A stretch of DNA of 64,000 bases. Origin: Paludicola sp. MB14-C6 (GTDB taxonomy: Bacteria; Bacillota; Clostridia; Oscillospirales; Ruminococcaceae). This document shows, one piece after another, positions 1-64,000 of the stretch (position 1 is its first letter; each line of letters begins with the position of its first letter). The stretch is from assembly GCF_030908625.1 (NCBI RefSeq), contig NZ_CP133133.1, positions 1,984,001 to 2,048,000 on the forward strand, written 5' to 3'. The notes beneath the pieces are model-generated. The model was given only the letters and a program-made list of their open reading frames with translations. It did no database searches and was not told where the DNA came from. The position numbers and the translations under genes were made by a program.

Positions 1-311
1 TGCACATGCATTTTACCAACACATTTTGTATAATATCCAGCTTTCCCAAGTTCACCAGCGAGCGTTGTGTCATAGTCCCAAGCAACACCGTCTTGATAGC
101 CCACTCGTTTTGTATGGCGAGGGGTTAATCCTGTCATTAAAGAAGCACGTGCCGCAATGCAAGAAGGACAAGCGGTATAAGCATTAGGAAAATAGCTGCC
201 TTCTACTCCGAGCGAATCTAAATATGGCGTTTTAACGTCCGGATGCCCTGCAATACCCATACAATCGCCACGCATCTGATCGGTCATGATAAATAAAATA
301 TTCGGTCTCAT
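1..311 (-). CDS. Sulfatase, N-terminal part (cut by window edge)
   Basis: The minus strand reads an open frame from an ATG at 311 to the left edge, giving 103 residues. It opens with the sulfatase-fold start MRPNILFIMTDQ, whose Asp residues are expected metal ligands. At residues 51-55 is C-I-A-A-R, the (C/S)-x-(P/A)-x-R site whose Cys becomes formylglycine, followed by ASLMTG. It should hydrolyse a sulfate or phosphonate ester, but the substrate cannot be told from this part. A Cys-type enzyme in an anaerobe would need an anSME maturase, and none is in the window. A second sulfatase lies at 18700-20103 and has the more common CxPSR version. Confidence 0.9.
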   Translation of the reverse strand, partial: MRPNILFIMTDQMRGDCMGIAGHPDVKTPYLDSLGVEGSYFPNAYTACPSCIAARASLMTGLTPRHTKRVGYQDGVAWDYDTTLAGELGKAGYYTKCVGKMHV

Positions 312-523
312 ATCATCCCTGACTTTCTATTCAAATAAGTTTTATCTTTCTGTTTGCATTATAGCATTCAAGAATAGTCTTTTCAACTTTTCATTGCAAC
401 CTTTTATGAATTATGTTACTATCATTACATAGAAAAAAATAAAAGAATAAATGAAGTAATTTAAGCAAAAATAAACTATTTATATTTCAAATATTCTAAT
501 AGTTATGAGAGGAAAGAGATATT

Positions 524-1525
524 ATGAATTATATTGCAGACAACAAAAGATACGAAAACATGAAATACAGAAAATGTGGGAACAGCGGCTTGGTTTTACC
601 GCTAATATCACTTGGAATGTGGCAAAACTTTGGAAGCAATCGTCCATATGATAATTCGAAAGCAATGTTGCTACGAGCATTTGATCTAGGCATTAACCAT
701 TTTGACTTAGCAAACAACTATGGCCCTGTACCGGGAAGTGCAGAAGAAACAATGGGTAAAGTATTGAAAGAAAGCTTAAAACCTTATCGTGATGAGCTGA
801 TTATTTCTTCCAAAGCCGGTTATGAAATGTGGTCCGGACCTTATGGAAACGGCTCTTCTCGAAAATATTTAATGGCATCATTAGATCAAAGCTTACAACG
901 TATGGGCTTAGATTATGTTGATATTTTTTATTCTCATCGATTTGATGAAAATACGCCATTAGAAGAAACAATGGGAGCACTTGCCGATATTGTAAAGCAA
1001 GGTAAGGCGTTATATGTTGGTATTTCAAGCTATGACCATGAAAAAACGCAACAAGCTTCTGACATCATTAAAAAAATGAGTGTTCCATTATTGATTCATC
1101 AACCAAGCTATAGCTTATTAAATCGTTGGATTGAGCCAAACCTACAAGATGTATTGGAAAAAGAGGGAATGGGTAGTATTGCTTTTTGTCCGCTTTCTCA
1201 AGGTGTTTTAACTTCAAGATATCTAAATGGCATTGCAGAAGGTTCAAGAGCAACTTTCCAAAATTCAAGTCTTTCTTGCAGCGAAGTAACCGAAGAAAAA
1301 AGGCAGCAACTCATTCGTTTGAATGAAATTGCTGCGTTAAGAGGTCAAACTTTAGCACAAATGGCGTTAGCGTGGGTTCTTCGTGATGGTAAAGTCACAT
1401 CTGCGCTAATTGGTTCTAGCCGAGTTGAACAAATTGAAGAAAATGTAAAAGCAATTGATAACTTAGAATTTACAAAAGAAGAATTGAACGAAATTGATGC
1501 TTGCTATAACGCAATAATCAAGTAA
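524..1525 (+). CDS. Aldo/keto reductase, YghZ/Gpr-like
   Basis: A 333-residue TIM-barrel NADPH oxidoreductase resembling L-glyceraldehyde-3-phosphate reductase (YghZ). The catalytic tetrad is visible: Asp and Tyr in FDLANNYG, Lys in SSKAGY and His in YSHRFD. The YGPVPGSAEE segment after the Tyr is typical of the YghZ/Kv-beta branch of AKRs. The C-terminal GSSRVEQIEENV segment fits the NADP 2'-phosphate binding loop. The start is an ATG preceded by GAGAGGAAAGAG. It probably detoxifies aldehydes or methylglyoxal-like compounds, but the real substrate is unknown. It stands alone, convergent with the gene at 1539. Confidence 0.88.
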   Translation: MNYIADNKRYENMKYRKCGNSGLVLPLISLGMWQNFGSNRPYDNSKAMLLRAFDLGINHFDLANNYGPVPGSAEETMGKVLKESLKPYRDELIISSKAGYEMWSGPYGNGSSRKYLMASLDQSLQRMGLDYVDIFYSHRFDENTPLEETMGALADIVKQGKALYVGISSYDHEKTQQASDIIKKMSVPLLIHQPSYSLLNRWIEPNLQDVLEKEGMGSIAFCPLSQGVLTSRYLNGIAEGSRATFQNSSLSCSEVTEEKRQQLIRLNEIAALRGQTLAQMALAWVLRDGKVTSALIGSSRVEQIEENVKAIDNLEFTKEELNEIDACYNAIIK

Positions 1526-1538
1526 TCTTTTACTCTTA

Positions 1539-2462
1539 CTATTGAATATCAATAATGTCTTCTTTGTACCATTTTTGCGCATTTTCAAGGCTTTTTCTCA
1601 TATTCATACTTGGGCCTGCAAGAGTTACAATATAATTTAATTTGATGGAATTGTCTAATGGTAAAGTATATTCTTCAACGTTTATCAAACTCCCAACACA
1701 ATCTACTAAATAGATTGTTTCATCAAATTTCAAAAAGCCTTTTATACGATAAGTATCTTCACAAATCATTTCAAGAAATTTTTTGAGCTTATAAATTCCC
1801 ATATTATTGCTTATTTGAATAAGAGCTTTTTGTAATCCTAAATCTTTTGTTTGAAATAAGGGATGGCTTTCTTGGTTTTGAGTATCAATGTCAGAAAGCC
1901 ATTCTTCTTTTATTTCTCCAAAGCTTGTTAAGTGAGTGATAATATGTGGATATAAATCGTGAATGAGTTTATTGGTAAGTTCAATATCTTCTGGCGTAGC
2001 TATATCGGATTTGTTAATAATAACTAAATCACTAACGCTTAATTGTTTTTTACAAACACGTGCAGTGGAAATTACCTTTTTAAAGTTGATTGCATCGACA
2101 ATGCAAATACTGCCAAGCAGTTTTACATCATTATATTTATCTTTTTGTGAGAGTATTTTTCTAATGTTAGTAGGGTCAGAAAGTCCGGATGCTTCGATGA
2201 TAATTAACTCCGGTTTTTCTTTGAGTGCATGAACCAATACGGTTTCAAACTGTTCCAATCTGCAAGAACAAAAAATAGAACCATTGTTAATTTCGTCTAT
2301 TACAATAGGCAGTTCCTTTAGAAGCTGCCCATCAACGCCTTCTTTTCCAAATTCATTCACGATAACTCTCATTTTATGCGCAGACTGCATTCTGACAAAT
2401 TTCTTTAAGAAAGTAGTTTTTCCTGCTCCTAAAAATCCTGTAATTAGATAGATACCTGTCAT
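1539..2462 (-). CDS. COG0523 (CobW/YjiA-type) GTP-binding protein
   Basis: A P-loop GTPase of the CobW/YjiA/ZNG1 superfamily, about 307 residues. Walker A is GFLGAGKTT at residues 9-17, a conserved VNEFG follows, and NKSD is the G4 motif. I chose the ATG at 2462 because AAAGGAG lies just upstream of it; an ATG at 2495 has no such site. The metal-binding motif, normally GCxCC, reads G-S-I-F-C-S-C-R here, so only one Cys is in the usual place and one is shifted. The family handles metals or cobalamin. The gene lies 72 bases behind the methyltransferase-like gene at 2535-3908 on the same strand, which suggests a role in loading or maturing that enzyme (inference). Confidence 0.85.
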   Translation of the reverse strand: MTGIYLITGFLGAGKTTFLKKFVRMQSAHKMRVIVNEFGKEGVDGQLLKELPIVIDEINNGSIFCSCRLEQFETVLVHALKEKPELIIIEASGLSDPTNIRKILSQKDKYNDVKLLGSICIVDAINFKKVISTARVCKKQLSVSDLVIINKSDIATPEDIELTNKLIHDLYPHIITHLTSFGEIKEEWLSDIDTQNQESHPLFQTKDLGLQKALIQISNNMGIYKLKKFLEMICEDTYRIKGFLKFDETIYLVDCVGSLINVEEYTLPLDNSIKLNYIVTLAGPSMNMRKSLENAQKWYKEDIIDIQ

Positions 2463-2534
2463 ATGATCTCCTTTACTTAAAATAATGCCCTTCATATGCT
2501 AAAGTATTTTACATATGAAGGGCATTTGGTTATC

Positions 2535-3908
2535 TTATTGGTTAATTTCTTTTAAGGATTCTTCAATAACTGTTTGAAGCTCTTCTTTGCTTGGGATGAT
2601 GGATGAGAATTTTAGTTTACCGTTTACATAGATACAAGGTAGGTTAGTAACGCCCATCTTTTTGCAACGAGCAATATTTTCTTTCATTGTAAACTTATAT
2701 TCAACCATATCAATTTGGTCACCGAAATGTTCTTTTGCAACATTTGCAGCGCCCATCATGTACGTACATGCAGCACAAGTTAGTGAATCAAGCGTAAATA
2801 CCTCAACTAAAGGTTTTTCAAGATGATCATAGTCCGGAATATCAACTTGAATATCGTCTTCAACAGCTACATAGTTTTTAAGCATCTCACGTACTTCTTC
2901 TGTTTGTAATACTGCTTGAGCAACGCCAATTCCGTTTTCAACAGGTACATCATATGGCATATCGCAACCAGGAGCAATGATTAAATTCTTTTTGTTTTCT
3001 ACTTTGTCAAGCATATCCACAACGTATTTCATATTGTCTTGTTGTGTACCGTGAAGCATGATAGAAGTAAGTGGAATATTACCACCAATACAAATATTGT
3101 ATTTATCGCACATTTCTTTTGCTGCAATTAAATCAACGTTTTCATCAACTGAAATAGAGTCAGGATTTGTTTGACACATTACTTCAATATTTCTTGTTGC
3201 ATTACCGCAAACAAAGAAAGAAGAGTATGCGCCTTTATCACGAATAAAATCAAACATTTCAGTGAATGGCTTTGATAAAAATTCTTCAAAATGGTCAGAT
3301 GAAATTTGAGAAACAAGAGGGTCTACAATTGCAATAACATCCATACCCGCGTTAATGTAGTACTCAGCTAATTGATTTCCAACCTCTTTGCAGTAATCAA
3401 TTAGAGCTTTTACATAATCTTCATCGTCAAACATATCCATGAAAATTTCATTACCACGTAAATGAGATGCAAGAGTAAATGGTCCACAGATTAGTCCATA
3501 AAGTGCAGTCGTTTCGCCTACAGCTTCTTTCATACGTTTCATAACATCAAGTGCCATTGGCAGTCTTCCGTCAGTTTCTTTTGGAATTGTACATTTGCAA
3601 GGAATTTCGGTAGTGTTTTCTAATGGATGTGTTTTAACGGAAGGTGGTCCGTCTTTTGTCCATACCAATTCACAGCCCAGAATTTCTGCTTCAATTTGTA
3701 AATCGAATAAAACAGGTTGTCCGTTTGGCTTATAAAGTTTGTTAACTTCCATAAGTGATTGAAACAATTTGTCGCCGTCTGTTAAAACTTCTGTTGCATC
3801 ATATCCGACCAACTTTCCTGCATGAACTCCTGCAAAAGGAACCCATGGAGTAGCATTTGTAACTTCATGTCTTAGCGTTTTGAAAAGTAACTCTTTTGGT
3901 GTATTCAT
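2535..3908 (-). CDS. MtaA/UroD-family methyltransferase fused to a thioredoxin-like domain
   Basis: A 457-residue protein. Residues 1 to about 355 match the uroporphyrinogen decarboxylase/MtaA-CmuA fold, used by corrinoid:coenzyme M-type methyltransferases. Residues from about 370 form a thioredoxin-like domain with C-A-A-C (SLTCAACTYMM) and a cis-Pro segment TNLPCIYVNG. MtaA binds zinc through H-x-C and a later Cys. Here the equivalent sites read F-V-C-G-N and P-G-C-D, so the two Cys remain but the His is replaced by Phe. The start is ATG 3908 after an AGGGGG-type site. True heme-pathway HemE is unlikely, because the arginine-rich substrate-binding N-terminus is not evident. It is probably co-transcribed with the COG0523 GTPase downstream. 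No corrinoid protein gene is in the window. Confidence 0.82.
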   Translation of the reverse strand: MNTPKELLFKTLRHEVTNATPWVPFAGVHAGKLVGYDATEVLTDGDKLFQSLMEVNKLYKPNGQPVLFDLQIEAEILGCELVWTKDGPPSVKTHPLENTTEIPCKCTIPKETDGRLPMALDVMKRMKEAVGETTALYGLICGPFTLASHLRGNEIFMDMFDDEDYVKALIDYCKEVGNQLAEYYINAGMDVIAIVDPLVSQISSDHFEEFLSKPFTEMFDFIRDKGAYSSFFVCGNATRNIEVMCQTNPDSISVDENVDLIAAKEMCDKYNICIGGNIPLTSIMLHGTQQDNMKYVVDMLDKVENKKNLIIAPGCDMPYDVPVENGIGVAQAVLQTEEVREMLKNYVAVEDDIQVDIPDYDHLEKPLVEVFTLDSLTCAACTYMMGAANVAKEHFGDQIDMVEYKFTMKENIARCKKMGVTNLPCIYVNGKLKFSSIIPSKEELQTVIEESLKEINQ

Positions 3909-4163
3909 TATTTATATCCCCCTTATGTATTATCGGTTTGCATTTATTATGGTATGATTATATAATAATATTCTTTTATCATGATAGTAAATAAACATGT
4001 TTTTTTGTATATATTTAATTTGTTAGAATCGGTAAAATTTGCTTATTTTTATAATTGTGGTATTATATTAATATAATTGAAAAAATTCAGCTGAAAACAA
4101 TAATTCGAATTGACTATGAAAATAAACGACACTATAATTTTTAAAAAATGGGGGAGAGATATT

Positions 4164-5147
4164 ATGATTAAAAAAGAGATAGCGGATATTTTAATGAAAA
4201 TTGACAATGATGAATATTTGAATAAGCAAGATGCAGTAAAATTACTTTCAGTAGACAATCATTCGTTCGATTTTTATAGCATAATTGCAAAAGCAAACGA
4301 GCTTTCCAGAAAAGAATATGGGAACAAAGGATATGTTTTCGCGCAAATTGGACTAAATTCATCACGATGCAGTGGTAATTGCAGATTTTGTTCGCTTGCC
4401 AAAGACAGCTTTAGCATAAAAGAAGAAAGCAATAAAGCCATAGAAGATGTTTTATTTGAAGCGAAAGTTGTATTGAGCCAAAATATTGATGCACTTTTTC
4501 TTATGACTACAGCAGACTTTCCACAAGAAAGGTTTTTAGAGATTGGAGCTAAAGTAAAAAGCTTTATGCCTGATGGAGTAAAGCTTGTTGCGAACATTGG
4601 TGACTTCGATATTGAAATGGCTAGAAAGCTTAAAAACGCGGGATTTAGTGCAGTTTATCATATTGTAAGACTGAACGAAGCAATTGATACTGATATTACT
4701 GTAGAAGAAAGAATAAAAACTCTTGATGCAATAAAAGAAGCAGGACTTGAGCTTTTTTATTGCATAGAGCCAATTGGTCCGGAACATACCTATGAGCAAA
4801 TAGCGGATGAAATGATAAGAGCGAGAGATTATAACGTTGATGTTATGGCGGCAATGCGAAGAGTATGTGTTGTGAATACGCCTTTATTTGAAAAAGGCGA
4901 AATAACCGAACTTGAGCTTACAAAAATTGTCGCAGTAACAAGACTTGTTACTAGGCCAAAAACATCTATGAACGTCCATGAGCCTATGAAAATGCCTTTG
5001 CTTGCAGGAGTAAATCAATTATACGCAGAGATGGGTATAAACCCAAGAGATAATATAATGGAGACAAAAAATTCAAGAGGATTTTCGGTTTACAACGTTG
5101 CAAAAATGTTAAGTGAAGCCGATTATATTGCAAATGTATTAAAATAA
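4164..5147 (+). CDS. Radical SAM enzyme, BioB/HydE/PylB-like
   Basis: A 327-residue protein with the radical SAM cluster motif C-x3-C-x2-C at C69, C73 and C76 (CSGNCRFC). The rest fits a TIM barrel of the biotin-synthase-like group (BioB, HydE, PylB), including FYCIEPIGPEHT and a C-terminal region like BATS. The ATG at 4164 has GGGGGAGAG directly upstream; an in-frame ATG at 4110 has none, so the shorter start is chosen. Divergent from the methyltransferase at 3908. It does not look like a true BioB: no other biotin genes are adjacent and the BioB second-cluster motif is not recognised. The reaction is unknown. Linkage to the MtaA-like and COG0523 genes suggests one pathway (inference). Confidence 0.82.
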   Translation: MIKKEIADILMKIDNDEYLNKQDAVKLLSVDNHSFDFYSIIAKANELSRKEYGNKGYVFAQIGLNSSRCSGNCRFCSLAKDSFSIKEESNKAIEDVLFEAKVVLSQNIDALFLMTTADFPQERFLEIGAKVKSFMPDGVKLVANIGDFDIEMARKLKNAGFSAVYHIVRLNEAIDTDITVEERIKTLDAIKEAGLELFYCIEPIGPEHTYEQIADEMIRARDYNVDVMAAMRRVCVVNTPLFEKGEITELELTKIVAVTRLVTRPKTSMNVHEPMKMPLLAGVNQLYAEMGINPRDNIMETKNSRGFSVYNVAKMLSEADYIANVLK

Positions 5148-5273
5148 AGATATAGCTCTGCCTTATATTGATATATATGTTTGCACAAAGTATATTTAAA
5201 GTTAATTATATTTACAAAACAAGAATAATAGCGTATTATTGTATTGAATTAACAAATATAAGGTGGGAGTTAT

Positions 5274-5546
5274 ATGAAACAAAAAGTACTTTGCATTTTA
5301 ATTATCATTCTAGCTATATGTATCGTGGTTTTGTCACTATTGACTATTTTTAATGGCTTAATTATTCCGGGGTTAATACCATTTTTAACTGTTTTGGTTT
5401 TGGGTGGATTGTTACAGATAAACCGAATTAACTATAGAAAATGTGGTTTTAAGAAGCCAATTTGGATTGGATTGGTGATAGCTGTGTGCTTTGGAGCAAT
5501 ATCGAATATAATACTTGGTATACTGCAAATAATAGATTGTTTTTGA
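5274..5546 (+). CDS. Small hydrophobic membrane protein
   Basis: A 90-residue protein, mostly hydrophobic, with likely membrane spans at about residues 4-28, 30-46 and 62-85. ATG follows AAGGTGGGAG. I do not recognise a family. It lies 38 bases ahead of another small membrane protein with a similar hydropathy layout, so the two may be ancient paralogues or an operon of two. The function cannot be inferred. Confidence 0.6.
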   Translation: MKQKVLCILIIILAICIVVLSLLTIFNGLIIPGLIPFLTVLVLGGLLQINRINYRKCGFKKPIWIGLVIAVCFGAISNIILGILQIIDCF

Positions 5547-5583
5547 GTATAATAAATTTTAATTAGTTATAAGAGGAAACAGT

Positions 5584-5859
5584 ATGAAAATAAAAATTGC
5601 TTTAATTATTTACATATTTATTTTATCTCTATTTACACTTTTTGCAGTATTGCAAATAATTGGTGTGATAGAATCTAATGTGATACCTATTATATTAGTA
5701 TTACCTTTTATACCAGTTGTATCATCTCCAAGATACCAAAAAGAATTCAATATAAGAAAGTTATACCGTGCTACTTTAATTGTACTTCTGATTTCTTTTT
5801 TTATCACTTTTGCTGCGACAATAGTACTTCTTTTAAAAATGGTAACAAGATTAAAATAA
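5584..5859 (+). CDS. Small hydrophobic membrane protein
   Basis: A 91-residue protein with hydrophobic stretches at about residues 5-28, 30-42 and 60-85 and a short basic loop (SPRYQKEFNIRKLYR) between. ATG is preceded by AAGAGGAAAC. No family is recognised. It follows the membrane protein at 5274-5546 with 37 bases between them and may share its transcript. Hydropathy and length match that neighbour, although the sequences are clearly diverged. Confidence 0.6.
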   Translation: MKIKIALIIYIFILSLFTLFAVLQIIGVIESNVIPIILVLPFIPVVSSPRYQKEFNIRKLYRATLIVLLISFFITFAATIVLLLKMVTRLK

Positions 5860-5964
5860 ATACTACATAAAATGTGATTATTGGTTAATTCAACGTGATA
5901 ATAAGTTGGGATTATACTAACCTACCGTAATGTTTGACAAAGAGTTTCTTTATAAATTGCAATG

Positions 5965-5993
5965 AAAAAAGACTCAAGCATAATGCTTGAGTC
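5965..5993 (-). terminator. Rho-independent terminator of rpmB
   Basis: A perfect 10-bp stem (GACTCAAGCA / TGCTTGAGTC, 3-nt loop) is followed on the minus strand by six T. It lies 28 bases past the rpmB stop. Confidence 0.88.
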
Positions 5994-6021
5994 TTAATTA
6001 CTTTCGATTGTAAATGTACAA

Positions 6022-6210
6022 CTAAACGGCACGAGTTACTTTATTTGAACGTAAGCAACGGGTGCAGGCATGTACGCGACAAGGCTTACCATCAACGATA
6101 GCTTTTACACGTCTTACGTTTGGTTTCCAAGTTCTGTTGGATCTTCTGTGAGAGTGAGAAACCTTAATACCGAAAGTAACACCTTTTCCGCAGATATCAC
6201 ATTTTGCCAT
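6022..6210 (-). CDS. rpmB: 50S ribosomal protein L28
   Basis: A 62-residue protein beginning MAKCDICGKG, with two Cys pairs (CDIC near the N-terminus and CTRC near residue 50). It is a zinc-binding form of L28 (C+ type). The body, HRRSNRTWKPN then VRRVKAIVDG, is typical of the family. A strong GGAGGT site lies in front of the ATG. It is monocistronic, with its own promoter (6267-6295) and terminator, as is common for this gene in Firmicutes. Confidence 0.97.
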   Translation of the reverse strand: MAKCDICGKGVTFGIKVSHSHRRSNRTWKPNVRRVKAIVDGKPCRVHACTRCLRSNKVTRAV

Positions 6211-6266
6211 AAATCTGCACCTCCTTCATGTTACTGAATTTTTAAACTTTGAAGTCTAACGTGACT

Positions 6267-6295
6267 ATTTTAACAGATTGAGGGTATAAAATCAA
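6267..6295 (-). promoter_or_regulatory. rpmB: Sigma-A-type promoter for rpmB
   Basis: On the minus strand TTGATT and TAAAAT are spaced by 17 bases, about 57 bases ahead of the rpmB start. Predicted by eye only. Confidence 0.5.
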
Positions 6296-6355
6296 GTCTT
6301 TTTGCAATAAATTTTTTTAAAGGATGAATTTACAATATTAGTATTACCAGAATAC

Positions 6356-6384
6356 TTGTAATCTTAAGTATTTTCCTTTATAAT
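6356..6384 (+). promoter_or_regulatory. Sigma-A-type promoter for the protease-scpA-scpB operon
   Basis: TTGTAA, 17-base spacer, TATAAT, 65 bases ahead of the protease start. A 7-bp inverted repeat (AATACTT/AAGTATT) surrounds the -35 element. Confidence 0.6.
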
Positions 6385-6449
6385 GTTATATTAGCTAAGT
6401 ATTAAATTTTCCTTATTTATGTTGAATACCCTATTAAAAATGGAAAGGA

Positions 6450-7184
6450 TTGATTGAGATTTTAGAAAGTTTACTCTCAGGAGATATTATAAAAATAATC
6501 AGTAGCATATTAGCGGGCATCGTAATTGTGTTTACTGCTTTGCCAATACACGAATTTGCACATGGCTGGGTAGCGAATAAACTAGGTGATCCAACAGCTA
6601 AAAGCCAAGGTCGATTAGATTTAAATCCATTTAGTCATTTTGATTTAATTGGTACAACTGCGTTATTGTTGTTTGGCTTCGGTTGGGCAAAGCCCGTACC
6701 CGTAAATCCATTTTATTTCAAAAATCGAAAGAATGGTATGGCTTTAACCGCACTTGCGGGTCCTGCATCCAATGTTATTGTCGCAACAATCGGACTTATG
6801 ATTAAAAAAATTATATTTTATATTGCATTATCCACAGGCTCAGTGTCAAACTTTGTAAGTATATTATTATTGGTACTCGATTATATTATTGAAATCAATG
6901 TTATGTTAGCAGCCTTCAATTTAATTCCAATCCCACCGCTGGACGGCTCTAAAATAATTGGATTGTTTATGCCGATGCATGTTTACAATCGATTTGAAAA
7001 TTGGTTTATGCGATATCAGCAATACGTTTTTTATGCGATGATCGCTATTTTCTTTATTCTTCCAAGAGCAGGTGGCCCATTCCAAAGAATTATTAGCATA
7101 CCTTTGAATTTCTTAGAGGGCATTATTTATAAGTTGATGAATTTTATAACTGGATTTATTGATATAATCGCAAAGCTATTATAA
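6450..7184 (+). CDS. Site-2 protease family (M50) membrane metalloprotease
   Basis: About 244 residues with four to five membrane spans. The zinc site HEFAHGW (HExxH) is in the first helix near residue 31 and the second ligand motif NLIPIPPLDG near residue 155. This matches the compact M50B family without PDZ domain, close to YdeL/Rip-like and SpoIVFB-like enzymes. The start is uncertain: a TTG at 6450 abuts GGAAAGGA with almost no spacing, and a slightly later non-ATG start is possible. It sits 33 bases ahead of scpA, a linkage common in Clostridia. The substrate is unknown; cleavage of a membrane-bound regulator is the usual role in the family. Confidence 0.9.
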   Translation: MIEILESLLSGDIIKIISSILAGIVIVFTALPIHEFAHGWVANKLGDPTAKSQGRLDLNPFSHFDLIGTTALLLFGFGWAKPVPVNPFYFKNRKNGMALTALAGPASNVIVATIGLMIKKIIFYIALSTGSVSNFVSILLLVLDYIIEINVMLAAFNLIPIPPLDGSKIIGLFMPMHVYNRFENWFMRYQQYVFYAMIAIFFILPRAGGPFQRIISIPLNFLEGIIYKLMNFITGFIDIIAKLL

Positions 7185-7217
7185 AATAGATAAATTTTGC
7201 GTTGGGGGTAACCATAT

Positions 7218-7964
7218 TTGCAACAACTAAGTTTTAAGCTAGAGGTATATGAAGGCCCACTTGACCTATTGCTTCACTTAATATCAAAACATAAATTAAA
7301 TATATACGATATAGAAATATCTATTCTGTTAGAACAATATATTAACTATATTGAAGAGATGCAAGCGCAAGATCTTGAAGTGGCGAGTGAGTTTTTAACT
7401 ATGGCGGCTCGTCTTGTTTATATTAAAACGCTGTCTTTACTTCCAAAACATGATGAAGGCGAAGAATTAAAGAAAGAGTTAGAAGGACAGTTATTAGAGT
7501 ATCAACTTGCAAAAGCAATGGCAGGAAAGCTAGAGGAATTAAATCGTGGTGGACTGTTATTTATAAGAGAACTGCAAGAAATTGAGGTTGATAAAACTTA
7601 CCATCGAAAACATAATAAACAAGAACTGCTAGATGCGTATATCATAGCGATAGGAAAAGCAAAACGAAAATTGCCACCGCCAAAAACTGCTTTTTCAGGT
7701 ATTGTTTCAAGACGAATGGTATCAGTAGAATCACGTATTGTATTTATATTAAAAAAACTCTATCAAACAGGCCAAGTATCCTATCAAGAATTTTTTTATT
7801 CTGATGATCGCAGTGAGTTGGTTGCAACCTTTCTTGCTATGTTGGAATTGATTAAGTCAAAACGAATACAAGTGAATGAGGATAATACAAAAGTAACGTT
7901 CCAAAAAGACTCCAAACTTGTTTTAGATGATACCGAGGAGCTTTCAATTGAAGAAATTCAATAA
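7218..7964 (+). CDS. scpA: Segregation and condensation protein A
   Basis: A 248-residue kleisin subunit of the SMC-ScpAB condensin complex. The N-terminal block FKLEVYEGPLDLLLHLI is the family signature, and the C-terminal winged-helix segment ends in an acidic tail. TTG start with GGGGGT about nine bases upstream. It pairs with scpB, 139 bases downstream. It acts in the cytoplasm on chromosome compaction and segregation. Confidence 0.95.
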   Translation: MQQLSFKLEVYEGPLDLLLHLISKHKLNIYDIEISILLEQYINYIEEMQAQDLEVASEFLTMAARLVYIKTLSLLPKHDEGEELKKELEGQLLEYQLAKAMAGKLEELNRGGLLFIRELQEIEVDKTYHRKHNKQELLDAYIIAIGKAKRKLPPPKTAFSGIVSRRMVSVESRIVFILKKLYQTGQVSYQEFFYSDDRSELVATFLAMLELIKSKRIQVNEDNTKVTFQKDSKLVLDDTEELSIEEIQ

Positions 7965-8103
7965 ATGATATAACAGTATGAAAAGTGATTGCTTTTCCAT
8001 ATGTTAAGATTTTACCCTTTCTCGCCAAAGACATCGGTGTGAAAATTAGAATAGGTAAATCAATAAAACATTAGGTTTGTGCGAAGGATGGTTTAATAAA
8101 TAG

Positions 8104-8679
8104 ATGGAAATTAACAAAATTAAAGGTGCAATAGAGGCAATTCTTTTTGCAAGCGGTGAACCCGTTGAGGTTGTAAAGATTGCCCAAGCTATAGATGTTG
8201 AAGAGGATATTGTGTATAAGCTGCTCAGAACGATGCAGGATAAGTATGATGACGATGACAGTGGAATTATGCTTTGTGAAATGGTTGATAGCTTTCAACT
8301 TTGTACAAAACCAATTCATGCAGATAAAATAAAAAAAGCATTGGAAATGAAAAGAAATATTCCTTTGTCACAAGCGGCAATGGAAATCCTTGCGATTATT
8401 GCTTATAATCAACCTGTTACAAAAGGCTTTATCGAGCAAATTCGTGGGGTAGACAGCTCTTCTACCGTAAATTCACTTGTAGAAAAAGGTTTAGTTGAAG
8501 AAGCAGGGCGTCTCGATGTTCCGGGAAAGCCCATTGCATATCAAACAACAGTTAATTTTTTAAGGAACTTTGATTTAAAGAGTTTAGAAGAATTGCCTCC
8601 GCTTCCGGATGAAAGCGGACAAGTTATGTTGGATGAAGTTGTGAATTCTAACAGCGCTTACTTAGAAAATGAAGAATAA
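8104..8679 (+). CDS. scpB: Segregation and condensation protein B
   Basis: A 191-residue protein with two winged-helix domains. It opens IKGAIEAILFASGEPV and contains LSQAAMEILAIIAYNQPVTK and IRGVDSS, all typical of ScpB, the dimer that binds the ScpA kleisin. The ATG has only a weak ribosome binding site (GAAGGATGG, too far upstream). The 139-base gap after scpA has no clear gene. DUF2953 follows at a distance of 21 bases, so the operon continues. Confidence 0.95.
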   Translation: MEINKIKGAIEAILFASGEPVEVVKIAQAIDVEEDIVYKLLRTMQDKYDDDDSGIMLCEMVDSFQLCTKPIHADKIKKALEMKRNIPLSQAAMEILAIIAYNQPVTKGFIEQIRGVDSSSTVNSLVEKGLVEEAGRLDVPGKPIAYQTTVNFLRNFDLKSLEELPPLPDESGQVMLDEVVNSNSAYLENEE

Positions 8680-8700
8680 AATAAACAGTGAGGTGATACA

Positions 8701-9354
8701 GTGACGGCACTCATTATAATAGGCAGTATTATTGCCTTTTTTGCGTTACTATTATCTTTTAGTTTGACTGTTTATGTTTCGATTCAAGAAGAAGTGAAAA
8801 TAGCAATTGGTGCATTTGGATATCGATATCATATCGATTTAGACGATGATGGAAAACCAAAAAAGCCAAAGAAAAAGAAAAAAAAGAAGAAGCAAACTGC
8901 AGAAAAGAAGCAAGAAAATATAAAAAAGCCGAGTAAGAAACCAGATTCCAAGAGCTTTGGTGAAACAATTGAGTTTGCTTTGTCATTGTTGCGTGCAGTT
9001 ATAAAGCCTACTCTTAAGTTATTAAAGCATACTCGTATAACCAAACTGTCGCTTTATATGACAGTTTGCGGTGAAGAAGCTGATGAAACAGCAATTTTTT
9101 TTGGACAAGTTTCAACAGGTATTTATAATCTTTTAGGTCATCTTGATAACTTAATTACTTTAAAAGTAAAATCTGTAGATATTGTTCCCGATTTTGTTTC
9201 AGATGAGGCAAAGTATAATATCTTTTTTAAAGTTAAGTTAAGATTTTGCCATATAATTGGGGCATTAATTAGTATGATAGTTAAGTTTTTGGTAAATACT
9301 ATTAAAAATAATTTGCAACATGAACAACATTCAACGAAACACAAGAAACAATAA
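8701..9354 (+). CDS. DUF2953 domain membrane-associated protein
   Basis: A 217-residue protein with an N-terminal membrane helix (residues 2-24), a strongly basic lysine-rich stretch (about 55-80) and a conserved C-terminal DUF2953 region. GTG start with GTGAGGTGAT upstream. DUF2953 proteins usually sit next to ytfJ and scpAB in sporulating Firmicutes, as here, so a sporulation or envelope role is plausible but unproven. The poly-Lys run is encoded by an A-rich tract at about 8865-8895. Confidence 0.85.
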   Translation: MTALIIIGSIIAFFALLLSFSLTVYVSIQEEVKIAIGAFGYRYHIDLDDDGKPKKPKKKKKKKKQTAEKKQENIKKPSKKPDSKSFGETIEFALSLLRAVIKPTLKLLKHTRITKLSLYMTVCGEEADETAIFFGQVSTGIYNLLGHLDNLITLKVKSVDIVPDFVSDEAKYNIFFKVKLRFCHIIGALISMIVKFLVNTIKNNLQHEQHSTKHKKQ

Positions 9355-9396
9355 GACTCGTAATACAAAAAGAAACGAAAGGATACTCAACACGAA

Positions 9397-9846
9397 ATGG
9401 TGAGTAAAATGGTGAACAGTATGAGCGAACATCCAATACAAGGGCTTATGGGAACAACTATGCAAAAAATCAGAGAAATGGTTGATGTAAATACAGTAGT
9501 TGGAGATCCAATTACCATTCCTGACGGCACAGTTATTATTCCGGTATCCAAAGTTGGATTTGGATTTGCGGCAGGCGGTTCCGATTTTCCAAGTAAACAA
9601 CCAAAAGATTTGTTTGGCGGTGGAAGTGGAGCAGGTATTTCTATTCAACCACTTGCATTTTTGGTAATTTGTAATGGTGATGTGAAAATTCTGCAAATGG
9701 ATAACAGTAAAAATACAGGCGACAGAATGGTAACAATGGTTCCTGAGGTTATAGATAAAATTGCTGATTTATTTGGTAAGGGCGAAAAAGGCAAAAAAGA
9801 ATGCTGTACAAAAGCAAAACCAGCTGTTGCAAAGGAAGTTGAATAA
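9397..9846 (+). CDS. ytfJ: GerW/YtfJ family sporulation protein
   Basis: A 149-residue protein containing the family core: HPIQGLMGTTMQKIREMVDVNTVVG, then TVIIPVSKVGFGFAAGGSDF and a Gly-rich GGGSGAGISI segment. In Bacillus subtilis GerW/YtfJ is a spore-cortex-localised protein needed for normal germination. The start chosen is ATG 9397, 12 bases after GAAAGGA; ATG 9409 is possible. Placed between DUF2953 and a D,D-carboxypeptidase, in the order usual for Clostridia. The tail has a Lys/Cys-rich end. Confidence 0.93.
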   Translation: MVSKMVNSMSEHPIQGLMGTTMQKIREMVDVNTVVGDPITIPDGTVIIPVSKVGFGFAAGGSDFPSKQPKDLFGGGSGAGISIQPLAFLVICNGDVKILQMDNSKNTGDRMVTMVPEVIDKIADLFGKGEKGKKECCTKAKPAVAKEVE

Positions 9847-9929
9847 AAACAAAGGCTGAAAGCCATAGGACAACTAACCACCTGCATAAACTATAGAGAT
9901 TATATAATCTTGCTAGAGTAGGTGGTAGT

Positions 9930-11072
9930 TTGTTGAAAAAAACGATTTCTTTAATTTTGATACTAACCATAATGTTAATCCCTCTTGGTGCAGCGAATGT
10001 TTCTGCTACTAAAGGTGGGATTATTGCCAAAGGCTATATTTTAATGGAAGCCGCCACAGGTAAAATTCTTGCTAGTGGAAATGAGCATGTAAGCCTTCCA
10101 ATAGCAAGTACAACTAAAATTATGACCGCTTTACTTGCATTAGAGCAACCCAATATATTTGAAAATTTTGAAGTCGATTCGAAAGCAATCATGGTGGAAG
10201 GAACTTCAATGGGGCTACGTGCCGGTGATAAGGCATCTTTATTTACACTTGCAAATGGAATGCTGCTACCATCCGGAAATGACGCTGCGAATGCGGCGGC
10301 AGTAAAAATAGCTGGCTCCATCCCCAAATTTTCAGATTTAATGAATAAAAAGGCCGCCAGTTTATCGATGAATGATTCTCATTTTGTTACACCATCGGGA
10401 CTACACGATGAAAATCACTATTCATCGGCATATGATATGGCTTTGCTAACCAGAGCAGCTTTAAAAAATCCAACTTTTGCTTCTATCTGTTCTAAATCAA
10501 GGGCAAGAGTTGAATTTGGAAACCCATTGCAAAAACGACAATTAAGTAATCATAACCGATTGTTAGTTGAATGCGAAGGCTGTATTGGTGTAAAAACAGG
10601 ATTTACAAAAAAAGCAGGTCGCTGCTTGGTTTCTGCTACAACCAGAGATGACGTAACGCTCATTTGCGTAACACTTGGAGCGGCAGACGATTGGAACGTT
10701 CATAAAACATTATATGATACTTGGTTTCCACAAATTGAAAAAACACCAATTAACGTAAGTGTAGATAAATTGAAACTGAATGTTGTTGGTGGAACGCAAA
10801 ATAAAATTGGAGTAGCTACTCATGTAACAACAACTGCTCCTGTTCAACAAAATGAAGTAAAACTGCTGAAACAGCAGATTTACATAAATAGGTTCTATTA
10901 TGCCCCCATTAAAAAGGGCGATGTGGTAGGAGAAATAAAACATTATTTGAATGATTATGAAGTTGCATCAACAATATTAGTTGCCAATCAAGATGTTGCT
11001 CTTACTCCATTTATAGAAAAGAAAAAGACATTTTTCAGTAAACTGAAAGAATTTTTTTCAAATATATTTTAA
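9930..11072 (+). CDS. D-alanyl-D-alanine carboxypeptidase (DacB/DacF-like PBP)
   Basis: A 380-residue low-molecular-weight penicillin-binding protein (S11). It has a signal peptide (residues 1-25, ending NVSA), SxxK as S60-T-T-K63, SGN at 115-117 and KTG at 222-224. A C-terminal beta domain follows, then an amphipathic tail (FFSKLKEFFSNIF) that probably anchors it to the outer face of the membrane. It removes the terminal D-Ala from peptidoglycan stem peptides. The start is one of two consecutive TTG codons (9930 or 9933) after TAGGTGGTAG. The gene order resembles B. subtilis dacB near rluB, but spmA/spmB are missing, so a sporulation-specific role is only suggested. Confidence 0.94.
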   Translation: MLKKTISLILILTIMLIPLGAANVSATKGGIIAKGYILMEAATGKILASGNEHVSLPIASTTKIMTALLALEQPNIFENFEVDSKAIMVEGTSMGLRAGDKASLFTLANGMLLPSGNDAANAAAVKIAGSIPKFSDLMNKKAASLSMNDSHFVTPSGLHDENHYSSAYDMALLTRAALKNPTFASICSKSRARVEFGNPLQKRQLSNHNRLLVECEGCIGVKTGFTKKAGRCLVSATTRDDVTLICVTLGAADDWNVHKTLYDTWFPQIEKTPINVSVDKLKLNVVGGTQNKIGVATHVTTTAPVQQNEVKLLKQQIYINRFYYAPIKKGDVVGEIKHYLNDYEVASTILVANQDVALTPFIEKKKTFFSKLKEFFSNIF

Positions 11073-11109
11073 TATTTAATCGGATAAAAGAAAGGGATAG
11101 GAATCAACT

Positions 11110-11865
11110 TTGGAAAATATAAGGATTCAAAAAATAATTGCGGATAGTGGTTTTTGCTCAAGAAGAAAAGCAGAAGAACTCATTGAACAAAAAAGAGTTA
11201 AGGTAAATGGACATTTTGCTACAATTGGGCAAAAGGTTGATGCTCGCAACGATTTAATCACAATTGATGGCGAACGTATTTTGGTAGAGCGAAAAAGAGA
11301 ATTTACTTATCTAATGATGAATAAGCCAAGAGGTTATTTAACTTCAATGTCAGATGATAGAGGAAGACGCTGCGTAACAGAACTTTTACCTGAATCCGAT
11401 CAAAGATTATTTCCAATTGGACGTCTTGACTTGAATTCAGAGGGATTATTATTATTCACAAATGATGGACGTTTCGCAAATCAAATGATGCATCCAAGTC
11501 ATGAGGTGACCAAAACATATCGTGTAACTGTTCGTCCGGATATTACTGATGAGCAAGCTGCAAAATTAAGCGAGGGCGTTTATATTGACGGAAGAAAAAC
11601 AGCTCCTGCAATGGTTCATGTTTTAACGAAAGAAGCAAATCGAGTTGTAATTGAAATGGTAATTCGTGAAGGAAGAAATCGTCAAATTCGTAAAATGTGT
11701 GAAGCTGTCAATCTTGAAGTTGCACGTTTGAAGCGTACGGCAATCGGTCCAATTCGTCTTGGTATGTTGAAGCCGGGAACAACCAGAGAGCTTACAAAAG
11801 AAGAGCTCATGGCAATAAGAAATGTACTTGCAAAAAACGATAGAGTTAAAAAATTCAGAAGATAG
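11110..11865 (+). CDS. rluB: 23S rRNA pseudouridine synthase, RsuA/RluB family
   Basis: A 251-residue protein with an N-terminal S4 RNA-binding domain (IRIQKIIADSGFCSRRKAEE) and the RsuA/RluB catalytic block GRLDLNSEGLLLFTNDG with the nucleophilic Asp. The later REGRNRQIRKMCE motif is also present. In this position of Firmicute genomes the gene corresponds to B. subtilis rluB (23S position 2633 by analogy). TTG start with AAAGGGATAGGA upstream. It ends the scpA-to-rluB run, followed by a terminator. Confidence 0.93.
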   Translation: MENIRIQKIIADSGFCSRRKAEELIEQKRVKVNGHFATIGQKVDARNDLITIDGERILVERKREFTYLMMNKPRGYLTSMSDDRGRRCVTELLPESDQRLFPIGRLDLNSEGLLLFTNDGRFANQMMHPSHEVTKTYRVTVRPDITDEQAAKLSEGVYIDGRKTAPAMVHVLTKEANRVVIEMVIREGRNRQIRKMCEAVNLEVARLKRTAIGPIRLGMLKPGTTRELTKEELMAIRNVLAKNDRVKKFRR

Positions 11866-11904
11866 ATTGCGAAAATAGTGTAAATTTTATTTTTTTAAAA
11901 CAAG

Positions 11905-11938
11905 ATGGTAGGCATTTTTCGTGTCTGCCATTTTATTT
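11905..11938 (+). terminator. Rho-independent terminator after rluB
   Basis: A 10-bp stem with two G-U pairs (ATGGTAGGCA / TGTCTGCCAT, 7-nt loop), followed by TTTTATTT. Confidence 0.75.
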
Positions 11939-12101
11939 CATCAAAACGTATTTTTAATAAGAATCTTAATTTTAAATTCTATTTGTTTTTTTAAAAAACA
12001 TTAGTATTATTCATATTTATCTAGTATAATAAAGTTTGGGAAAAAGGTTGTAAAATCAGAGAATATGTCGAAACTGTTTACAGTATTAGGGGGCTGAAAG
12101 A

Positions 12102-12476
12102 ATGATAACAATGCTGCCGGTAAAAGATAGGGAATTGTTACAAAGTTTAAACGAAAAAGAAAATACCAATGCAAACTTAGGATACGCACTATATGACGAA
12201 AATGAAATAACAGGATATGTTTTATATAATCTGTTTTCGGAATATGGTGAGTTTGTGGCAATTAACGCAAATAGTTTATCAGAAAAAGATGGATTGATTC
12301 GAGCTGCACTGGGAAGTCTTTACGAAGTAGGAATTAACAAGGCAATTTTCAAATATTCTTTTCCAATTGAAATTGTAAGAAAGCTTAACATGTTGCAACA
12401 GGAAGAATATACAATACCTTCTATTTATGATATTCTATTTCAATGCTGCTCTTGTAAAAAGGCTAATAATGGATAG
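12102..12476 (+). CDS. Hypothetical protein, possibly GNAT-like
   Basis: A 124-residue soluble protein with a good start (ATG after TTAGGGGGCTG). The pattern NLGYALYDENEITGYVLYNLF, then an Ala/Gly-containing helix, resembles half of an N-acetyltransferase (GNAT) fold, but no clear acetyl-CoA motif is seen. It ends in a Cys-rich tail (FQCCSCKK). I do not assign a function. A possible promoter (TATAAT at 12025-12030) precedes it, and the strong mmdA-type promoter follows it. Confidence 0.6.
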   Translation: MITMLPVKDRELLQSLNEKENTNANLGYALYDENEITGYVLYNLFSEYGEFVAINANSLSEKDGLIRAALGSLYEVGINKAIFKYSFPIEIVRKLNMLQQEEYTIPSIYDILFQCCSCKKANNG

Positions 12477-12505
12477 AATAATCGTATAAAATATCAAAAA
12501 AATGC

Positions 12506-12534
12506 TTGTTATTTAATTATCAATTGTGTATAAT
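12506..12534 (+). promoter_or_regulatory. Sigma-A-type promoter for the carboxyltransferase operon
   Basis: TTGTTA, 17-base spacer, TATAAT, 58 bases ahead of the 12S-like subunit, whose ribosome binding site is ACGGAGGAA. The operon's codon choice (many GCT, GTT, AAA, GAA) suggests high expression. Confidence 0.65.
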
Positions 12535-12592
12535 TGATTTTGATATGTAATTAAAAAAATATAGATTTAGATAAAGAAACGGAGGAACTAAA

Positions 12593-13993
12593 ATGAGTCA
12601 AGCAAAACTGAATAAACTTGTAGAGCTTGGTAATAAAATTGACCAAAATGCTCCTGCAAGAAAAAGAATAACGACTCTATTTGATGCAGACAGCTTTGTT
12701 GAGTTGGATGCTTTCGCATTGTCAGGGGATGACACAGCAGGTGTGGTTGCTGGTTACGGATTAGTTGAGGGTGCTATTGTTTATGCATATTCTCAAGATG
12801 TAACAGTAAATAGCGGTGCTGTTTCAAAGGTTCACGCAAAAAAAATTAGAAAAATTTATGAATTAGCTGCAAAAACAGGTTGTCCTGTTGTTAGCATTTT
12901 AGATTCAAACGGTGCAAAGCTGGATGAAGCGAATATGATGCTTTCTGCTTATTCTAAAATGTTGATGTGGTCCAATAACTTATCAGGTGTGGTACCTCAA
13001 ATTGCAGTAGTTCTTGGAACTTGTGCCGGTGCTTCTGCTATGTTAGCGGCATCTGCTGATTTTGTTGTAATGAGTAAAAATGGTGAGTTATTTATGACTG
13101 CTCCATTCGTAACAAGCGCAAATGGCGATAAAACAGAGAATGCTGGTTCTGCTGAAAATGCTGCAAAAGCTGGTGTAGCTTCTGTTGTATGTGAAGATGA
13201 AGATGCTTGCTTAGATTCTGTTAGAAGATTAATTACAATGCTTCCAACCAACAATCTAACTGCTGCACCTTTATTCGATTATGCTGAAAATGCACAAACT
13301 TTTGATCCAGAAGGATGTCCAAAATTAGTTGCAGAAGCAATTGCAGATGTAGATAGCCTATTTGAAATCAATAAAGACTATGCGAACGGTGCATATACTT
13401 ACTTAGGTACTGTTGCAGGTATTACTACAGCTTTTGTAGTAACTAGCAAAAATAACCCATTAGATGCTGCTGCTTGTGATAAAGTTGCACGTTTTGTAAA
13501 AATTTGCGATGCATTCAATATTCCTATGGTTACATTTGTAAATACAAATGGATTTGAAATGACAGCAGATGTTAGCATTATCAAGAAAGCTGCTGAATTA
13601 GCAAGTGCATATGCGGAAGCAACAACTGCAAAAATCAGCATCATTACAGGTAAAGCTTATGGCGCTGCTTATATTGCTTTAGGTGCAAAAAATGCAAATG
13701 CTGACGTTACATTAGCTTGGCCTCAAGCTGAAATTAGCGCATTAGCTCCTGAAACAGCTGTTGAGTTCTTATGGGCAGATCGCTACAAAGGCACTGATAA
13801 TCTTCAAGCTACAAGAAAAGAACTTGTAGAAGAATATATTGACACTGTAGCATCTCCGTTTGAAGCGGCTAAAGGTGGTTACATTGAAAACGTTATTGCT
13901 CCTGAATCAACAAGAGCAACTGTAATTAACATGCTAGACATGTTAGCAGGCAAACGTGCTTCTAAATTACCAAAGAAACACGCAACAATCTAA
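12593..13993 (+). CDS. Acyl-CoA carboxyltransferase subunit (MmdA / transcarboxylase 12S-like)
   Basis: A 466-residue member of the propionyl/methylmalonyl-CoA carboxyltransferase family (crotonase fold, two halves). Recognisable blocks are an N-terminal ARKRITTLFDADSFVELD, the GTCAGASAMLAASADFVVM oxyanion region, and a C-terminal half with ITGKAYGAAYIALG and DVTLAWPQAEI. It is somewhat shorter than the roughly 510 residues usual for MmdA, lacking part of the loop regions. It would move a carboxyl group between biotin on the carrier encoded downstream and an acyl-CoA, probably methylmalonyl- or propionyl-CoA. First gene of a three-gene operon with biotin carrier and OadA-type subunits. Confidence 0.9.
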   Translation: MSQAKLNKLVELGNKIDQNAPARKRITTLFDADSFVELDAFALSGDDTAGVVAGYGLVEGAIVYAYSQDVTVNSGAVSKVHAKKIRKIYELAAKTGCPVVSILDSNGAKLDEANMMLSAYSKMLMWSNNLSGVVPQIAVVLGTCAGASAMLAASADFVVMSKNGELFMTAPFVTSANGDKTENAGSAENAAKAGVASVVCEDEDACLDSVRRLITMLPTNNLTAAPLFDYAENAQTFDPEGCPKLVAEAIADVDSLFEINKDYANGAYTYLGTVAGITTAFVVTSKNNPLDAAACDKVARFVKICDAFNIPMVTFVNTNGFEMTADVSIIKKAAELASAYAEATTAKISIITGKAYGAAYIALGAKNANADVTLAWPQAEISALAPETAVEFLWADRYKGTDNLQATRKELVEEYIDTVASPFEAAKGGYIENVIAPESTRATVINMLDMLAGKRASKLPKKHATI

Positions 13994-14037
13994 TTATAAT
14001 ATAATATTTGGTTCAAATTATTAAGGAGGACTGTAAA

Positions 14038-14445
14038 ATGAGAAGATTTAATATAACAGTAAACGGTAGAGCATATGACGTAGCAGTTGAGGAATTAGGA
14101 GCAGGTGCAGCACCTGTAGCAGCACCAGTTGCAGCTCCAGCAGTAGCACCGGTTGCAGCTCCAGTAGCGGCTCCAGTAGCAGCTCCTGCACCAGCAGCTC
14201 CAGCACCTGCAGTATCAGTTGCAGCAGGCGAAGGCACAAAGGTTGAGGCTCCAATGCCTGGTTCAATTATTGACGTTAAAGTTGCAGTAGGCGATACTGT
14301 AAAAGCTGGTCAACCAGTTGTTATACTTGAAGCTATGAAAATGGAGAATGACGTTGTTGCAACAGTAGACGGTCAAATCACTTCTGTATTAGTGAGAAAA
14401 GGTGACAGCGTAAATGCTGGCGATACTCTAGTTACAATTGCTTAG
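14038..14445 (+). CDS. Biotin carboxyl carrier protein (transcarboxylase 1.3S / MmdC-like)
   Basis: A 135-residue biotinyl protein. A short N-terminal beta region is followed by an Ala-Pro-Val flexible linker (residues about 22-60). The biotinyl domain carries E-A-M-K-M, with Lys101 the biotinylation site. ATG 14038 follows AAGGAGGACTG, so an in-frame ATG at 14008 is rejected. The linker allows the biotin arm to reach different active sites. Placed between a 12S-like and a 5S-like gene, it is the only biotin carrier visible in the window and may serve both. Confidence 0.95.
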   Translation: MRRFNITVNGRAYDVAVEELGAGAAPVAAPVAAPAVAPVAAPVAAPVAAPAPAAPAPAVSVAAGEGTKVEAPMPGSIIDVKVAVGDTVKAGQPVVILEAMKMENDVVATVDGQITSVLVRKGDSVNAGDTLVTIA

Positions 14446-14491
14446 TTTGTAACGATAAATCTAAAATTCAAGTAACGGAGGATAAAAACAG

Positions 14492-15889
14492 ATGGCACAA
14501 GTTAAAGTTACGGAAACTGTCTTGCGTGACGCTCATCAATCCTTGATTGCAACTCGTATGACAATAGATGAAATGCTACCAATCCTATCTAAAATGGATA
14601 AAATCGGATACTATTCAGCAGAAGTTTGGGGCGGAGCAACATTTGATTCTTGCTTAAGATTCTTAGATGAAGATCCATGGGAAAGATTAAGAATTATTAG
14701 AAGAGAAATGCCAAATACCAAATTACAAATGTTATTCAGAGGACAAAATATGTTAGGCTACCGTCACTATGCTGACGACGTACTAGAATACTTTGTTCAA
14801 AAATCAGTTGCAAATGGTATTGATATTATTCGTATTTTCGATGCATTAAATGATATTAGAAACCTAAAAACAGCAATTTCTGCTGCTAAAAAAGAAAAAG
14901 CACATGCACAAGTTGCAATTTCTTATACATTAGGTGAAGTATTCACAAACGAATACTATAAAGAATACGCAAAAAGAATTGAAGCAGAAGGTGCAGATTC
15001 TATCTGTATCAAAGATATGGCTGCATTGCTTACTCCTTATAAAACTGCTGAATTAGTTCATGAGCTAAAATCAGTAACGAAGCTTCCAATTCAATTACAC
15101 ACACACTATACTTCCGGTCTTGCTTCTATGTGTCTATTAAAAGGTATTGAAGCTGGCGCTGATGTAATTGATACAGCAATGTCACCTTTAGCACTTGGTA
15201 CTTCTCATGCTCCAACCGAATCTATGGTTGCAGCGCTTCAAGGAACCGAGTATGATACAGGTTTAGACTTAGTTGCTTTAAACGAAGTTAGAGATTACTT
15301 CATGACATTAAGAGAAAAATATATTGCTTCCGGATTATTAGATACTAAGATGTTAGCAACTGATGCAAATGCATTAATCTATCAAGTACCGGGCGGTATG
15401 TTATCTAACCTATTATCTCAATTAAAACAAGCTGGTAAAGCAGATCAATTAACTGAGGTTCTTCAAGAAGTTCCAAGAGTTAGAAAAGATTCCGGCTTCC
15501 CACCACTTGTAACTCCAACATCACAAATCGTTGGTACACAAGCAGTATTTAACGTAATTACAGGCGAACGCTATAAAACTGTTACAAAAGAGTTCAAAGG
15601 CTTAGTTCGTGGTGAATATGGTAAAACTCCTGTTGAAATTGATCCTGAATTCAGAAAGAAAATCTGCGGAGACCAAGAGCCAATTGATTGTCGCCCAGCT
15701 GATTTACTAAAACCTGAGCTTGAATCTCTACGCAAAGAAGCAGCAGAGTGGACTGAGCAAGAGGAAGATGTATTAAGCTACGCACAATTTGGCCAAGTTG
15801 CAACAAAATTCTTTGAAAAACGTCGCAACAAAAAATTTAATATTGATGCTGACCATGCTGATAAAGCAAACGCAGTTCATCCGGTTTAA
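14492..15889 (+). CDS. Pyruvate/oxaloacetate carboxyltransferase (OadA N-terminal / transcarboxylase 5S-like)
   Basis: A 465-residue protein with an HMGL-like TIM barrel and the PYC_OADA conserved domain. Expected active-site features are visible: LRDAHQS (Asp13), Lys174 in ICIKDMA, the lysine that is carbamylated in the family, and the metal ligands H203 and H205 (LHTHYTSG). There is no biotinyl domain at the C-terminus, unlike full OadA or pyruvate carboxylase, so it must use the separate carrier at 14038. ATG follows AACGGAGGA. It transfers carboxyl between biotin and pyruvate/oxaloacetate. Third gene of the operon, followed by a terminator. Confidence 0.93.
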   Translation: MAQVKVTETVLRDAHQSLIATRMTIDEMLPILSKMDKIGYYSAEVWGGATFDSCLRFLDEDPWERLRIIRREMPNTKLQMLFRGQNMLGYRHYADDVLEYFVQKSVANGIDIIRIFDALNDIRNLKTAISAAKKEKAHAQVAISYTLGEVFTNEYYKEYAKRIEAEGADSICIKDMAALLTPYKTAELVHELKSVTKLPIQLHTHYTSGLASMCLLKGIEAGADVIDTAMSPLALGTSHAPTESMVAALQGTEYDTGLDLVALNEVRDYFMTLREKYIASGLLDTKMLATDANALIYQVPGGMLSNLLSQLKQAGKADQLTEVLQEVPRVRKDSGFPPLVTPTSQIVGTQAVFNVITGERYKTVTKEFKGLVRGEYGKTPVEIDPEFRKKICGDQEPIDCRPADLLKPELESLRKEAAEWTEQEEDVLSYAQFGQVATKFFEKRRNKKFNIDADHADKANAVHPV

Positions 15890-15896
15890 TCAAATA

Positions 15897-15924
15897 AAGA
15901 CCTGTCCGAAAGGATAGGTCTTTT
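15897..15924 (+). terminator. Rho-independent terminator of the carboxyltransferase operon
   Basis: An 11-bp stem (AAGACCTGTCC / GGATAGGTCTT, one G-U) with a GAAA tetraloop and T4 tail, just after the 5S-like stop. Confidence 0.88.
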
Positions 15925-15977
15925 GTGCATTAATATCCATTCAATAATAATGTTACCATTTTGTTACCAGTTAAACA

Positions 15978-16006
15978 TTGACATTTTTGATATATATATA
16001 TAATAT
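15978..16006 (+). promoter_or_regulatory. Strong sigma-A-type promoter ahead of the triplicated membrane genes
   Basis: A perfect TTGACA and TAATAT with a 17-base spacer. Just upstream GTTACCA occurs twice, 11 bases apart (15952 and 15963), possibly an operator. The leader to the first gene is about 150 bases long. Confidence 0.7.
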
Positions 16007-16169
16007 AGATATTAAGAGAAATTCTAATACTCTTAATTTCTATATTATAATGTAAAGAATCATACATTATGGTTATAACATACCAAATTCAATGTGTTAG
16101 GGCTACAATGATAGAAAATACTGTTTCTAAATACCCAAAATGCTATCAAATTATTGAGAGGTTATAAGA

Positions 16170-16445
16170 ATGCAAGAGTTATTGAATAATAAAAAATTTA
16201 TAATTGCTGTACGAGTAATCGGATGGATTAATGTTATCATTATGCTTATTGATATAATCATTTTTAACGAAGCTTTATTAAATAAAGTACCATCAATCTT
16301 CAGATTATTTGGACTTATTGGATTAAGTATGGCTCATTATAAATATGATTGGAAAAAAGTTCCTCGAAAAAAGAGGATAATTTTTATGTGTATTGATATT
16401 TTAATTATAGTTTTATGTAGCCTTAGTTTAATCATTCATACTTAG
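16170..16445 (+). CDS. Small membrane protein, repeat copy 1
   Basis: A 91-residue protein: basic N-terminus (KKFIIAVRVIGW), about three membrane spans (residues 10-31, 43-56, 69-88) and a Lys/Arg-rich loop (KKVPRKKR) before the last span. ATG is preceded by GAGAGGTTATAAG. No family recognised. It differs from copy 2 mainly in the first loop and at residues near 50. Tandem amplification suggests dosage or diversification, as in immunity or stress membrane proteins (inference). Confidence 0.75.
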   Translation: MQELLNNKKFIIAVRVIGWINVIIMLIDIIIFNEALLNKVPSIFRLFGLIGLSMAHYKYDWKKVPRKKRIIFMCIDILIIVLCSLSLIIHT

Positions 16446-16558
16446 TTTTTGCAATAGCTTAAAAATAAATATCAAATTCAATGTGTTAGGGCTACAATGA
16501 TAGAAAATACTGTTTCTGAATATCCAAAATGCTATCGAATTATTGAGAGGTTATAAGA

Positions 16559-16834
16559 ATGCGTGAGCTATTGAATAATAAAAAATTTATAATTGCTGTA
16601 CGAGTAATCGGATGGATTAATATTATTATTTTGATTATTGATATTATCATATTTAACCAAGCGTTATTAGATAAAGTTCCATCATTTTTCAAATTATTTG
16701 GATTTCTTGCAGTTTATATGGCTAATTATAAATATGATTGGAAAAAAGTTTCTACAAAAAAGAGGATAATTTTTATATGTATTGATATTTTAATTATAGT
16801 TTTATGTAGCCTTAGTCTAATCATTCATACTTAG
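16559..16834 (+). CDS. Small membrane protein, repeat copy 2
   Basis: A 91-residue paralogue of copy 1, with the same first 20 residues apart from residue 2 (Arg for Gln) and an identical last 20. The central part is conservatively changed (LDKVPSFFKLFGFLAVYMANYKYDW). The leader and ribosome binding site match copy 1 base for base over most of their length. Function unknown; probably co-transcribed with the other two, since no terminator lies between copies. Confidence 0.75.
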   Translation: MRELLNNKKFIIAVRVIGWINIIILIIDIIIFNQALLDKVPSFFKLFGFLAVYMANYKYDWKKVSTKKRIIFICIDILIIVLCSLSLIIHT

Positions 16835-16947
16835 TTTTTTCAATAGCTTAAAGATAAACATTAAATTCAATGTGTTAGGGCTACAATGATAGAAAATACT
16901 GTTTTTGAATATCCAAAATGCTATCAAATTATTGAGAGGTTATAAGA

Positions 16948-17232
16948 ATGAAAGAGCTATTGAATAATAAAAAATTCATAATTGCTGTACGAGTAATCGG
17001 ATGGAGCTATATCATATTGATATTGGTGAATACAATCTTTTTTTATGGGAAGTTTTTATATAAAGGACCAAGAATTTTTGATATATTAGGAGTAGTTGCT
17101 GTATATATGGCTGACTATAAATTTGATTGGAAAAGCACTCCGAAATATAAAAAGGTAATCTTAACAAGTATAGCAATTTTATTATTGGTAATAGCTGAAT
17201 ATTGTATTATTACGAATACAAAGCTCTTTTAA
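16948..17232 (+). CDS. Small membrane protein, repeat copy 3 (diverged)
   Basis: A 94-residue paralogue. Its leader and first ~19 residues match copies 1 and 2. After that the protein is only loosely related, although YMADYKFDWK aligns with YMANYKYDWK of copy 2. It ends with its own C-terminus (VIAEYCIITNTKLF). The abrupt change suggests recombination or selection on the C-terminal two-thirds. Followed by a bidirectional terminator. Confidence 0.75.
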   Translation: MKELLNNKKFIIAVRVIGWSYIILILVNTIFFYGKFLYKGPRIFDILGVVAVYMADYKFDWKSTPKYKKVILTSIAILLLVIAEYCIITNTKLF

Positions 17233-17276
17233 TACTACAATCAGAATCAAATCAAAATTACAAAAAACAATATAAT

Positions 17277-17308
17277 AAAAAAGAAACCTGAAAACAGGTT
17301 TCTTTTTT
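17277..17308 (+). terminator. Bidirectional rho-independent terminator
   Basis: A perfect 14-bp stem (AAAAAAGAAACCTG / CAGGTTTCTTTTTT) with an AAAA loop. It ends the triplicated-gene transcript and may also stop minus-strand transcription from 17435. Confidence 0.88.
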
Positions 17309-17434
17309 AAGTAAGGGGCAGGTGATTCCTGCCCTATGCTTTTTTATAGAAAGTAACAATAAGAAAAGGTGCTTTCTTAAAGAATTCTATTGTCATAAAA
17401 CATCTTTTAATACAAATTAGGAGTAAGTTGCTAA

Positions 17435-17713
17435 TTATGCGTGAAAGTCATTGAAAAGTGGATAACCACAAATTACTGCACATCTTGGCATTGGACAAAC
17501 TGGAGGTTTAGCCTCAGGTTGTTTTCTCTTACAAGAGCCCTCGTTGCCGCTAGCTTTTTGTTGTATAAACTGATTGTTTTCGATATCAATGTCGATATCG
17601 ATATCAATGTCATTTTCGTTGTTATTCCAATTGCAAACAGGTTTTTCTTGTCTACCTTTGTTTTGACATCCACATTTTGGTGCCCAATTATTATTCATTC
17701 CGCAATTATACAC
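17435..17713 (-). CDS. Cys/Asn-rich coat-like protein with Asp-Ile repeat
   Basis: A 92-residue protein starting at a GTG with AGGAGA seven bases upstream. It has eight Cys (for example WAPKCGCQNKG and PVCPMPRCAVICGYP), an Asn/Trp-rich N-terminus, and a low-complexity run of about five Asp-Ile dipeptides in the middle. No signal peptide or membrane span. Composition and size resemble small spore-coat or exosporium proteins of Clostridia, and a sigma-K-like promoter fits this, but I do not recognise a named family. The opposite-strand frame here is a shadow. Confidence 0.6.
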   Translation of the reverse strand: MYNCGMNNNWAPKCGCQNKGRQEKPVCNWNNNENDIDIDIDIDIENNQFIQQKASGNEGSCKRKQPEAKPPVCPMPRCAVICGYPLFNDFHA

Positions 17714-17739
17714 AAAAATTCTCCTATTCTGTTTTCAAA

Positions 17740-17762
17740 ATCAGGAGGGATGACCTCCTGAT
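17740..17762. repeat. 9-bp perfect inverted repeat upstream of the coat-like gene
   Basis: ATCAGGAGG, 5-nt loop, CCTCCTGAT. If the sigma-K-like promoter is real, this hairpin forms at the very 5' end of the leftward mRNA. Confidence 0.6.
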
Positions 17763-17763
17763 A

Positions 17764-17791
17764 TATAATATGTATGTATAAGAATTCGTGC
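17764..17791 (-). promoter_or_regulatory. Possible sigma-K-type promoter
   Basis: On the minus strand GCAC, 15 bases, then CATATTATA, which fits the late mother-cell pattern AC ... CATAnnnTA. About 50 bases ahead of the GTG at 17713. Tentative. Confidence 0.3.
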
Positions 17792-17858
17792 TACACCTTT
17801 TTTTACATGTAAGGATTGATGATTAAAAGAAAACAGTAATATTTATTAAAGAAACATA

Positions 17859-17887
17859 TTGAAATGAGGCAGTTACACTAGTATAAT
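17859..17887 (+). promoter_or_regulatory. Sigma-A-type promoter for the acetyltransferase-sulfatase pair
   Basis: TTGAAA, 17-base spacer, TATAAT, 27 bases ahead of the chosen TTG start. Confidence 0.65.
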
Positions 17888-17914
17888 GAAGAAAGATAAA
17901 AGGGGGATTTGAGA

Positions 17915-18661
17915 TTGAATCACAAAGAAAAATTATTAGAAGATTTGAAAGCACTAGGTATTCAAGCAGGAGATACTGTTTTGGTACATACTTCTATCAA
18001 AGGACTCAACGTACCCGACATAAAAGCGAATGACATAATTGAAGCATTGTTAGCGGCAGTAGGCGAACAAGGAACACTGTTAGTTCCTGCACTATCTTAT
18101 GCAAGCGTAACACCAAATTGTCCGGTTTACGATTATAAGCAAACACCAACTTGCATTGGCACTCTCCCTGAAGTATTTCGTACACAATATGCTTCACATC
18201 GAAGCATACATCCAACCCATTCTGTATGTGCGGTAGGCAGAATGGCTCATGCATTAACTTCAGCGCATAAGTTGGATAATACACCCGTTGGAGAGCGTTC
18301 ACCATTTCGTTTGTTAACAAAAGTCAACGGAAAAATTCTGATGCTTGGATGTGGGCTGAAACCAAACACATTTATGCATGGAGTAGAAGAAATGGCATTT
18401 GCAAGCTATTGCTTAAGAAAGCAGCCGGTAAATTATACAGTAACCGATTCCACCGGAACATATCATAAAGATTATTATCCACATAATTTTGATAGATTTG
18501 TGCAACGCTATGACCGATTGAAAAATATATTATCCGAAGCGGAGTTGAAAAAAGGTCAAGTTTTAAATGGAGAAGCTTATTTAATAGAGGCTGTTGCTGC
18601 GATTGATAAAGGCGTAAAAGCAATTATGGCAAACGATTTGTATTTTGTAGATAGCATTTAA
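17915..18661 (+). CDS. AAC(3)-family N-acetyltransferase
   Basis: A 248-residue member of the Antibiotic_NAT (AAC(3)/FrbF/YokD) family. It shows the N-terminal GIQAGDTVLVHTSIKGL, GTLLVPALSY, and HPTHSVCAVG with the family's conserved His, then GKILMLGCGLKPNTFMHGVEE. TTG 17915 is chosen because AGGGGG lies eight bases before it; a TTG at 17909 is too close. Many chromosomal members do not confer aminoglycoside resistance, so resistance should not be assumed. It sits 38 bases ahead of the sulfatase, so they may be co-transcribed. Confidence 0.85.
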   Translation: MNHKEKLLEDLKALGIQAGDTVLVHTSIKGLNVPDIKANDIIEALLAAVGEQGTLLVPALSYASVTPNCPVYDYKQTPTCIGTLPEVFRTQYASHRSIHPTHSVCAVGRMAHALTSAHKLDNTPVGERSPFRLLTKVNGKILMLGCGLKPNTFMHGVEEMAFASYCLRKQPVNYTVTDSTGTYHKDYYPHNFDRFVQRYDRLKNILSEAELKKGQVLNGEAYLIEAVAAIDKGVKAIMANDLYFVDSI

Positions 18662-18699
18662 GGTTTTTGATGAAATGACAGTAAAGAGAGGGAAAATGG

Positions 18700-20103
18700 A
18701 TGAAAAAGCCAAACATCTTATTTATTTTAACAGATGACCAAAGAGCAGATACGATTCATGCGTTGGGAAACAAACAAATTAAAACGCCAAACCTGGACAA
18801 GCTAGTAGAAAACGGAACCGCATTTACCCATGCCCATATTCCGGGAGGAACTTCGGGTGCAGTTTGTATGCCAAGCAGAGCTATGATTAACTCCGGTAAA
18901 ACGTTATATCATTTATATGGTTGTGGTGAACAAATTCCAACTAAAGATACAACAATGGGACAATGTTTTAAAGAAAACGGCTATGAAACAATCGGAATAG
19001 GAAAGTGGCATAGCGGTACAGAATCATATGGCAGAAGCTTTTGTGATGGCGATAATATTTTCTTTGGAGGTATGTGGGATCATTGGAATGTTCCGGTTTG
19101 TAATTATCATAAAGACGGTATTTACGAAAAAACTGCAAACTTTACTCCAAATTTCTTTCATGCTAATCACCCAATGCCAATGATTTGTGACAAAATAAGT
19201 GTAGGACAACATTCTACTGATTTATTTACAAAGAGTGCTATTGAGTTTATTGAAAAAGATCGTGAAAAACCATTTTTCTTATATTTATCATACTTAGCAC
19301 CACATGACCCTCGCACTATGCCAGAAGAGTTTCAAAATATGTATAACCCTGATGAAATTGAATTACCTGAAAACTTTGCTCCAGGTCATCCATTTTACTA
19401 CGGTGTTGGTTTAATGACTGGAGAAAGTCGTGATGAGGATTTGGCTTCTTACCCAAGAACGGAAAAAGAAGTAAAGCAACATATTGCAGATTACTATGCT
19501 ATGATTTCTCATATTGACTATAACGTAGGTAAATTGATAGAAGCTTTGGAAAAGAAAGGCGAACTCGATAATACGATTATTGTATTTACAGGTGATAACG
19601 GATTAGCAGTAGGTCAACATGGTTTAATGGGTAAACAAAGCGTATATGACCACAGCGTACGAGTTCCATTGATAATCAGTGGAGCAGGGATTGAAAAAGG
19701 ATTACGTTGTGATAACTACGTATATCTTTTAGATATCTATCCATCATTATGCGAATTAGTGGGCTTAGAAATTCCTAATTCAGTGGAAGGACGAAGTTTT
19801 GAACCTATGCTAAAAGGCAGTACCGAAAAAACAAGAGAGGATTTATATTTTTCATATACTTCTTTAATTCGGTCTGTGAAAAATGAACGTTATAAATTGT
19901 TAGAATACCGTTTAGAGCGAAGTCAAAGTCAGCTATTTGATCTTCAAAATGACCCGAATGAGATGAATAATTTATATCATGATCCCAACTATGCTGATGT
20001 AGTAAAAGCTTTAAAGAAACGTTTGTTGGAATATAAGGCTGAGTGGGAAGATACCGCAAATCATCCGTTTTCAAAGAAATATTGGGATGAAGTAACATTA
20101 TAA
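18700..20103 (+). CDS. Sulfatase (arylsulfatase-like, Cys-type)
   Basis: A 467-residue alkaline-phosphatase-superfamily sulfatase. The N-terminal KPNILFILTDDQRAD gives the metal-binding Asp pair. C-M-P-S-R at residues 56-60 is the formylglycine site. GIGKWHSG and FTGDNGLAVGQHGLMGKQS are later active-site blocks. No signal peptide, so it is cytoplasmic. The substrate is unknown; the family covers choline sulfate, glycan sulfates and phosphonates. It needs anaerobic anSME maturation from elsewhere in the genome. GAGAGGGAAA precedes the ATG. Confidence 0.93.
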   Translation: MKKPNILFILTDDQRADTIHALGNKQIKTPNLDKLVENGTAFTHAHIPGGTSGAVCMPSRAMINSGKTLYHLYGCGEQIPTKDTTMGQCFKENGYETIGIGKWHSGTESYGRSFCDGDNIFFGGMWDHWNVPVCNYHKDGIYEKTANFTPNFFHANHPMPMICDKISVGQHSTDLFTKSAIEFIEKDREKPFFLYLSYLAPHDPRTMPEEFQNMYNPDEIELPENFAPGHPFYYGVGLMTGESRDEDLASYPRTEKEVKQHIADYYAMISHIDYNVGKLIEALEKKGELDNTIIVFTGDNGLAVGQHGLMGKQSVYDHSVRVPLIISGAGIEKGLRCDNYVYLLDIYPSLCELVGLEIPNSVEGRSFEPMLKGSTEKTREDLYFSYTSLIRSVKNERYKLLEYRLERSQSQLFDLQNDPNEMNNLYHDPNYADVVKALKKRLLEYKAEWEDTANHPFSKKYWDEVTL

Positions 20104-20114
20104 CTATTTTTTGA

Positions 20115-20147
20115 ATATATGCCGCATATTGCGGCATATATTTTTTT
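20115..20147 (+). terminator. Rho-independent terminator after the sulfatase
   Basis: A perfect 12-bp stem (ATATATGCCGCA / TGCGGCATATAT, 3-nt loop) followed by seven T. Confidence 0.9.
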
Positions 20148-20222
20148 ATGAACGGTAATTTTATGATTAAAATTGTAATATACTTTTATGATACTATAAG
20201 CTAAAGATAGGAGTGTTGCTAT

Positions 20223-20516
20223 ATGACATCTAGATTTGCAGAGTTTAAGAACAAAGAAATTATAGATGTATCAGATGGAGCGAAAATCGGTTATGTGGAT
20301 GATATCGTATTCGATACAAAAACTGCAGATGTCGTATCACTTGTTATCTATGGGCGATATCGGTTTTTCGGATTGTTTGGCCGACATGAGGATATTTTAA
20401 TTGACTGGAGCGACATAGAAATTATTGGTGAAGATACAATTTTAGTAAAAGAACAAAATTTAGTTCGGGATAAAAAACCGCAAAGAGTGAGCTATTTTGA
20501 TAAATTATTTGGATAA
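20223..20516 (+). CDS. ylmC: YlmC/YmxH family PRC-barrel sporulation protein
   Basis: A 97-residue PRC-barrel protein. The opening RFAEFKNKEIIDVSDGAKIGYVDDIVFD and GRYRFFGLFGRHEDILIDWSDI match the YlmC/YmxH group found in endospore formers. The role is poorly known, although linked to sporulation. ATG after ATAGGAGTG. A possible promoter (TTGTAA at 20173, TATAAG at 20195) precedes it. Confidence 0.9.
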   Translation: MTSRFAEFKNKEIIDVSDGAKIGYVDDIVFDTKTADVVSLVIYGRYRFFGLFGRHEDILIDWSDIEIIGEDTILVKEQNLVRDKKPQRVSYFDKLFG

Positions 20517-20519
20517 TAC

Positions 20520-20548
20520 TTGACTTATTATGCGATATTCATGATAAT
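20520..20548 (+). promoter_or_regulatory. Sigma-A-type promoter for the gene at 20583
   Basis: TTGACT, 17-base spacer, GATAAT, beginning four bases past the ylmC stop. Confidence 0.55.
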
Positions 20549-20582
20549 AAAATATATATGTTGCATTTGAGAGGGTGATTGC

Positions 20583-21638
20583 TTGGTGAAAAAGGGAAAA
20601 AGCGTACAATCTGATAAAATAGCATTGCAATTATGGATGAAGATTACTCTTCTCGTAATATTGTTTTTTGTTGTGATTGACCTATATTTTTTAATTTTGG
20701 TAAACATTACAAATCAAACAGCAAACAATAATACTACCCTTCCTAAAGTCCCGTTTGCTTCGTCAAAGAGTTTTTGTCCGCTTTCTGAGAATGTACATAG
20801 TGTCGATTATAAAAAAGGCGGTATGTTAATCATATCTAAGTCTAATAACTATATTGTTGGGGATAAAATACTAATTCAAAATCGTTATGCTGACAAAAAA
20901 GTATATTCCATTAACAATTATTATGTTTTAGGTGTTATCACTGATGTAAATGAGAATGAATATATGGCAAGCTTATATAGTTATGAAAAGGAATCTGTAA
21001 AGATTCAAGATAGTGAAATTGAGGGGAAAGTAGATCAATATATCTCTACTTGGGGTGCTGTATATAATAATTTTATCGGTATAAAAGGGTATATTTTATT
21101 TGGTGCAATTCCAATTATGGGCGTTTGTTTACTTTATTTCATATTTCGGTTAATCTGTATTGATAAAAAGCAACAACTGCTAAACAATGAAGAAGCAATA
21201 GAAATACAGTCTATTCCTGTATCCGATTATATAGAGGAAGAAACAGAAATTGAATGGGTACAGCCTAGTAAACAAAGAATCAATGAAGATGAGGAACAAG
21301 ATATGAAACCAATGATTTTGGAATCGCAAATAGAAGTTACCACTGCACAAACAGAAGCTTCCAAAACCAAAGTGGACGTTAATGAAGAAAATCAATCTAT
21401 TTTGGAATCTGAAAAAGAAGAACATGAATTGGATGAAAATATGGAACAACTAGAAACAAACATAATAGAGGAAATAGAGCAACCTATATTAGATAAAAAA
21501 GATAAACGCTTTTTATCTGCAGACGAAATTGTTGCTATGTATCGTGAAAAGGCAAAAACAAAACAAGAACCATCTTCGGGTGAATATGAAAAAATAGCAA
21601 AAATGTATTATGACAGCGATATTAACAATTATGAATAA
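20583..21638 (+). CDS. Bitopic membrane protein of unknown function, S26-like core without catalytic residues
   Basis: A 351-residue protein. TM1 spans residues about 18-40, an outside domain about 42-165, and TM2 about 167-189, followed by a long acidic, Glu-rich cytoplasmic tail. The outside domain (GDKILIQN..., GVITDVNENEYM..., EGKVDQYI) then TM2 recalls the layout of SipW-type signal peptidases, but no SM/K catalytic pair is seen, so it would be inactive. This resemblance is weak. TTG 20583 or GTG 20586 could start it, after GAGAGGGTG. The tail ends SADEIVAMYREKAK, a short helix that might bind a partner. Confidence 0.65.
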   Translation: MVKKGKSVQSDKIALQLWMKITLLVILFFVVIDLYFLILVNITNQTANNNTTLPKVPFASSKSFCPLSENVHSVDYKKGGMLIISKSNNYIVGDKILIQNRYADKKVYSINNYYVLGVITDVNENEYMASLYSYEKESVKIQDSEIEGKVDQYISTWGAVYNNFIGIKGYILFGAIPIMGVCLLYFIFRLICIDKKQQLLNNEEAIEIQSIPVSDYIEEETEIEWVQPSKQRINEDEEQDMKPMILESQIEVTTAQTEASKTKVDVNEENQSILESEKEEHELDENMEQLETNIIEEIEQPILDKKDKRFLSADEIVAMYREKAKTKQEPSSGEYEKIAKMYYDSDINNYE

Positions 21639-21976
21639 AAGCTTTATTAAAGGCTGAGAGTGAATATTTGTAGGCAATCCTAGAAATAGAAAAACCTCAA
21701 GGTGCTGCGTAAAAGTGCTTTGAGGTTTATTGTTAATGAATTGAGTAAAATTAAATTTCCGAAAAAGCTATCGCTTTTTAGCTTTCATCAATAGCGTTTT
21801 TTTGCTAGAAAAAAGACAAGCAAAAGAAAGTTTGTCCGATTCAACAATTTTTATATCTTGATGAATATAAATAGAATAAATGGTATTTGGTATGAAATTC
21901 AAAAAAATTGCTAAAAAGCTTGACCTTACCAATCAAAGATTATAAAATGATATTAGAAAATATTGGTGGAGGAATT
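21639..21976. other. Intergenic region
   Basis: Holds the hairpin at 21692-21728 and, near 21763-21802, A/T-rich partly complementary stretches around AGCTATCGCTTTTTAGC with a run of seven T. These could be a second terminator. No convincing gene is seen. The ribosome binding site GGTGGAGGAA for the next gene is at its end. Confidence 0.5.
21692..21728 (+). terminator. Likely terminator hairpin
   Basis: A 15-bp stem with three G-U pairs (starting AAACCTCAAG, ending TTGAGGTTT) and 7-nt loop. The T tail is short. Confidence 0.5.
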
Positions 21977-23287
21977 ATGAAAAAGTATATTAAAATAACA
22001 GCAGTTCTAGCAGCTTTATTCACTATGATGAGCTTTTCATCCTGCGCACAACCACAAGAAAGCACAGCCTCACTCAATAGCTCTTCGGATATTTCAACAA
22101 ATGTTTCGGAATATCCAAGCTCGTCAAGCGAGCTTTCCAGCCATGAAAGCTCAAGCGATTTATCATCAATTATTTCAAAAATTGAAAGCAGCAAGCCTAG
22201 CTCAAAGCCGCCTTCCAGTAAGCCGGCTTCAAGCAAGCCTAATAGTTCAAAGCCAGCTCCTAGCAAGCCGGTAAGTTCGAATCCAAAACAAGAAAACAAT
22301 ATTACTCACGCTCAAATGAAAGCGGTTTGGATTGCTTTTTTAGAGTTTGATAGCTTTAAAGGCTCTAGTGCAGATGCTTTTCGTTCAAGAATTCAATTAT
22401 ATTATAATACAGCAGTATCAAAAGGTTTAAATACAGTTATCGTACAAGTCCGTCCACATGGCGATTCTATGTATCCATCTCAATATTATCCATGGTCTAA
22501 ACATGCAAGTGGAACAGTAGGCGCTAAAGTTGATTATGATCCGTTAGCAATTATGGTAGAAGAAGCACATAATCGAAGTTTAGAAATTCATGCTTGGATT
22601 AACCCTTATCGAACCATGAATGATGCTGAATTTGCTTTGGTAGATAACAGCTTTCCAACAAAGGCATGGTATTCCAGCGAAAAAAGAGATCAATACATGA
22701 TTAAAAGCAATGATGGCCGATGGTGGTTAAAACCGGGCAATAAAGAAGTACAACAGCTTATTATAAACGGCTCTAATGAAATGGTAAAGAATTATAAGAT
22801 TGATGGCGTACATATTGATGACTATTTCTATAACGATAGTCCGTCTGCTTATGGTGATACAGCCGCTCAAGCGAAAGCAAATACTACTGCTATGGTAAAA
22901 GGGTTATACGATGGCATGAAGTCAATTAACCCTAAAGCAAGATTTGGTGTGAGCCCTGCTGGAGCGTTCCGTGCTGCAAATAAACTTCCAAGTTCAGATA
23001 TGGGTAATTTATCTACCGATTTAGCAAAATGGTGTTCTCAACCTGGATATATTGATTACGTTATGCCACAAATTTATTGGGACTATAATCATTCTGTTCA
23101 GCCATATACCATGACATTAAATAAATGGGAAAATTTTGTGACTTGCGATAGTGTTGCATTATATATTGGATTAGCACCTTATCGTTTGTCAAACGATGTA
23201 ATTAACCAACAAATAAAAGATGCTATGGCTAGCAATCGAGCAAGTGGTTATTGCTTGTTCCGCTATGATCATATTCTGGGATTATAA
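21977..23287 (+). CDS. Lipoprotein with GHL10-type glycosyl-hydrolase-like domain
   Basis: A 436-residue exported protein. A signal peptide ends in a lipobox-like F-S-S-C (Cys23). Residues about 28-110 form a Ser/Pro/Lys-rich linker with repeated SSKP units. The rest is the glycosyl-hydrolase-like 10 family (PF02638): MKAVWIAFLEFDSF, TVIVQVRPHGDSMYPS, EIHAWINPYR and DGVHIDDYFY with candidate catalytic acids. ATG 21977 has GGTGGAGGAA upstream; an in-frame ATG-like start at 21908 has none. Probably acts on cell-wall or surface glycans. The next gene carries a diverged version of the same barrel. Confidence 0.85.
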   Translation: MKKYIKITAVLAALFTMMSFSSCAQPQESTASLNSSSDISTNVSEYPSSSSELSSHESSSDLSSIISKIESSKPSSKPPSSKPASSKPNSSKPAPSKPVSSNPKQENNITHAQMKAVWIAFLEFDSFKGSSADAFRSRIQLYYNTAVSKGLNTVIVQVRPHGDSMYPSQYYPWSKHASGTVGAKVDYDPLAIMVEEAHNRSLEIHAWINPYRTMNDAEFALVDNSFPTKAWYSSEKRDQYMIKSNDGRWWLKPGNKEVQQLIINGSNEMVKNYKIDGVHIDDYFYNDSPSAYGDTAAQAKANTTAMVKGLYDGMKSINPKARFGVSPAGAFRAANKLPSSDMGNLSTDLAKWCSQPGYIDYVMPQIYWDYNHSVQPYTMTLNKWENFVTCDSVALYIGLAPYRLSNDVINQQIKDAMASNRASGYCLFRYDHILGL

Positions 23288-23326
23288 AAACTAAAGGTTG
23301 TATATTGTTAGATAGGAGAGAAAGTT

Positions 23327-26300
23327 TTGCCTTATATGAAAAAACAAAAAAAGTTCTTTCGAAAAGATAAAAATAAATCTCAAAAAAAGTCGAAAGAACA
23401 AGAAACAGCTAAAATTGAGGATTCAACGGATAGCAATCCAATAAAGAAACCAGTTAAGAAAATGACAAAAAATAAGAAAATTGCAATGATTATCGGTATC
23501 ATAATTACCGCTGTACTGATTATTTTAAGCGTCGTCTTGGGTATATTCTTAGTTCAAAAAGAAAATAAAGCAAAGCAAGCTGTCGTAATGCAGCAAGCTC
23601 GCATTAAAGTTCCTGAGGGCTATTTTAAAAAAGTCAGCGTTGACTATACTTTCTTAAAGAAAATGAAAGCACTTAAGCTTACGCCTAAAACAGATCTTTA
23701 TGCTGATATCAACGCAACACAAGCACAATTGGAATCCGAAGTTGATGCGATATTGAAAGATATGAAAACCTTGGATTTCAATACAATTATCATTGATACG
23801 AAATATGATGATAAGGTAATATTTAAGAATGAGTTAGTGGAATCAACACCTGTTGATTTGCTTTCTATCTTGATTGAAAAAGCAAAAGCACAAAACATCA
23901 GTGTTCAGGCTATTTATAATGTAACAGGCTTAAAAACTACTGCGGGCTCAAAACTAGACAGTCACTTACCATATGAGAATAAAGAAATGATATTTGATGT
24001 TGCAACTCATCTTGCAAAGACATATCCATTGGATTCTATTTTAATCGATAGCTATTATTCCAAAAAGGATACAAACTCTTATCATGAATTTATGCGCTAT
24101 GGTGGAATAGGAAATTACGATCAATGGCTATTAGATAATGCATTAGCAACAATTGATGGCGTCTCTCAAGCAATTAAAGCAATACAAAATAAAATGGCTG
24201 TTGGATTGGTCGTAGATAGTGTATGGGCGAATAAAGCCGACAACGAAAAGGGCTTAAATACGAAAGCAGAATTTACTGCTTTAAAAAGCGGCTTTGCTGA
24301 TACAAAAGCAATCTTAGAAAGTAAATGTATTGATTATATCAACATAAAAGCCACAACTTCAATTGAGGATCCGAATGTATCATACACCAATGTTGTTACG
24401 TGGTGGAATGAGCTTTGTAAGCAAACACAAAATCCTTTTTATGTTACCCATAGTGGAGAAAAAGCTAATCAAAATCTTCCAGGATGGAACGGCTATGGTC
24501 AGCTTGCAAAGCAAGTATCGGCTGCCACAAAGCTAAACCCACAATATTATGGAAGTGCATTTACTGGTTATAAGAGCCTTATGGCTAATATGGAAACCAG
24601 TACACAAGATTTATTAAAATATTATAAAGACGAGTATTCTGAAAATGATTTATTTCAAAACTTAACGCTATCACTTCCGAAAAAAACTCAGTTTGTAACG
24701 TATGAAGAAGCAGTGCAATTTAGAGGCAAGTTTGATCCAAACCATGATGTTATTTTAAATGGCGAAAAAGTTAAGCCGTCCGAAAAAGGTGGATTCAGCG
24801 TTTGGGTTAATTTGGAGGTTGGCGTGAATAAAATTGTGATGGAGCATAAAGGTGAAAAGCAAACCTTTACGATTGAACGTCAAGTAATACCAATTAAATC
24901 AGTCAGCCCAACAAAGGCAATGAAAGTTGCCGGCGGATCTACTATTGAGATTAACGTTATGGCTTATAAAGGTGCAAAAGTAACAGCAACTTTAGGTGGA
25001 AAAACAATAACGTTAGCCGAAGGTGGTGCCGGTGAAGATAACGAAGTGGATTCCACATATAGAAACTTCCAAGGAAGTATTACTGTTGGAGCTGCTAAAA
25101 ATAAAGAGCAAAATATAGGTGCAATTTCTGTAAAAGGTACTTTTAAAATGTACTCCAAAACCTTGACCGGTTCTACAATTACAATAGATAAGATTCCAGA
25201 TGATGTTGATCCTGATGCAGCTACAGGAAAAGTATTGCCTCATGCAGTTGTAACACAAAGATATGCAAATACGTATCCATATCTAACAACACCAGGTTAT
25301 CCACAAGCAATTCTTTATCAGTTGCCATCCGGTACACAAGATATAGTTGAAAGTGTAAACGGCGATTTTGTGAATTTGCGATCAGGTAAAACTGTGAAAC
25401 GTGGAGCTGTATCTATTCAAGATATTGCTTTTGAAGGTAATAATGCAATTACAGCAATGACTGCAGGTGTAGAAGGCGGTGATACCGTTATCCGTGCAAC
25501 AATGAGTTGGAAAGCACCATTCAGTATACTTCCAAATCCATATCCAACAGATCCAAGTCAAACCAAAAACTATTCATTTAGTTCAAACCAGATTATATTG
25601 TTATTTGACTATACAACCGTTATTGATAAAAATGCGATAGCCGCAGTTACTAATAATATCACATCAAGCCCGTTATTTTCTGGCGCATCCTTTGAACGTG
25701 TTTTTAATCAAAGCAGACGAATTTTCCAATATAAATTAACACTCAACTTAAGTAAAGCGGGCAGTTATTATGGATGTCATGCAACATATGAGGGAAATAC
25801 GTTAGTGCTACGTTTTAATAATCCGGCTTCGGGTGGTTCATTAGCCGGAATTACAATTGCAATTGACCCTGGACATGGGGGTAATGATAATGGTACCATG
25901 GCAGGTCAAGATACTGTTGAGAAGACAGTGAATCTAATTATGGCTGAAAAGGTTAAGGCAGAATTACAAGCTTTAGGAGCAAATGTAATTATGACACGTA
26001 CGGGCGACAGTAACCCAAGTTTGGATCAACGTGTGTTGACTGCTCATAATAATCAAGTAGATATGATGATTAGTTGCCACCATAATTCAGCCGGCTCTAA
26101 TGCCAGCGCTAATGGAGTTGAAACTTACTTTAATGCGCCGTTTTCTCAGCCATTAGCACAACATGTTCAAGCACGATTAGGACAACATTTGTATAATAGG
26201 GGCTTTAAATGCTCCGTTCCAAACTACAACTTTGTTGTAACAAGAGAAAAGCAATTTCCTTCTATTTTAATTGAGTATGGTTATTTATCTAATCCGGAAG

Positions 26301-26392
26301 AAGAGCAAAAAATTCTGGATCCAACCCATCAAGACAATATGGCAAAAGCAACAGCACAAGGTGTATTGGATTACTATAACGCATTACGTTAA
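23327..26392 (+). CDS. Large surface protein: GHL10-like barrel plus N-acetylmuramoyl-L-alanine amidase
   Basis: A 1021-residue protein. It has a basic cytoplasmic N-terminus, one membrane anchor (about 50-74), and a TIM-barrel region (about 105-440) resembling GHL10. Then come Ig-like/cell-surface segments (about 460-640), a further beta region (to about 835), and an Amidase_3 domain. The zinc ligands of the amidase are visible: H850 in DPGHGG, Glu in TVEKTVNL and His in SCHHNSAG. The catalytic Glu is in LIEYGYLS. It cleaves the MurNAc-L-Ala bond of peptidoglycan. TTG start after ATAGGAGAG; ATG 23336 is possible. It lies 39 bases behind the GHL10 lipoprotein, so the pair may act together. 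Confidence 0.9.
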   Translation: MPYMKKQKKFFRKDKNKSQKKSKEQETAKIEDSTDSNPIKKPVKKMTKNKKIAMIIGIIITAVLIILSVVLGIFLVQKENKAKQAVVMQQARIKVPEGYFKKVSVDYTFLKKMKALKLTPKTDLYADINATQAQLESEVDAILKDMKTLDFNTIIIDTKYDDKVIFKNELVESTPVDLLSILIEKAKAQNISVQAIYNVTGLKTTAGSKLDSHLPYENKEMIFDVATHLAKTYPLDSILIDSYYSKKDTNSYHEFMRYGGIGNYDQWLLDNALATIDGVSQAIKAIQNKMAVGLVVDSVWANKADNEKGLNTKAEFTALKSGFADTKAILESKCIDYINIKATTSIEDPNVSYTNVVTWWNELCKQTQNPFYVTHSGEKANQNLPGWNGYGQLAKQVSAATKLNPQYYGSAFTGYKSLMANMETSTQDLLKYYKDEYSENDLFQNLTLSLPKKTQFVTYEEAVQFRGKFDPNHDVILNGEKVKPSEKGGFSVWVNLEVGVNKIVMEHKGEKQTFTIERQVIPIKSVSPTKAMKVAGGSTIEINVMAYKGAKVTATLGGKTITLAEGGAGEDNEVDSTYRNFQGSITVGAAKNKEQNIGAISVKGTFKMYSKTLTGSTITIDKIPDDVDPDAATGKVLPHAVVTQRYANTYPYLTTPGYPQAILYQLPSGTQDIVESVNGDFVNLRSGKTVKRGAVSIQDIAFEGNNAITAMTAGVEGGDTVIRATMSWKAPFSILPNPYPTDPSQTKNYSFSSNQIILLFDYTTVIDKNAIAAVTNNITSSPLFSGASFERVFNQSRRIFQYKLTLNLSKAGSYYGCHATYEGNTLVLRFNNPASGGSLAGITIAIDPGHGGNDNGTMAGQDTVEKTVNLIMAEKVKAELQALGANVIMTRTGDSNPSLDQRVLTAHNNQVDMMISCHHNSAGSNASANGVETYFNAPFSQPLAQHVQARLGQHLYNRGFKCSVPNYNFVVTREKQFPSILIEYGYLSNPEEEQKILDPTHQDNMAKATAQGVLDYYNALR

Positions 26393-26397
26393 TTGAG

Positions 26398-26434
26398 AAA
26401 ATCATACAGTGTGAAAGCGCTGTATGATTTCTTA
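26398..26434 (+). terminator. Rho-independent terminator after the amidase gene
   Basis: An 11-bp perfect stem extended by three pairs with G-U, GAAA-type loop, then a TTTCTTATC tail. Confidence 0.7.
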
Positions 26435-26474
26435 TCATTAATTTTAGAAACCGCATTTGAAAAGAGGATAACAA

Positions 26475-27308
26475 TTGAAAACTACTGAAAAAAACAAAAC
26501 CAAAAGCCAAAAACCAATGAAGATTATTGATGCTCATGCACATATTTTTCCCGAAAAGATTGCTGAAAAAGCAGTTGCTTCTATTGGCGATTTTTATGAC
26601 ATTCCAATGCGAGGAAACGGAACAAGTGAAATGCTTTTAAAAAGTGGCGAAACCATTGGCGTGGAAAAATATTTAGTATGTTCCACAGCAACAAAACCCC
26701 AGCAAGTCATTCCGATTAACGATTTTATTTACGATGAATGTCAAAAGCATGATGAATTTGTTGGCTTTGCAACGCTTCATCCATTTATGGAGAACATAGA
26801 GCAAGAAATTGAACGAATTTTATCGCTAGGGTTTAAAGGAATTAAACTTCATCCCGATTTTCAGTTGTTTCATATAGATGATGAAAAAGCAATGAAAATG
26901 TACAAACGTGTTGAAGGAAAGTTAATGATATTATTTCATACTGGGGATGACCGTTATGATTATTCTCGTCCGACTAGGTTAGCAAGAGTATGTGATAAAT
27001 TTCCAGATTTAAAATGCATTGCTGCCCATTTTGGTGGCTACCAAAATTGGGATGAGGCTTACGAAGCATATGATAGTCAAAATATTTATATGGATACTTC
27101 AAGCTCATTGTTTCAATTGAATCCTGAACATGCTTTAAAAATGATTGATAAATTTGGAGTAAATCAATTTTTCTTTGGAACAGATTTCCCAATGTGGTCA
27201 CATAAGCAAGAGCTAGACCGATTATTCAACTTAAATTTAAGCGATGAAGATTTACAATCTATTTTATATTGGAATTTTTATAATACAGTATTGAATGATA
27301 ATAGATAA
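26475..27308 (+). CDS. Amidohydrolase family (Amidohydro_2) protein
   Basis: A 277-residue TIM-barrel metal hydrolase. Metal ligands are in IDAHAHIFP, KLHPDFQ, FHTGDD, AHFGG and GTDFPMW. This is the Amidohydro_2/ACMSD-like group, whose members are decarboxylases or hydrolases. Substrate unknown. TTG 26475 follows AAGAGGATAA; ATG at 26517 would remove a Lys-rich 14-residue lead-in and is also possible. No close partner genes. Confidence 0.85.
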   Translation: MKTTEKNKTKSQKPMKIIDAHAHIFPEKIAEKAVASIGDFYDIPMRGNGTSEMLLKSGETIGVEKYLVCSTATKPQQVIPINDFIYDECQKHDEFVGFATLHPFMENIEQEIERILSLGFKGIKLHPDFQLFHIDDEKAMKMYKRVEGKLMILFHTGDDRYDYSRPTRLARVCDKFPDLKCIAAHFGGYQNWDEAYEAYDSQNIYMDTSSSLFQLNPEHALKMIDKFGVNQFFFGTDFPMWSHKQELDRLFNLNLSDEDLQSILYWNFYNTVLNDNR

Positions 27309-27358
27309 AAATGTGCAAAGTAATTAGGTAATTTCTTTAACATATCTTAAAGAAAAGA

Positions 27359-27387
27359 TTGAAAAAACTTTAACAATAAGGTATAAT
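27359..27387 (+). promoter_or_regulatory. Sigma-A-type promoter for oadG-oadB
   Basis: TTGAAA, 17-base spacer, TATAAT, 49 bases ahead of the OadG/MmdD-like start. Confidence 0.65.
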
Positions 27388-27436
27388 AATCATTAGTGTT
27401 ATGATATTTTATTATAATGTAAAGGAGAGAAAAAAT

Positions 27437-27808
27437 ATGGAATTAGTTGACTGGGGATTTTCAAATGCAGTAGTAATAACTGGACTAGTTGTTGTTTTTG
27501 CTATTCTAATTTTACTAGTTATTCTATGTGTTATGATGGGTAAAGTATTTCAATCAGTGAATAATGCTAAAAAAGGTAATTCACAAAATAATTCTTCTGT
27601 GGCAAGCGTGAGCTCACAAGGAAGCGTTAGTATAATTGATGATGGCATCGGAGATGATGTGGTTGCTGCAATTACTGCTGCAATAGCTGTAATGATGTCT
27701 TCTGAAGGTAATGCAAGACCTTTTGCAGTTAGAAGTGTTAAACGTGCAAGAGAGCTAAGACCAGCGTGGAATGCTGCAGGTATTAGCGAAAATACACGAC
27801 CTTTTTAA
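27437..27808 (+). CDS. Na+-pumping decarboxylase small subunit (OadG/MmdD-like)
   Basis: A 123-residue protein with one membrane helix near the N-terminus (about residues 10-34). A Ser/Asn-rich linker leads to a C-terminal segment ending RPAWNAAGISENTRPF, typical of the gamma/delta subunits that bridge the membrane beta subunit and the carboxyltransferase. ATG 27437 follows AAAGGAGAG. It lies 83 bases ahead of the beta subunit. The soluble partners are probably the subunits at 12593-15889. Confidence 0.88.
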   Translation: MELVDWGFSNAVVITGLVVVFAILILLVILCVMMGKVFQSVNNAKKGNSQNNSSVASVSSQGSVSIIDDGIGDDVVAAITAAIAVMMSSEGNARPFAVRSVKRARELRPAWNAAGISENTRPF

Positions 27809-27891
27809 AACAAAACAATTAAGGTATTTTGAAAATTGAAAAGAGAAAGTTCAAACTTATGATTTAATTAAATTGCTTTAAGGAGAGAAAA

Positions 27892-29109
27892 ATGTTTGAT
27901 GTTTTTTTAGAGACGATACAAGGCCTTTTGAATAGGTCGGGCATAGTTAATATGACCTGGCAACAAGGTGTTATGATCTTAATTTCAGGGCTTCTTATGT
28001 ATTTAGCGATAAAAAAAGGATATGAACCACTTTTACTATTACCAATTGCGTTTGGTATGCTATTAACCAATCTACCTGTAGCAGATATATTCCATATGGA
28101 ATATTTTGTTGCCAAAGAGGTTAATTATGGCGAAATACTTCACAATGGCGGATTACTGGATTTTTTATATCTCGGTGTTAAATTGGGCATTTATCCATCA
28201 CTTATTTTCCTAGGAATTGGCTGTATGACAGACTTCGGTCCGCTCATTGCAAATCCCAAAAGTTTCTTACTTGGCGCTGCTGCACAAGCAGGTATTTTCG
28301 TAACTTTTATTGGTGCACTTGGAATTAGCGCTTTAATTCCTGAATCTGCACCGGAATGGCTACAAGGTCTTCGTTTTACAAACGAACAAGCTGCATCCAT
28401 TGCTATTATCGGTGGTGCAGATGGACCGACAGCAATTTTAGTTGCAAAAACATTAGCGCCGGCATTATTAGGTTCTATTGCAGTTGCCGCATATTCATAT
28501 ATGGCGTTGGTTCCAATTATCCAACCACCAATTATGAAAGCTTTAACTACAAAAAAAGAACGTTCAGTAGTAATGAAACAGCTCCGTCCGGTTTCCAAGA
28601 CAGAGAAAATTATTTTCCCAATCGTCGTTACTTTAGTCATTTGTTTGATTGTTCCGGATGCTACTCCATTAATCGGAATGTTTATGCTTGGTAATCTAAT
28701 GAAAGAATCTGGTGCGGTTGATCGTTTGGTAAAAACAGCTCAAAATGAGTTAATGAATATCGTTACTATTTTCTTAGGTATTTCTGTTGGTGCAACAACA
28801 AAAGCAGAATACTTTTTAAACGTTAAAATTCTAGGCATAATTGTTTTAGGTTTATTTGCATTCTGTATTGGTACAGCTGCAGGTGTGTTATTCGGAAAGC
28901 TAATGTATGTCTTTTCTAAAGGTCAAGTTAACCCATTGATTGGTTCTGCAGGTGTTTCAGCAGTTCCAATGGCTGCAAGAGTATCCCAAAGAGTTGGTGC
29001 GGAAGCTAACCCTGTTAACTTCTTATTAATGCATGCAATGGGCCCTAACGTAGCTGGTGTTATCGGTTCTGCGGTGGCAGCTGGTGTACTATTAAGCATA
29101 TTTGCATAA
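27892..29109 (+). CDS. Na+-translocating decarboxylase beta subunit (OadB/MmdB/GcdB)
   Basis: A 405-residue polytopic membrane protein. Family signatures are present: GGADGPTAI with the essential Asp, the GNLMKESGAVDRLVKTAQNEL helix, and HAMGPNVAGVIGSAVAAG near the end. It couples decarboxylation of carboxybiotin to Na+ export. Whether the substrate is oxaloacetate, methylmalonyl-CoA or glutaconyl-CoA depends on the soluble subunit it joins. Only MmdA-like and OadA-like candidates are in this window, 12-15 kb away. ATG after AAGGAGAG; a terminator follows. Confidence 0.96.
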   Translation: MFDVFLETIQGLLNRSGIVNMTWQQGVMILISGLLMYLAIKKGYEPLLLLPIAFGMLLTNLPVADIFHMEYFVAKEVNYGEILHNGGLLDFLYLGVKLGIYPSLIFLGIGCMTDFGPLIANPKSFLLGAAAQAGIFVTFIGALGISALIPESAPEWLQGLRFTNEQAASIAIIGGADGPTAILVAKTLAPALLGSIAVAAYSYMALVPIIQPPIMKALTTKKERSVVMKQLRPVSKTEKIIFPIVVTLVICLIVPDATPLIGMFMLGNLMKESGAVDRLVKTAQNELMNIVTIFLGISVGATTKAEYFLNVKILGIIVLGLFAFCIGTAAGVLFGKLMYVFSKGQVNPLIGSAGVSAVPMAARVSQRVGAEANPVNFLLMHAMGPNVAGVIGSAVAAGVLLSIFA

Positions 29110-29123
29110 CTTGCTTTACAAAT

Positions 29124-29154
29124 AAAAAAGCTCTCCTTGTGGAGGGCTTTTTTT
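29124..29154. terminator. Bidirectional terminator
   Basis: A 13-bp stem (AAAAAAGCTCTCC / GGAGGGCTTTTTT, TTGT loop) between the convergent oadB-like gene and the membrane protein ending at 29153. Confidence 0.88.
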
Positions 29155-29698
29155 ATTTATGCTTTAAAGGGTAATATGTTTTATACATCGTATCATAAAA
29201 TAAGTTGATTTTTGGCGGCCAGATTGTAAAAACAATTAAGCTTATCAATGCAAGAATATACAAAGGAAATACAATCCAAAACCATTTGGTAATATCACGT
29301 TTTGTGACTAGAAGACGATAGCCTAGATAAGCGGATATTAAAGCATATAGGAATACGGAAAAGATGTCTATAAGAGCGATATTATAGCCTATTATACCCG
29401 AGTAGGTGTAATAGAAAATAATGAGCAGAGCATAAACAGAAAGCCCTGCAATTGATTTTGCTGTAAAAAACTTTTTAAAGCTAATATTAAGGCAAAAATA
29501 TTCGATAATACTATAAAGAACAAATGGGACAAATACAATCTTTATATGTTGGAAAACGCTTTCGTTTGTAGCTACAAATAGGCCTACAATAAAATTGTCT
29601 CCCGATAATTCATATAAAAAATGAAACAAGAATGCACCAATTACTATTACAATGGCACCGATAATTTCAAAAAGTAAAATTCGTTTTTTGTTTTCCAT
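29153..29698 (-). CDS. DUF6512-like integral membrane protein
   Basis: A 181-residue protein with five to six membrane spans. The segment NESVFQHIKIVFVPF after the first span resembles the NESVWEHLK motif of DUF6512 proteins common in Clostridia. Function unknown. ATG with AGGGGATGG upstream. Stands alone, though the small gene at 29762 lies upstream on the same strand. Confidence 0.75.
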   Translation of the reverse strand: MENKKRILLFEIIGAIVIVIGAFLFHFLYELSGDNFIVGLFVATNESVFQHIKIVFVPFVLYSIIEYFCLNISFKKFFTAKSIAGLSVYALLIIFYYTYSGIIGYNIALIDIFSVFLYALISAYLGYRLLVTKRDITKWFWIVFPLYILALISLIVFTIWPPKINLFYDTMYKTYYPLKHK

Positions 29699-29761
29699 AT
29701 TACCATCCCCTATAATTTAGTTATATTTATTCATATGTTAGCGGGGCATTGTTTAGACATT

Positions 29762-30028
29762 TTAAAACAAGTAAGTGATTAAAAGCATAATACAGGCGCC
29801 TAATAGAAAATAAAGAGAAGCCTTTAAAAAAGGAATACCGATTGCGTGCTTTTTCTTTGGCTTTGGTGGTTGTAGTTTGTCCATATAGCTATGTGCTTTT
29901 TGATTCAATATTTTTTCACCTAAATGATTTTTATCGGGGTTGATAATTAGAATTGCTTTTTGTACATAATCATCTCGGGTATAATTTATTTCGACAATTT
30001 GTTTATTAACACCTTTTACTGTGTTCAT
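29762..30028 (-). CDS. Small tail-anchored hypothetical protein
   Basis: An 88-residue protein: soluble N-terminal part (EINYTRDDYVQKAILIINPDKNH), a Pro/Lys-rich hinge (PPKPKKKH) and one C-terminal membrane helix (about residues 65-87). ATG 30028 has AAAGGA nine bases upstream; ATG 30037 is too close to it. Family not recognised. Confidence 0.6.
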   Translation of the reverse strand: MNTVKGVNKQIVEINYTRDDYVQKAILIINPDKNHLGEKILNQKAHSYMDKLQPPKPKKKHAIGIPFLKASLYFLLGACIMLLITYLF

Positions 30029-30187
30029 AATAATCATTCCTTTGCTTATTTCAAAATGGGTTATTTATATTTTATACTAAAACCATCTGTTTTAATCAAC
30101 AAAAGCAAATATATACACAATGTAGTCATAACTTTATGAATATACAGTGAAATGTATAGAAAATGCAGGTCAATTTTGCACACAAAT

Positions 30188-30217
30188 GTTGAAAACTCTG
30201 TTGAAAACGTTGATAAC
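30188..30217. repeat. Three 9-bp direct repeats, DnaA-box-like
   Basis: GTTGAAAAC, GTTGAAAAC and GTTGATAAC begin at 30188, 30200 and 30209. On the minus strand they read TTWTCAAC, near the DnaA box TTATCCACA with two mismatches each. TTGTGGAAA at about 30251 is another near match. Confidence 0.45.
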
Positions 30218-30326
30218 TCTATGTAAAATCTGTTTAAAATTGAGGACAACTTGTGGAAAGTTGATATCTACTCTCCGTATATGCATAATGAATGTGCAAA
30301 ATAGCTCATATTAATTGTGTATGTGG

Positions 30327-30356
30327 TTGTGTTATGTTTTCATAATGTGATATAAT
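30327..30356 (+). promoter_or_regulatory. Extended -10 promoter for rlmB
   Basis: TTGTGT, 18-base spacer, TATAAT, with TG one base before the -10 (TGATATAAT). Confidence 0.55.
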
Positions 30357-30479
30357 AAACTTAATCATAGTAATTTTGTTTTTTAAATGCTATAATCCTA
30401 CTTTTAAGTAATACAGCATTAGTAAAAACACCAGTGAAAAGAATTCAATAAATTTATAAATACAGATAAGGAAACCAAT

Positions 30480-31238
30480 ATGGAACAAACAGAGAATATT
30501 CAAAATCAAGACATCATTTCAGGTAGAAATGCAGTTATCGAAGCCCTAAAATCCAATCGTAATATCGATGCAATCTATATGACGAATGGTGAGACACAAG
30601 GCAGCATCAACAAAATTAAAGCAATGGCTCGTGAAAAAGGAATTGTTGTGAAATTCACTACAAATCAAAAATTGGATTTGATGAGTGAAGGAACAACACA
30701 TCAAGGTGTAGTTGCTGTTTGTCCATGTGCTGACTACGCTACTGTTGAAGATATTTTAAGAATATCTGAGCAAAAAGGAACTTCTCCGTTTATTATTATT
30801 GCAGATGAAATCGAAGATCCACACAATTTAGGTGCGTTAATTCGTACAGCAGAAGCATGTGGTGCAGACGGCATTATTATTCCAAAGCGAAGAAGTGCAT
30901 CCTTGTCAGCAACAGTTTATAAAACGAGTGCAGGTGCTGCTAGCGTTTTACCTGTTGCAAAAGTATCAAATTTGGTATCTTGCATTAAAGACCTTAAGAA
31001 GCAAAATATATGGGTATATGGTGCTGATATAGGTGGACAACTATGGTGCGAGCATAAATATAACGGCGGTGTGGCAATTGTTATTGGTTCCGAAGGAAAC
31101 GGATTAGGCAGATTGGTAAAAGAAGAATGCGACTTTATCACCACATTACCAATGTACGGAAACATTAACTCATTAAATGCATCTGTAGCAGGTGGAATTT
31201 TAATGTATGAAGTGGCAAGACAACGTTTAGGAAAATAA
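30480..31238 (+). CDS. rlmB: 23S rRNA (guanosine-2'-O-)-methyltransferase RlmB / TrmH family
   Basis: A 252-residue SPOUT methyltransferase. The N-terminal substrate-binding domain begins IISGRNAVIEALKS. SPOUT motifs follow: DEIEDPHNLGALIRTAEACG, IVIGSEGNGL and LNASVAGGILMYE, which form the knot that binds S-adenosylmethionine. ATG after AAGGAAACC. It modifies 23S rRNA or a tRNA loop. It lies 44 bases ahead of the large P-type-like membrane protein. Confidence 0.93.
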   Translation: MEQTENIQNQDIISGRNAVIEALKSNRNIDAIYMTNGETQGSINKIKAMAREKGIVVKFTTNQKLDLMSEGTTHQGVVAVCPCADYATVEDILRISEQKGTSPFIIIADEIEDPHNLGALIRTAEACGADGIIIPKRRSASLSATVYKTSAGAASVLPVAKVSNLVSCIKDLKKQNIWVYGADIGGQLWCEHKYNGGVAIVIGSEGNGLGRLVKEECDFITTLPMYGNINSLNASVAGGILMYEVARQRLGK

Positions 31239-31282
31239 CTTATATTCATACGTCTTTGTGATGATTGAAATGGGGGACAAAA

Positions 31283-33922
31283 ATGGATGACAAAAATATT
31301 TCAGTTGAAGAGATTTTGCAAGAGTTGCAACTTAAAAAAGCTAAAAATGAAAAATCGAAACCACAAAGCGACCTCAATCATGTAAATGAAATCATTGAGC
31401 AAATTATTACAGAAAAAAAGAATGAACAGATTAAAAAAGAAAATATAACGCTAAGTGATGAAGAAAAACGAAGCCTAGAAAAAGAGATCAAAGCACAAAC
31501 ACGCTCAATAAGCCAGTTGTATGAGCAAATGGAGAAAGATAATACTCGCCAATTAAAAAAGCAACAGCGAGAGGAACGTGCAGTTGAAAAGTTATTGCGT
31601 ATTGAGCCAACTGAAAAGAAAGAAACGGAATTATTAAAAAACCAAGATACTCAGTCTTTAAAAGTGACTTCTGTTCAATCTAATCAAAAGGTAAAAGTAG
31701 AAACATCTTCATTTCAAAAGCTCAATTCAGAAGAAAAGCAAGATAAGCTAGAAGAGCTGAAACAAACTGCAAATAATGATCATATTAAGCGTGAGATGCA
31801 AAATATTACATCGCATTTTGGGCGTTTCAAGATGGATGACAAGCATGTTGAAGACAGTTATGGCAAGCTTGAGATGAACGAAAAAAATTATAAAGAGTAT
31901 AAGAAAAACAGAACTAAAAAAATCGAAAAGTTTGTTTTACAAGAGGAAACGCCGGAGAAATCTCTTAATAAAGAAGATGTAATTGCTCCAAAACCGATTA
32001 CTACTCAATTGCAGACGGAGGAGAAAGTAAAACCGATCCCTATACTCGAAGAAAAGGATGCTGTTTTGCAAAACAATCCGATTGAAGAAGAAATAGAAAG
32101 CCAAGATGAGGTAATGGAAACGGTTATTCATAAAGGAAAGCAACCATTACCCCCAATTTTGAATGAATCAGATGAAGATGAGGAGTTAGAATACACCAAT
32201 GCTTCTCAAAATGAAGAAATTACGCAGTATCTTTCTAAGCTAACAAAAACATTGTTCTTTCGTGTAAGCAGTTTTAGCGTTCTTTCTTTGATTGCACTTG
32301 TTTTATGCTTTTTCCAAGTATCAGGTACGCAGTTTACAGCGTTTCATATGATTACAATATCACCGAGTATCTATGTAATGGCAAATATAATATTATTGGC
32401 GATTGCTATGTGCTTGGCGTTTGATGTGCTGATATCGGCTATTCAATCAATGCTGAATAGAGAACCGGTTACAGATATGTTATATAGCGTTACAACCGTA
32501 GTATGCCTTGCTGCGAATATGCTTTTGCTGTTTAATACAAGTGAAGCACTTACCAAAGGCGTTCAATTGTTTACGCCAATACTCATTATTACGTTTTTGT
32601 TCTTATACATATCTAAATACATGGAAGTCAAAATGATAACACATAATTTTGATTTTATTAAGAATGTTGATAATGAAGAACGATATGGTATCACAATGGT
32701 GGATGATTTTGCAGCTAAAGTAGATATGACTAAGGGAGTTATTGATGAAGAACCATTCTTAGCTAAGACGGTTAAGACTAAATTCTTCAGCCACTTTCTT
32801 TTCCACGTGAATCAGCCTGATGCAAGCGATAAAGCTAACTCTAAAATAGTATTATATGCTTTAATTACGTCAATCATTTCAGGTGGACTCGCATTCCTAT
32901 TATCAAACAAAAATATTTATGTTGCTATGACTATGGCAAGTGGTGTGATGGTGATTGCAACTTCTTTTGTAGCTACATTTTTCTCTGTTTTCCCAATTTA
33001 TGATACAAAAGCAGTTTTATCTCATTTTAAAGCGATGATTCCAAATCAAGACGCATTCGATGAATATAGCGAAGTAAACTCTATCTTGCTGGATGCATAT
33101 GATTTATTCCCGAAAGATACTGTAATCCTGCATGGTATTAAAACTTTTTCAGGAAAACGAATTGATGAGGCAATTGTAAATGCAGCCAGTGTTCTTTGTG
33201 AAAGCAGAAGCATTTTAGCTAATGTATTTTTAACGATTATTGCAGATAATAAGTCGTTGCTGAAACCCGTAGATTCTATTAAATATGAAGATTTAATGGG
33301 TATTTCTGCTTGGGTGGACAATAGGCGAGTGATCATTGGAAATCGTGAACTTATGATTCAACATTCTATTGCAGTTCCAAGTAAAAACTATGAGCTAAAG
33401 TATCAAGAGCAATCTCAAGAAATTGTATATGTAGCAACAGAGGGAGAATTGTCTGCTGCATTCATTATTGAGCTGAAAGCAGAACAAGAAATAGTTAATA
33501 TGTTGCAGGTTTTAGAGCGAAACGGAATTGCAGCTATTGTGAAATCAGTTGATTCTTGCTTAACGCCAACTGTCATTTCACAGCTGTTTGATATTGGACA
33601 AGATTTCATTAAGATACTGCCTTCAAGATTACATAATACATATTATAAACAGGTAGAATCCAAAGAAAAAATGGATGCAGTTCTTGGAACAAACGGAACA
33701 ATCGAGAGCTATATTATTTCAACTGTTACAACGAAAAAGCTTTCTCATTGCATGAAAACCGGATTGCTTTTTCATATTATTTGTATTGTTTTGGGAGTAC
33801 TCGGTTTTTTCGCATTGTTCTTGACAGGACATTTAAATCTTTGTACGAATTTAGCAGTCTTACTATACTTAAGTGCATTCTTTCTTATTTACCTATTCAA
33901 TCAAAAAAGTATACGTTTATAA
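31283..33922 (+). CDS. Degenerate P-type ATPase-like membrane protein (pseudoenzyme)
   Basis: An 879-residue protein. Residues 1 to about 310 are highly charged, Lys/Glu-rich and probably coiled or disordered. Membrane spans follow from about 320 in pairs (two, two more near 410-450, two near 530-570) with two at the C-terminus. Between these, a P1B-like cytoplasmic region is recognisable: ISAWVDNRRVIIGNRELM near 686 matches the N-domain. However, the DKTGT phosphorylation motif reads D604-A-Y-D-L-F, and no TGDN or GDGxND is present. It therefore should not hydrolyse ATP like a pump. ATG 31283 is chosen for its GGGGGAC site. Function unknown. Confidence 0.8.
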   Translation: MDDKNISVEEILQELQLKKAKNEKSKPQSDLNHVNEIIEQIITEKKNEQIKKENITLSDEEKRSLEKEIKAQTRSISQLYEQMEKDNTRQLKKQQREERAVEKLLRIEPTEKKETELLKNQDTQSLKVTSVQSNQKVKVETSSFQKLNSEEKQDKLEELKQTANNDHIKREMQNITSHFGRFKMDDKHVEDSYGKLEMNEKNYKEYKKNRTKKIEKFVLQEETPEKSLNKEDVIAPKPITTQLQTEEKVKPIPILEEKDAVLQNNPIEEEIESQDEVMETVIHKGKQPLPPILNESDEDEELEYTNASQNEEITQYLSKLTKTLFFRVSSFSVLSLIALVLCFFQVSGTQFTAFHMITISPSIYVMANIILLAIAMCLAFDVLISAIQSMLNREPVTDMLYSVTTVVCLAANMLLLFNTSEALTKGVQLFTPILIITFLFLYISKYMEVKMITHNFDFIKNVDNEERYGITMVDDFAAKVDMTKGVIDEEPFLAKTVKTKFFSHFLFHVNQPDASDKANSKIVLYALITSIISGGLAFLLSNKNIYVAMTMASGVMVIATSFVATFFSVFPIYDTKAVLSHFKAMIPNQDAFDEYSEVNSILLDAYDLFPKDTVILHGIKTFSGKRIDEAIVNAASVLCESRSILANVFLTIIADNKSLLKPVDSIKYEDLMGISAWVDNRRVIIGNRELMIQHSIAVPSKNYELKYQEQSQEIVYVATEGELSAAFIIELKAEQEIVNMLQVLERNGIAAIVKSVDSCLTPTVISQLFDIGQDFIKILPSRLHNTYYKQVESKEKMDAVLGTNGTIESYIISTVTTKKLSHCMKTGLLFHIICIVLGVLGFFALFLTGHLNLCTNLAVLLYLSAFFLIYLFNQKSIRL

Positions 33923-33925
33923 AAG

Positions 33926-33959
33926 AAATAGCAAGGAATATTTCCTTGCTATTTGTTTT
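33926..33959 (+). terminator. Rho-independent terminator
   Basis: A perfect 13-bp stem (AAATAGCAAGGAA / TTCCTTGCTATTT, 3-nt loop) followed by GTTTTA. Confidence 0.85.
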
Positions 33960-33965
33960 ATAGGC

Positions 33966-33993
33966 TTGCAATTTGGTATTGGTAGGGTATAAT
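33966..33993 (+). promoter_or_regulatory. Sigma-A-type promoter for the lipoprotein pair
   Basis: TTGCAA, 16-base spacer, TATAAT, 37 bases ahead of the first lipoprotein. Confidence 0.6.
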
Positions 33994-34030
33994 GAAACTA
34001 AGAATAAATGTTATTTTATAGGAGTGTTAT

Positions 34031-34732
34031 ATGAAATATATTGGGGTTATGAAAAGAGTAAGTATTTCTTTTATATTGATAGCAGTGTTATTCAGTTTAA
34101 CGGCTTGCCAAAAGCAAAAGTACATACCGCCCAATGCACAAAAATATCAATATAACTACTACCCAGGAACGGATTGGGGAATGACCGAGCAAGAAGTGAT
34201 AAAATCACTTGGGATTAAGCAAAAGGAAATAAACCGTGAAAGTGAAGATTTAGAAAATAGTGTAAATTACTCTGCGTTCGAGATAAAAAAGAAAGTGTAT
34301 GGTTATCCAGCAATGATTCGATTCAGTTTTCATAACCTCGTAACTGAATCGAACAAGCCAATTGGTTTAACATCGGTTTCAATTGTATTTAAAGATAAGT
34401 ATGATATGAAGCAAATAAACGCTTTTCTAAAGGCGGATTTAACTTCTCAAGGTGATTTTCTTTGTCAATCATCTATAGAAGAAGCACAGCATGATGATTT
34501 TTCAGCCCACTATGAGGCTAAGTTTACATTATCAAAATTGAGAGAATCTTCGGGATATGAAAATTTTAAAATAAAAGAGTATGGAAAGGATTTAATTGTT
34601 ATAAAGCAAGGTGGACCTATATCAACAGTTGATTTGGGAAAAGATATAGAAGACGAAAATGGAACTAAACCGAATGGATGCTACATCACATATGAAGGTT
34701 TAATGGCAGCTATACTTAATAATATAGAATAA
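34031..34732 (+). CDS. Lipoprotein of unknown function, paralogue A
   Basis: A 233-residue lipoprotein: signal peptide to lipobox S-L-T-A-C, then a shared motif NAQKYQYNYYPGTDWGMT, a mixed alpha/beta body, and a C-terminal YEGLMAAILNNIE. ATG after ATAGGAGTG. No family recognised. The motif and both ends are shared with the next gene (34753), a tandem duplicate. Confidence 0.8.
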   Translation: MKYIGVMKRVSISFILIAVLFSLTACQKQKYIPPNAQKYQYNYYPGTDWGMTEQEVIKSLGIKQKEINRESEDLENSVNYSAFEIKKKVYGYPAMIRFSFHNLVTESNKPIGLTSVSIVFKDKYDMKQINAFLKADLTSQGDFLCQSSIEEAQHDDFSAHYEAKFTLSKLRESSGYENFKIKEYGKDLIVIKQGGPISTVDLGKDIEDENGTKPNGCYITYEGLMAAILNNIE

Positions 34733-34752
34733 ATAAAAGGTTGGTGTAGAGT

Positions 34753-35436
34753 ATGAAATATGTAAAGAATTTAGGCGTTATATTATTATCAATCGCATTA
34801 CTGTTATCAACAACAGCTTGCCAAAAACAAAAGGTCGTACCATCAAATGCACAAAAATATCAATATAACTACTACCCAGCAACGGATTGGGGTATGACAA
34901 GAGAGAATTGTTTAAAAGCATTGCATTTAAAGGAAACGGATGTTACAGATGGAGTTCTCCCAGAGATAAAAGAAAAAGATATAGCTGGGTTTTCTATTAA
35001 AAAACAAGTCTTTGGCTATCCGGCAACAATTTATTTTTGTTTTTATTCCAAAAAGGTATCCCAAACAAAAGAAATGGGATTAGCAGATATTTATGTAGTC
35101 TATGAGGGCCAATTTGATGCAGTAAAAATTACGAATGAATTAGTGAAAGGATTAGAAAAGCAAAAGATACCTTTTGTTAATTACAATCCAGAATTAAAAG
35201 ACGCATCCAGTGCAATCTTTCGGGAATATTCAAGCAAAGAAACATTGCAAAGTTTAAATGATGTTGCACTGAAAGAAAAGGCAAAGAAAGCATTTTCACT
35301 GGCTTATAACGGTGCAGATGTTTCAAAGTATGAATCAAAACCACTATCACTTGTAAACATAAAATATCCAATTGAAGGAAAGTGTAGTATTTATTTTGCG
35401 GGTTATGTCCCTGCAATACTCAATAATATAGAATAA
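34753..35436 (+). CDS. Lipoprotein of unknown function, paralogue B
   Basis: A 227-residue lipoprotein: lipobox S-T-T-A-C, then NAQKYQYNYYPATDWGMT and a C-terminal VPAILNNIE, all close to paralogue A. The middle differs strongly, which points to old duplication followed by divergence. GGTTGGTG precedes the ATG. Co-transcribed with paralogue A (20-base gap), and a terminator follows. Confidence 0.8.
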   Translation: MKYVKNLGVILLSIALLLSTTACQKQKVVPSNAQKYQYNYYPATDWGMTRENCLKALHLKETDVTDGVLPEIKEKDIAGFSIKKQVFGYPATIYFCFYSKKVSQTKEMGLADIYVVYEGQFDAVKITNELVKGLEKQKIPFVNYNPELKDASSAIFREYSSKETLQSLNDVALKEKAKKAFSLAYNGADVSKYESKPLSLVNIKYPIEGKCSIYFAGYVPAILNNIE

Positions 35437-35439
35437 ACC

Positions 35440-35475
35440 AATAGGAGCAGATTGCAAATTTGCTCCTATTTTTAT
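35440..35475 (+). terminator. Rho-independent terminator of the lipoprotein pair
   Basis: A 10-bp stem (AATAGGAGCA / TGCTCCTATT), loop about 11 nt, then TTTTTA. Confidence 0.75.
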
Positions 35476-35565
35476 AGAAAAATTTTAATTAAAATAGAAG
35501 TCATAGCTGCTTGAAAAAGAGAAAGAAAAGAATAACTTTTTTGATTCAATTTTTTGTAAATTAGA

Positions 35566-35594
35566 TTGCAATGAATGTATACATATGCTATAAT
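35566..35594 (+). promoter_or_regulatory. Sigma-A-type promoter for the EF-G-like gene
   Basis: TTGCAA, 17-base spacer, TATAAT, with a TGC extended -10. Confidence 0.65.
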
Positions 35595-35743
35595 TCAAAG
35601 TAACAGGTGAATATTTATATCTAAAATATACAAAAATTCGCCAAACTTTTTGCAATATATGTAAAAAGATAAGATAATGGTATACTTATCCCGCATATAA
35701 GTATCCATAAAATTTCATTTCGTGCGGAGAAAAGGTGATTCTA

Positions 35744-37798
35744 ATGAAACAGTATAGTGCAAACAAAATTAAAAATGTCGCAATCGTTGGACACGGTGGT
35801 GCAGGAAAGACTTCCTTAGCAGAAGCACTTTTATTTCTGACCAATGCCAGTGATAGATTGGGAACAATTGCAGACGGAAATACCGTATGTGATTTTGACG
35901 CAGAGGAAATTAAAAGAAAAGCAACTATATCTTTGAGTTTAGCTCCTTTTGAATATCAAGATGTTAAAGTAAACCTTCTCGACACTCCGGGATTATTTGA
36001 TTTTACTTCAGGACTTTATGAAGGTGTGCGTGCGTCTGATAGCGTTATTATAACAGTTTCAGGAAAATCAGGAGTTACCGTTGGTACAAAAAAGACTTTT
36101 AAACTTGCTAAGAAAAGCGGAAAATCTTCTTTAATCTTTGTTAGTAAAATGGACAGAGACAGCGCTGATTTTTATAAAATATTAGAGCAGTTAAAATCTG
36201 TATTTGGACCATCTGTATGTCCTCTCGTAGTACCTTTTGGCAGTGATAAGAAAATTGAAGGCTATGTGAGCTTAATCGAAATGAAAGCATATACTTATGA
36301 AAATGGAAAAGCAAAAGAAATCCCAATGCCAAACACAGAGCATAGAATAGATGGGTTAATAACTGCAATTAGTGAGGCTGTAGCGGAAACGGATGAAGCC
36401 TTATTTGAAAAATATTTTTCTGGCGAACAATTTACAAAAGAAGAGCTCTTAAAAGGAATTCATGATGGTATTAAAAGTGGAACGATTACTCCTGTTTTTT
36501 GCGGTTCTGCCGTTACATTAGAAGCAATGGATTTACTTTTAAAAGCAATAGTAAATTTACTTCCGTCTGCTAATGAAGTGTGTGCTGAAAAGCCAATAGA
36601 GGGAAGCTATGAAATTGACGAAACAAAGCCGTTGGCTGCCTATATTTTCAAGACAGTTGCTGACCCATTTGTCGGAAAGCTATCCTTTGTGAAGGTACTG
36701 CAAGGAAAATTATCTTCAGGCATAGAAGTTAATAATATGACAACGGGTGAAAGTGAAAAGATTGGTAAGCTTGTGTTTTTACGTGGTAAAAAGCAAGAAG
36801 ATGCTCCGGTAATCGTAGCAGGTGATATTGGTGCGATTACAAAACTAGAGGCAAATACAGGTGATACCCTTTGCTTTGGAACACAAGTAATAATGGATAA
36901 AATTAAATATTCCGAACCATGTTATTCAATGGCTGTAATTCCTACCGCAAAAGGTGACGAGAGCAAAATTTCTCAAGCAATTGCAAGGCTGTTAGAAGAA
37001 GATCCTTCTTTGTCTTTTACCAATAATGTTGAAACACATCAACAAGTATTATCTGGTTTAGGTGAACAACATTTGGATGTTGTTGTTGCAAAAATGAAAA
37101 CCAAATTTGGCGTTTCTGTTGCTCTTGATCCACCAATTGTGGCATATAGAGAAACCATTTTGAAAAAAGTTCGAGTACAAGGTAGACATAAAAAGCAATC
37201 TGGTGGCCACGGTCAATACGGCGATGTATGGATTGAATTTGAGCCATGTGATAGTGACGGATTAGTATTCGATCAAAAGGTTGTCGGTGGAGCAGTTCCA
37301 AAATCATATTTTCCGGCAGTTGAAAAAGGCTTGCGTGAATGTATTAATAAAGGTGTTCTAGCGGGATATCCTGTAGTAGGCTTAAAAGCTACTTTAGTAG
37401 ATGGATCATACCATCCGGTAGATTCTTCTGAAATGTCCTTTAAGATGGCAGCTACCATTGCTTATAAGAATGGTTTACAGCAAGCAGCTCCAATACTCTT
37501 AGAGCCAATTGGAAAGCTGTCTGTTATCGTTCCTGATGCCAATACAGGCGATATGATGGGCGAGTTGAATAAGCGTCGTGGCCGTGTGCTTGGTATGAAT
37601 CCAAACGAAGAAGGCACATCAATCATTGAAGCGGAAGTCCCAATGAGTGAAATGCATGATTTTGCAACGTTGGTTCGTCAACAAACGCAAGGCAGTGGAA
37701 CATTTAGCTTTGAATTTGAACGATATGACCAATTACCGAATCAGCTAGTAGCTGTTGTTATTGAAAAAGCAAAAGCATTGTTTAGTGAAGAAGAATAA
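35744..37798 (+). CDS. Elongation factor G-like translational GTPase (EF-G2 type)
   Basis: A 684-residue five-domain GTPase. The P-loop is GHGGAGKTS (residues 16-24) rather than AHIDAGKTT of housekeeping EF-G, switch II is DTPG, and G4 is SKMD. This is the EF-G-like branch (COG0480, EF-G2). Domain IV carries GRHKKQSGGHGQYGDVWIEFEP. ATG 35744 is preceded by AAGGTGATT; GTG 35735 is unlikely. The housekeeping fusA normally sits in the str operon, absent here. Function of this branch is unclear, possibly a condition-specific factor. Confidence 0.88.
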   Translation: MKQYSANKIKNVAIVGHGGAGKTSLAEALLFLTNASDRLGTIADGNTVCDFDAEEIKRKATISLSLAPFEYQDVKVNLLDTPGLFDFTSGLYEGVRASDSVIITVSGKSGVTVGTKKTFKLAKKSGKSSLIFVSKMDRDSADFYKILEQLKSVFGPSVCPLVVPFGSDKKIEGYVSLIEMKAYTYENGKAKEIPMPNTEHRIDGLITAISEAVAETDEALFEKYFSGEQFTKEELLKGIHDGIKSGTITPVFCGSAVTLEAMDLLLKAIVNLLPSANEVCAEKPIEGSYEIDETKPLAAYIFKTVADPFVGKLSFVKVLQGKLSSGIEVNNMTTGESEKIGKLVFLRGKKQEDAPVIVAGDIGAITKLEANTGDTLCFGTQVIMDKIKYSEPCYSMAVIPTAKGDESKISQAIARLLEEDPSLSFTNNVETHQQVLSGLGEQHLDVVVAKMKTKFGVSVALDPPIVAYRETILKKVRVQGRHKKQSGGHGQYGDVWIEFEPCDSDGLVFDQKVVGGAVPKSYFPAVEKGLRECINKGVLAGYPVVGLKATLVDGSYHPVDSSEMSFKMAATIAYKNGLQQAAPILLEPIGKLSVIVPDANTGDMMGELNKRRGRVLGMNPNEEGTSIIEAEVPMSEMHDFATLVRQQTQGSGTFSFEFERYDQLPNQLVAVVIEKAKALFSEEE

Positions 37799-37817
37799 TA
37801 ACATTCTATCATAATGA

Positions 37818-37855
37818 AACAAAGTAGACATGATTTTTATCATGTCTGCTTTGTT
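37818..37855. terminator. Bidirectional terminator
   Basis: A 17-bp stem with one G-U pair and TTTT loop, between the convergent EF-G-like gene and the Ca2+ ATPase. Confidence 0.85.
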
Positions 37856-37867
37856 GATTATATCATC

Positions 37868-40546
37868 TTATTTTCGTCTAAAAAATCCAACAATAACGGG
37901 AGCAATTAGACTATATAGGATAGGAACCATTACTTGACTAAAAGTTAATGGGACTGTTGAAAAAATTACTTGCAAAGTCGGAATATATAAAACAACAATT
38001 AACGTAATCATTGAGAGCATTGCTGCTAAGATTAATTTTATATTATCAAAAAATGGAATTTCGAATAAGCTTTTCGTTTCACTCTTACATTCAAATACAT
38101 GAATTAACTGTGCAAAGATTAAGGCAAATAAAGCACCGCTTCGAGCAACGTCTACACTCCTACTCATTTTAAATAGTGTTACAAATGTTGCAAGTGTTGC
38201 TAACCCAATGAGAATACCACGAAAGATAATCTTGGTTGCCAAACCGTTGGAGAAAACACTTTCATCTGGTCTTCTTGGAGGAACAAACATGGCACGTTTA
38301 TCAGATGGCTCTAGCCCTAATGCAATTGCAGGCAGTCCGTCAGTTACGAGATTAACCAATAGAATTTGTAATGGGAATAGGATAACAGGCATACCCATGA
38401 GCATTCCCAAAAACATGGTAATAACCTCACCAATATTACAAGCGAGTAAGTAACGAATAAACTTGCGAATATTATTGTAAATGCTTCTACCTTCATCAAC
38501 AGCATTTACTAAAGTTGCAAAGTTATCATCAAGCAAAATAATTTCGGAAGCTTCTCTGGTTACGTCGGTTCCGTTCATACCCATACTTACACCGATATCT
38601 GCTTCTTTTATTGCTGGCGCATCGTTTACACCATCACCGGTCATAGCTACGATATGCCCATGCCGTTTTAACGCTCTTACAATCATAAGCTTGTGGTTAG
38701 GGCTTACTCTTGCAAAAACCGTTACCTTGTTAACTATTTCGCTTAACTCATCAGCTGTCATTCGGTCAAGCTCATTTCCCGTAAGAACCATATCACCTTT
38801 ATGATAAATACCAATTTCTTTTGCAATAGCAACAGCAGTTTTTTTATGATCTCCGGTAATCATTACTGTTCGAATACCGGCTTTATAACAATTTAACACT
38901 GCACCTTTTACTTCTTTTCTCGGAGGATCAATCATGCCGATTAGCCCGATAAAAGTCAGCCCTTCTTCGGTTTTCGGATCAGTAAGTGGTGTAACTTTCT
39001 TATAGGCTATGCAAATTACACGAAGCGCAGAATCAGCCATTTTATTGTTTTGATCTTCAATGTTACGTTTATCAGTTGCTAACATCGGGAATTCTTGTGT
39101 ACCTTGTCTATAGGTTGTGCAACGGTCTAACAGAATATCAAATCCGCCTTTTACAAACATATATTTTTGGCGATTTTCATCTTCAACAACAACGCTCATG
39201 CGTTTTCTTGTACTGTCAAATGGCTGCTCATCTAAACGAGTATGGCTTTCTTCTAATTTCTCTCTTGTAAAGTCATATTCCTTTGCAAGATTTAATAAGC
39301 AGATTTCAGTATGGTCACCAAAAGCTTCATTATCATCCGATATGACAGCATTGTTGCAAAGCGTAATGGCTTTTAATAAAAGTTGATTGGTTGAATTGGA
39401 TAGTGCCAGTTTTTCAGCGCTTATATAACCATCGCAAGTATATATGCGTGTTGCAGTCATTTTATTTTGCGTAAGTGTACCTGTTTTATCGGAACAAATT
39501 ACTGTTGCACAGCCAAGAGTTTCAACCGCATGAAGTCGGCGAACTAGTGCATTTCGCTTTACCATCCTGCTAACAGAAAGTGCGAGTGAGATTGTAACAA
39601 TAGCCGCTAAGCCTTCCGGAACAGCTGCAACTGCTAGGGATACACCTGTAATCAGCATATCAAATAAGAGTTCACCACGCAAAAAGCCAGTTAGTGTTAC
39701 AACAGCACAAATGAGTAAACAACCAACTGCAATATATTTAGAAAGTACTTCTAAGCGCTTTTGTAATGGGGTTTGTTCATCTTCTATTTCTTCAAGCATA
39801 GAAGCAATACCGCCCATTTTGGTATCCATGCCAACCGCCGTTACTCGATAATTACAATGTCCTTTTGTGACAACGCATCCCATGAAAACCATACATTGCT
39901 CATTATATAGAGTAGGGTCCTCAAAAATGACGTGCGTTTTTTTCACAGGAACAGATTCACCCGTAAGCATTGCTTCATCACATTCCAATGAAGTGGAATG
40001 TAGTAAAACACCATCCGCAGGAATTTTATCTCCTGCTTCTAACATAACAACATCACCGCAAACAATTTCACTAGATGGAATTTGTATAATGACACCATCA
40101 CGAAATACTTTAGCCATAGGCGATGCCATATTTTTTAATGCTTCTAATGTTTTTTCTGTTCGATATTCTTGAATAAAGCCAAGAAAGCCGTTCATTAAAA
40201 CGATTACCGCAATCGCAATTGCTTCTACGTATTCACCCATAATAATCGAAACAAAGGTACAAATAAGTAGAATAATCGTCATGATATCTTTATATTGTCC
40301 TAAAAATATTTTAAGAGGGCTAACTTTTTTCTTATGTAACAATTCGTTTTTACCATTTTTAATCAGCAATTGCTCTGCTTCAGCAGTTGTTAGCCCCAAT
40401 ACGGTTTTATAATGTGTGTCAATGATTGGCTTGCCTTTATGTTGTATTATGGCTTTGCTTTTAAGATTTGACTCTGGCTTTGCCTTGACTTTTGGTTGTA
40501 GCGGTTCATTTGACAAGCTTTTGTCTAAAAAGTCTAGCATTTTCAT
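37868..40546 (-). CDS. Calcium-translocating P-type ATPase (PMCA/SERCA-like)
   Basis: An 892-residue P2-type cation pump. The N-terminal cation-ATPase domain is followed by membrane helices with AAVPEGLAAIV (ion site in TM4). The phosphorylated Asp353 is in DKTGTLTQNKMT, and the hinge motif TGDGVNDAPA is near residue 636. The C-terminal half has the expected six helices. It exports Ca2+ from the cytoplasm. ATG 40546 is chosen because AAGGAG lies seven bases upstream; a longer ATG start at 40609 has none. It makes a useful contrast with the degenerate homologue at 31283. Confidence 0.93.
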   Translation of the reverse strand: MKMLDFLDKSLSNEPLQPKVKAKPESNLKSKAIIQHKGKPIIDTHYKTVLGLTTAEAEQLLIKNGKNELLHKKKVSPLKIFLGQYKDIMTIILLICTFVSIIMGEYVEAIAIAVIVLMNGFLGFIQEYRTEKTLEALKNMASPMAKVFRDGVIIQIPSSEIVCGDVVMLEAGDKIPADGVLLHSTSLECDEAMLTGESVPVKKTHVIFEDPTLYNEQCMVFMGCVVTKGHCNYRVTAVGMDTKMGGIASMLEEIEDEQTPLQKRLEVLSKYIAVGCLLICAVVTLTGFLRGELLFDMLITGVSLAVAAVPEGLAAIVTISLALSVSRMVKRNALVRRLHAVETLGCATVICSDKTGTLTQNKMTATRIYTCDGYISAEKLALSNSTNQLLLKAITLCNNAVISDDNEAFGDHTEICLLNLAKEYDFTREKLEESHTRLDEQPFDSTRKRMSVVVEDENRQKYMFVKGGFDILLDRCTTYRQGTQEFPMLATDKRNIEDQNNKMADSALRVICIAYKKVTPLTDPKTEEGLTFIGLIGMIDPPRKEVKGAVLNCYKAGIRTVMITGDHKKTAVAIAKEIGIYHKGDMVLTGNELDRMTADELSEIVNKVTVFARVSPNHKLMIVRALKRHGHIVAMTGDGVNDAPAIKEADIGVSMGMNGTDVTREASEIILLDDNFATLVNAVDEGRSIYNNIRKFIRYLLACNIGEVITMFLGMLMGMPVILFPLQILLVNLVTDGLPAIALGLEPSDKRAMFVPPRRPDESVFSNGLATKIIFRGILIGLATLATFVTLFKMSRSVDVARSGALFALIFAQLIHVFECKSETKSLFEIPFFDNIKLILAAMLSMITLIVVLYIPTLQVIFSTVPLTFSQVMVPILYSLIAPVIVGFFRRK

Positions 40547-40793
40547 AGCATTACTCCTTGAATCTGATGGGATACTTACATTAATAAATGCACATATCTG
40601 TATGTCCATATGTATTCAAAAGTAATAAAATTTATGACTTAAATTAAATGATCAGTGTAAATAAAAATGCATAATTAGTCGGAAACTTAACATTAAAGTA
40701 AAATCTGCAAATAAAAGATATACAATTAGTGATATTGATAGATAAATATACAATATTGTAGAATAAAAATGAAATTAGTATTGTCACAACATG

Positions 40794-40829
40794 AAAAATC
40801 GGCAAGGAAGATTCCTTACCGATTTTTTT
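40794..40829 (-). terminator. Rho-independent terminator
   Basis: A 16-bp stem (AAAAATCGGCAAGGAA-type, one G-U) with 2-nt loop just after the ferredoxin-type reductase stop at 40831. T tracts on both sides make it bidirectional. Confidence 0.8.
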
Positions 40830-40830
40830 C

Positions 40831-41967
40831 TTATAATTGAGATAAAGCAGATTCCACTTTTTTAAGTAAATCTCTAATTTTAAGTTTTTGTGGACATTTT
40901 CTTTCACAGTAGCCACAATTTATACATTCACTGGATAAAGCCCCTTTTTTATCGTCAGTGCCTTCGCAGTATGCAGTAAATTCTTTTTTTGCGAGCTCAT
41001 TGAGTCCATACACATTGTGATAAGTATATGCACCAAACAGTTTTGGAATTTCAATTCCTTTAGGGCAAGGTTGGCAATAGCCGCAACCGGTACAATACAG
41101 TTCTGAAAACTTCTTGACGTTTTCGATTGCTGTAGTAAGCTCGGACCATTTTTTTTCGCTCATTGGCTCTTCTAAAGAAGCAACGGCAACATTTTTATCG
41201 ACCATTTCTATGTTTTCCATACCAGATAATGCACAAGATATGTTAGGGTTTCCAAGTACAAAACGAAATGCCAATTCATAAGTTGCAATCGATTCTTTAC
41301 CGGTTAGCTTTTTATACAATTCAGTTGGAGCAGCTAGACGTCCGCCACCAACAGGTCCCATTGCAAGAACACCTAAACCTTTGCTTGCAGCATACGCAAT
41401 CATTTCTTCATTGGAACGGTCTATTAAATTATATTGAACCAGCATGGTCTCCAATTCAGGAGCAGTATCTATAATATGTTTGATATGGATAGGATCATCA
41501 TGGAAAGAGAAAGAAATATGACGAATTTTACCCTCTGCTTTTAATTTCAAAGCTTCCTCAATTAGTCCCAATCCCATAATTTTTTCATCAAAAACTTTTC
41601 GATTGATTGCCCAAAAATGGTAAAAATCAATATAATCTGTATCAAGCTTGGCAAGGCTTTTTTCAAGCATTTTTCGATAGTCTTCTTTTACTTTAACATT
41701 TTCAAGTGGACATTTTGTAGAAATTAGCACCTTATCACGAATTGGCTTTAATGCTTTGCCAACTGCAATCTCGGAATTTTCATGGCAGTAGTAGTATGCT
41801 GTATCAAAGTAATTTACGCCAAGATCATATGCATGACGAAGCATTTCAGTAGATTTGTCATAATCAACAGTCCAAACGCCATTCTCTTCGATTTCAGGTA
41901 AACGCATACATCCAAAGCCTAATGCCGAAATGTTCTCACCGGTGTTCCCAAATTTACGATAAATCAT
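40831..41967 (-). CDS. Aldo/keto reductase with C-terminal ferredoxin domain
   Basis: A 378-residue protein: an N-terminal AKR barrel (YRKFGNTGENISALGFGCMRLP, catalytic YFDTAYYY and K in STKCP), then a C-terminal part with two 4Fe-4S-type Cys clusters (CTGCGYCQPCPKG and CINCGYCERKCPQ). This architecture is common in strict anaerobes. Its electron partner and substrate are unknown. ATG 41967 follows AAGGGGAT; an earlier in-frame ATG at 42027 lies inside the promoter. Confidence 0.9.
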   Translation of the reverse strand: MIYRKFGNTGENISALGFGCMRLPEIEENGVWTVDYDKSTEMLRHAYDLGVNYFDTAYYYCHENSEIAVGKALKPIRDKVLISTKCPLENVKVKEDYRKMLEKSLAKLDTDYIDFYHFWAINRKVFDEKIMGLGLIEEALKLKAEGKIRHISFSFHDDPIHIKHIIDTAPELETMLVQYNLIDRSNEEMIAYAASKGLGVLAMGPVGGGRLAAPTELYKKLTGKESIATYELAFRFVLGNPNISCALSGMENIEMVDKNVAVASLEEPMSEKKWSELTTAIENVKKFSELYCTGCGYCQPCPKGIEIPKLFGAYTYHNVYGLNELAKKEFTAYCEGTDDKKGALSSECINCGYCERKCPQKLKIRDLLKKVESALSQL

Positions 41968-41998
41968 AGTTGTATCCCCTTTATCTATATTTGTTTTT

Positions 41999-42027
41999 AT
42001 TATAACAAGAAGGTGAGAGTTTGGCAA
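41999..42027 (-). promoter_or_regulatory. Sigma-A-type promoter for the ferredoxin-domain reductase
   Basis: On the minus strand TTGCCA, 17-base spacer, TATAAT. The rightward promoter of 42109 starts only 15 bases away, so the two may be co-regulated. Confidence 0.6.
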
Positions 42028-42042
42028 ATAGAATTATAAGGA

Positions 42043-42071
42043 TTGAAAATAATGTAAAATCATGTTAGAAT
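42043..42071 (+). promoter_or_regulatory. Sigma-A-type promoter for 42109
   Basis: TTGAAA, 17-base spacer, TAGAAT. Confidence 0.45.
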
Positions 42072-42108
42072 AAAAGAAAGTAATTTAATCGTATTGTGAG
42101 GTTTTGAA

Positions 42109-42681
42109 ATGATTTTATATCACGGAAGTAACATAGCAAACATTAAAACATTAGAACCAAAACTTGCGGATCATGATAGACTTTATATTTATTTAACTAC
42201 GAAACAAATTATTTCAGCCTTTTATACCGTTAATGCAGTTGAACGCCCATACTATTGGTTTCCCTATGGATTTGATAAAGATGGGAATATCCAATATCAC
42301 GAATTATATCCCAATGCTTTAAAAGAAGTATCACAAGGAAGAAAAGGATATATTTATACTGTTGATGTCGATGAAGATAAGGTAATGCCTTTTAAGAATA
42401 TTCCAACAGCGAGATTAGGCACTACCCAAATGAAACCCATCGATTGCTTAGTAATTGAAGACTGCTATAATTGGTTAATGAAGCAAGAAGAAAAGGGAAT
42501 ATTTCAGTTATGCCGATATGAGAATAAATCAAAACAAGAGTTAGAGAATTGGTTTCAAGGACTGCTGGCATATATAACTGAAAAGAATATGATAGAGACT
42601 CCTAACTGTTCTTATGCTAAATTTGTACAAACAAAGTTTCCCCAAGTGTGGGCAAATTATGAAAAGAAGCGTTTAAAATGA
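42109..42681 (+). CDS. Hypothetical protein, possible ART-like fold
   Basis: A 190-residue soluble protein beginning MILYHGSNIANIKTLEPK. The YHGS opening, then an LYIYLTTK segment and the KGYIYTVDVD strand, recall ADP-ribosyltransferase-like folds (DUF3990-like), but I cannot find a catalytic triad with confidence. ATG follows GTGAGG. No partner gene (no antitoxin-like neighbour). Confidence 0.6.
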   Translation: MILYHGSNIANIKTLEPKLADHDRLYIYLTTKQIISAFYTVNAVERPYYWFPYGFDKDGNIQYHELYPNALKEVSQGRKGYIYTVDVDEDKVMPFKNIPTARLGTTQMKPIDCLVIEDCYNWLMKQEEKGIFQLCRYENKSKQELENWFQGLLAYITEKNMIETPNCSYAKFVQTKFPQVWANYEKKRLK

Positions 42682-42940
42682 CTACTCTACACAAGAAACC
42701 ATTGGTGGTGAAAATATGGATTTGCCAAAGCGAAAGCAAATTAAGATTAGAGGGATATGATTATTTGAATAATTGTGTATTACATTACTATATGTACATA
42801 TAATCGTGAGTAGTTGTTGGGCAAAGAAATTATTATGAGCATATTATCCGAAATGAACAAGATTGCAAAGGAAAAACTCGTTACACTGGGAAGTGAATCA
42901 GATTTATTATTCTTATTAATAAAATCACAAAAATATTATT
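42682..42940. other. Non-coding gap with gene debris
   Basis: Contains the RAYT-like remnant at 42716. At 42835-42951 is a 38-codon frame (starting MSILSEMNKIAK) without a ribosome binding site, which stops inside the palindrome. It looks like decayed DNA rather than working genes. Confidence 0.5.
42716..42795 (+). pseudogene. Probable remnant of a REP-associated (IS200-like) transposase, RAYT
   Basis: From an ATG with GGTGGTG upstream, the frame reads MDLPKRKQIKI and stops. One frame over, the same DNA continues LEGYDYLNN. Together they match the N-terminal signature of RAYT/Y1 transposases (LPKRKQIRLEGYDYSxNG), broken by a one-base frameshift. Nothing of the catalytic HUH part remains. A short match, so only moderately sure. 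Confidence 0.4.
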
Positions 42941-43004
42941 ATATCAATTAGATAAAGCCGCCCTTGAAACAATCGTTTCAAGGGCGGCTTTATCTAATTG
43001 ATAT
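42941..43004. repeat. Perfect 30-bp inverted repeat (palindrome, AATC loop)
   Basis: Left arm 42941-42970 and right arm 42975-43004 are exact reverse complements over all 30 bases, starting ATATCAATTAGATAAAGCCG. The GC-rich core GCCGCCCTTGAAAC can act as terminator for the peptidase gene, whose stop overlaps its right end. The perfect AT flanks go beyond a normal terminator. Confidence 0.92.
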
Positions 43005-44410
43005 TAAACGTGTTTTGCGAAAGCAGTGAATGCTTTATAAGTGGAGTAAACGTCGATTTTAGATGTCATTTCGAATGGAGCATGCATAGATAATACAGGA
43101 ACACCGATATCAATAACATCAACGTTTAAGTTTGCAACGTAAGCCGCAACAGTTCCGCCACCGCCTTGGTCAACTTTACCTAATTCACCATGTTGCCATA
43201 GAACGCCTTCTTTTGTAAGCATTCTGTTCACTTCGCCAACAAATTCAGCAGAAGCATCAGAAGTACCAGATTTACCTCTAGCACCAGTGTATTTTGTTAC
43301 AACAACACCATAGTTTACATAAGCTACGTTTTTCTTTTCAGTAACTTCTGGGAATGTTGGGTCAAATGCAGCGTTAACATCAGCAGATAGACATTTTGAA
43401 TGGGATAAAACAGTTCTGCCTTCAATGCCGAATGGCTTTGCTAAATCAGCAATAAAGTATTTTAAGTAAGAAGAGTTTAGACCTGTGTTACCGTCACTAC
43501 CAACTTCTTCTTTGTCAGCTAGAATTGTAACAAGAGTACGTTTCACGTCTTTTGCTTCTAAAGTAGCTGTGAAAGATGTGTAAGCACAAACACGGTCATC
43601 TTGACCATAAGCACCAACTAAGCTGCGGTCAAAACCGATATCTTTTGCTTTGAAAGCTGGAACTAATTCTAATTCAGCAGATAAGAAATCGCTTTCAACG
43701 ATATCGTATTTTTCAAAAATAGCTTTCATGATGTTTAGTTTTACTTTTTCACTTGCAGCATCATCTTTAAATGGTCTTGAACCAACAACAACGTTTAGCT
43801 CTTCACCTTTAATAGCTTCTGCAACAGTGCGTTTCATTTGATCTTGTGCTAAGTGAGGAAGTAAATCAGTAATACAGAAAACAGGATCTGTTTCGTCTTC
43901 ACCTATGCAAATGGTAACTGGTGTACCATCGGCTTTAATTACAACACCATGTAATGATAAAGGCATTGCTGTCCATTGATATTTTTTAATACCGCCGTAG
44001 TAATGGGTTTTAAAGTAAGCAATTTCAGCTTCTTCGTATAGTGGTCTGCATTTTAAGTCAATTCTAGGAGAATCAATATGAGAAGCCATAATGTTTACAC
44101 CTTTTTCAATTGGCTCTGTTCCATAGATAGCAAGAATTAAAGCTTTGCCACGGTTATTGTAATAAACTTTGTCACCGGCAGCATATTTTTTGTTCAATTC
44201 AAATTCAACGAAGCCATGTTTTTTTGCAGCTTCTAAAGCGTTGATAACAACTTCACGCTCTGTTTTTCCATCGTCAAGGAATTTTTTGTAGCCTTCACAA
44301 TAAGCATCAACTTTTTTTAGCTCTTCATCACTAAAAATAATGCCACCGTTTTTTCTGTTAATCAAAAGCTCGTCTTGAAGTTTTTGACCAATGCTTTTTT
44401 CGTTTTCCAT
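43004..44410 (-). CDS. M18 family aminopeptidase
   Basis: A 468-residue metallo-aminopeptidase of family M18 (aspartyl aminopeptidase/ApeB-like). Zinc-binding and catalytic blocks are visible: ASHIDSPRIDLK (His111), DKEEVGSDGN, LSADVNAA and SMHAPFEM at the end. It is cytoplasmic and releases N-terminal residues from peptides. ATG after AAGGAGAATAAGTT. Last gene of the leftward operon, three bases after the lytic transglycosylase gene. Confidence 0.93.
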   Translation of the reverse strand: MENEKSIGQKLQDELLINRKNGGIIFSDEELKKVDAYCEGYKKFLDDGKTEREVVINALEAAKKHGFVEFELNKKYAAGDKVYYNNRGKALILAIYGTEPIEKGVNIMASHIDSPRIDLKCRPLYEEAEIAYFKTHYYGGIKKYQWTAMPLSLHGVVIKADGTPVTICIGEDETDPVFCITDLLPHLAQDQMKRTVAEAIKGEELNVVVGSRPFKDDAASEKVKLNIMKAIFEKYDIVESDFLSAELELVPAFKAKDIGFDRSLVGAYGQDDRVCAYTSFTATLEAKDVKRTLVTILADKEEVGSDGNTGLNSSYLKYFIADLAKPFGIEGRTVLSHSKCLSADVNAAFDPTFPEVTEKKNVAYVNYGVVVTKYTGARGKSGTSDASAEFVGEVNRMLTKEGVLWQHGELGKVDQGGGGTVAAYVANLNVDVIDIGVPVLSMHAPFEMTSKIDVYSTYKAFTAFAKHV

Positions 44411-44413
44411 AAC

Positions 44414-44998
44414 TTATTCTCCTTTATTTTCATAGATTGATTTATATTTATAATAACTTTTCATAACCTTATGCACATAATGGTCGGTATCGCTGATAGG
44501 AATTTTATCTAACGTTTTACCGTTGCTTGAATATTTCGAATCCTTTAACCAATTATTTACCGCACCTCGTCCAGCGTGATATGCTGCAATGGCTGCTTCG
44601 TAATCTTTGAATTCATCAACAAGGTAATCAAGCAAGAACGCACCATATTTTATGTTTTTGTCTGGTTCAAACATATCATCATATGATGTTTCTTTATCTT
44701 TCAGCTTAGTATTTACCCATTGATACGTATCATTCATTACTTGCATGAGACCTCTTGCACCAACGTTGGAAACCGCATCTTTTTTGAAATCACTTTCCGT
44801 TTTGATAACAGCGTAAATGAGATAGGGATCCAAATCATATTGCTTCGCATAGGTGGTTACAATGTCACTATAATCTGTTTTATAGACTAGTTTTAAAAAA
44901 TGTCTTTGGCTGTATTGAATACCAACCCATCCTAAGATTACAAGTGTAATTAGAATAAGTACAATAATAATAGGTTTCCATTTGAGTTTAATTACCAT
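44414..44998 (-). CDS. Lytic transglycosylase (SLT domain)
   Basis: A 194-residue protein with an N-terminal membrane anchor (about residues 9-29) and a soluble-lytic-transglycosylase domain: YAVIKTESDF with catalytic Glu68, GARGLMQVM, and AAYHAGRG later. It cleaves the MurNAc-GlcNAc bond outside the membrane. Its start overlaps the coaE stop by 11 bases, so translation is coupled. Confidence 0.93.
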   Translation of the reverse strand: MVIKLKWKPIIIVLILITLVILGWVGIQYSQRHFLKLVYKTDYSDIVTTYAKQYDLDPYLIYAVIKTESDFKKDAVSNVGARGLMQVMNDTYQWVNTKLKDKETSYDDMFEPDKNIKYGAFLLDYLVDEFKDYEAAIAAYHAGRGAVNNWLKDSKYSSNGKTLDKIPISDTDHYVHKVMKSYYKYKSIYENKGE

Positions 44999-45611
44999 TG
45001 CAACGCTCCTTTATTTGATTTGCTATGGTGTTTAATTTTGTAATCAAATCTACCGTGTTTCCATTATTATAAACAATATAGTCGGAGTGTTGAATAAAAT
45101 ATTCGTCGCTATGTTGCGAGTTAATTCGTAATAGCGCATTTTCTTTTGTAAGACTATCACGGCTCATGATGCGGGCAATCCGAATTTCTTGTTTTGCTAA
45201 AATCGATATAATAGTATCGCAAAGCGAATTTGCACCACTTTCAAATAGTGTAGGTGCATCGATAATAATAATTTTATAGTTTTGATTTGCCAGTTCTAAA
45301 ATCTTTTGATTCAGCTTTGCTAAGATGTAGGGGAATATGGTTTCATTTAATATTTGTAGCATACCCTCATCCTTAAAAACAATGCGTGCCAGCTCTTTTC
45401 TATTTAAGGTTTGATCTTCGTTTAAAATGCTTTCGGAAAATATAGAAACCAAGTCATTTAAGCAATTGGAACCATCTGAAACCACTTCTCTTGAAAGTAA
45501 ATCGCAATTGATAACGCCAAATCCAATCGAGGTAAAATAGTCACATACTGTAGTTTTTCCGGCACCGCTTTGTCCGGTTAAGCCTACGATGAAAGCATTA
45601 TGTTGTCTCAT
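44988..45611 (-). CDS. coaE: Dephospho-CoA kinase
   Basis: A 207-residue P-loop kinase: GQSGAGKTT at residues 13-21, then the DxxxREVV segment (CDLLSREVV) and IIDAPTLFESG. It performs the last step of coenzyme A synthesis. It overlaps tsaC by four bases and the transglycosylase by 11. CoA supply fits the CoA-dependent enzymes in the window but is general. Confidence 0.93.
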   Translation of the reverse strand: MRQHNAFIVGLTGQSGAGKTTVCDYFTSIGFGVINCDLLSREVVSDGSNCLNDLVSIFSESILNEDQTLNRKELARIVFKDEGMLQILNETIFPYILAKLNQKILELANQNYKIIIIDAPTLFESGANSLCDTIISILAKQEIRIARIMSRDSLTKENALLRINSQHSDEYFIQHSDYIVYNNGNTVDLITKLNTIANQIKERCNGN

Positions 45612-46624
45612 AGTTGAATAACCTCAAATCCGGCAGCACGAATTAAACGATTATAGATTGCAAGTCCAATACCATTAACATCAGGCATTCTAGCATAAAT
45701 ACGGTCAACGCCCAAATTATCAATTGCACGTAGGCTGTTGAACAGTAGTTTTGCTTGAATAATACTATCATCTTCATCGCCAAATGTAACGCAAGGAACA
45801 TCTAATTCCAATTCTTCACCGTCAAATACCATTGCACCTAAGTTTTCATCTTTATGAGCTTCGATATATTTTTTAAACTGTTCAAAGTTGCTGTCGATAA
45901 TACAAACGTTTGCTCTGGGGGAATAATGTGTATGCTTCATTCCAGGAGAAGCTACTTCTTCGTCATCTGCAACTTGATGCAAAACGCCTTTGTTTACTTC
46001 TACATTAGGAACAACTTCTTTTAACATTTCAAGCGTAATTGCACCTGGGCGAAGTAAGATAACCTTGTCTTCTGCCAGTAAAACAACAGTCGATTCTAAT
46101 CCAAATTCACAAGGCCCACCATCTAAAATAGCAGGTATTTTGGTATTTAAGTCATTGAATACATGGTTAGCAGTCGTCGGACTTGGGCGTCCAGATAAGT
46201 TAGCGGATGGGGCAGCAAGTGGTAGTCCTGATTCTTCAATTAGCATACAAGCCACTTTATTGGATGGGTATCGAATAGCAATTGTGCTTAAGCCCGCAGT
46301 AACTGCAAGTGGAATTTTATCGCTTTTATGAAATATCATAGTGAGTGGGCCGGGCCAAAATTTGCTTGCTAATTTATATGCTATTTGCGGAATATTTTCG
46401 ACCAAATCATTGAGCATATCCATTGAATTGATATGGACAATTAGGGGATTATCTTGTGGTCGTCCTTTTGCTTTAAATATTTTTTCAACGGCATTTTCAT
46501 CATACGCATTTGCAGCAAGTCCATATACTGTTTCGGTTGGCATACCAACTACTTCGCCTTTGTTTAGCAATTCAGCTGCATATGCAATGTTTTCTTCCGT
46601 TGGAATTAACACTTTTGTGTCCAA
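45608..46624 (-). CDS. tsaC: L-threonylcarbamoyladenylate synthase (Sua5/TsaC)
   Basis: A 338-residue Sua5-type protein: YrdC domain (GMPTETVYGLAANAYDENAVEKIFKAKGRP..., KFWPGPLTMI, PSANLSGRPSPT) plus a C-terminal Sua5 domain. It makes threonylcarbamoyl-AMP from Thr, bicarbonate and ATP for tRNA t6A37. MtaB, encoded at 61342, later methylthiolates the same nucleoside. It lies after prfA, as in many Firmicutes. Confidence 0.95.
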   Translation of the reverse strand: MDTKVLIPTEENIAYAAELLNKGEVVGMPTETVYGLAANAYDENAVEKIFKAKGRPQDNPLIVHINSMDMLNDLVENIPQIAYKLASKFWPGPLTMIFHKSDKIPLAVTAGLSTIAIRYPSNKVACMLIEESGLPLAAPSANLSGRPSPTTANHVFNDLNTKIPAILDGGPCEFGLESTVVLLAEDKVILLRPGAITLEMLKEVVPNVEVNKGVLHQVADDEEVASPGMKHTHYSPRANVCIIDSNFEQFKKYIEAHKDENLGAMVFDGEELELDVPCVTFGDEDDSIIQAKLLFNSLRAIDNLGVDRIYARMPDVNGIGLAIYNRLIRAAGFEVIQL

Positions 46625-46661
46625 ATTGTCACCTTCTTAGTCTTGATAGTCTGTAATATGG

Positions 46662-46685
46662 ATGGGGCAAATTTCTTTGCCCCAT
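46662..46685. other. Hairpin between prfA and tsaC
   Basis: A perfect 10-bp stem (ATGGGGCAAA / TTTGCCCCAT, TTTC loop). It lacks a T tail in the leftward direction, so it may be a processing or attenuation hairpin rather than a full terminator. Confidence 0.55.
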
Positions 46686-46706
46686 TCTTTTTCGTATTTG
46701 TATAAA

Positions 46707-47780
46707 TTAATCTTCGCTTGCAGCAAGTTTTAAAGCTTGATCAGCAGTGATTAAAGCATCGATGAGGTCATCAATATTTCCGTTTAGGTTATCCTCTAAG
46801 CGATATGAGGTGTAGTTGATACGGTGGTCAGTTAATCGACCTTGTGGATAGTTGTAAGTTCTAATACGTTCAGAACGGTCACCAGTACCAACTTGAGACT
46901 TTCTTTCAGCAGAAATTTTTGAATTTTGTTGTTGGATTTTTTCTTCAAGCAACTTAGAACGCAGCATTTTCATACAGTTTTCACGGTTTTGCAATTGGCT
47001 TCGCTCTGTTTGGCAAGAAACAACAACGCCGGAAGGAATGTGGGTAAGACGAACTGCAGAAGACACTTTATTTACGTTTTGTCCGCCTGCGCCGCCAGAA
47101 CGGAATGCCTCCATTTGAATATCTGCCGGATTGATTTCAATATCAACTTCTTCTGCTTCCGGTAAAACTGCAACCGTTACAGTTGAAGTATGAACACGGC
47201 CTTGAGATTCAGTTTCGGGAACACGTTGTACACGATGAACGCCGCTTTCGAATTTTAATCGAGAGTATGCTCCTTCAGCATTAATAGAGAAGCTTACTTC
47301 TTTTATGCCGCCTAATTCGGTTTCGTTGATGTCGATCACTTCAACTTTCCAACCTTTTGCTTCAGCATACATAGAATACATTCTAAATAGTGAATTTGCA
47401 AATAATGCAGCCTCATCGCCACCGGCACCACCACGAATTTCAACGATAACGTTTTTATCGTCATTTGGGTCTTTCGGAAGCAGAAGGATTTTTAATTCTT
47501 CTGCTAAGATACCCATTTGCTCTTTGCTTTCGTCATATTGTTCTTGAACGATTTCTTTAAAATCCTTATCTAAACCGCCATCTTGTAACATCTCTTTTGC
47601 TTCTTCAAAAGAAGCTTTTTGCTCTTTATAGGTTATAAACTTCTCAACAACAGGAGTTAGGTTTTTATATTCTTTCATTAGTTGCTTATATTGTTGATTG
47701 TCGTTAATAATATTAGGGTCCATTAGTTTTTCGTTGATTTCATCAAAACGTTTTTGGGTTAATTCAAGTTTGTCAAACAT
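46707..47780 (-). CDS. prfA: Peptide chain release factor 1
   Basis: A 357-residue class I release factor. The GGQ loop is in FRSGGAGGQNVNKVSSAVRL, and the tripeptide reads P-E-T in RVPETESQGR (P-x-T, RF1 type, reading UAG/UAA). It ends translation in the ribosome A site. It follows the DUF951 gene in the leftward operon. Confidence 0.97.
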   Translation of the reverse strand: MFDKLELTQKRFDEINEKLMDPNIINDNQQYKQLMKEYKNLTPVVEKFITYKEQKASFEEAKEMLQDGGLDKDFKEIVQEQYDESKEQMGILAEELKILLLPKDPNDDKNVIVEIRGGAGGDEAALFANSLFRMYSMYAEAKGWKVEVIDINETELGGIKEVSFSINAEGAYSRLKFESGVHRVQRVPETESQGRVHTSTVTVAVLPEAEEVDIEINPADIQMEAFRSGGAGGQNVNKVSSAVRLTHIPSGVVVSCQTERSQLQNRENCMKMLRSKLLEEKIQQQNSKISAERKSQVGTGDRSERIRTYNYPQGRLTDHRINYTSYRLEDNLNGNIDDLIDALITADQALKLAASED

Positions 47781-47838
47781 GTAAAATATCTCCGTTCAAA
47801 ATTAGAATAAATTTAAATTTTAAAAATAATAAGCGTTG

Positions 47839-48024
47839 CTATGTCTCTTCACGTACCACACGTTTGATATTTTTTTCAATTTTATTTCGTGGTACCATAA
47901 ATTCATGATTACATTTTTCGCAACGTAATTTAAAATCCATTCCAATACGAAGGACTCTAAATTTATTTTCACCGCAGGGATGATTTTTTTTCATAATAAG
48001 CTGGTCATTTAATTGGATATCCAC
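47839..48024 (-). CDS. DUF951 family protein
   Basis: A protein of about 61 residues with the family signature MKKNHPCGENKFRVLRIGMDFKLRCEKC (Cys pair CEKC) and PRNKIEK. I choose GTG 48024 (VDIQLND...), since GGAGG lies ten bases upstream and the family usually begins just there; an ATG at 48060 would add 12 unusual residues. Small zinc-binding-like protein, function unknown, usually near prfA/rpmE in Firmicutes. Confidence 0.88.
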   Translation of the reverse strand: MDIQLNDQLIMKKNHPCGENKFRVLRIGMDFKLRCEKCNHEFMVPRNKIEKNIKRVVREET

Positions 48025-48062
48025 TATTACAAAACCTCCATGCAAATTATCATATTTCATTT

Positions 48063-48092
48063 ATTATACCACTAAATAATAAGTATTTGCAA
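48063..48092 (-). promoter_or_regulatory. Sigma-A-type promoter for the DUF951-prfA operon
   Basis: On the minus strand TTGCAA, 18-base spacer, TATAAT, about 40 bases ahead of the GTG. Confidence 0.55.
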
Positions 48093-48243
48093 TGTTTTTT
48101 AATGAAACTTAATCCAATAATTCTTAGTTTATATAAAGATGATATGGTTATTTCGCTAATTCTTACACGTACTAAACTAATTTTAAATGGAGAAACTAAT
48201 TATGTGGATATATTGATTCGTCAAAACCAAAGGAGGAAACAAG

Positions 48244-48603
48244 ATGAATAAAACAATTATAGCACAGTTTGATTCAATCGATATGGCAACAATAGCTGCA
48301 AGAAATGTTATGAATCGCATTAAAGGAATTATGGATGTTAAAATAGCTTATAAAAGTTCAGAGTCTTTTCATGAAGATGAAGTATTTTCCGATTTTTTTA
48401 CCCCGCCAACTTTAGTGAATGGTGTATTATTTGATAATTCCTCAATTTTACCTATTAACTATAATGCAATTGGTGAAAAAGAACATGAAAGCCATGCACC
48501 AAGAGGTATTCGTGTGGAGATAAAAACAAGCAATGAAAACGTACAAAACATTAAATCTAATTTAAGAACCTACGGTGGTCATAGCATAAAGGAATTTTCA
48601 TAA
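48244..48603 (+). CDS. Hypothetical protein, ferredoxin-like-fold type
   Basis: A 119-residue protein with AAAGGAGGAA before the ATG. It opens with MNKTIIAQFDSIDMATIAARNVMNRI, a strand-helix pattern like proteins that sense or bind through a ferredoxin-like fold, and ends with a second such unit (RVEIKTSNENVQNIKSNL). Not recognised. Possibly general-stress-like, but unsupported. Confidence 0.6.
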   Translation: MNKTIIAQFDSIDMATIAARNVMNRIKGIMDVKIAYKSSESFHEDEVFSDFFTPPTLVNGVLFDNSSILPINYNAIGEKEHESHAPRGIRVEIKTSNENVQNIKSNLRTYGGHSIKEFS

Positions 48604-48735
48604 TTTTTTTGATGGCGATGGCATAATATTTTTTTGCTCCTCATATGATGATATAGACAAAGCTATTGACGAGCTTTCAATAGCTTAAACTAAACTGATA
48701 ACATTGGTTTAGTATAAAAAAGAGGAGGTTATAAA

Positions 48736-49659
48736 ATGGAAAAATATTTACCTGAAGGATATCAAACTACCATAGGACAACAATGTTGCTTTAAAAATAT
48801 GCAGCAAGTAAACGATGCATTAGCAACAGGCAAAATTTTGGAGGCAAGGGCAATTGTATGCGATAGTGAACATAATTTAATTGTGGATTTAGGATTTATG
48901 AAGGGAATTATTCCAAGAGAAGAGTGCGCAATAGGTATTAGTGAAGGAGTAACACGTGATATTGCAATTATTTCAAGAGTTAATAAACCCGTGTGTTTTA
49001 AAATAACCTCAATCAAATCGGATGTTAAGTTCAAACCATATGCTATTCTTTCAAGAAAATTAGTACAATTGGAATGTCAAGATGAGTATATTGGTAAGCT
49101 GACACCAGGAGATGTAATCAAGGGAAAAATCACACATCTAGAGCCTTTTGGCTGCTTTGTTGATATTGGTTGCGGTATTATTTCACTTTTACCTATTGAC
49201 GCTATTTCAGTTTCTCGTATCTCCCATCCAAAGGATCGGTTTACAATTGGCCAAAATATTAACGTTGTTGTAAAATCTATTGCGGAAGACGGAAAGATCT
49301 GTTTATCACATAAAGAATTACTTGGTTCTTGGGAAGAAAATGCGAGCCGATTCAGTAATGGGGAAACGGTTGCAGGTATTATTCGATCTGTAGAAAGCTA
49401 TGGCGTTTTTGTGGAGTTAGCACCTAATCTTGCAGGCCTTGCAGAATTGAAAGATGGTGTGCAGGTAGGTCAGCACGCCAGCGTATACATAAAAAGCTTA
49501 ATTCCGGAACGAATGAAAATTAAGTTAATTATTGTTGATGCGTTTGATGCTCCATATCAAAATGAAGAATTTGAGTATTATATTACGAGTGGACATATTG
49601 AACGATTCCAATATTCGCCGGACTCAAGCCCGAAAGTAATTGAAACTATATTTGAATAA
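48736..49659 (+). CDS. S1-domain RNA-binding protein
   Basis: A 307-residue protein with three S1-type OB folds: one diverged (about 30-110), one canonical (ITHLEPFGCFVDIG, about 130-200) and a third (IIRSVESYGVFVELAP, about 210-270). It resembles ribosomal S1-like or YugI-like regulators of Clostridia, but is shorter than ribosomal S1. Good AGAGGAGGT site. Likely binds mRNA or ribosomes. Its terminator is the target of the IS element. Confidence 0.85.
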   Translation: MEKYLPEGYQTTIGQQCCFKNMQQVNDALATGKILEARAIVCDSEHNLIVDLGFMKGIIPREECAIGISEGVTRDIAIISRVNKPVCFKITSIKSDVKFKPYAILSRKLVQLECQDEYIGKLTPGDVIKGKITHLEPFGCFVDIGCGIISLLPIDAISVSRISHPKDRFTIGQNINVVVKSIAEDGKICLSHKELLGSWEENASRFSNGETVAGIIRSVESYGVFVELAPNLAGLAELKDGVQVGQHASVYIKSLIPERMKIKLIIVDAFDAPYQNEEFEYYITSGHIERFQYSPDSSPKVIETIFE

Positions 49660-49664
49660 CATAA

Positions 49665-49700
49665 GAAAGCTACTACAAAGTAAAGTTTTGTAGTAGCTTT
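49665..49700. repeat. Left 36-bp direct repeat: terminator hairpin of the S1-domain gene
   Basis: GAAAGCTACTACAAA...TTTGTAGTAGCTTT, a hairpin that ends the S1-domain gene. It is identical to 51137-51172, at the other end of the IS. Its T tail is interrupted after three T by the element. Confidence 0.85.
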
Positions 49701-49711
49701 CAGCTTGTAGA

Positions 49712-49747
49712 AAAAGTCTCCTAAATTCGATGATTTAGGGGACTTTT
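49712..49747. terminator. Hairpin at the left IS end
   Basis: A 15-bp stem with one G-U pair (AAAAGTCTCCTAAAT / ATTTAGGGGACTTTT). It would block outside transcription into the transposase. Confidence 0.7.
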
Positions 49748-49783
49748 GACGCGAAAAATGGTATAATTAAATAGGGTGATTAA

Positions 49784-51138
49784 ATGTTAGTTAAAGCTAA
49801 AAAAGACCGAACACAAGTAGAGTTTTTGTGCTTAGAAGAATTTATTCCAGCAGAACATTTGCTTAGAAAAATAGATAGTGCAGTGGATTTCTGTCATATA
49901 TATGATTTCGTAGAGGATTTGTATTGTAAAGATAATGGAAGACCAAGCATAGACCCAGTAGTACTAATCAAAATGGTCTTAATACAACATTTGTATGGAA
50001 TAAGTTCGTTGCGCAAATTGGTAGAAGAAGTACAAATGAACTGTGCATATCGTTGGTTTTTAGGATATTTAATGACAGAACAAATACCTCACTTTACAAC
50101 AATAAGTTATGCCTTTAAACATAGATTTAACGAGAATACTATTGCATGCATTTTCAACTGGATATTGAATGAAATCAATGATATGGGATATCTTGACCCA
50201 GAGGTGGTATTTGTAGATGGAACCCATATAAAAGCAAATGCAAATATAAAAAAGGTTGTAAAGAAATCAATCCCCGTAGCAGCAAAACATTATGAGAAAC
50301 AACTAATGGACGAAATCAATAAAGATAGAGAAGAACATAAAAAAAAGCCATTTGACGATACAAAGCCACCTAAAATAGAAGAAAAAATCATCAATGAATC
50401 AACCACTGACCCTGAAAGCGGTGTATTTCATAAAGGAGAGCATAAGAAATGCCTTGCGATGATTTGTATGATAAATTAAAAGAAAACCACCCCGAAATCC
50501 AAACAATAGTGGCAGATAGTGCCTACAATACTCCCTATATTGCAAAAAGACTTATAGATGATGGAAAAGATTTATTAGTACCATATCGTAGACCAATGAC
50601 AAAACAAGGCTTTTTTAAGAAATATGATTTTTCATATGATGAATATTTTGACTGTGTAGTATGTCCAAACAATAAAGTTTTACACTATTCCACCACGAAT
50701 AGAGAAGGATACAAAGAATTTAAAAGCAATCCAAACGACTGTAAAATCTGTGGGTTTCGTTACAAATGCACTGAAAGTAAAGAATTCCAGAAACAATACA
50801 CAGTTCATGTTTGGCATGAGTACTTAGAGCAAGTTTCAGATATTCGTTATGCAATAAAATACAAAGATCTTTATGCACAGCGAAAAGAAACGATTGAGCG
50901 AGTTTTTGCTGATGCGAAAGAAAAATACGCAATGCGTTATACACCTTATCGAGGTCTTGCCCAAGTAACAAACTGGGTTAGGCTTAAATTTGCGTGCATG
51001 AACCTTAAAAAGCTGGCAATACATAAGTGGAGGGTGAACTCTCCTTTTTGTATCCTTTCCACTTTTTTCAAATTTTCAACCATATATTCAAAAGCCCGAC
51101 TTTGGTTACGCCAAAATCGGGCTTTTTCTTCAGACTGA
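49784..51138 (+). pseudogene. IS1182-family transposase, split by an internal deletion
   Basis: The N-terminal frame (to 50479) has the DUF772-type region and VFVDGTHIKANAN with the first catalytic Asp. It runs to STTDPESGVFHKGEHKKC and then loses frame. A second frame (from 50449) continues CDDLYDKLKENHPE, VADSAYNTPY with the second Asp, and RKETIERVFADAKEKYAMRY with the catalytic Glu. Compared with intact relatives about 30 residues around the missing junction are lost together with the frame. The stop uses two bases of the right direct repeat. Inactive on its own. Confidence 0.85.
51090..51127 (+). terminator. Hairpin at the right IS end
   Basis: Stem AAAAGCCCGA / TCGGGCTTTT with an inner TTTGG/CCAAA stem and following T run. 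Confidence 0.75.
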
Positions 51139-51172
51139 AAGCTACTACAAAGTAAAGTTTTGTAGTAGCTTT
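51137..51172. repeat. Right 36-bp direct repeat (terminator hairpin copy)
   Basis: Identical to 49665-49700 and followed by TT, giving an intact T5 tail. It can also end the leftward esterase-like gene. Confidence 0.85.
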
Positions 51173-51189
51173 TTGGTAGGTATTTAAAA

Positions 51190-52038
51190 TCATTTTTTTA
51201 TTAGCGAAATAAAGAAATCAACAAAGCTTTCTTTATTTTCATTACATTCAGGCGTGTAAAGCTTTACCGATACACCACATTGACAACATCGATCATATAC
51301 TTGTTTTGAAAAAACTTGTGCATGTAATAAATCATTTGTGTTATCTGAGTTCACACTGCAGTTAATATAAATAGGTGGCGTATTTGAGCTAATGTGGTCA
51401 ATAAGGTCTAAGAAAGAACGATATTGAACAACTTGTTCGTTAAAAAAATCATTTTCACTTCGAATAGAGGAATGGTATACTAAATCTAAACTATAATTTG
51501 GGCAAAAATCAAATTGATTTTGAAATAAAATGATATCATTAGGTGAAACATTTAATAGTTTTGCCCATTTATAAAAGTCATATGTAGATTGGGTATCGTA
51601 AAGACCGGCTGCCATAATAGTTGCATCAGCCGGGAGATGAAATGTGGCTGTTTCATCTTGTGAATGATTGTTGATACCGGCAAGAAATAAGCTCGCTCCT
51701 GCACCTGCAGAACAACCATAACATCCAATTTGATTTGGGCTAATGTTGAACTCTTGTGCATTCTTTTTCAAAAAAGAAATAGCATTTGCAATATCGGATA
51801 AAATTTCATGAAGCGGTTTATGCATAATGAAAGGATAATTGATAGTGGCATAAGAAATAGTATTATTTAGACATTGTTCTTTATCTTCTTTGGGATAATC
51901 GGATTTATCACCCATAATAAATCCACCACCATGAATGTATACAATCAACGGAGTTGGTTTATCGGAATTAGCTCGAAAGAAATCGAATTTATGTCTTTCA
52001 TGAGTACCGTAGCTACCGTTTATCACATCTTGAAACAT
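51190..52038 (-). CDS. Alpha/beta hydrolase, HSL-esterase-like
   Basis: A 282-residue protein with the oxyanion block VYIHGGGFIMGDKSDYP and the nucleophile elbow G-C-S-A-G (YGCSAGAGASL). A candidate acid is in CSVNSDNTNDLLHA. The usual final HGF-type catalytic His is not seen; the region reads CNENKESFVDFF. It may be inactive or use the earlier His. No signal peptide. GGGGAAT precedes the ATG. Substrate unknown. Confidence 0.8.
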   Translation of the reverse strand: MFQDVINGSYGTHERHKFDFFRANSDKPTPLIVYIHGGGFIMGDKSDYPKEDKEQCLNNTISYATINYPFIMHKPLHEILSDIANAISFLKKNAQEFNISPNQIGCYGCSAGAGASLFLAGINNHSQDETATFHLPADATIMAAGLYDTQSTYDFYKWAKLLNVSPNDIILFQNQFDFCPNYSLDLVYHSSIRSENDFFNEQVVQYRSFLDLIDHISSNTPPIYINCSVNSDNTNDLLHAQVFSKQVYDRCCQCGVSVKLYTPECNENKESFVDFFISLIKK

Positions 52039-52136
52039 GAAAAATTCCCCATTTCTTTTATTGATATGATAGAAATTATAGCCTTTTATGACTTGAAAAG
52101 CAAGAGAAATAGAAGAATTTTTATAGGATGTTTATA

Positions 52137-52156
52137 GGGTGCCGAATGGCACCCTT
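52137..52156 (-). other. Hairpin after the DUF4179 gene
   Basis: Stem AGGGTGCC / GGCACCCT with GAAT loop. The same stem recurs at 53729-53750. No T tail leftward, but TTTT rightward. Confidence 0.55.
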
Positions 52157-52167
52157 TTCAAGTTACT

Positions 52168-53172
52168 TTATGAATTTAAAGGTATCTTTTCATCTCCAAT
52201 TTCTATATATTTTACTTTACCAGGGTCAATTATCGATTGGAATACTTCTTGTGCTTCAATGAAATAATTCGTATTTCCAAAGCCAGTTTCATCATATCGT
52301 CCTAACATATTAAGTGGAATATCCACTCCATCATACCGAATCGTTGGCTTCTCTTTTTGCTCCATGCTCCAACATGGTTTATTTAGTGATTCTAATTTAG
52401 CTTGTGTAGGAGTTGTTGCAAAATCAAATTTCACATATGCGGTAAATGGCGATAGTTCTAGACTTTGTATAATTAAATCAGTATCATTAAAAGTCACTGG
52501 TTCATTAAGAGTATAAACTTGCGTTAAATCTGTATAGTCTAGCGTAAATTCTAGTTTCCAAGGCTCACTGGATAAAGATGTTTGATTTTCAGTTAATGCT
52601 TTTGTTATTCCTTTGCCCTTTAGAATAACAGTTTGCCCAATAAGAGGAGTGTCTGAATAAATTAAATACTCTTCTAAGTTCATATTCGCAAATTTTTCTT
52701 TTGAGAGATCTTCATTAGGACCACCACAAGAACTAGTGGGTGTGTTTTCCACTTCGTAATCAAAGGATGTCATTGCACGATTGCTAATTTTATTACCGCT
52801 TTTTAAAGAAAGTTCAATTAAAAATTCTGCTCGATGTTTATAACCAATTATTCCAACTACTTTTATAATATAATTTCCACTTGTAGTAGAAGCAATTACA
52901 TTTTTAGATGCTTGCTCAATTAACTGCTCTTTATATTTGGTATTTGCATTATAACCCTTTTTAAACCAATCCACACTATTGAACACACCAGTCGCTCCAA
53001 CTGTAACGCAAGAAAGTACTAGAATCGCAGCTATGAGCAAAACAAACATCCTTTTATTCAATCGTCGGATTGGTTTTATTTTATCAGTATTTAATTTCTC
53101 TATCAGAGATTCTATTACTTTATCCGATACTATTACATTTCTAAACGCTTTGTGATACTGTTCTTTGTTCAT
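52168..53172 (-). CDS. DUF4179-type anti-sigma factor-like membrane protein
   Basis: A 334-residue protein with a short cytoplasmic N-terminal part (about 40 residues, basic), one membrane helix (42-60) and a large outside domain of beta type, as in DUF4179 proteins. It starts inside the sigma factor gene (32-base overlap) with AAAGGAGC upstream. Such partners hold an ECF sigma factor inactive until an envelope signal. The signal is unknown. Confidence 0.85.
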   Translation of the reverse strand: MNKEQYHKAFRNVIVSDKVIESLIEKLNTDKIKPIRRLNKRMFVLLIAAILVLSCVTVGATGVFNSVDWFKKGYNANTKYKEQLIEQASKNVIASTTSGNYIIKVVGIIGYKHRAEFLIELSLKSGNKISNRAMTSFDYEVENTPTSSCGGPNEDLSKEKFANMNLEEYLIYSDTPLIGQTVILKGKGITKALTENQTSLSSEPWKLEFTLDYTDLTQVYTLNEPVTFNDTDLIIQSLELSPFTAYVKFDFATTPTQAKLESLNKPCWSMEQKEKPTIRYDGVDIPLNMLGRYDETGFGNTNYFIEAQEVFQSIIDPGKVKYIEIGDEKIPLNS

Positions 53173-53656
53173 CAGAATAGCTCCTTTCCAGTTTCACTTT
53201 TAACAAGCTTCTTGCACGTTGTAGTCTTGTTTGAATGGTTGTTTCCTTTGTTCCTGTTAGTTTTGCAATCTCTTTAATGGAATAGTCTTCGTAGTAGTAA
53301 AGATGAATTGCAATGCGATATTTTTCGGGTAACGCTAAAACAGCATAAAATAATTCACTATCTTCTTTGGCTTCAAAGACAAAAACATCATCTAATGGTT
53401 GGGACTTTTTAAACCAAGCAGATGATAATAGATTTTTTGATTTGTTGATGGTAACTCGTATAAACCAAGCTTTTTCATGTTCTTTATTTTCAAAGGCTGG
53501 CTTTGATTTTAAATATTGTAAAAATACTTCCTGAAACAAGTCGTCTGCATCTGCTTTGTTTTTGGAATAGGTAAAAGCAATTTTGTAAACAGTATCTTTG
53601 TACTGATTAACCATATGCTGAAATTGTTCTTTTTCCGTTTCTGGTATAGATTCCAT
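53141..53656 (-). CDS. ECF RNA polymerase sigma factor
   Basis: A 171-residue sigma-70 family protein: region 2 (FTYSKNKADADDLFQEVFLQYL) and region 4 HTH (YYYEDYSIKEIAKLTGTKETTIQTRLQRARSLLK). ATG 53656 is eight bases after AGGAGG; a TTG at 53662 is too close. Co-transcribed and overlapping with its DUF4179 partner. Regulon unknown; a site resembling its own promoter was not identified. Confidence 0.93.
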   Translation of the reverse strand: MESIPETEKEQFQHMVNQYKDTVYKIAFTYSKNKADADDLFQEVFLQYLKSKPAFENKEHEKAWFIRVTINKSKNLLSSAWFKKSQPLDDVFVFEAKEDSELFYAVLALPEKYRIAIHLYYYEDYSIKEIAKLTGTKETTIQTRLQRARSLLKVKLERSYSDEQRTVSQSV

Positions 53657-53728
53657 TTGCAAAACCTCCTTTGCTAAGAAAACAAATCAAATACCATAAA
53701 TATCACAAATTATTTATGGGTAAACAAT

Positions 53729-53750
53729 AAGGGTGCCGTTCGGCACCCTT
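53729..53750 (-). terminator. Hairpin terminator after the ROK regulator
   Basis: A perfect 10-bp stem (AAGGGTGCCG / CGGCACCCTT, 2-nt loop) then ATTGTTT on the minus strand. Confidence 0.7.
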
Positions 53751-53765
53751 ACGCTATGTTTCATA

Positions 53766-54947
53766 TTAAGAAATTAAATTATTGATAATGTAATCAATAC
53801 CGCATTTGAAAGCACCATACATGGCTGAATTGCTGTACATCGGTGTTTTGACTTCGGTTTTGTTAAAATCAATACGCTCAAATATTTTTACAAATTCATC
53901 AATAAAAATATGGCCGAATCGAGAGAATTCTCCCCCGATAATAATCATATCAAGATCAAGTGTAAATGCAATATTACATACTGTTGAGCTTACTTTTTTT
54001 GCAATGAACTTAGCGTAATTCACACAAAATTCATCGCCTGTTTGGGCTGCAGTAATCAACGCATCCAAAGAAAGCTTTCTTGAAAATAATTTATCTGCGA
54101 TCATTGATTTTTGTGCGTCCTCTTTGTTAAACTCTATGTATTCATGAATACCTTCATAAGAAAGAAAATCTTTTAAGAAAACATACTTGCCTTTCATTTC
54201 ATCATATAAAGTCGTGTTGGCTAGCTCACCGCCATAATTATGTGAACCTTCATATAATTGGCTGTTTAAAATAATTCCGCCTCCAACAGCAACTCCCGCC
54301 CAAACGAACATTAAATTATTGGCCTCTTTACCTACACCAAAATATTTCTCTCCGAGTGCTGCTAGGTTAATATCGTTTTTAACAACAATTTTATTTGGAA
54401 AGTTTGTTAAGAATATTTCAGCAAGATTTATGATGTCGCCGTTACCACATTCAAAACGAAGATGCTTGTCATCATAAGCAATAGTAGGAGCTGTTAAAAC
54501 AAAAATTCCAATCCGATCTGTTGATATATTATATTTAGCTAGAATATTTTGTAGTTCTTTTGGAAATTGCTCATACATCGTTTCTTTTGAAAAATCTTCA
54601 CCTAAATGAACCATTTCATTAAAAATGATTTCACAATAAAGATTACATAAGGCTACTGAAACAATATTTTTAGTATAAAAGCTAATAAAGTCGAACGCTA
54701 AAACATATTGAAAATTACGATTAAAATCTATAAGCATAGGTTTCTTACCAATATCTATTTCGCCATATCCTATTTCTTGTAACAAATTCATTTCTAATAG
54801 TTCGGCAATATTTGCAGAAACAGTAGGCTTACTGATTTTTAATACTTTCGATAAATCCGCCCTTGAGATTGGACCGTTTTCAATGATATAATTCGTAATA
54901 GCACGTTGATTATTTTTCTTTAGCAGAGTTTGATTTCCTGCTTTCAT
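53766..54947 (-). CDS. ROK family transcriptional regulator
   Basis: A 393-residue protein: N-terminal winged HTH (ITNYIIENGPISRADLSKVLKISKPTVSANIAELL) and a sugar-kinase-like ROK domain (VWAGVAVGGGIILNSQLYEGSHNYGGELANT). The ROK zinc motif (CxCGxxGCxE) is absent, so it is probably a ligand-binding regulator without kinase activity. The controlled sugar genes are not adjacent. Divergent from trmB. A consensus promoter lies upstream. Confidence 0.88.
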   Translation of the reverse strand: MKAGNQTLLKKNNQRAITNYIIENGPISRADLSKVLKISKPTVSANIAELLEMNLLQEIGYGEIDIGKKPMLIDFNRNFQYVLAFDFISFYTKNIVSVALCNLYCEIIFNEMVHLGEDFSKETMYEQFPKELQNILAKYNISTDRIGIFVLTAPTIAYDDKHLRFECGNGDIINLAEIFLTNFPNKIVVKNDINLAALGEKYFGVGKEANNLMFVWAGVAVGGGIILNSQLYEGSHNYGGELANTTLYDEMKGKYVFLKDFLSYEGIHEYIEFNKEDAQKSMIADKLFSRKLSLDALITAAQTGDEFCVNYAKFIAKKVSSTVCNIAFTLDLDMIIIGGEFSRFGHIFIDEFVKIFERIDFNKTEVKTPMYSNSAMYGAFKCGIDYIINNLIS

Positions 54948-54991
54948 TTTAACACCCCTGTCTCTATCATTAAAAGAATTTTATACTAAAT

Positions 54992-55020
54992 ATTATAGCT
55001 TTGTATGCAGCAAATGTCAA
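54992..55020 (-). promoter_or_regulatory. Consensus sigma-A promoter for the ROK gene
   Basis: Perfect TTGACA and TATAAT with 17-base spacer on the minus strand. Confidence 0.75.
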
Positions 55021-55052
55021 CAAAAGTAAAAATATCTTTTCATTTCCGTTAC

Positions 55053-55082
55053 TTGTCAAATTAGTATTCTTTTTGTTATAAT
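55053..55082 (+). promoter_or_regulatory. Sigma-A-type promoter for trmB
   Basis: TTGTCA, 18-base spacer, TATAAT, 62 bases ahead of the chosen start. Confidence 0.55.
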
Positions 55083-55143
55083 AAAACAGTTGATAAAATC
55101 AAATAAAAAGATATATGGAATTCAAATTAGGAGCGTAAATCAT

Positions 55144-55842
55144 ATGCGAATGAGAACAAAAAAATGGGCTAGGCCGGAATTGGAAGTTTGCCCTTTTTAT
55201 TTAAAAGCACCTCAAGATAATAAGGGAAAGTGGAAGTATGCTTATAAAAAGCAACAACCACTGTGGCTAGAGCTTGGCTGTGGAAAAGGATATTTTTTAG
55301 CACAAATTGCTTCAGAAAATCAAGATAAAAACTTTTTAGCAATTGACCTAAGCAGTGATATGCTTGGCTTAACCAAACGGAATATTGAAAAAATGTATGC
55401 AGAAAAAAAGCTACCGACTGAAAATGTAATGATAACATGGCAGAATATTGAAAGAATAAAGAATATTATAGATGGAGATATATTTGAACGTATCTATATT
55501 AACTTTTGCAATCCTTGGCATAAACCGAGCCAATATAAAAAAAGGCTTACTCATCCACGTCAGTTAATGAATTATCGTGAGTTCTTACAAAATGACGGTG
55601 AGATATGGTTTAAAACAGATGATGATGGATTATTCAATCATTCTTTAGGTTATTTTGAAGAATGTGGTTTTGAAATAATTTATAAAACATATGATTTGCA
55701 TGAGAGCGGGTTTGAGCCGAACTATATAACAGAGCATGAAGAGATGTATACAAAAGAGGGTATCAAAATCAAATTTTTGATTGCTAAAAAAGTAAAGCTT
55801 GTAGTAAGCGAGTCAAACGTAGAACTCCAGAAAGAGTGCTAA
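55144..55842 (+). CDS. trmB: tRNA (guanine-N7-)-methyltransferase
   Basis: A 232-residue Rossmann methyltransferase: MRMRTKKWARPEL opening typical of TrmB, SAM site LELGCGKGYFLAQIA, NFCNPWHKPSQYKKRL and the C-terminal TEHEEMYTKEGIKI. It forms m7G46 in tRNA. ATG 55144 follows AGGAG by ten bases; a TTG at 55090 would add 18 atypical residues. Confidence 0.95.
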   Translation: MRMRTKKWARPELEVCPFYLKAPQDNKGKWKYAYKKQQPLWLELGCGKGYFLAQIASENQDKNFLAIDLSSDMLGLTKRNIEKMYAEKKLPTENVMITWQNIERIKNIIDGDIFERIYINFCNPWHKPSQYKKRLTHPRQLMNYREFLQNDGEIWFKTDDDGLFNHSLGYFEECGFEIIYKTYDLHESGFEPNYITEHEEMYTKEGIKIKFLIAKKVKLVVSESNVELQKEC

Positions 55843-56006
55843 AATATGTAGCATGTGGCGGGATGAATTGGAAAGCAGATGCATTTTAAATATCATTTGC
55901 ATATAATAAATAGATAATCAGCATTTTAATTCAAGATCTTTATTTATGGATACAATTGTGGTAATTTTATCATATAAGTTCAATATGATGTAATGAGGCG
56001 ATTATT

Positions 56007-56192
56007 ATGGCTTTTCATTCTCTAAGTCTACTTGCCATGATTGGCATTTTTATTTTACTATCGTTTGTTTTTTGGCTATGGGCAAAGTTTGTTGATGCAC
56101 ATATAAATGGTACAGTCAACAACAAAGGTATAGATAAATTGATAACACCAAATAAACAAAATCAAAAAAATTCAACGCCAAAATCGGACTAA
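56007..56192 (+). CDS. Small single-span membrane protein
   Basis: A 61-residue protein with one membrane helix (residues about 6-27, Trp/Phe-rich) and a basic Asn/Lys-rich tail. ATG after AATGAGGCGA. Not recognised. Followed by a terminator-like hairpin that overlaps the ylxM promoter. Confidence 0.5.
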   Translation: MAFHSLSLLAMIGIFILLSFVFWLWAKFVDAHINGTVNNKGIDKLITPNKQNQKNSTPKSD

Positions 56193-56262
56193 TGAAAAGG
56201 CGACTATTACGAACCATCATGTTTGTTCATCATGAATAAACATGATAAAATTAATACAAATT

Positions 56263-56315
56263 AATTGTCGAGAAAAAAACTTGCTTTTGCAATTATTTTT
56301 CTTGACAATTTTTAT
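56263..56315 (+). terminator. Terminator hairpin overlapping the ylxM promoter
   Basis: Arms 56263-56277 and 56296-56310 pair over 15 bp with one G-U (AATTGTCGAGAAAAA / TTTTTCTTGACAATT), then TTTTAT. The right arm contains the -35 TTGACA of ylxM. Confidence 0.55.
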
Positions 56316-56330
56316 TTAATCCAGTATAAT
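56302..56330 (+). promoter_or_regulatory. Consensus sigma-A promoter for ylxM-ffh
   Basis: Perfect TTGACA, 17-base spacer, TATAAT, 50 bases before ylxM. The -35 lies in the right arm of the hairpin at 56263-56315. Confidence 0.75.
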
Positions 56331-56380
56331 GTCCATTGTAAAGAAAAATGCTTTACAATAAATTTTAAGGAGACGATCTT

Positions 56381-56752
56381 GTGAGTAAAAATCTAGATGT
56401 AGCAGTATTACTCGATTTTTACGGCGATATGTTAACTGAAAAGCAACGTGATGTCATAGATTTATACTATAATCAAGACTTATCCTTAAGTGAAATAGCA
56501 GAACACGAAGGTATTACAAGGCAAGGCGTTCGGGATAGTATTAAACGTGGCGAGGTTTATTTGTTTGAATTAGAAGACAAGCTTAAGGTCTTTGAAAATT
56601 ACATAGAAACTCAAAAGATAATTCAAAGCATTAAATATGTCGCCGATCGTATTTCTGCGGAAAACAAAACCTATAACTACTCCAATATTATTACAGAGAA
56701 TATTAACCAAATTAACTCTATTATAGAGAATTACCTACACAAAACATCATAG
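56381..56752 (+). CDS. ylxM: YlxM/p13-like DNA-binding protein (UPF0122)
   Basis: A 123-residue protein with a sigma-70 region-4-like HTH (LTEKQRDVIDLYYNQDLSLSEIAEHEGITRQGVRDSIKRGE). YlxM is the usual partner gene of ffh in Firmicutes and modulates SRP GTPase activity in some species. GTG start with AAGGAG upstream. 49 bases ahead of ffh. Confidence 0.95.
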   Translation: MSKNLDVAVLLDFYGDMLTEKQRDVIDLYYNQDLSLSEIAEHEGITRQGVRDSIKRGEVYLFELEDKLKVFENYIETQKIIQSIKYVADRISAENKTYNYSNIITENINQINSIIENYLHKTS

Positions 56753-56801
56753 TTTGTTTGGTATAAGAGCATTCGCAACTTGGTGAAAGGAATGATTTTA
56801 T

Positions 56802-58133
56802 TTGGCATTTGAAGGCTTATCCGATAAGCTTGCCCTTGCGTTTAAAAAGCTAAAGTCTAAGGGTAAACTAAACGAAGGCGATATTAAAGAAGCAATGCGA
56901 GAAGTAAAGATGGCATTGTTAGAAGCAGACGTAAGTTATAAAGTTGTTCGTGACTTTGTGAAAACAGTAAGTGAGCGTTGCGTTGGCGTTGAAGTATTAG
57001 AAAGTTTAACTCCTGCACAGCAAGTAATCAAGATTGTAAATGATGAACTTTGTGCGTTAATGGGTTCTGAAAACAAAAGAATTAACATTCCATCAAAGCT
57101 GCCATGTATCATTATGATGTGTGGTTTGCAAGGTGCAGGTAAAACAACTCATGCAGGTAAATTAGCAAAATATTTTTTAAAGCAAGGTAGAAGACCAATG
57201 CTGATTGCTGCGGATATTTACCGTCCGGCTGCGATTGATCAGTTAAAAGTAGTAGGTTCACAAGCAGGTGTTCCTGTGTTTGAAATGGGACAAATTGATC
57301 CTGTTACAATCGCAAAAGAAGGTATTAAGCATGCCAAAGACCATGGTAACGATATTGTTATTATTGATACCGCCGGTCGTTTGCATATAGATGAAGCTTT
57401 AATGGACGAGCTGAAGCGTATTAAAGCAGAAGTAAATCCAAGCGAAATTATGTTAGTGGTTGACGCAATGACAGGTCAAGATGCAGTCAATGTTGCTGGT
57501 TCTTTTAATGAAGCTTTAGGCATTGATTCCGTTATTTTAACCAAGCTTGACGGTGATACTAGGGGCGGTGCAGCACTTTCTGTGCTTGCTGTAACAGGAA
57601 AGCCTGTGAAGTTCTCCGGTATTGGTGAAAAGTTGGATGATTTAGAACCATTCCATCCTGAGCGTATGGCGTCAAGAATTCTTGGTATGGGCGATGTGCT
57701 TACCTTAATTGAAAAAGCGCAAACCTCATTTGACCAAAAGAATGCAGATAAGATGCTCAAGAAGATGAAAGACAAAAGCTTTGATATGGATGACTTGTTA
57801 GAGCAAATGTATCAAATCAAGAAAATGGGCTCTTTGAAGTCAGTTATGTCGATGATTCCGGGTGTTGGTAACAAAATTAACGACATGGATATTGATGAAA
57901 GACAACTATTACGTGTGGAAGCAATTATTACTTCTATGACAAAAGAGGAACGCAAAAAACCGTCTATCATTAACCCAAATAGAAAACGTCGTATTGCGGC
58001 GGGTTCTGGGACTAAGGTTGAAGATGTTAACCGTATTTTAAAACAATTTGAGCAAATGCAAAAAATGATGAAACAATTTTCAGGCATGGGCAAAAAGGGC
58101 AAACGTAGAATGATGCCGAATATGCCATTTTAA
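56802..58133 (+). CDS. ffh: Signal recognition particle protein Ffh
   Basis: A 443-residue SRP54: N domain, G domain with GLQGAGKTT (108-116), DTAGR, TKLDGDTRGGA, and a Met-rich M domain at the end (QFEQMQKMMKQFSGMGKKGKRRMMPNMPF) binding signal sequences and 4.5S/7S RNA. TTG start after GAAAGGA. It delivers membrane proteins to FtsY and the Sec system. Confidence 0.98.
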   Translation: MAFEGLSDKLALAFKKLKSKGKLNEGDIKEAMREVKMALLEADVSYKVVRDFVKTVSERCVGVEVLESLTPAQQVIKIVNDELCALMGSENKRINIPSKLPCIIMMCGLQGAGKTTHAGKLAKYFLKQGRRPMLIAADIYRPAAIDQLKVVGSQAGVPVFEMGQIDPVTIAKEGIKHAKDHGNDIVIIDTAGRLHIDEALMDELKRIKAEVNPSEIMLVVDAMTGQDAVNVAGSFNEALGIDSVILTKLDGDTRGGAALSVLAVTGKPVKFSGIGEKLDDLEPFHPERMASRILGMGDVLTLIEKAQTSFDQKNADKMLKKMKDKSFDMDDLLEQMYQIKKMGSLKSVMSMIPGVGNKINDMDIDERQLLRVEAIITSMTKEERKKPSIINPNRKRRIAAGSGTKVEDVNRILKQFEQMQKMMKQFSGMGKKGKRRMMPNMPF

Positions 58134-58222
58134 ATTGCTTTTTCTCTTGTGAAACACGTCGCATGACTTTTGTTATTACAAGGTGAAATATATAAATATA
58201 AAATTTGGAGGTGTAGTTAATA

Positions 58223-58465
58223 ATGGCTGTTAAAATTAGATTACGTCGTATGGGCGCTAAAAAAGCTCCTTTTTATCGTATTGTAGTTGCAGATTCAAGA
58301 TACCCAAGAGATGGTAGATTTATTGAGGAGATTGGTTACTATGATCCTACTAAAAACCCATCTATCGTAAAAGTTGATGCTGACAAAGCAAAAGAGTGGA
58401 TCGCAAACGGTGCACAACCAACTGATACAGTGAAAAAGCTTCTAAAAGACAATGGTGCTATCTAG
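58223..58465 (+). CDS. rpsP: 30S ribosomal protein S16
   Basis: An 80-residue protein: [26 protein letters not shown] is diagnostic. It assembles early in the 30S body. Strong TTGGAGGTG site. Between ffh and khpA, the normal Firmicute order. Confidence 0.98.
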
Positions 58466-58520
58466 TATTTGTTATTCAAACCTGTAATATTGCTTTTTAT
58501 TAAGCGAAGGAGGGTTTTTC

Positions 58521-58754
58521 ATGAAAGAATTATTGGAAGTTATCGCACAAGGGCTTGTAAATGACAAAGATGCTGTTCAAGTAACAGTAGATGAAGCAAA
58601 TGAAGAAGGTCTTGTTGTATACCATCTTCATGTTAGTCCAGACGATATGGGAAGAGTTATCGGTAAGCAAGGACGTATTGCGAAAGCACTTCGCATTGTA
58701 ATGCGTGCTTCTGCAACTCGACTCAATCAAAAAATCGCAGTTGAAATCGACTAA
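58521..58754 (+). CDS. khpA: KH-domain RNA-binding protein KhpA
   Basis: A 77-residue single KH domain with the GxxG loop in RVIGKQGRIAKALRIVMRA. KhpA partners KhpB/Jag to bind RNA and affect cell size in Gram-positives. GAAGGAGGG site. 55 bases after rpsP; a terminator follows. Confidence 0.95.
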   Translation: MKELLEVIAQGLVNDKDAVQVTVDEANEEGLVVYHLHVSPDDMGRVIGKQGRIAKALRIVMRASATRLNQKIAVEID

Positions 58755-58777
58755 TTTATTGATTTTGCGAATTTATT

Positions 58778-58805
58778 TGGGAAGCATTTTGCTTCCCATT
58801 TTAAT
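58778..58805 (+). terminator. Rho-independent terminator after khpA
   Basis: A 9-bp stem (TGGGAAGCA / TGCTTCCCA) with a short T loop and TTTTAATTAT tail. Confidence 0.8.
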
Positions 58806-58846
58806 TATATAAATATAGTTTTCATTAGAATGTGGGAATACTGTTT

Positions 58847-58901
58847 TTATACTAATTTTATTTAAAATAGTGGTAGATTATTTTAAATAAAATTAGTATA
58901 A
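58847..58901. repeat. 23-bp perfect inverted repeat
   Basis: Arms 58847-58869 and 58879-58901 (TTATACTAATTTTATTTAAA...), 9-nt spacer GTGGTAGAT. Nearly pure A/T, so a weak hairpin. It resembles a small MITE-like end pair or an operator. Confidence 0.85.
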
Positions 58902-59058
58902 TATTCTTTTATCATAAAAATATAAAAATGAGTTTCGGTTAGCCAATCTTAAAAACAAGATTTTTAACGGGTGCAGCTTTGTGATATTATCATTTGGTTA
59001 TGAACTACTTTGAATACTATCACAAATAGCACATAAGCAGAAGGGAATGAACATTTGC

Positions 59059-59577
59059 ATGAAAAAACAATATCTGGAAATTGGACAAATTGTATCGACA
59101 CAAGGAATTAAAGGCGAAGTTCGAGTTCAACCATGGTGTGATTATGCGGAGTTTTTATTAGATTTCGATTTATTATATTTTGACCAAGGCAAAGCTGAAG
59201 TGGAGATAGAAAATGCACGTGTCCAAAAAAACGTAGTCGTGATGAAATTAAAGGGAATGGATACCGTAGAGCAAGCGCAAAAGCTCCGCAATAAGGTGTT
59301 GTTTATGAACCGAGATGACATTGAATTAGAAGATGAAGTTTATTTCGTGCAAGATTTAATAGGGCTTAAAGTAGTTGATAAAGATGATCCGAGCATTGAA
59401 TATGGTGAACTTGTTGAAGTAAGCCAAACAGGTGCGAACGATGTATATCATATTAAATTTGCAGACGGTAGTATTAAGCTTATTCCTGCAATTCCTAGTG
59501 TTGTTATCACAACTGATATTGAGAATAACGTGATGGAAATTCGACCATTGAAAGGCTTGTTTGACGATGAGGATTGA
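59059..59577 (+). CDS. rimM: Ribosome maturation factor RimM
   Basis: A 172-residue protein with a RimM N domain (LEIGQIVSTQGIKGEVRVQPW) and a C-terminal PRC barrel (YFVQDLIGLKVV). It binds S19 and helps 30S head maturation. I prefer ATG 59059; ATG 59047 adds four residues but touches its AAGGGA site. It overlaps trmD by 11 bases. Confidence 0.95.
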   Translation: MKKQYLEIGQIVSTQGIKGEVRVQPWCDYAEFLLDFDLLYFDQGKAEVEIENARVQKNVVVMKLKGMDTVEQAQKLRNKVLFMNRDDIELEDEVYFVQDLIGLKVVDKDDPSIEYGELVEVSQTGANDVYHIKFADGSIKLIPAIPSVVITTDIENNVMEIRPLKGLFDDED

Positions 59578-60325
59578 TATAGCAACTTTGTTTGTTGAAA
59601 TGTGCGAAAGCGTATTAAATGAAAGTATTATCGGTAGAGCACGCAAAAATGGTTTTGTTGAATTTTGCTGTCATAATATTCGAGATTATACCAACGATAA
59701 GCATCGACGGGTTGATGATACCCCATATGGTGGGGGAAAAGGTATGGTAATGCAGGCTGATCCAATTTATAAATGTTATGAGGATGTTTGCGAGAAGATT
59801 GGCAAAAAGCCATATGTAATTTATATGTCTCCGCAAGGAAATGTTTTAACACAGCAAAAATGCATTGCTTTGTCTAAAATGGACAACGTAATGCTGATTT
59901 GCGGTCATTACGAAGGTGTTGACGAACGTGTTATCGAAGAAATCGTAGATGAAGAAATCTCTATAGGAGATTATGTATTAACCGGTGGAGAATTACCTGC
60001 ACTGGTGCTTTGCGACTCTGTTGCAAGACTTTGCGAGGGCGTTTTATCGGGCGAAGAATGCTATGAAGAAGAAAGTCATTTTAATGGCTTGTTGGAATAT
60101 CCGCAATATACTCGTCCTGAGGTTTGGAAAGATAGAAAAGTACCTGAAGTGTTGCTGTCTGGACATCATAAAAACATTAATGAATGGCGGCAAAAACAGA
60201 GATTGAGCCGTACTTTAATAAAGCGCCCCGATATGCTAAAGCAATATCATTTTACAAAGCTTGATTCTAAGTTGTATGCTCAAATAGAGGAAGAACAAAA
60301 AAGCAACGAAATGATAAGCAAATAA
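59567..60325 (+). CDS. trmD: tRNA (guanine-N1-)-methyltransferase
   Basis: A 252-residue SPOUT enzyme: MRIDIATLFVEM, DDTPYGGGKGMVMQADP, MSPQGNVLTQQ, CGHYEGVDERV, GDYVLTGGELPAL. It makes m1G37 in tRNA, preventing frameshifts. ATG 59567 is used because TTG 59561 is less typical. Translation is coupled to rimM by an 11-base overlap. Confidence 0.97.
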   Translation: MRIDIATLFVEMCESVLNESIIGRARKNGFVEFCCHNIRDYTNDKHRRVDDTPYGGGKGMVMQADPIYKCYEDVCEKIGKKPYVIYMSPQGNVLTQQKCIALSKMDNVMLICGHYEGVDERVIEEIVDEEISIGDYVLTGGELPALVLCDSVARLCEGVLSGEECYEEESHFNGLLEYPQYTRPEVWKDRKVPEVLLSGHHKNINEWRQKQRLSRTLIKRPDMLKQYHFTKLDSKLYAQIEEEQKSNEMISK

Positions 60326-60493
60326 TAAACATATTTCTATAATAAACCCATATTGTTAATTTGTTATTGGCAATTAGTAGCGAAATGTTGAAAACTTTAT
60401 GTGAAAGTTGCACAATCTTAGACGGTTTATTTTTCGTTATAAAGCTAAAAAGCAGAAAATATCAAGTTTTGGTATTTTCGTTGTCAGAATGCG

Positions 60494-60521
60494 TTGACGA
60501 AGTCTTTTTATGTGCTATAAT
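60494..60521 (+). promoter_or_regulatory. Promoter for ptsH
   Basis: TTGACG, 16-base spacer, TATAAT, with TGC extended -10, 83 bases ahead of ptsH. Confidence 0.65.
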
Positions 60522-60604
60522 TAAGTTAAACAAATGCGAATTATTTTGTAATTACATTAAACAAAAATGATAGAATATTATTAGTTAAAAAGGAGATCAT
60601 TTTC

Positions 60605-60868
60605 ATGTACGTTAAAGAGGTAAAGGTTCAAAATCAAGTTGGTTTGCATGCACGTCCTGCAACATTTTTTATACAAAAAGCCAATGAATTCAAAGCATCT
60701 ATTTGGGTTGAAAAAGAAGAACGCAGAGTAAATGCAAAAAGCTTATTAGGTGTATTATCTTTAGGTATTGTTGGTGGAACAGATATTAAAATCATCGCTG
60801 ATGGTGTAGATGAGCAATCTGCAGTTGATGGTCTTGTAAAATTAGTTGAATCCGGATTTACTGATTAA
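60605..60868 (+). CDS. ptsH: HPr phosphocarrier protein
   Basis: An 87-residue HPr: His15 in GLHARPAT (phosphate relay from Enzyme I) and Ser46 in NAKSLLGVLSLG (HPr kinase site for catabolite control). AAAGGAGAT site. It is monocistronic here, without ptsI next to it. Convergent with a His-less homologue at 60959. Confidence 0.96.
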   Translation: MYVKEVKVQNQVGLHARPATFFIQKANEFKASIWVEKEERRVNAKSLLGVLSLGIVGGTDIKIIADGVDEQSAVDGLVKLVESGFTD

Positions 60869-60880
60869 TAGTGATAAAAA

Positions 60881-60911
60881 TAAAAGGGTTGCATAGCAAC
60901 CCTTTTATTTA
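60881..60911. terminator. Rho-independent terminator after ptsH
   Basis: A perfect 12-bp stem (TAAAAGGGTTGC / GCAACCCTTTTA, 3-nt loop) and TTT tail. Confidence 0.88.
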
Positions 60912-60924
60912 TGCCCAATAAACG

Positions 60925-60948
60925 AAAAGTGCACTGTTGGTGCACTTT
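60925..60948 (-). terminator. Terminator of the HPr-like gene
   Basis: A 9-bp stem (AAAGTGCAC / GTGCACTTT, TGTTG loop), followed on the minus strand by TTTTCGTTT. Confidence 0.65.
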
Positions 60949-60958
60949 AACATTTGTA

Positions 60959-61189
60959 TTATTCAACAATGAAATCTTTGATTTCAGCAAAGAAAGCATC
61001 AGCATTATCTGTGTGAGCATCTAATTTAATTGGTTTAGAAATATCTAAGCTGAAAATACCCATAATAGATTTTGCATCAATTGCATATCTGCCGGAAATT
61101 AAGTCTACATCAAAGTCATATTTCCCAACAGTATTAACAAATGTTTTTACGTCATTGATAGTGTTTAATCTAATTGTTACAGATTTCAT
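60959..61189 (-). CDS. HPr-like protein lacking the phosphorylatable His (Crh-like)
   Basis: A 76-residue protein with the HPr fold pattern. Ser41 in DAKSIMGIFSLD corresponds to HPr Ser46, but the region of His15 reads LNTINDVKTF with no His. It could therefore be a regulator modified only on Ser, like Crh, rather than a PTS relay. This version is seen in many Clostridia. GGAGGGACA site. Own terminator. Confidence 0.88.
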   Translation of the reverse strand: MKSVTIRLNTINDVKTFVNTVGKYDFDVDLISGRYAIDAKSIMGIFSLDISKPIKLDAHTDNADAFFAEIKDFIVE

Positions 61190-61341
61190 AATTGTCCCTC
61201 CAAGTTTTATTTATGACACTTTACTATATTTAAACTATAACAGCACTTTATCTTTTAGTCAACTGCTAATTGTAAAAACTATAAAAATCCGATATAATTA
61301 TTTAGGATAGTAATTAATAATGAAAAAGAAATGGTGTTAAA

Positions 61342-62634
61342 ATGAGAATTGCTTTTTATACCTTAGGATGTAAGGTAAACCAATATGAAACGGAAATCCT
61401 AGCAAACCGTTTTGCAAACGACGGATTTGACATCGTAGATATAGAGGATGAAGCAGATGTATATGTGATTAACTCTTGTACGGTTACTGCTTCAGGCGAT
61501 AAAAAAACCAAACAAGTCATAAGGCGCTTTAAACGAGTTAATCCGAATGCCATCGTAGCACTAACAGGTTGCTTCCCACAAGCTTTTCCCGATGAAGCAA
61601 ATTTAATTCCTGAAGCCGATATTATTCAAGGTTCTTATAATCGAGCAGCTTTGCTGCCAAACGTAAAAAAAGCATTACAAACAAGAGAACGTATTGTAGA
61701 CATCACTCCTCATCAAAAAGGGGAAGCATTTGAGCCAATGAAAGCGACTAGGTTTATGGAAAGAACGAGAGCTTTTGTGAAAATTGAGGATGGGTGTGAT
61801 CGCTACTGCAACTATTGTATTATTCCCAAAGCAAGAGGACCTATACGTTCCAAAACGATAGAAGATATTCAATCCGAAGTAACTGGGCTGGTTCAAAACG
61901 GCTATAAGGAATTTGTTTTAGTCGGAATTAACTTAAGCTCTTATGGTAAGGATATGGAACCATTACGATTAATAGACGCAATCGAGGCGGTTTCCTCAAT
62001 TAATGGAGTGGAACGTGTGCGTTTAGGTTCATTAGAACCAGAGCTATTGAGTGATGATGATTTAATGCGAATGAGTAAAATTCCTCAATTTTGCGACCAA
62101 TTCCATTTATCCTTGCAAAGCGGCTGTGACCAAACATTAAAACGAATGAATCGTCATTATGATTCAGCTGAGTATTATGAAATTGTAAGCAAAATTCGCT
62201 CTATTTTTGATAATCCCGCAATTACAACGGATATTATGGTTGGATTTGCAGGAGAAACTGAACAAGAGTTCGAAGCTTCTTTAGCATTTGCAAAAAAAGT
62301 ACAATTTGCGAAAGCTCATGTGTTTGCATATTCGATTCGTCAAGGAACAAAAGCTGCTACTATGGAGAATCAAGTGGACAAGCATACAAAAGAAAATCGA
62401 AGCAAGCAAATGATAGAAGTCACTAAGCTTACCCAGCAAGATTTCTTAAAAACGCAAATAGGAACTACCCAAGAAGTCTTATTTGAAACTCCACATGGTG
62501 AAAATGAATATGTGGGGTATACCAAGAATTATACAAAAGTAATTGTGAAAAGCAATGAAAATATTTGTGGTGAAATTAAAACTGTAACTTTAAGTTCTGC
62601 TTATGAAGAACACTGCCAAGGCGAAATACTATAA
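61342..62634 (+). CDS. mtaB: tRNA t6A37 methylthiotransferase MtaB
   Basis: A 430-residue methylthiotransferase: an N-terminal UPF0004 domain with three Cys (TLGCKVNQYE, NSCTVT, TGCFPQ), a radical SAM site C152-x3-C156-x2-C159 (CDRYCNYC), and a C-terminal TRAM-like tail. It converts t6A37 to ms2t6A37. TsaC at 45608 makes the precursor. The 76-base gap to purL has no terminator. Confidence 0.95.
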   Translation: MRIAFYTLGCKVNQYETEILANRFANDGFDIVDIEDEADVYVINSCTVTASGDKKTKQVIRRFKRVNPNAIVALTGCFPQAFPDEANLIPEADIIQGSYNRAALLPNVKKALQTRERIVDITPHQKGEAFEPMKATRFMERTRAFVKIEDGCDRYCNYCIIPKARGPIRSKTIEDIQSEVTGLVQNGYKEFVLVGINLSSYGKDMEPLRLIDAIEAVSSINGVERVRLGSLEPELLSDDDLMRMSKIPQFCDQFHLSLQSGCDQTLKRMNRHYDSAEYYEIVSKIRSIFDNPAITTDIMVGFAGETEQEFEASLAFAKKVQFAKAHVFAYSIRQGTKAATMENQVDKHTKENRSKQMIEVTKLTQQDFLKTQIGTTQEVLFETPHGENEYVGYTKNYTKVIVKSNENICGEIKTVTLSSAYEEHCQGEIL

Positions 62635-62710
62635 TCGAATAAAACCGATAGGTAATAACATCAATCCTGAAACATTGAAATAAACAACAAATTTTATAGG
62701 AGTGTACCAA

Positions 62711-64000
62711 ATGCCAGTATATCGTATCTATGTAGAAAAAAAAGAACCATTCGCAGTTGAAGCACACAGCATTTTAAGCGATGTTAAAACATCATTGCAG
62801 CTAGAAAACTTAGAAGCAATTCGTGTGATTAACCGTTATGATGTTGAAGGTATTTCGGAAGAAACATTTAAAAAAGCACAAAGAACTGTTTTTTCAGAAC
62901 CAAGCATTGATGACATTTATTTTGAATGTCCAACCATAAATAGTGAAGGACGTATCTTTGCAATTGAATATTTACCGGGACAATTCGATCAACGTGCCGA
63001 TTCATGTGCACAATGTATTCAAATTTTAGTACAAGGGGATCGTCCTGTTGTAAAAAATGCAAGAGTATATGTTGTTTCGGGCAATTTAACCGATGATGAA
63101 TTTCAAGCATTAAAAGCTTATCTAATCAATCCGGTTGAGAGCCGTGAAGCATCTTTAGCTACTGTGAACTCTTTAGATATGAAATATGATGTTAAAACGA
63201 CTGTAAAAACATTAGATGGATTCATTGATTTGAATAAAGATGGACTAGCTTCTTTTATCAATGAATATGGCTTAGCAATGGATTTAGATGATATTATTTT
63301 CTGCCAAAGCTATTTTAAAGATACAGAAAAAAGAAATCCAACAATCACTGAAATCAAAATGATTGATACTTACTGGTCTGACCATTGCCGTCATACCACT
63401 TTTTCAACAAACATTGATAAAGTAACAATTCATGATGATTTTATTAAGAAATCCTATGAAGAATATAAATCTGCTCGTGAAGTATTATATAAAGGCAGAA
63501 CCGATAAACCAATCACTCTTATGGATTTAGCAGTAATTGGTGCAAAGAAGTTAAAGAAAGACGGTATTTTAACTGATTTAGATGAATCAGAAGAAATTAA
63601 CGCTTGTTCCGTTAAAATTAAAGTAGATGTTGACGGGGTAGAAGAAGATTGGCTATTGATGTTTAAAAATGAAACACATAACCATCCAACCGAAATTGAA
63701 CCGTTTGGTGGTGCGGCTACTTGTCTTGGCGGTGCAATTCGTGATCCGTTGTCTGGCCGTTCTTATGTATACCAAGCAATGCGTGTTACAGGCGCTGCAA
63801 ACCCACTAGTAAGCTTAGAAGATACTATTAGTGGTAAATTGCCTCAAAAGAAAATCGTAACAGGCGCTGCTGCCGGCTACAGCTCATATGGTAACCAAAT
63901 TGGACTAGCTACCGGTCAAGTAAACGAAATATATCATGACGGTTATGTTGCAAAGCGTATGGAAATCGGCGCTGTTATGGGTGCTACTCCTGCTAAAAAT
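62711..64000 (+). CDS. purL: Phosphoribosylformylglycinamidine synthase, N-terminal third (cut by window edge)
   Basis: An ATG after ATAGGAGTG begins a frame open to the right edge (430 codons). It has the N-terminal PurS-like domain, then the linker and first AIRS-like domain with DTYWSDHCRHTTF and NETHNHPTEIEPFGGAATCLGGAIRDP, diagnostic of FGAM synthase. The size and order suggest the long single-chain form of about 1240 residues used by many Clostridia. It converts FGAR to FGAM with Gln and ATP in purine synthesis. No purine riboswitch is seen in the 76-base upstream gap. Confidence 0.95.
   Translation, partial: MPVYRIYVEKKEPFAVEAHSILSDVKTSLQLENLEAIRVINRYDVEGISEETFKKAQRTVFSEPSIDDIYFECPTINSEGRIFAIEYLPGQFDQRADSCAQCIQILVQGDRPVVKNARVYVVSGNLTDDEFQALKAYLINPVESREASLATVNSLDMKYDVKTTVKTLDGFIDLNKDGLASFINEYGLAMDLDDIIFCQSYFKDTEKRNPTITEIKMIDTYWSDHCRHTTFSTNIDKVTIHDDFIKKSYEEYKSAREVLYKGRTDKPITLMDLAVIGAKKLKKDGILTDLDESEEINACSVKIKVDVDGVEEDWLLMFKNETHNHPTEIEPFGGAATCLGGAIRDPLSGRSYVYQAMRVTGAANPLVSLEDTISGKLPQKKIVTGAAAGYSSYGNQIGLATGQVNEIYHDGYVAKRMEIGAVMGATPAKN

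Follow-up and report, generated by a model that had tools for sequence, protein, structure and literature searches.

The window, meaning the whole stretch of 64,000 nt that was analyzed (Paludicola sp. MB14-C6, assembly GCF_030908625.1, NZ_CP133133.1 positions 1,984,001-2,048,000), carries a gene for an 879-residue protein that resembles a P1B-type ATPase, hereafter the pseudo-pump gene. The features at and around this locus are as follows, in window coordinates.

29762-30037, minus strand: 91-aa ORF resembling a small membrane protein, with no family match
30480-31238, plus strand: rlmB, 23S rRNA (guanosine-2251) 2'-O-methyltransferase, TIGR00186 at 235.5 bits (cut-off 160.15), ending 44 bases upstream of the pseudo-pump gene
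31272-31277, plus strand: GGGGGA, a ribosome-binding-like stretch read from the sequence
31283-33922, plus strand: pseudo-P1B-ATPase gene, 879 aa plus stop, identified by open frame, fold match and family
31283-32182, plus strand: charged cytosolic tail, residues 1-300, helical with mixed pLDDT, 40% charged (counted to residue 304)
31301-31324, plus strand: N-terminal motif SVEEILQE, family consensus DDILxE by weighted conservation
32195-33919, plus strand: P1B-type core, residues 305-879, with eight helices read as membrane spans (AF2 model, VIA alignment)
32660-32821, plus strand: A-domain remnant, residues 460-513, with empty TGE columns (loop length compared with 20 pumps)
33092-33109, plus strand: DAYDLF at the site of DKTGT and the next residue (alignments)
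33116-33475, plus strand: N domain, residues 612-731, length kept, the most conserved part (information, lengths, columns)
33284-33316, plus strand: YEDLMGISAWV, a remodeled GxG loop (column counts, 104 family proteins against 20 pumps)
33338-33349, plus strand: GNRE, letters identical to an ATP-contact block of ATP7B (alignment to ATP7B)
33551-33553, plus strand: D757, the retained Asp of TGD (99/104)
33926-33954, plus strand: terminator-like hairpin 3' of the pseudo-pump gene, 13 pairs followed by GTTTTAT (pattern match only)
34031-34732 and 34753-35436: two lipoprotein-like genes between the pseudo-pump gene and the EF-G paralogue
35735-37798: EF-G paralogue (NF009381, 847.5 bits)
37868-40609, minus strand: P2-type (Ca-type) ATPase with DKTGT and GDGxND intact, roughly 4 kb away from the pseudo-pump gene

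Because rlmB ends so close upstream on the same strand and a hairpin follows the stop codon, the two genes probably share one transcript. The two lipoprotein-like genes are adjacent and clearly paralogous, with ACQKQK and NAQKYQYNYYP.TDWGMT in common, and neither had a Pfam or NCBIfam match at E 0.001. ORFs similar to the 91-aa ORF were seen in 15 of 96 loci.

The earlier note had proposed a catalytically dead P-type ATPase-like protein and named a match to the P-type fold as a test. Such a match was found: the architecture is P-type in the P1B arrangement, residues 314-879 align to LpCopA (VIA alignment), and a CopA model matches the protein with E 8.5e-13. In the AF2 model most 10-residue blocks of the core reach a pLDDT of at least 90, and low values occur in the tail at residues 106-148 and 218-299. 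The CopA match and the tree described below indicate that descent is shared with the P1B pumps. Pfam scarcely detects the family, since at E 0.01 ten Pfam families, among them E1-E2_ATPase and Hydrolase, were each found in just 1 of the 55 protein-search rows. A tree made by a quick method from 34 random family rows plus the window's protein, 20 pumps and one P2 outgroup, in which long branches and unusual composition were flagged, recovered the family as one clade (SH-aLRT 100) on a stem of 1.95 changes per column. In the same tree the family joined 16 copper-type pumps with SH-aLRT 86, a sister placement that is tentative given the long branches. Most simply, a single loss event would have preceded the diversification of the window's order, which we take to be Oscillospirales in the GTDB sense.

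The loss of catalytic motifs was assessed on a single MAFFT alignment of 104 family proteins with 20 pumps that all carry DKTGT, TGE and GDGxND, including one encoded by the genome to which the window belongs. The 104 rows consist of 103 from the loci (119 locus proteins less 4 shorter than 500 aa and 12 duplicates) and the window's protein. The aligned site of DKTGT, which reads DAYDLF in the window as the earlier note had said, held the motif in 0/104 family members and 20/20 pumps; its single letters were kept in 49 (phospho-Asp), 0 (Lys), 16 (Thr), 0 (Gly) and 0 (last Thr) of the 104. A search for relatives with an intact DKTGT anywhere in the protein found none among the 119 locus proteins or the 55 protein-search rows, window included. 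TGE was likewise absent from its aligned columns in all 104 family members and present in 20/20 pumps; the three letters occur somewhere in 13 rows, and in L118, L119 and L128 they lie in or near the A-domain remnant, as judged by rough offset only. The earlier note had also listed TGDN and GDGxND as missing. For GDGxND this was borne out, with all six columns gapped in 104/104, the motif present in 20/20 pumps, and no copy anywhere in the 119 locus proteins; for TGDN it was right only in part, as the Asp is kept in 99/104. The CPC of M4 was found in 0/104 family members and 18/20 pumps (first Cys 5, Pro 78 and second Cys 1 of 104), and the HP motif of the N domain in 0/104 and 20/20, with the His lost in every family member. 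The M2-M3 loop, which holds the A domain, is 52 residues long at the median in the family and 117-118 in the 20 pumps, and the second half of the P domain has 75 and 106-112 residues, respectively. The pumps have 76 columns in which at least 95% of them agree; the family retains the letter at a frequency of 75% or more in 6 of these, and below 10% in 51. As far as sequence can tell, the pump machinery is dismantled save for the nucleotide domain, and the proteins form a pseudoenzyme family derived from a copper-type P1B-ATPase minus its phosphorylation, dephosphorylation and metal-site residues.

The best conserved part of the protein is the N domain rather than the tail. Its median length is 120 residues in the family against 112-128 in pumps, and its mean information, 2.21, exceeds that of the first P stretch (2.05), the membrane segments (1.45-1.72) and the tail (1.33, over the 115 of its 300 columns that were countable). 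In 34 columns, 75% or more of the family agree while fewer than 60% of the pumps share the letter; 26 of these fall within residues 608-727, including K620 (95/104 family, 0/20 pumps), Y668-E669-D670, W677, P699 and F727; Y668, E669, D670 and W677 are conserved in 84-87 of 104 and in no pump. D628 is kept in 90/104. In ATP7B, NMR signals put ATP near G1099, G1101, G1149 and N1150 (PMC3203118). By alignment, G1149 and N1150 correspond to residues 686 and 687 here, and by motif G1099 and G1101 would correspond to residues 671 and 673. The ATP-contact blocks GNRE and GxG are partly retained in sequence: G686 is kept in 104, N687 in 64, R688 in 82 and E689 in 63 of the 104, and G673, the second Gly of GxG in the old nucleotide loop, in 103, while position 671, the first Gly, is Gly in 69 and absent as such in 35, being Leu in the window. 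Given the loss of this Gly in 35/104 and of the His of HP in all 104, nucleotide binding by the N domain may be gone. The overall pattern of conservation reads as that of a domain with a new task and not of one in decay.

The long charged N-terminus described in the earlier note is real in the window, but it is not universal. Measured to residue 304, tail length ranges from 13 to 1072 with a median of 274, and the open frames of one family of the order (f10) span 541-555 aa in all 10 genomes listed, which makes them almost tail-less and means that docking through the tail would not be universal. In tails longer than 100 aa the median share of charged residues is 36%, and most of these tails are acidic (quartiles of net charge -25, -17 and -12); CxxC was found in none of the 104 tails. 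The start DDILxE has weighted conservation of 0.77 (D), 0.66 (D), 0.79 (I), 0.85 (L) and 0.80 (E), is often preceded by S/T-V, and was captured by a stricter regular expression in 64 of 119 mechanical ORFs, with 55 missed. Two loci from records titled uncultured Ruminococcus (L094, L096) have ORFs of 1578 and 1642 aa and hence very long tails. A docking motif shared elsewhere in the genome was sought with DNA patterns for VEEIL and VDDIL, both of which admit Phe as the last residue; they gave 6 and 5 sites, of which one was the pseudo-pump gene and none of the others lay at a protein start. Among 5215 locus ORFs, the regular expression had 6 matches beyond the listed family genes, and all 6 proved to be family tails or copies.

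Almost every sampled genome of this order of gut bacteria has a member of the family. A sample of kin gave a match in 59/61 genomes, with family members and pumps mixed at the weak end; an order-wide profile separated the two, with 142 of 147 order genomes matching at 250-815 bits. In a phylum sample of 299 genomes, for which the best three candidates per genome were scored, the 4 listed order genomes reached 525-815 bits, and genomes from outside the order stayed at or below 127.8 bits, nearly always over profile positions 420-700, the ATP-binding part of pumps. In a class sample of 147 genomes with up to six candidates scored per genome, the best match beyond the order had 60 bits. Of 20 stretches around such weaker matches outside the order, 19 held an ORF with DKTGT; the other (L155) had no ORF with DKTGT or GDGxND. 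One weak-match stretch (L153) had an additional 311-aa ORF carrying GDGxND only. A scan of contigs returned at least 71 loci, in records naming Oscillospiraceae, Ruminococcaceae, Clostridia, Eubacteriales, or genera that include Anaerotruncus, Merdimmobilis and Massiliimalia. Locus counts here include some genomes more than once. Five order genomes lack a 250-bit match. One of them, G204, carries rlmB close to the end of a contig, and the next frame, which includes LSVNSILMEM, is cut off by the contig boundary; we take this frame to be the start of the pseudo-pump gene. The other four (G232, G287, G253 and G265) also lack an rlmB match at E 1e-20. For G265 and G287, the order-wide search for the pseudo-pump gene scored only part of its first-look candidates. 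As G232 and G287 belong to one genus, true loss is likelier there than an assembly gap. In draft genomes at five loci (L009, L040, L021, L132 and L121), the gene is broken into a pair of ORFs or carries a TGA, for which sequencing error, recoding or a natural split are all possible.

Selection was estimated with our own script in the style of Nei-Gojobori. For the 40 closest of 112 pairs, in a table where two comparisons each occur four times because the same genome was taken twice, dN/dS lay at 0.064-0.123 over the gene as a whole, with values of 0.025-0.090 in the core and 0.071-0.348 in the tail. By this measure the gene is maintained under purifying selection, and the earlier view that it is kept by selection and is no pseudogene now stands on these low ratios in place of a weaker argument from the open frame.

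The gene neighborhood is conserved as well. The suggestion that relatives also sit after rlmB held in 95 of the 97 loci whose upstream sequence extends for 1000 bases or more; in these 95, rlmB lies on the same strand at -195 to 1107 bases. A narrower rule gave 94/97, the distance was -60 to 100 bases in 83/97, and the median was 30. The two exceptions (G008, G037) have rlmB on a separate contig. In a set of 23 loci, drawn from 23 further families of the order, rlmB was upstream in 22. An EF-G-like gene follows on the same strand within 1300 bases in 29 of the 84 loci with room for it, including loci from five other families.

We consider it somewhat probable (about 60%) that this pseudoenzyme family, held under purifying selection, acts as a membrane-embedded regulator or scaffold and not as a metal pump. 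The protein would probably have a new, non-pumping job, in keeping with the regulator or scaffold role suggested in the earlier note. Its N domain, with the ATP loop remodeled but not removed, would bind a ligand, most likely an adenine-type nucleotide, though this might instead be a protein partner. What is left of the P and A domains might relay a shape change or merely anchor the N domain at the membrane, and a soluble partner might be recruited, in most lineages, by the charged tail, which begins with the conserved DDILxE. Metal pumping would be absent, as would ATP hydrolysis through the P-type cycle. A bolder version, which we regard as doubtful, is that a copper pump was converted, a single time, into a membrane receptor found across the order. 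Its remodeled N domain would sense a nucleotide or a related signal and inform a partner linked to translation, the product of the neighboring rlmB or EF-G-like gene; this would be the first bacterial family of pseudo-P-type ATPases.

The constancy of rlmB upstream, its joint absence in 4 of the 5 order genomes without a 250-bit match, and the EF-G-like gene next in 29/84 loci could also mean that the protein is a translation-linked anchor, holding RlmB, ribosomes or the EF-G paralogue at the membrane or modulating them there, which would explain the order rlmB, pseudo-pump, EF-G-like. We think this rather unlikely: adjacent genes need not interact, rlmB sits on a different contig in two genomes, joint absence could be one assembly gap in single genomes, the EF-G-like gene is not next in 55/84 loci, and the longer tails are mostly acidic whereas an RNA binder would be expected to be basic. 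A passive channel or facilitator, in which the membrane core would continue to let a solute through with no use of ATP, is unlikely. The eight helices are retained, as are the Pro of CPC in 78/104 and several membrane-segment Pro and Gly residues common to pumps, but the membrane segments are less conserved than the N domain, and no conserved Cys or polar cluster replaces the metal site among the listed conserved columns. Phosphorylation of another residue, or direct hydrolysis, in an unusual but active ATPase could draw on the persistence of D757, D628 and K620; since the GDGxND stretch is deleted along with most of the A loop, however, both halves of the known cycle are without their residues, and we hold this to be very unlikely. 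Hardly credible, finally, is a relic pump on its way to loss. The strong divergence among the order's families (13-23% overall identity with the window's protein for the loci added from the order) and the broken frames in a few drafts would fit such decay, but dN/dS is far below 1 in all 40 pairs shown, the gene is present in 142/147 order genomes, and conserved columns have been gained.

Dead enzymes that serve as regulators, pseudo-kinases among them, are well known. We found no description of a conserved bacterial family of dead P-type pumps in an open-licence paper library, in which papers on P-type ATPases do turn up. At least two database entries, P0034 and P0042, are named as pumps (Cu+-exporting ATPase and cation-translocating P-type ATPase) despite the absence of DKTGT and would mislead the annotation of metal resistance. 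The family offers a clean case for asking what a P-type N domain does without a pump.

With the P1B-1 copper ATPases CopA and ATP7B, the family shares the eight-helix plan, the fold and length of the N domain, the GNRE block, the second Gly of GxG and the Asp of TGD. It differs from them in lacking DKTGT, TGE, CPC, HP and GDGxND at the aligned sites, in its halved A loop, and in having a charged tail where the pumps have a metal-binding head. In the fold comparison, the full-length P1B rows come ahead of KdpB and the remaining P-type classes. A further comparison is human TMEM94, presumably the same protein as ERMA. TMEM94 is reported to be P-type-like and without TGES, and to bind AMPPCP although ATPase activity was undetected (PMC12134183). 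It has ten membrane helices, and its D417 is still discussed as a phosphorylation site. A 2026 paper describes ERMA as an active ER Mg2+ ATPase (PMC13322241). TMEM94, its status disputed, is a reported precedent for a P-type-like protein that binds a nucleotide analogue without detected ATPase activity, as may be the case for the family described here.
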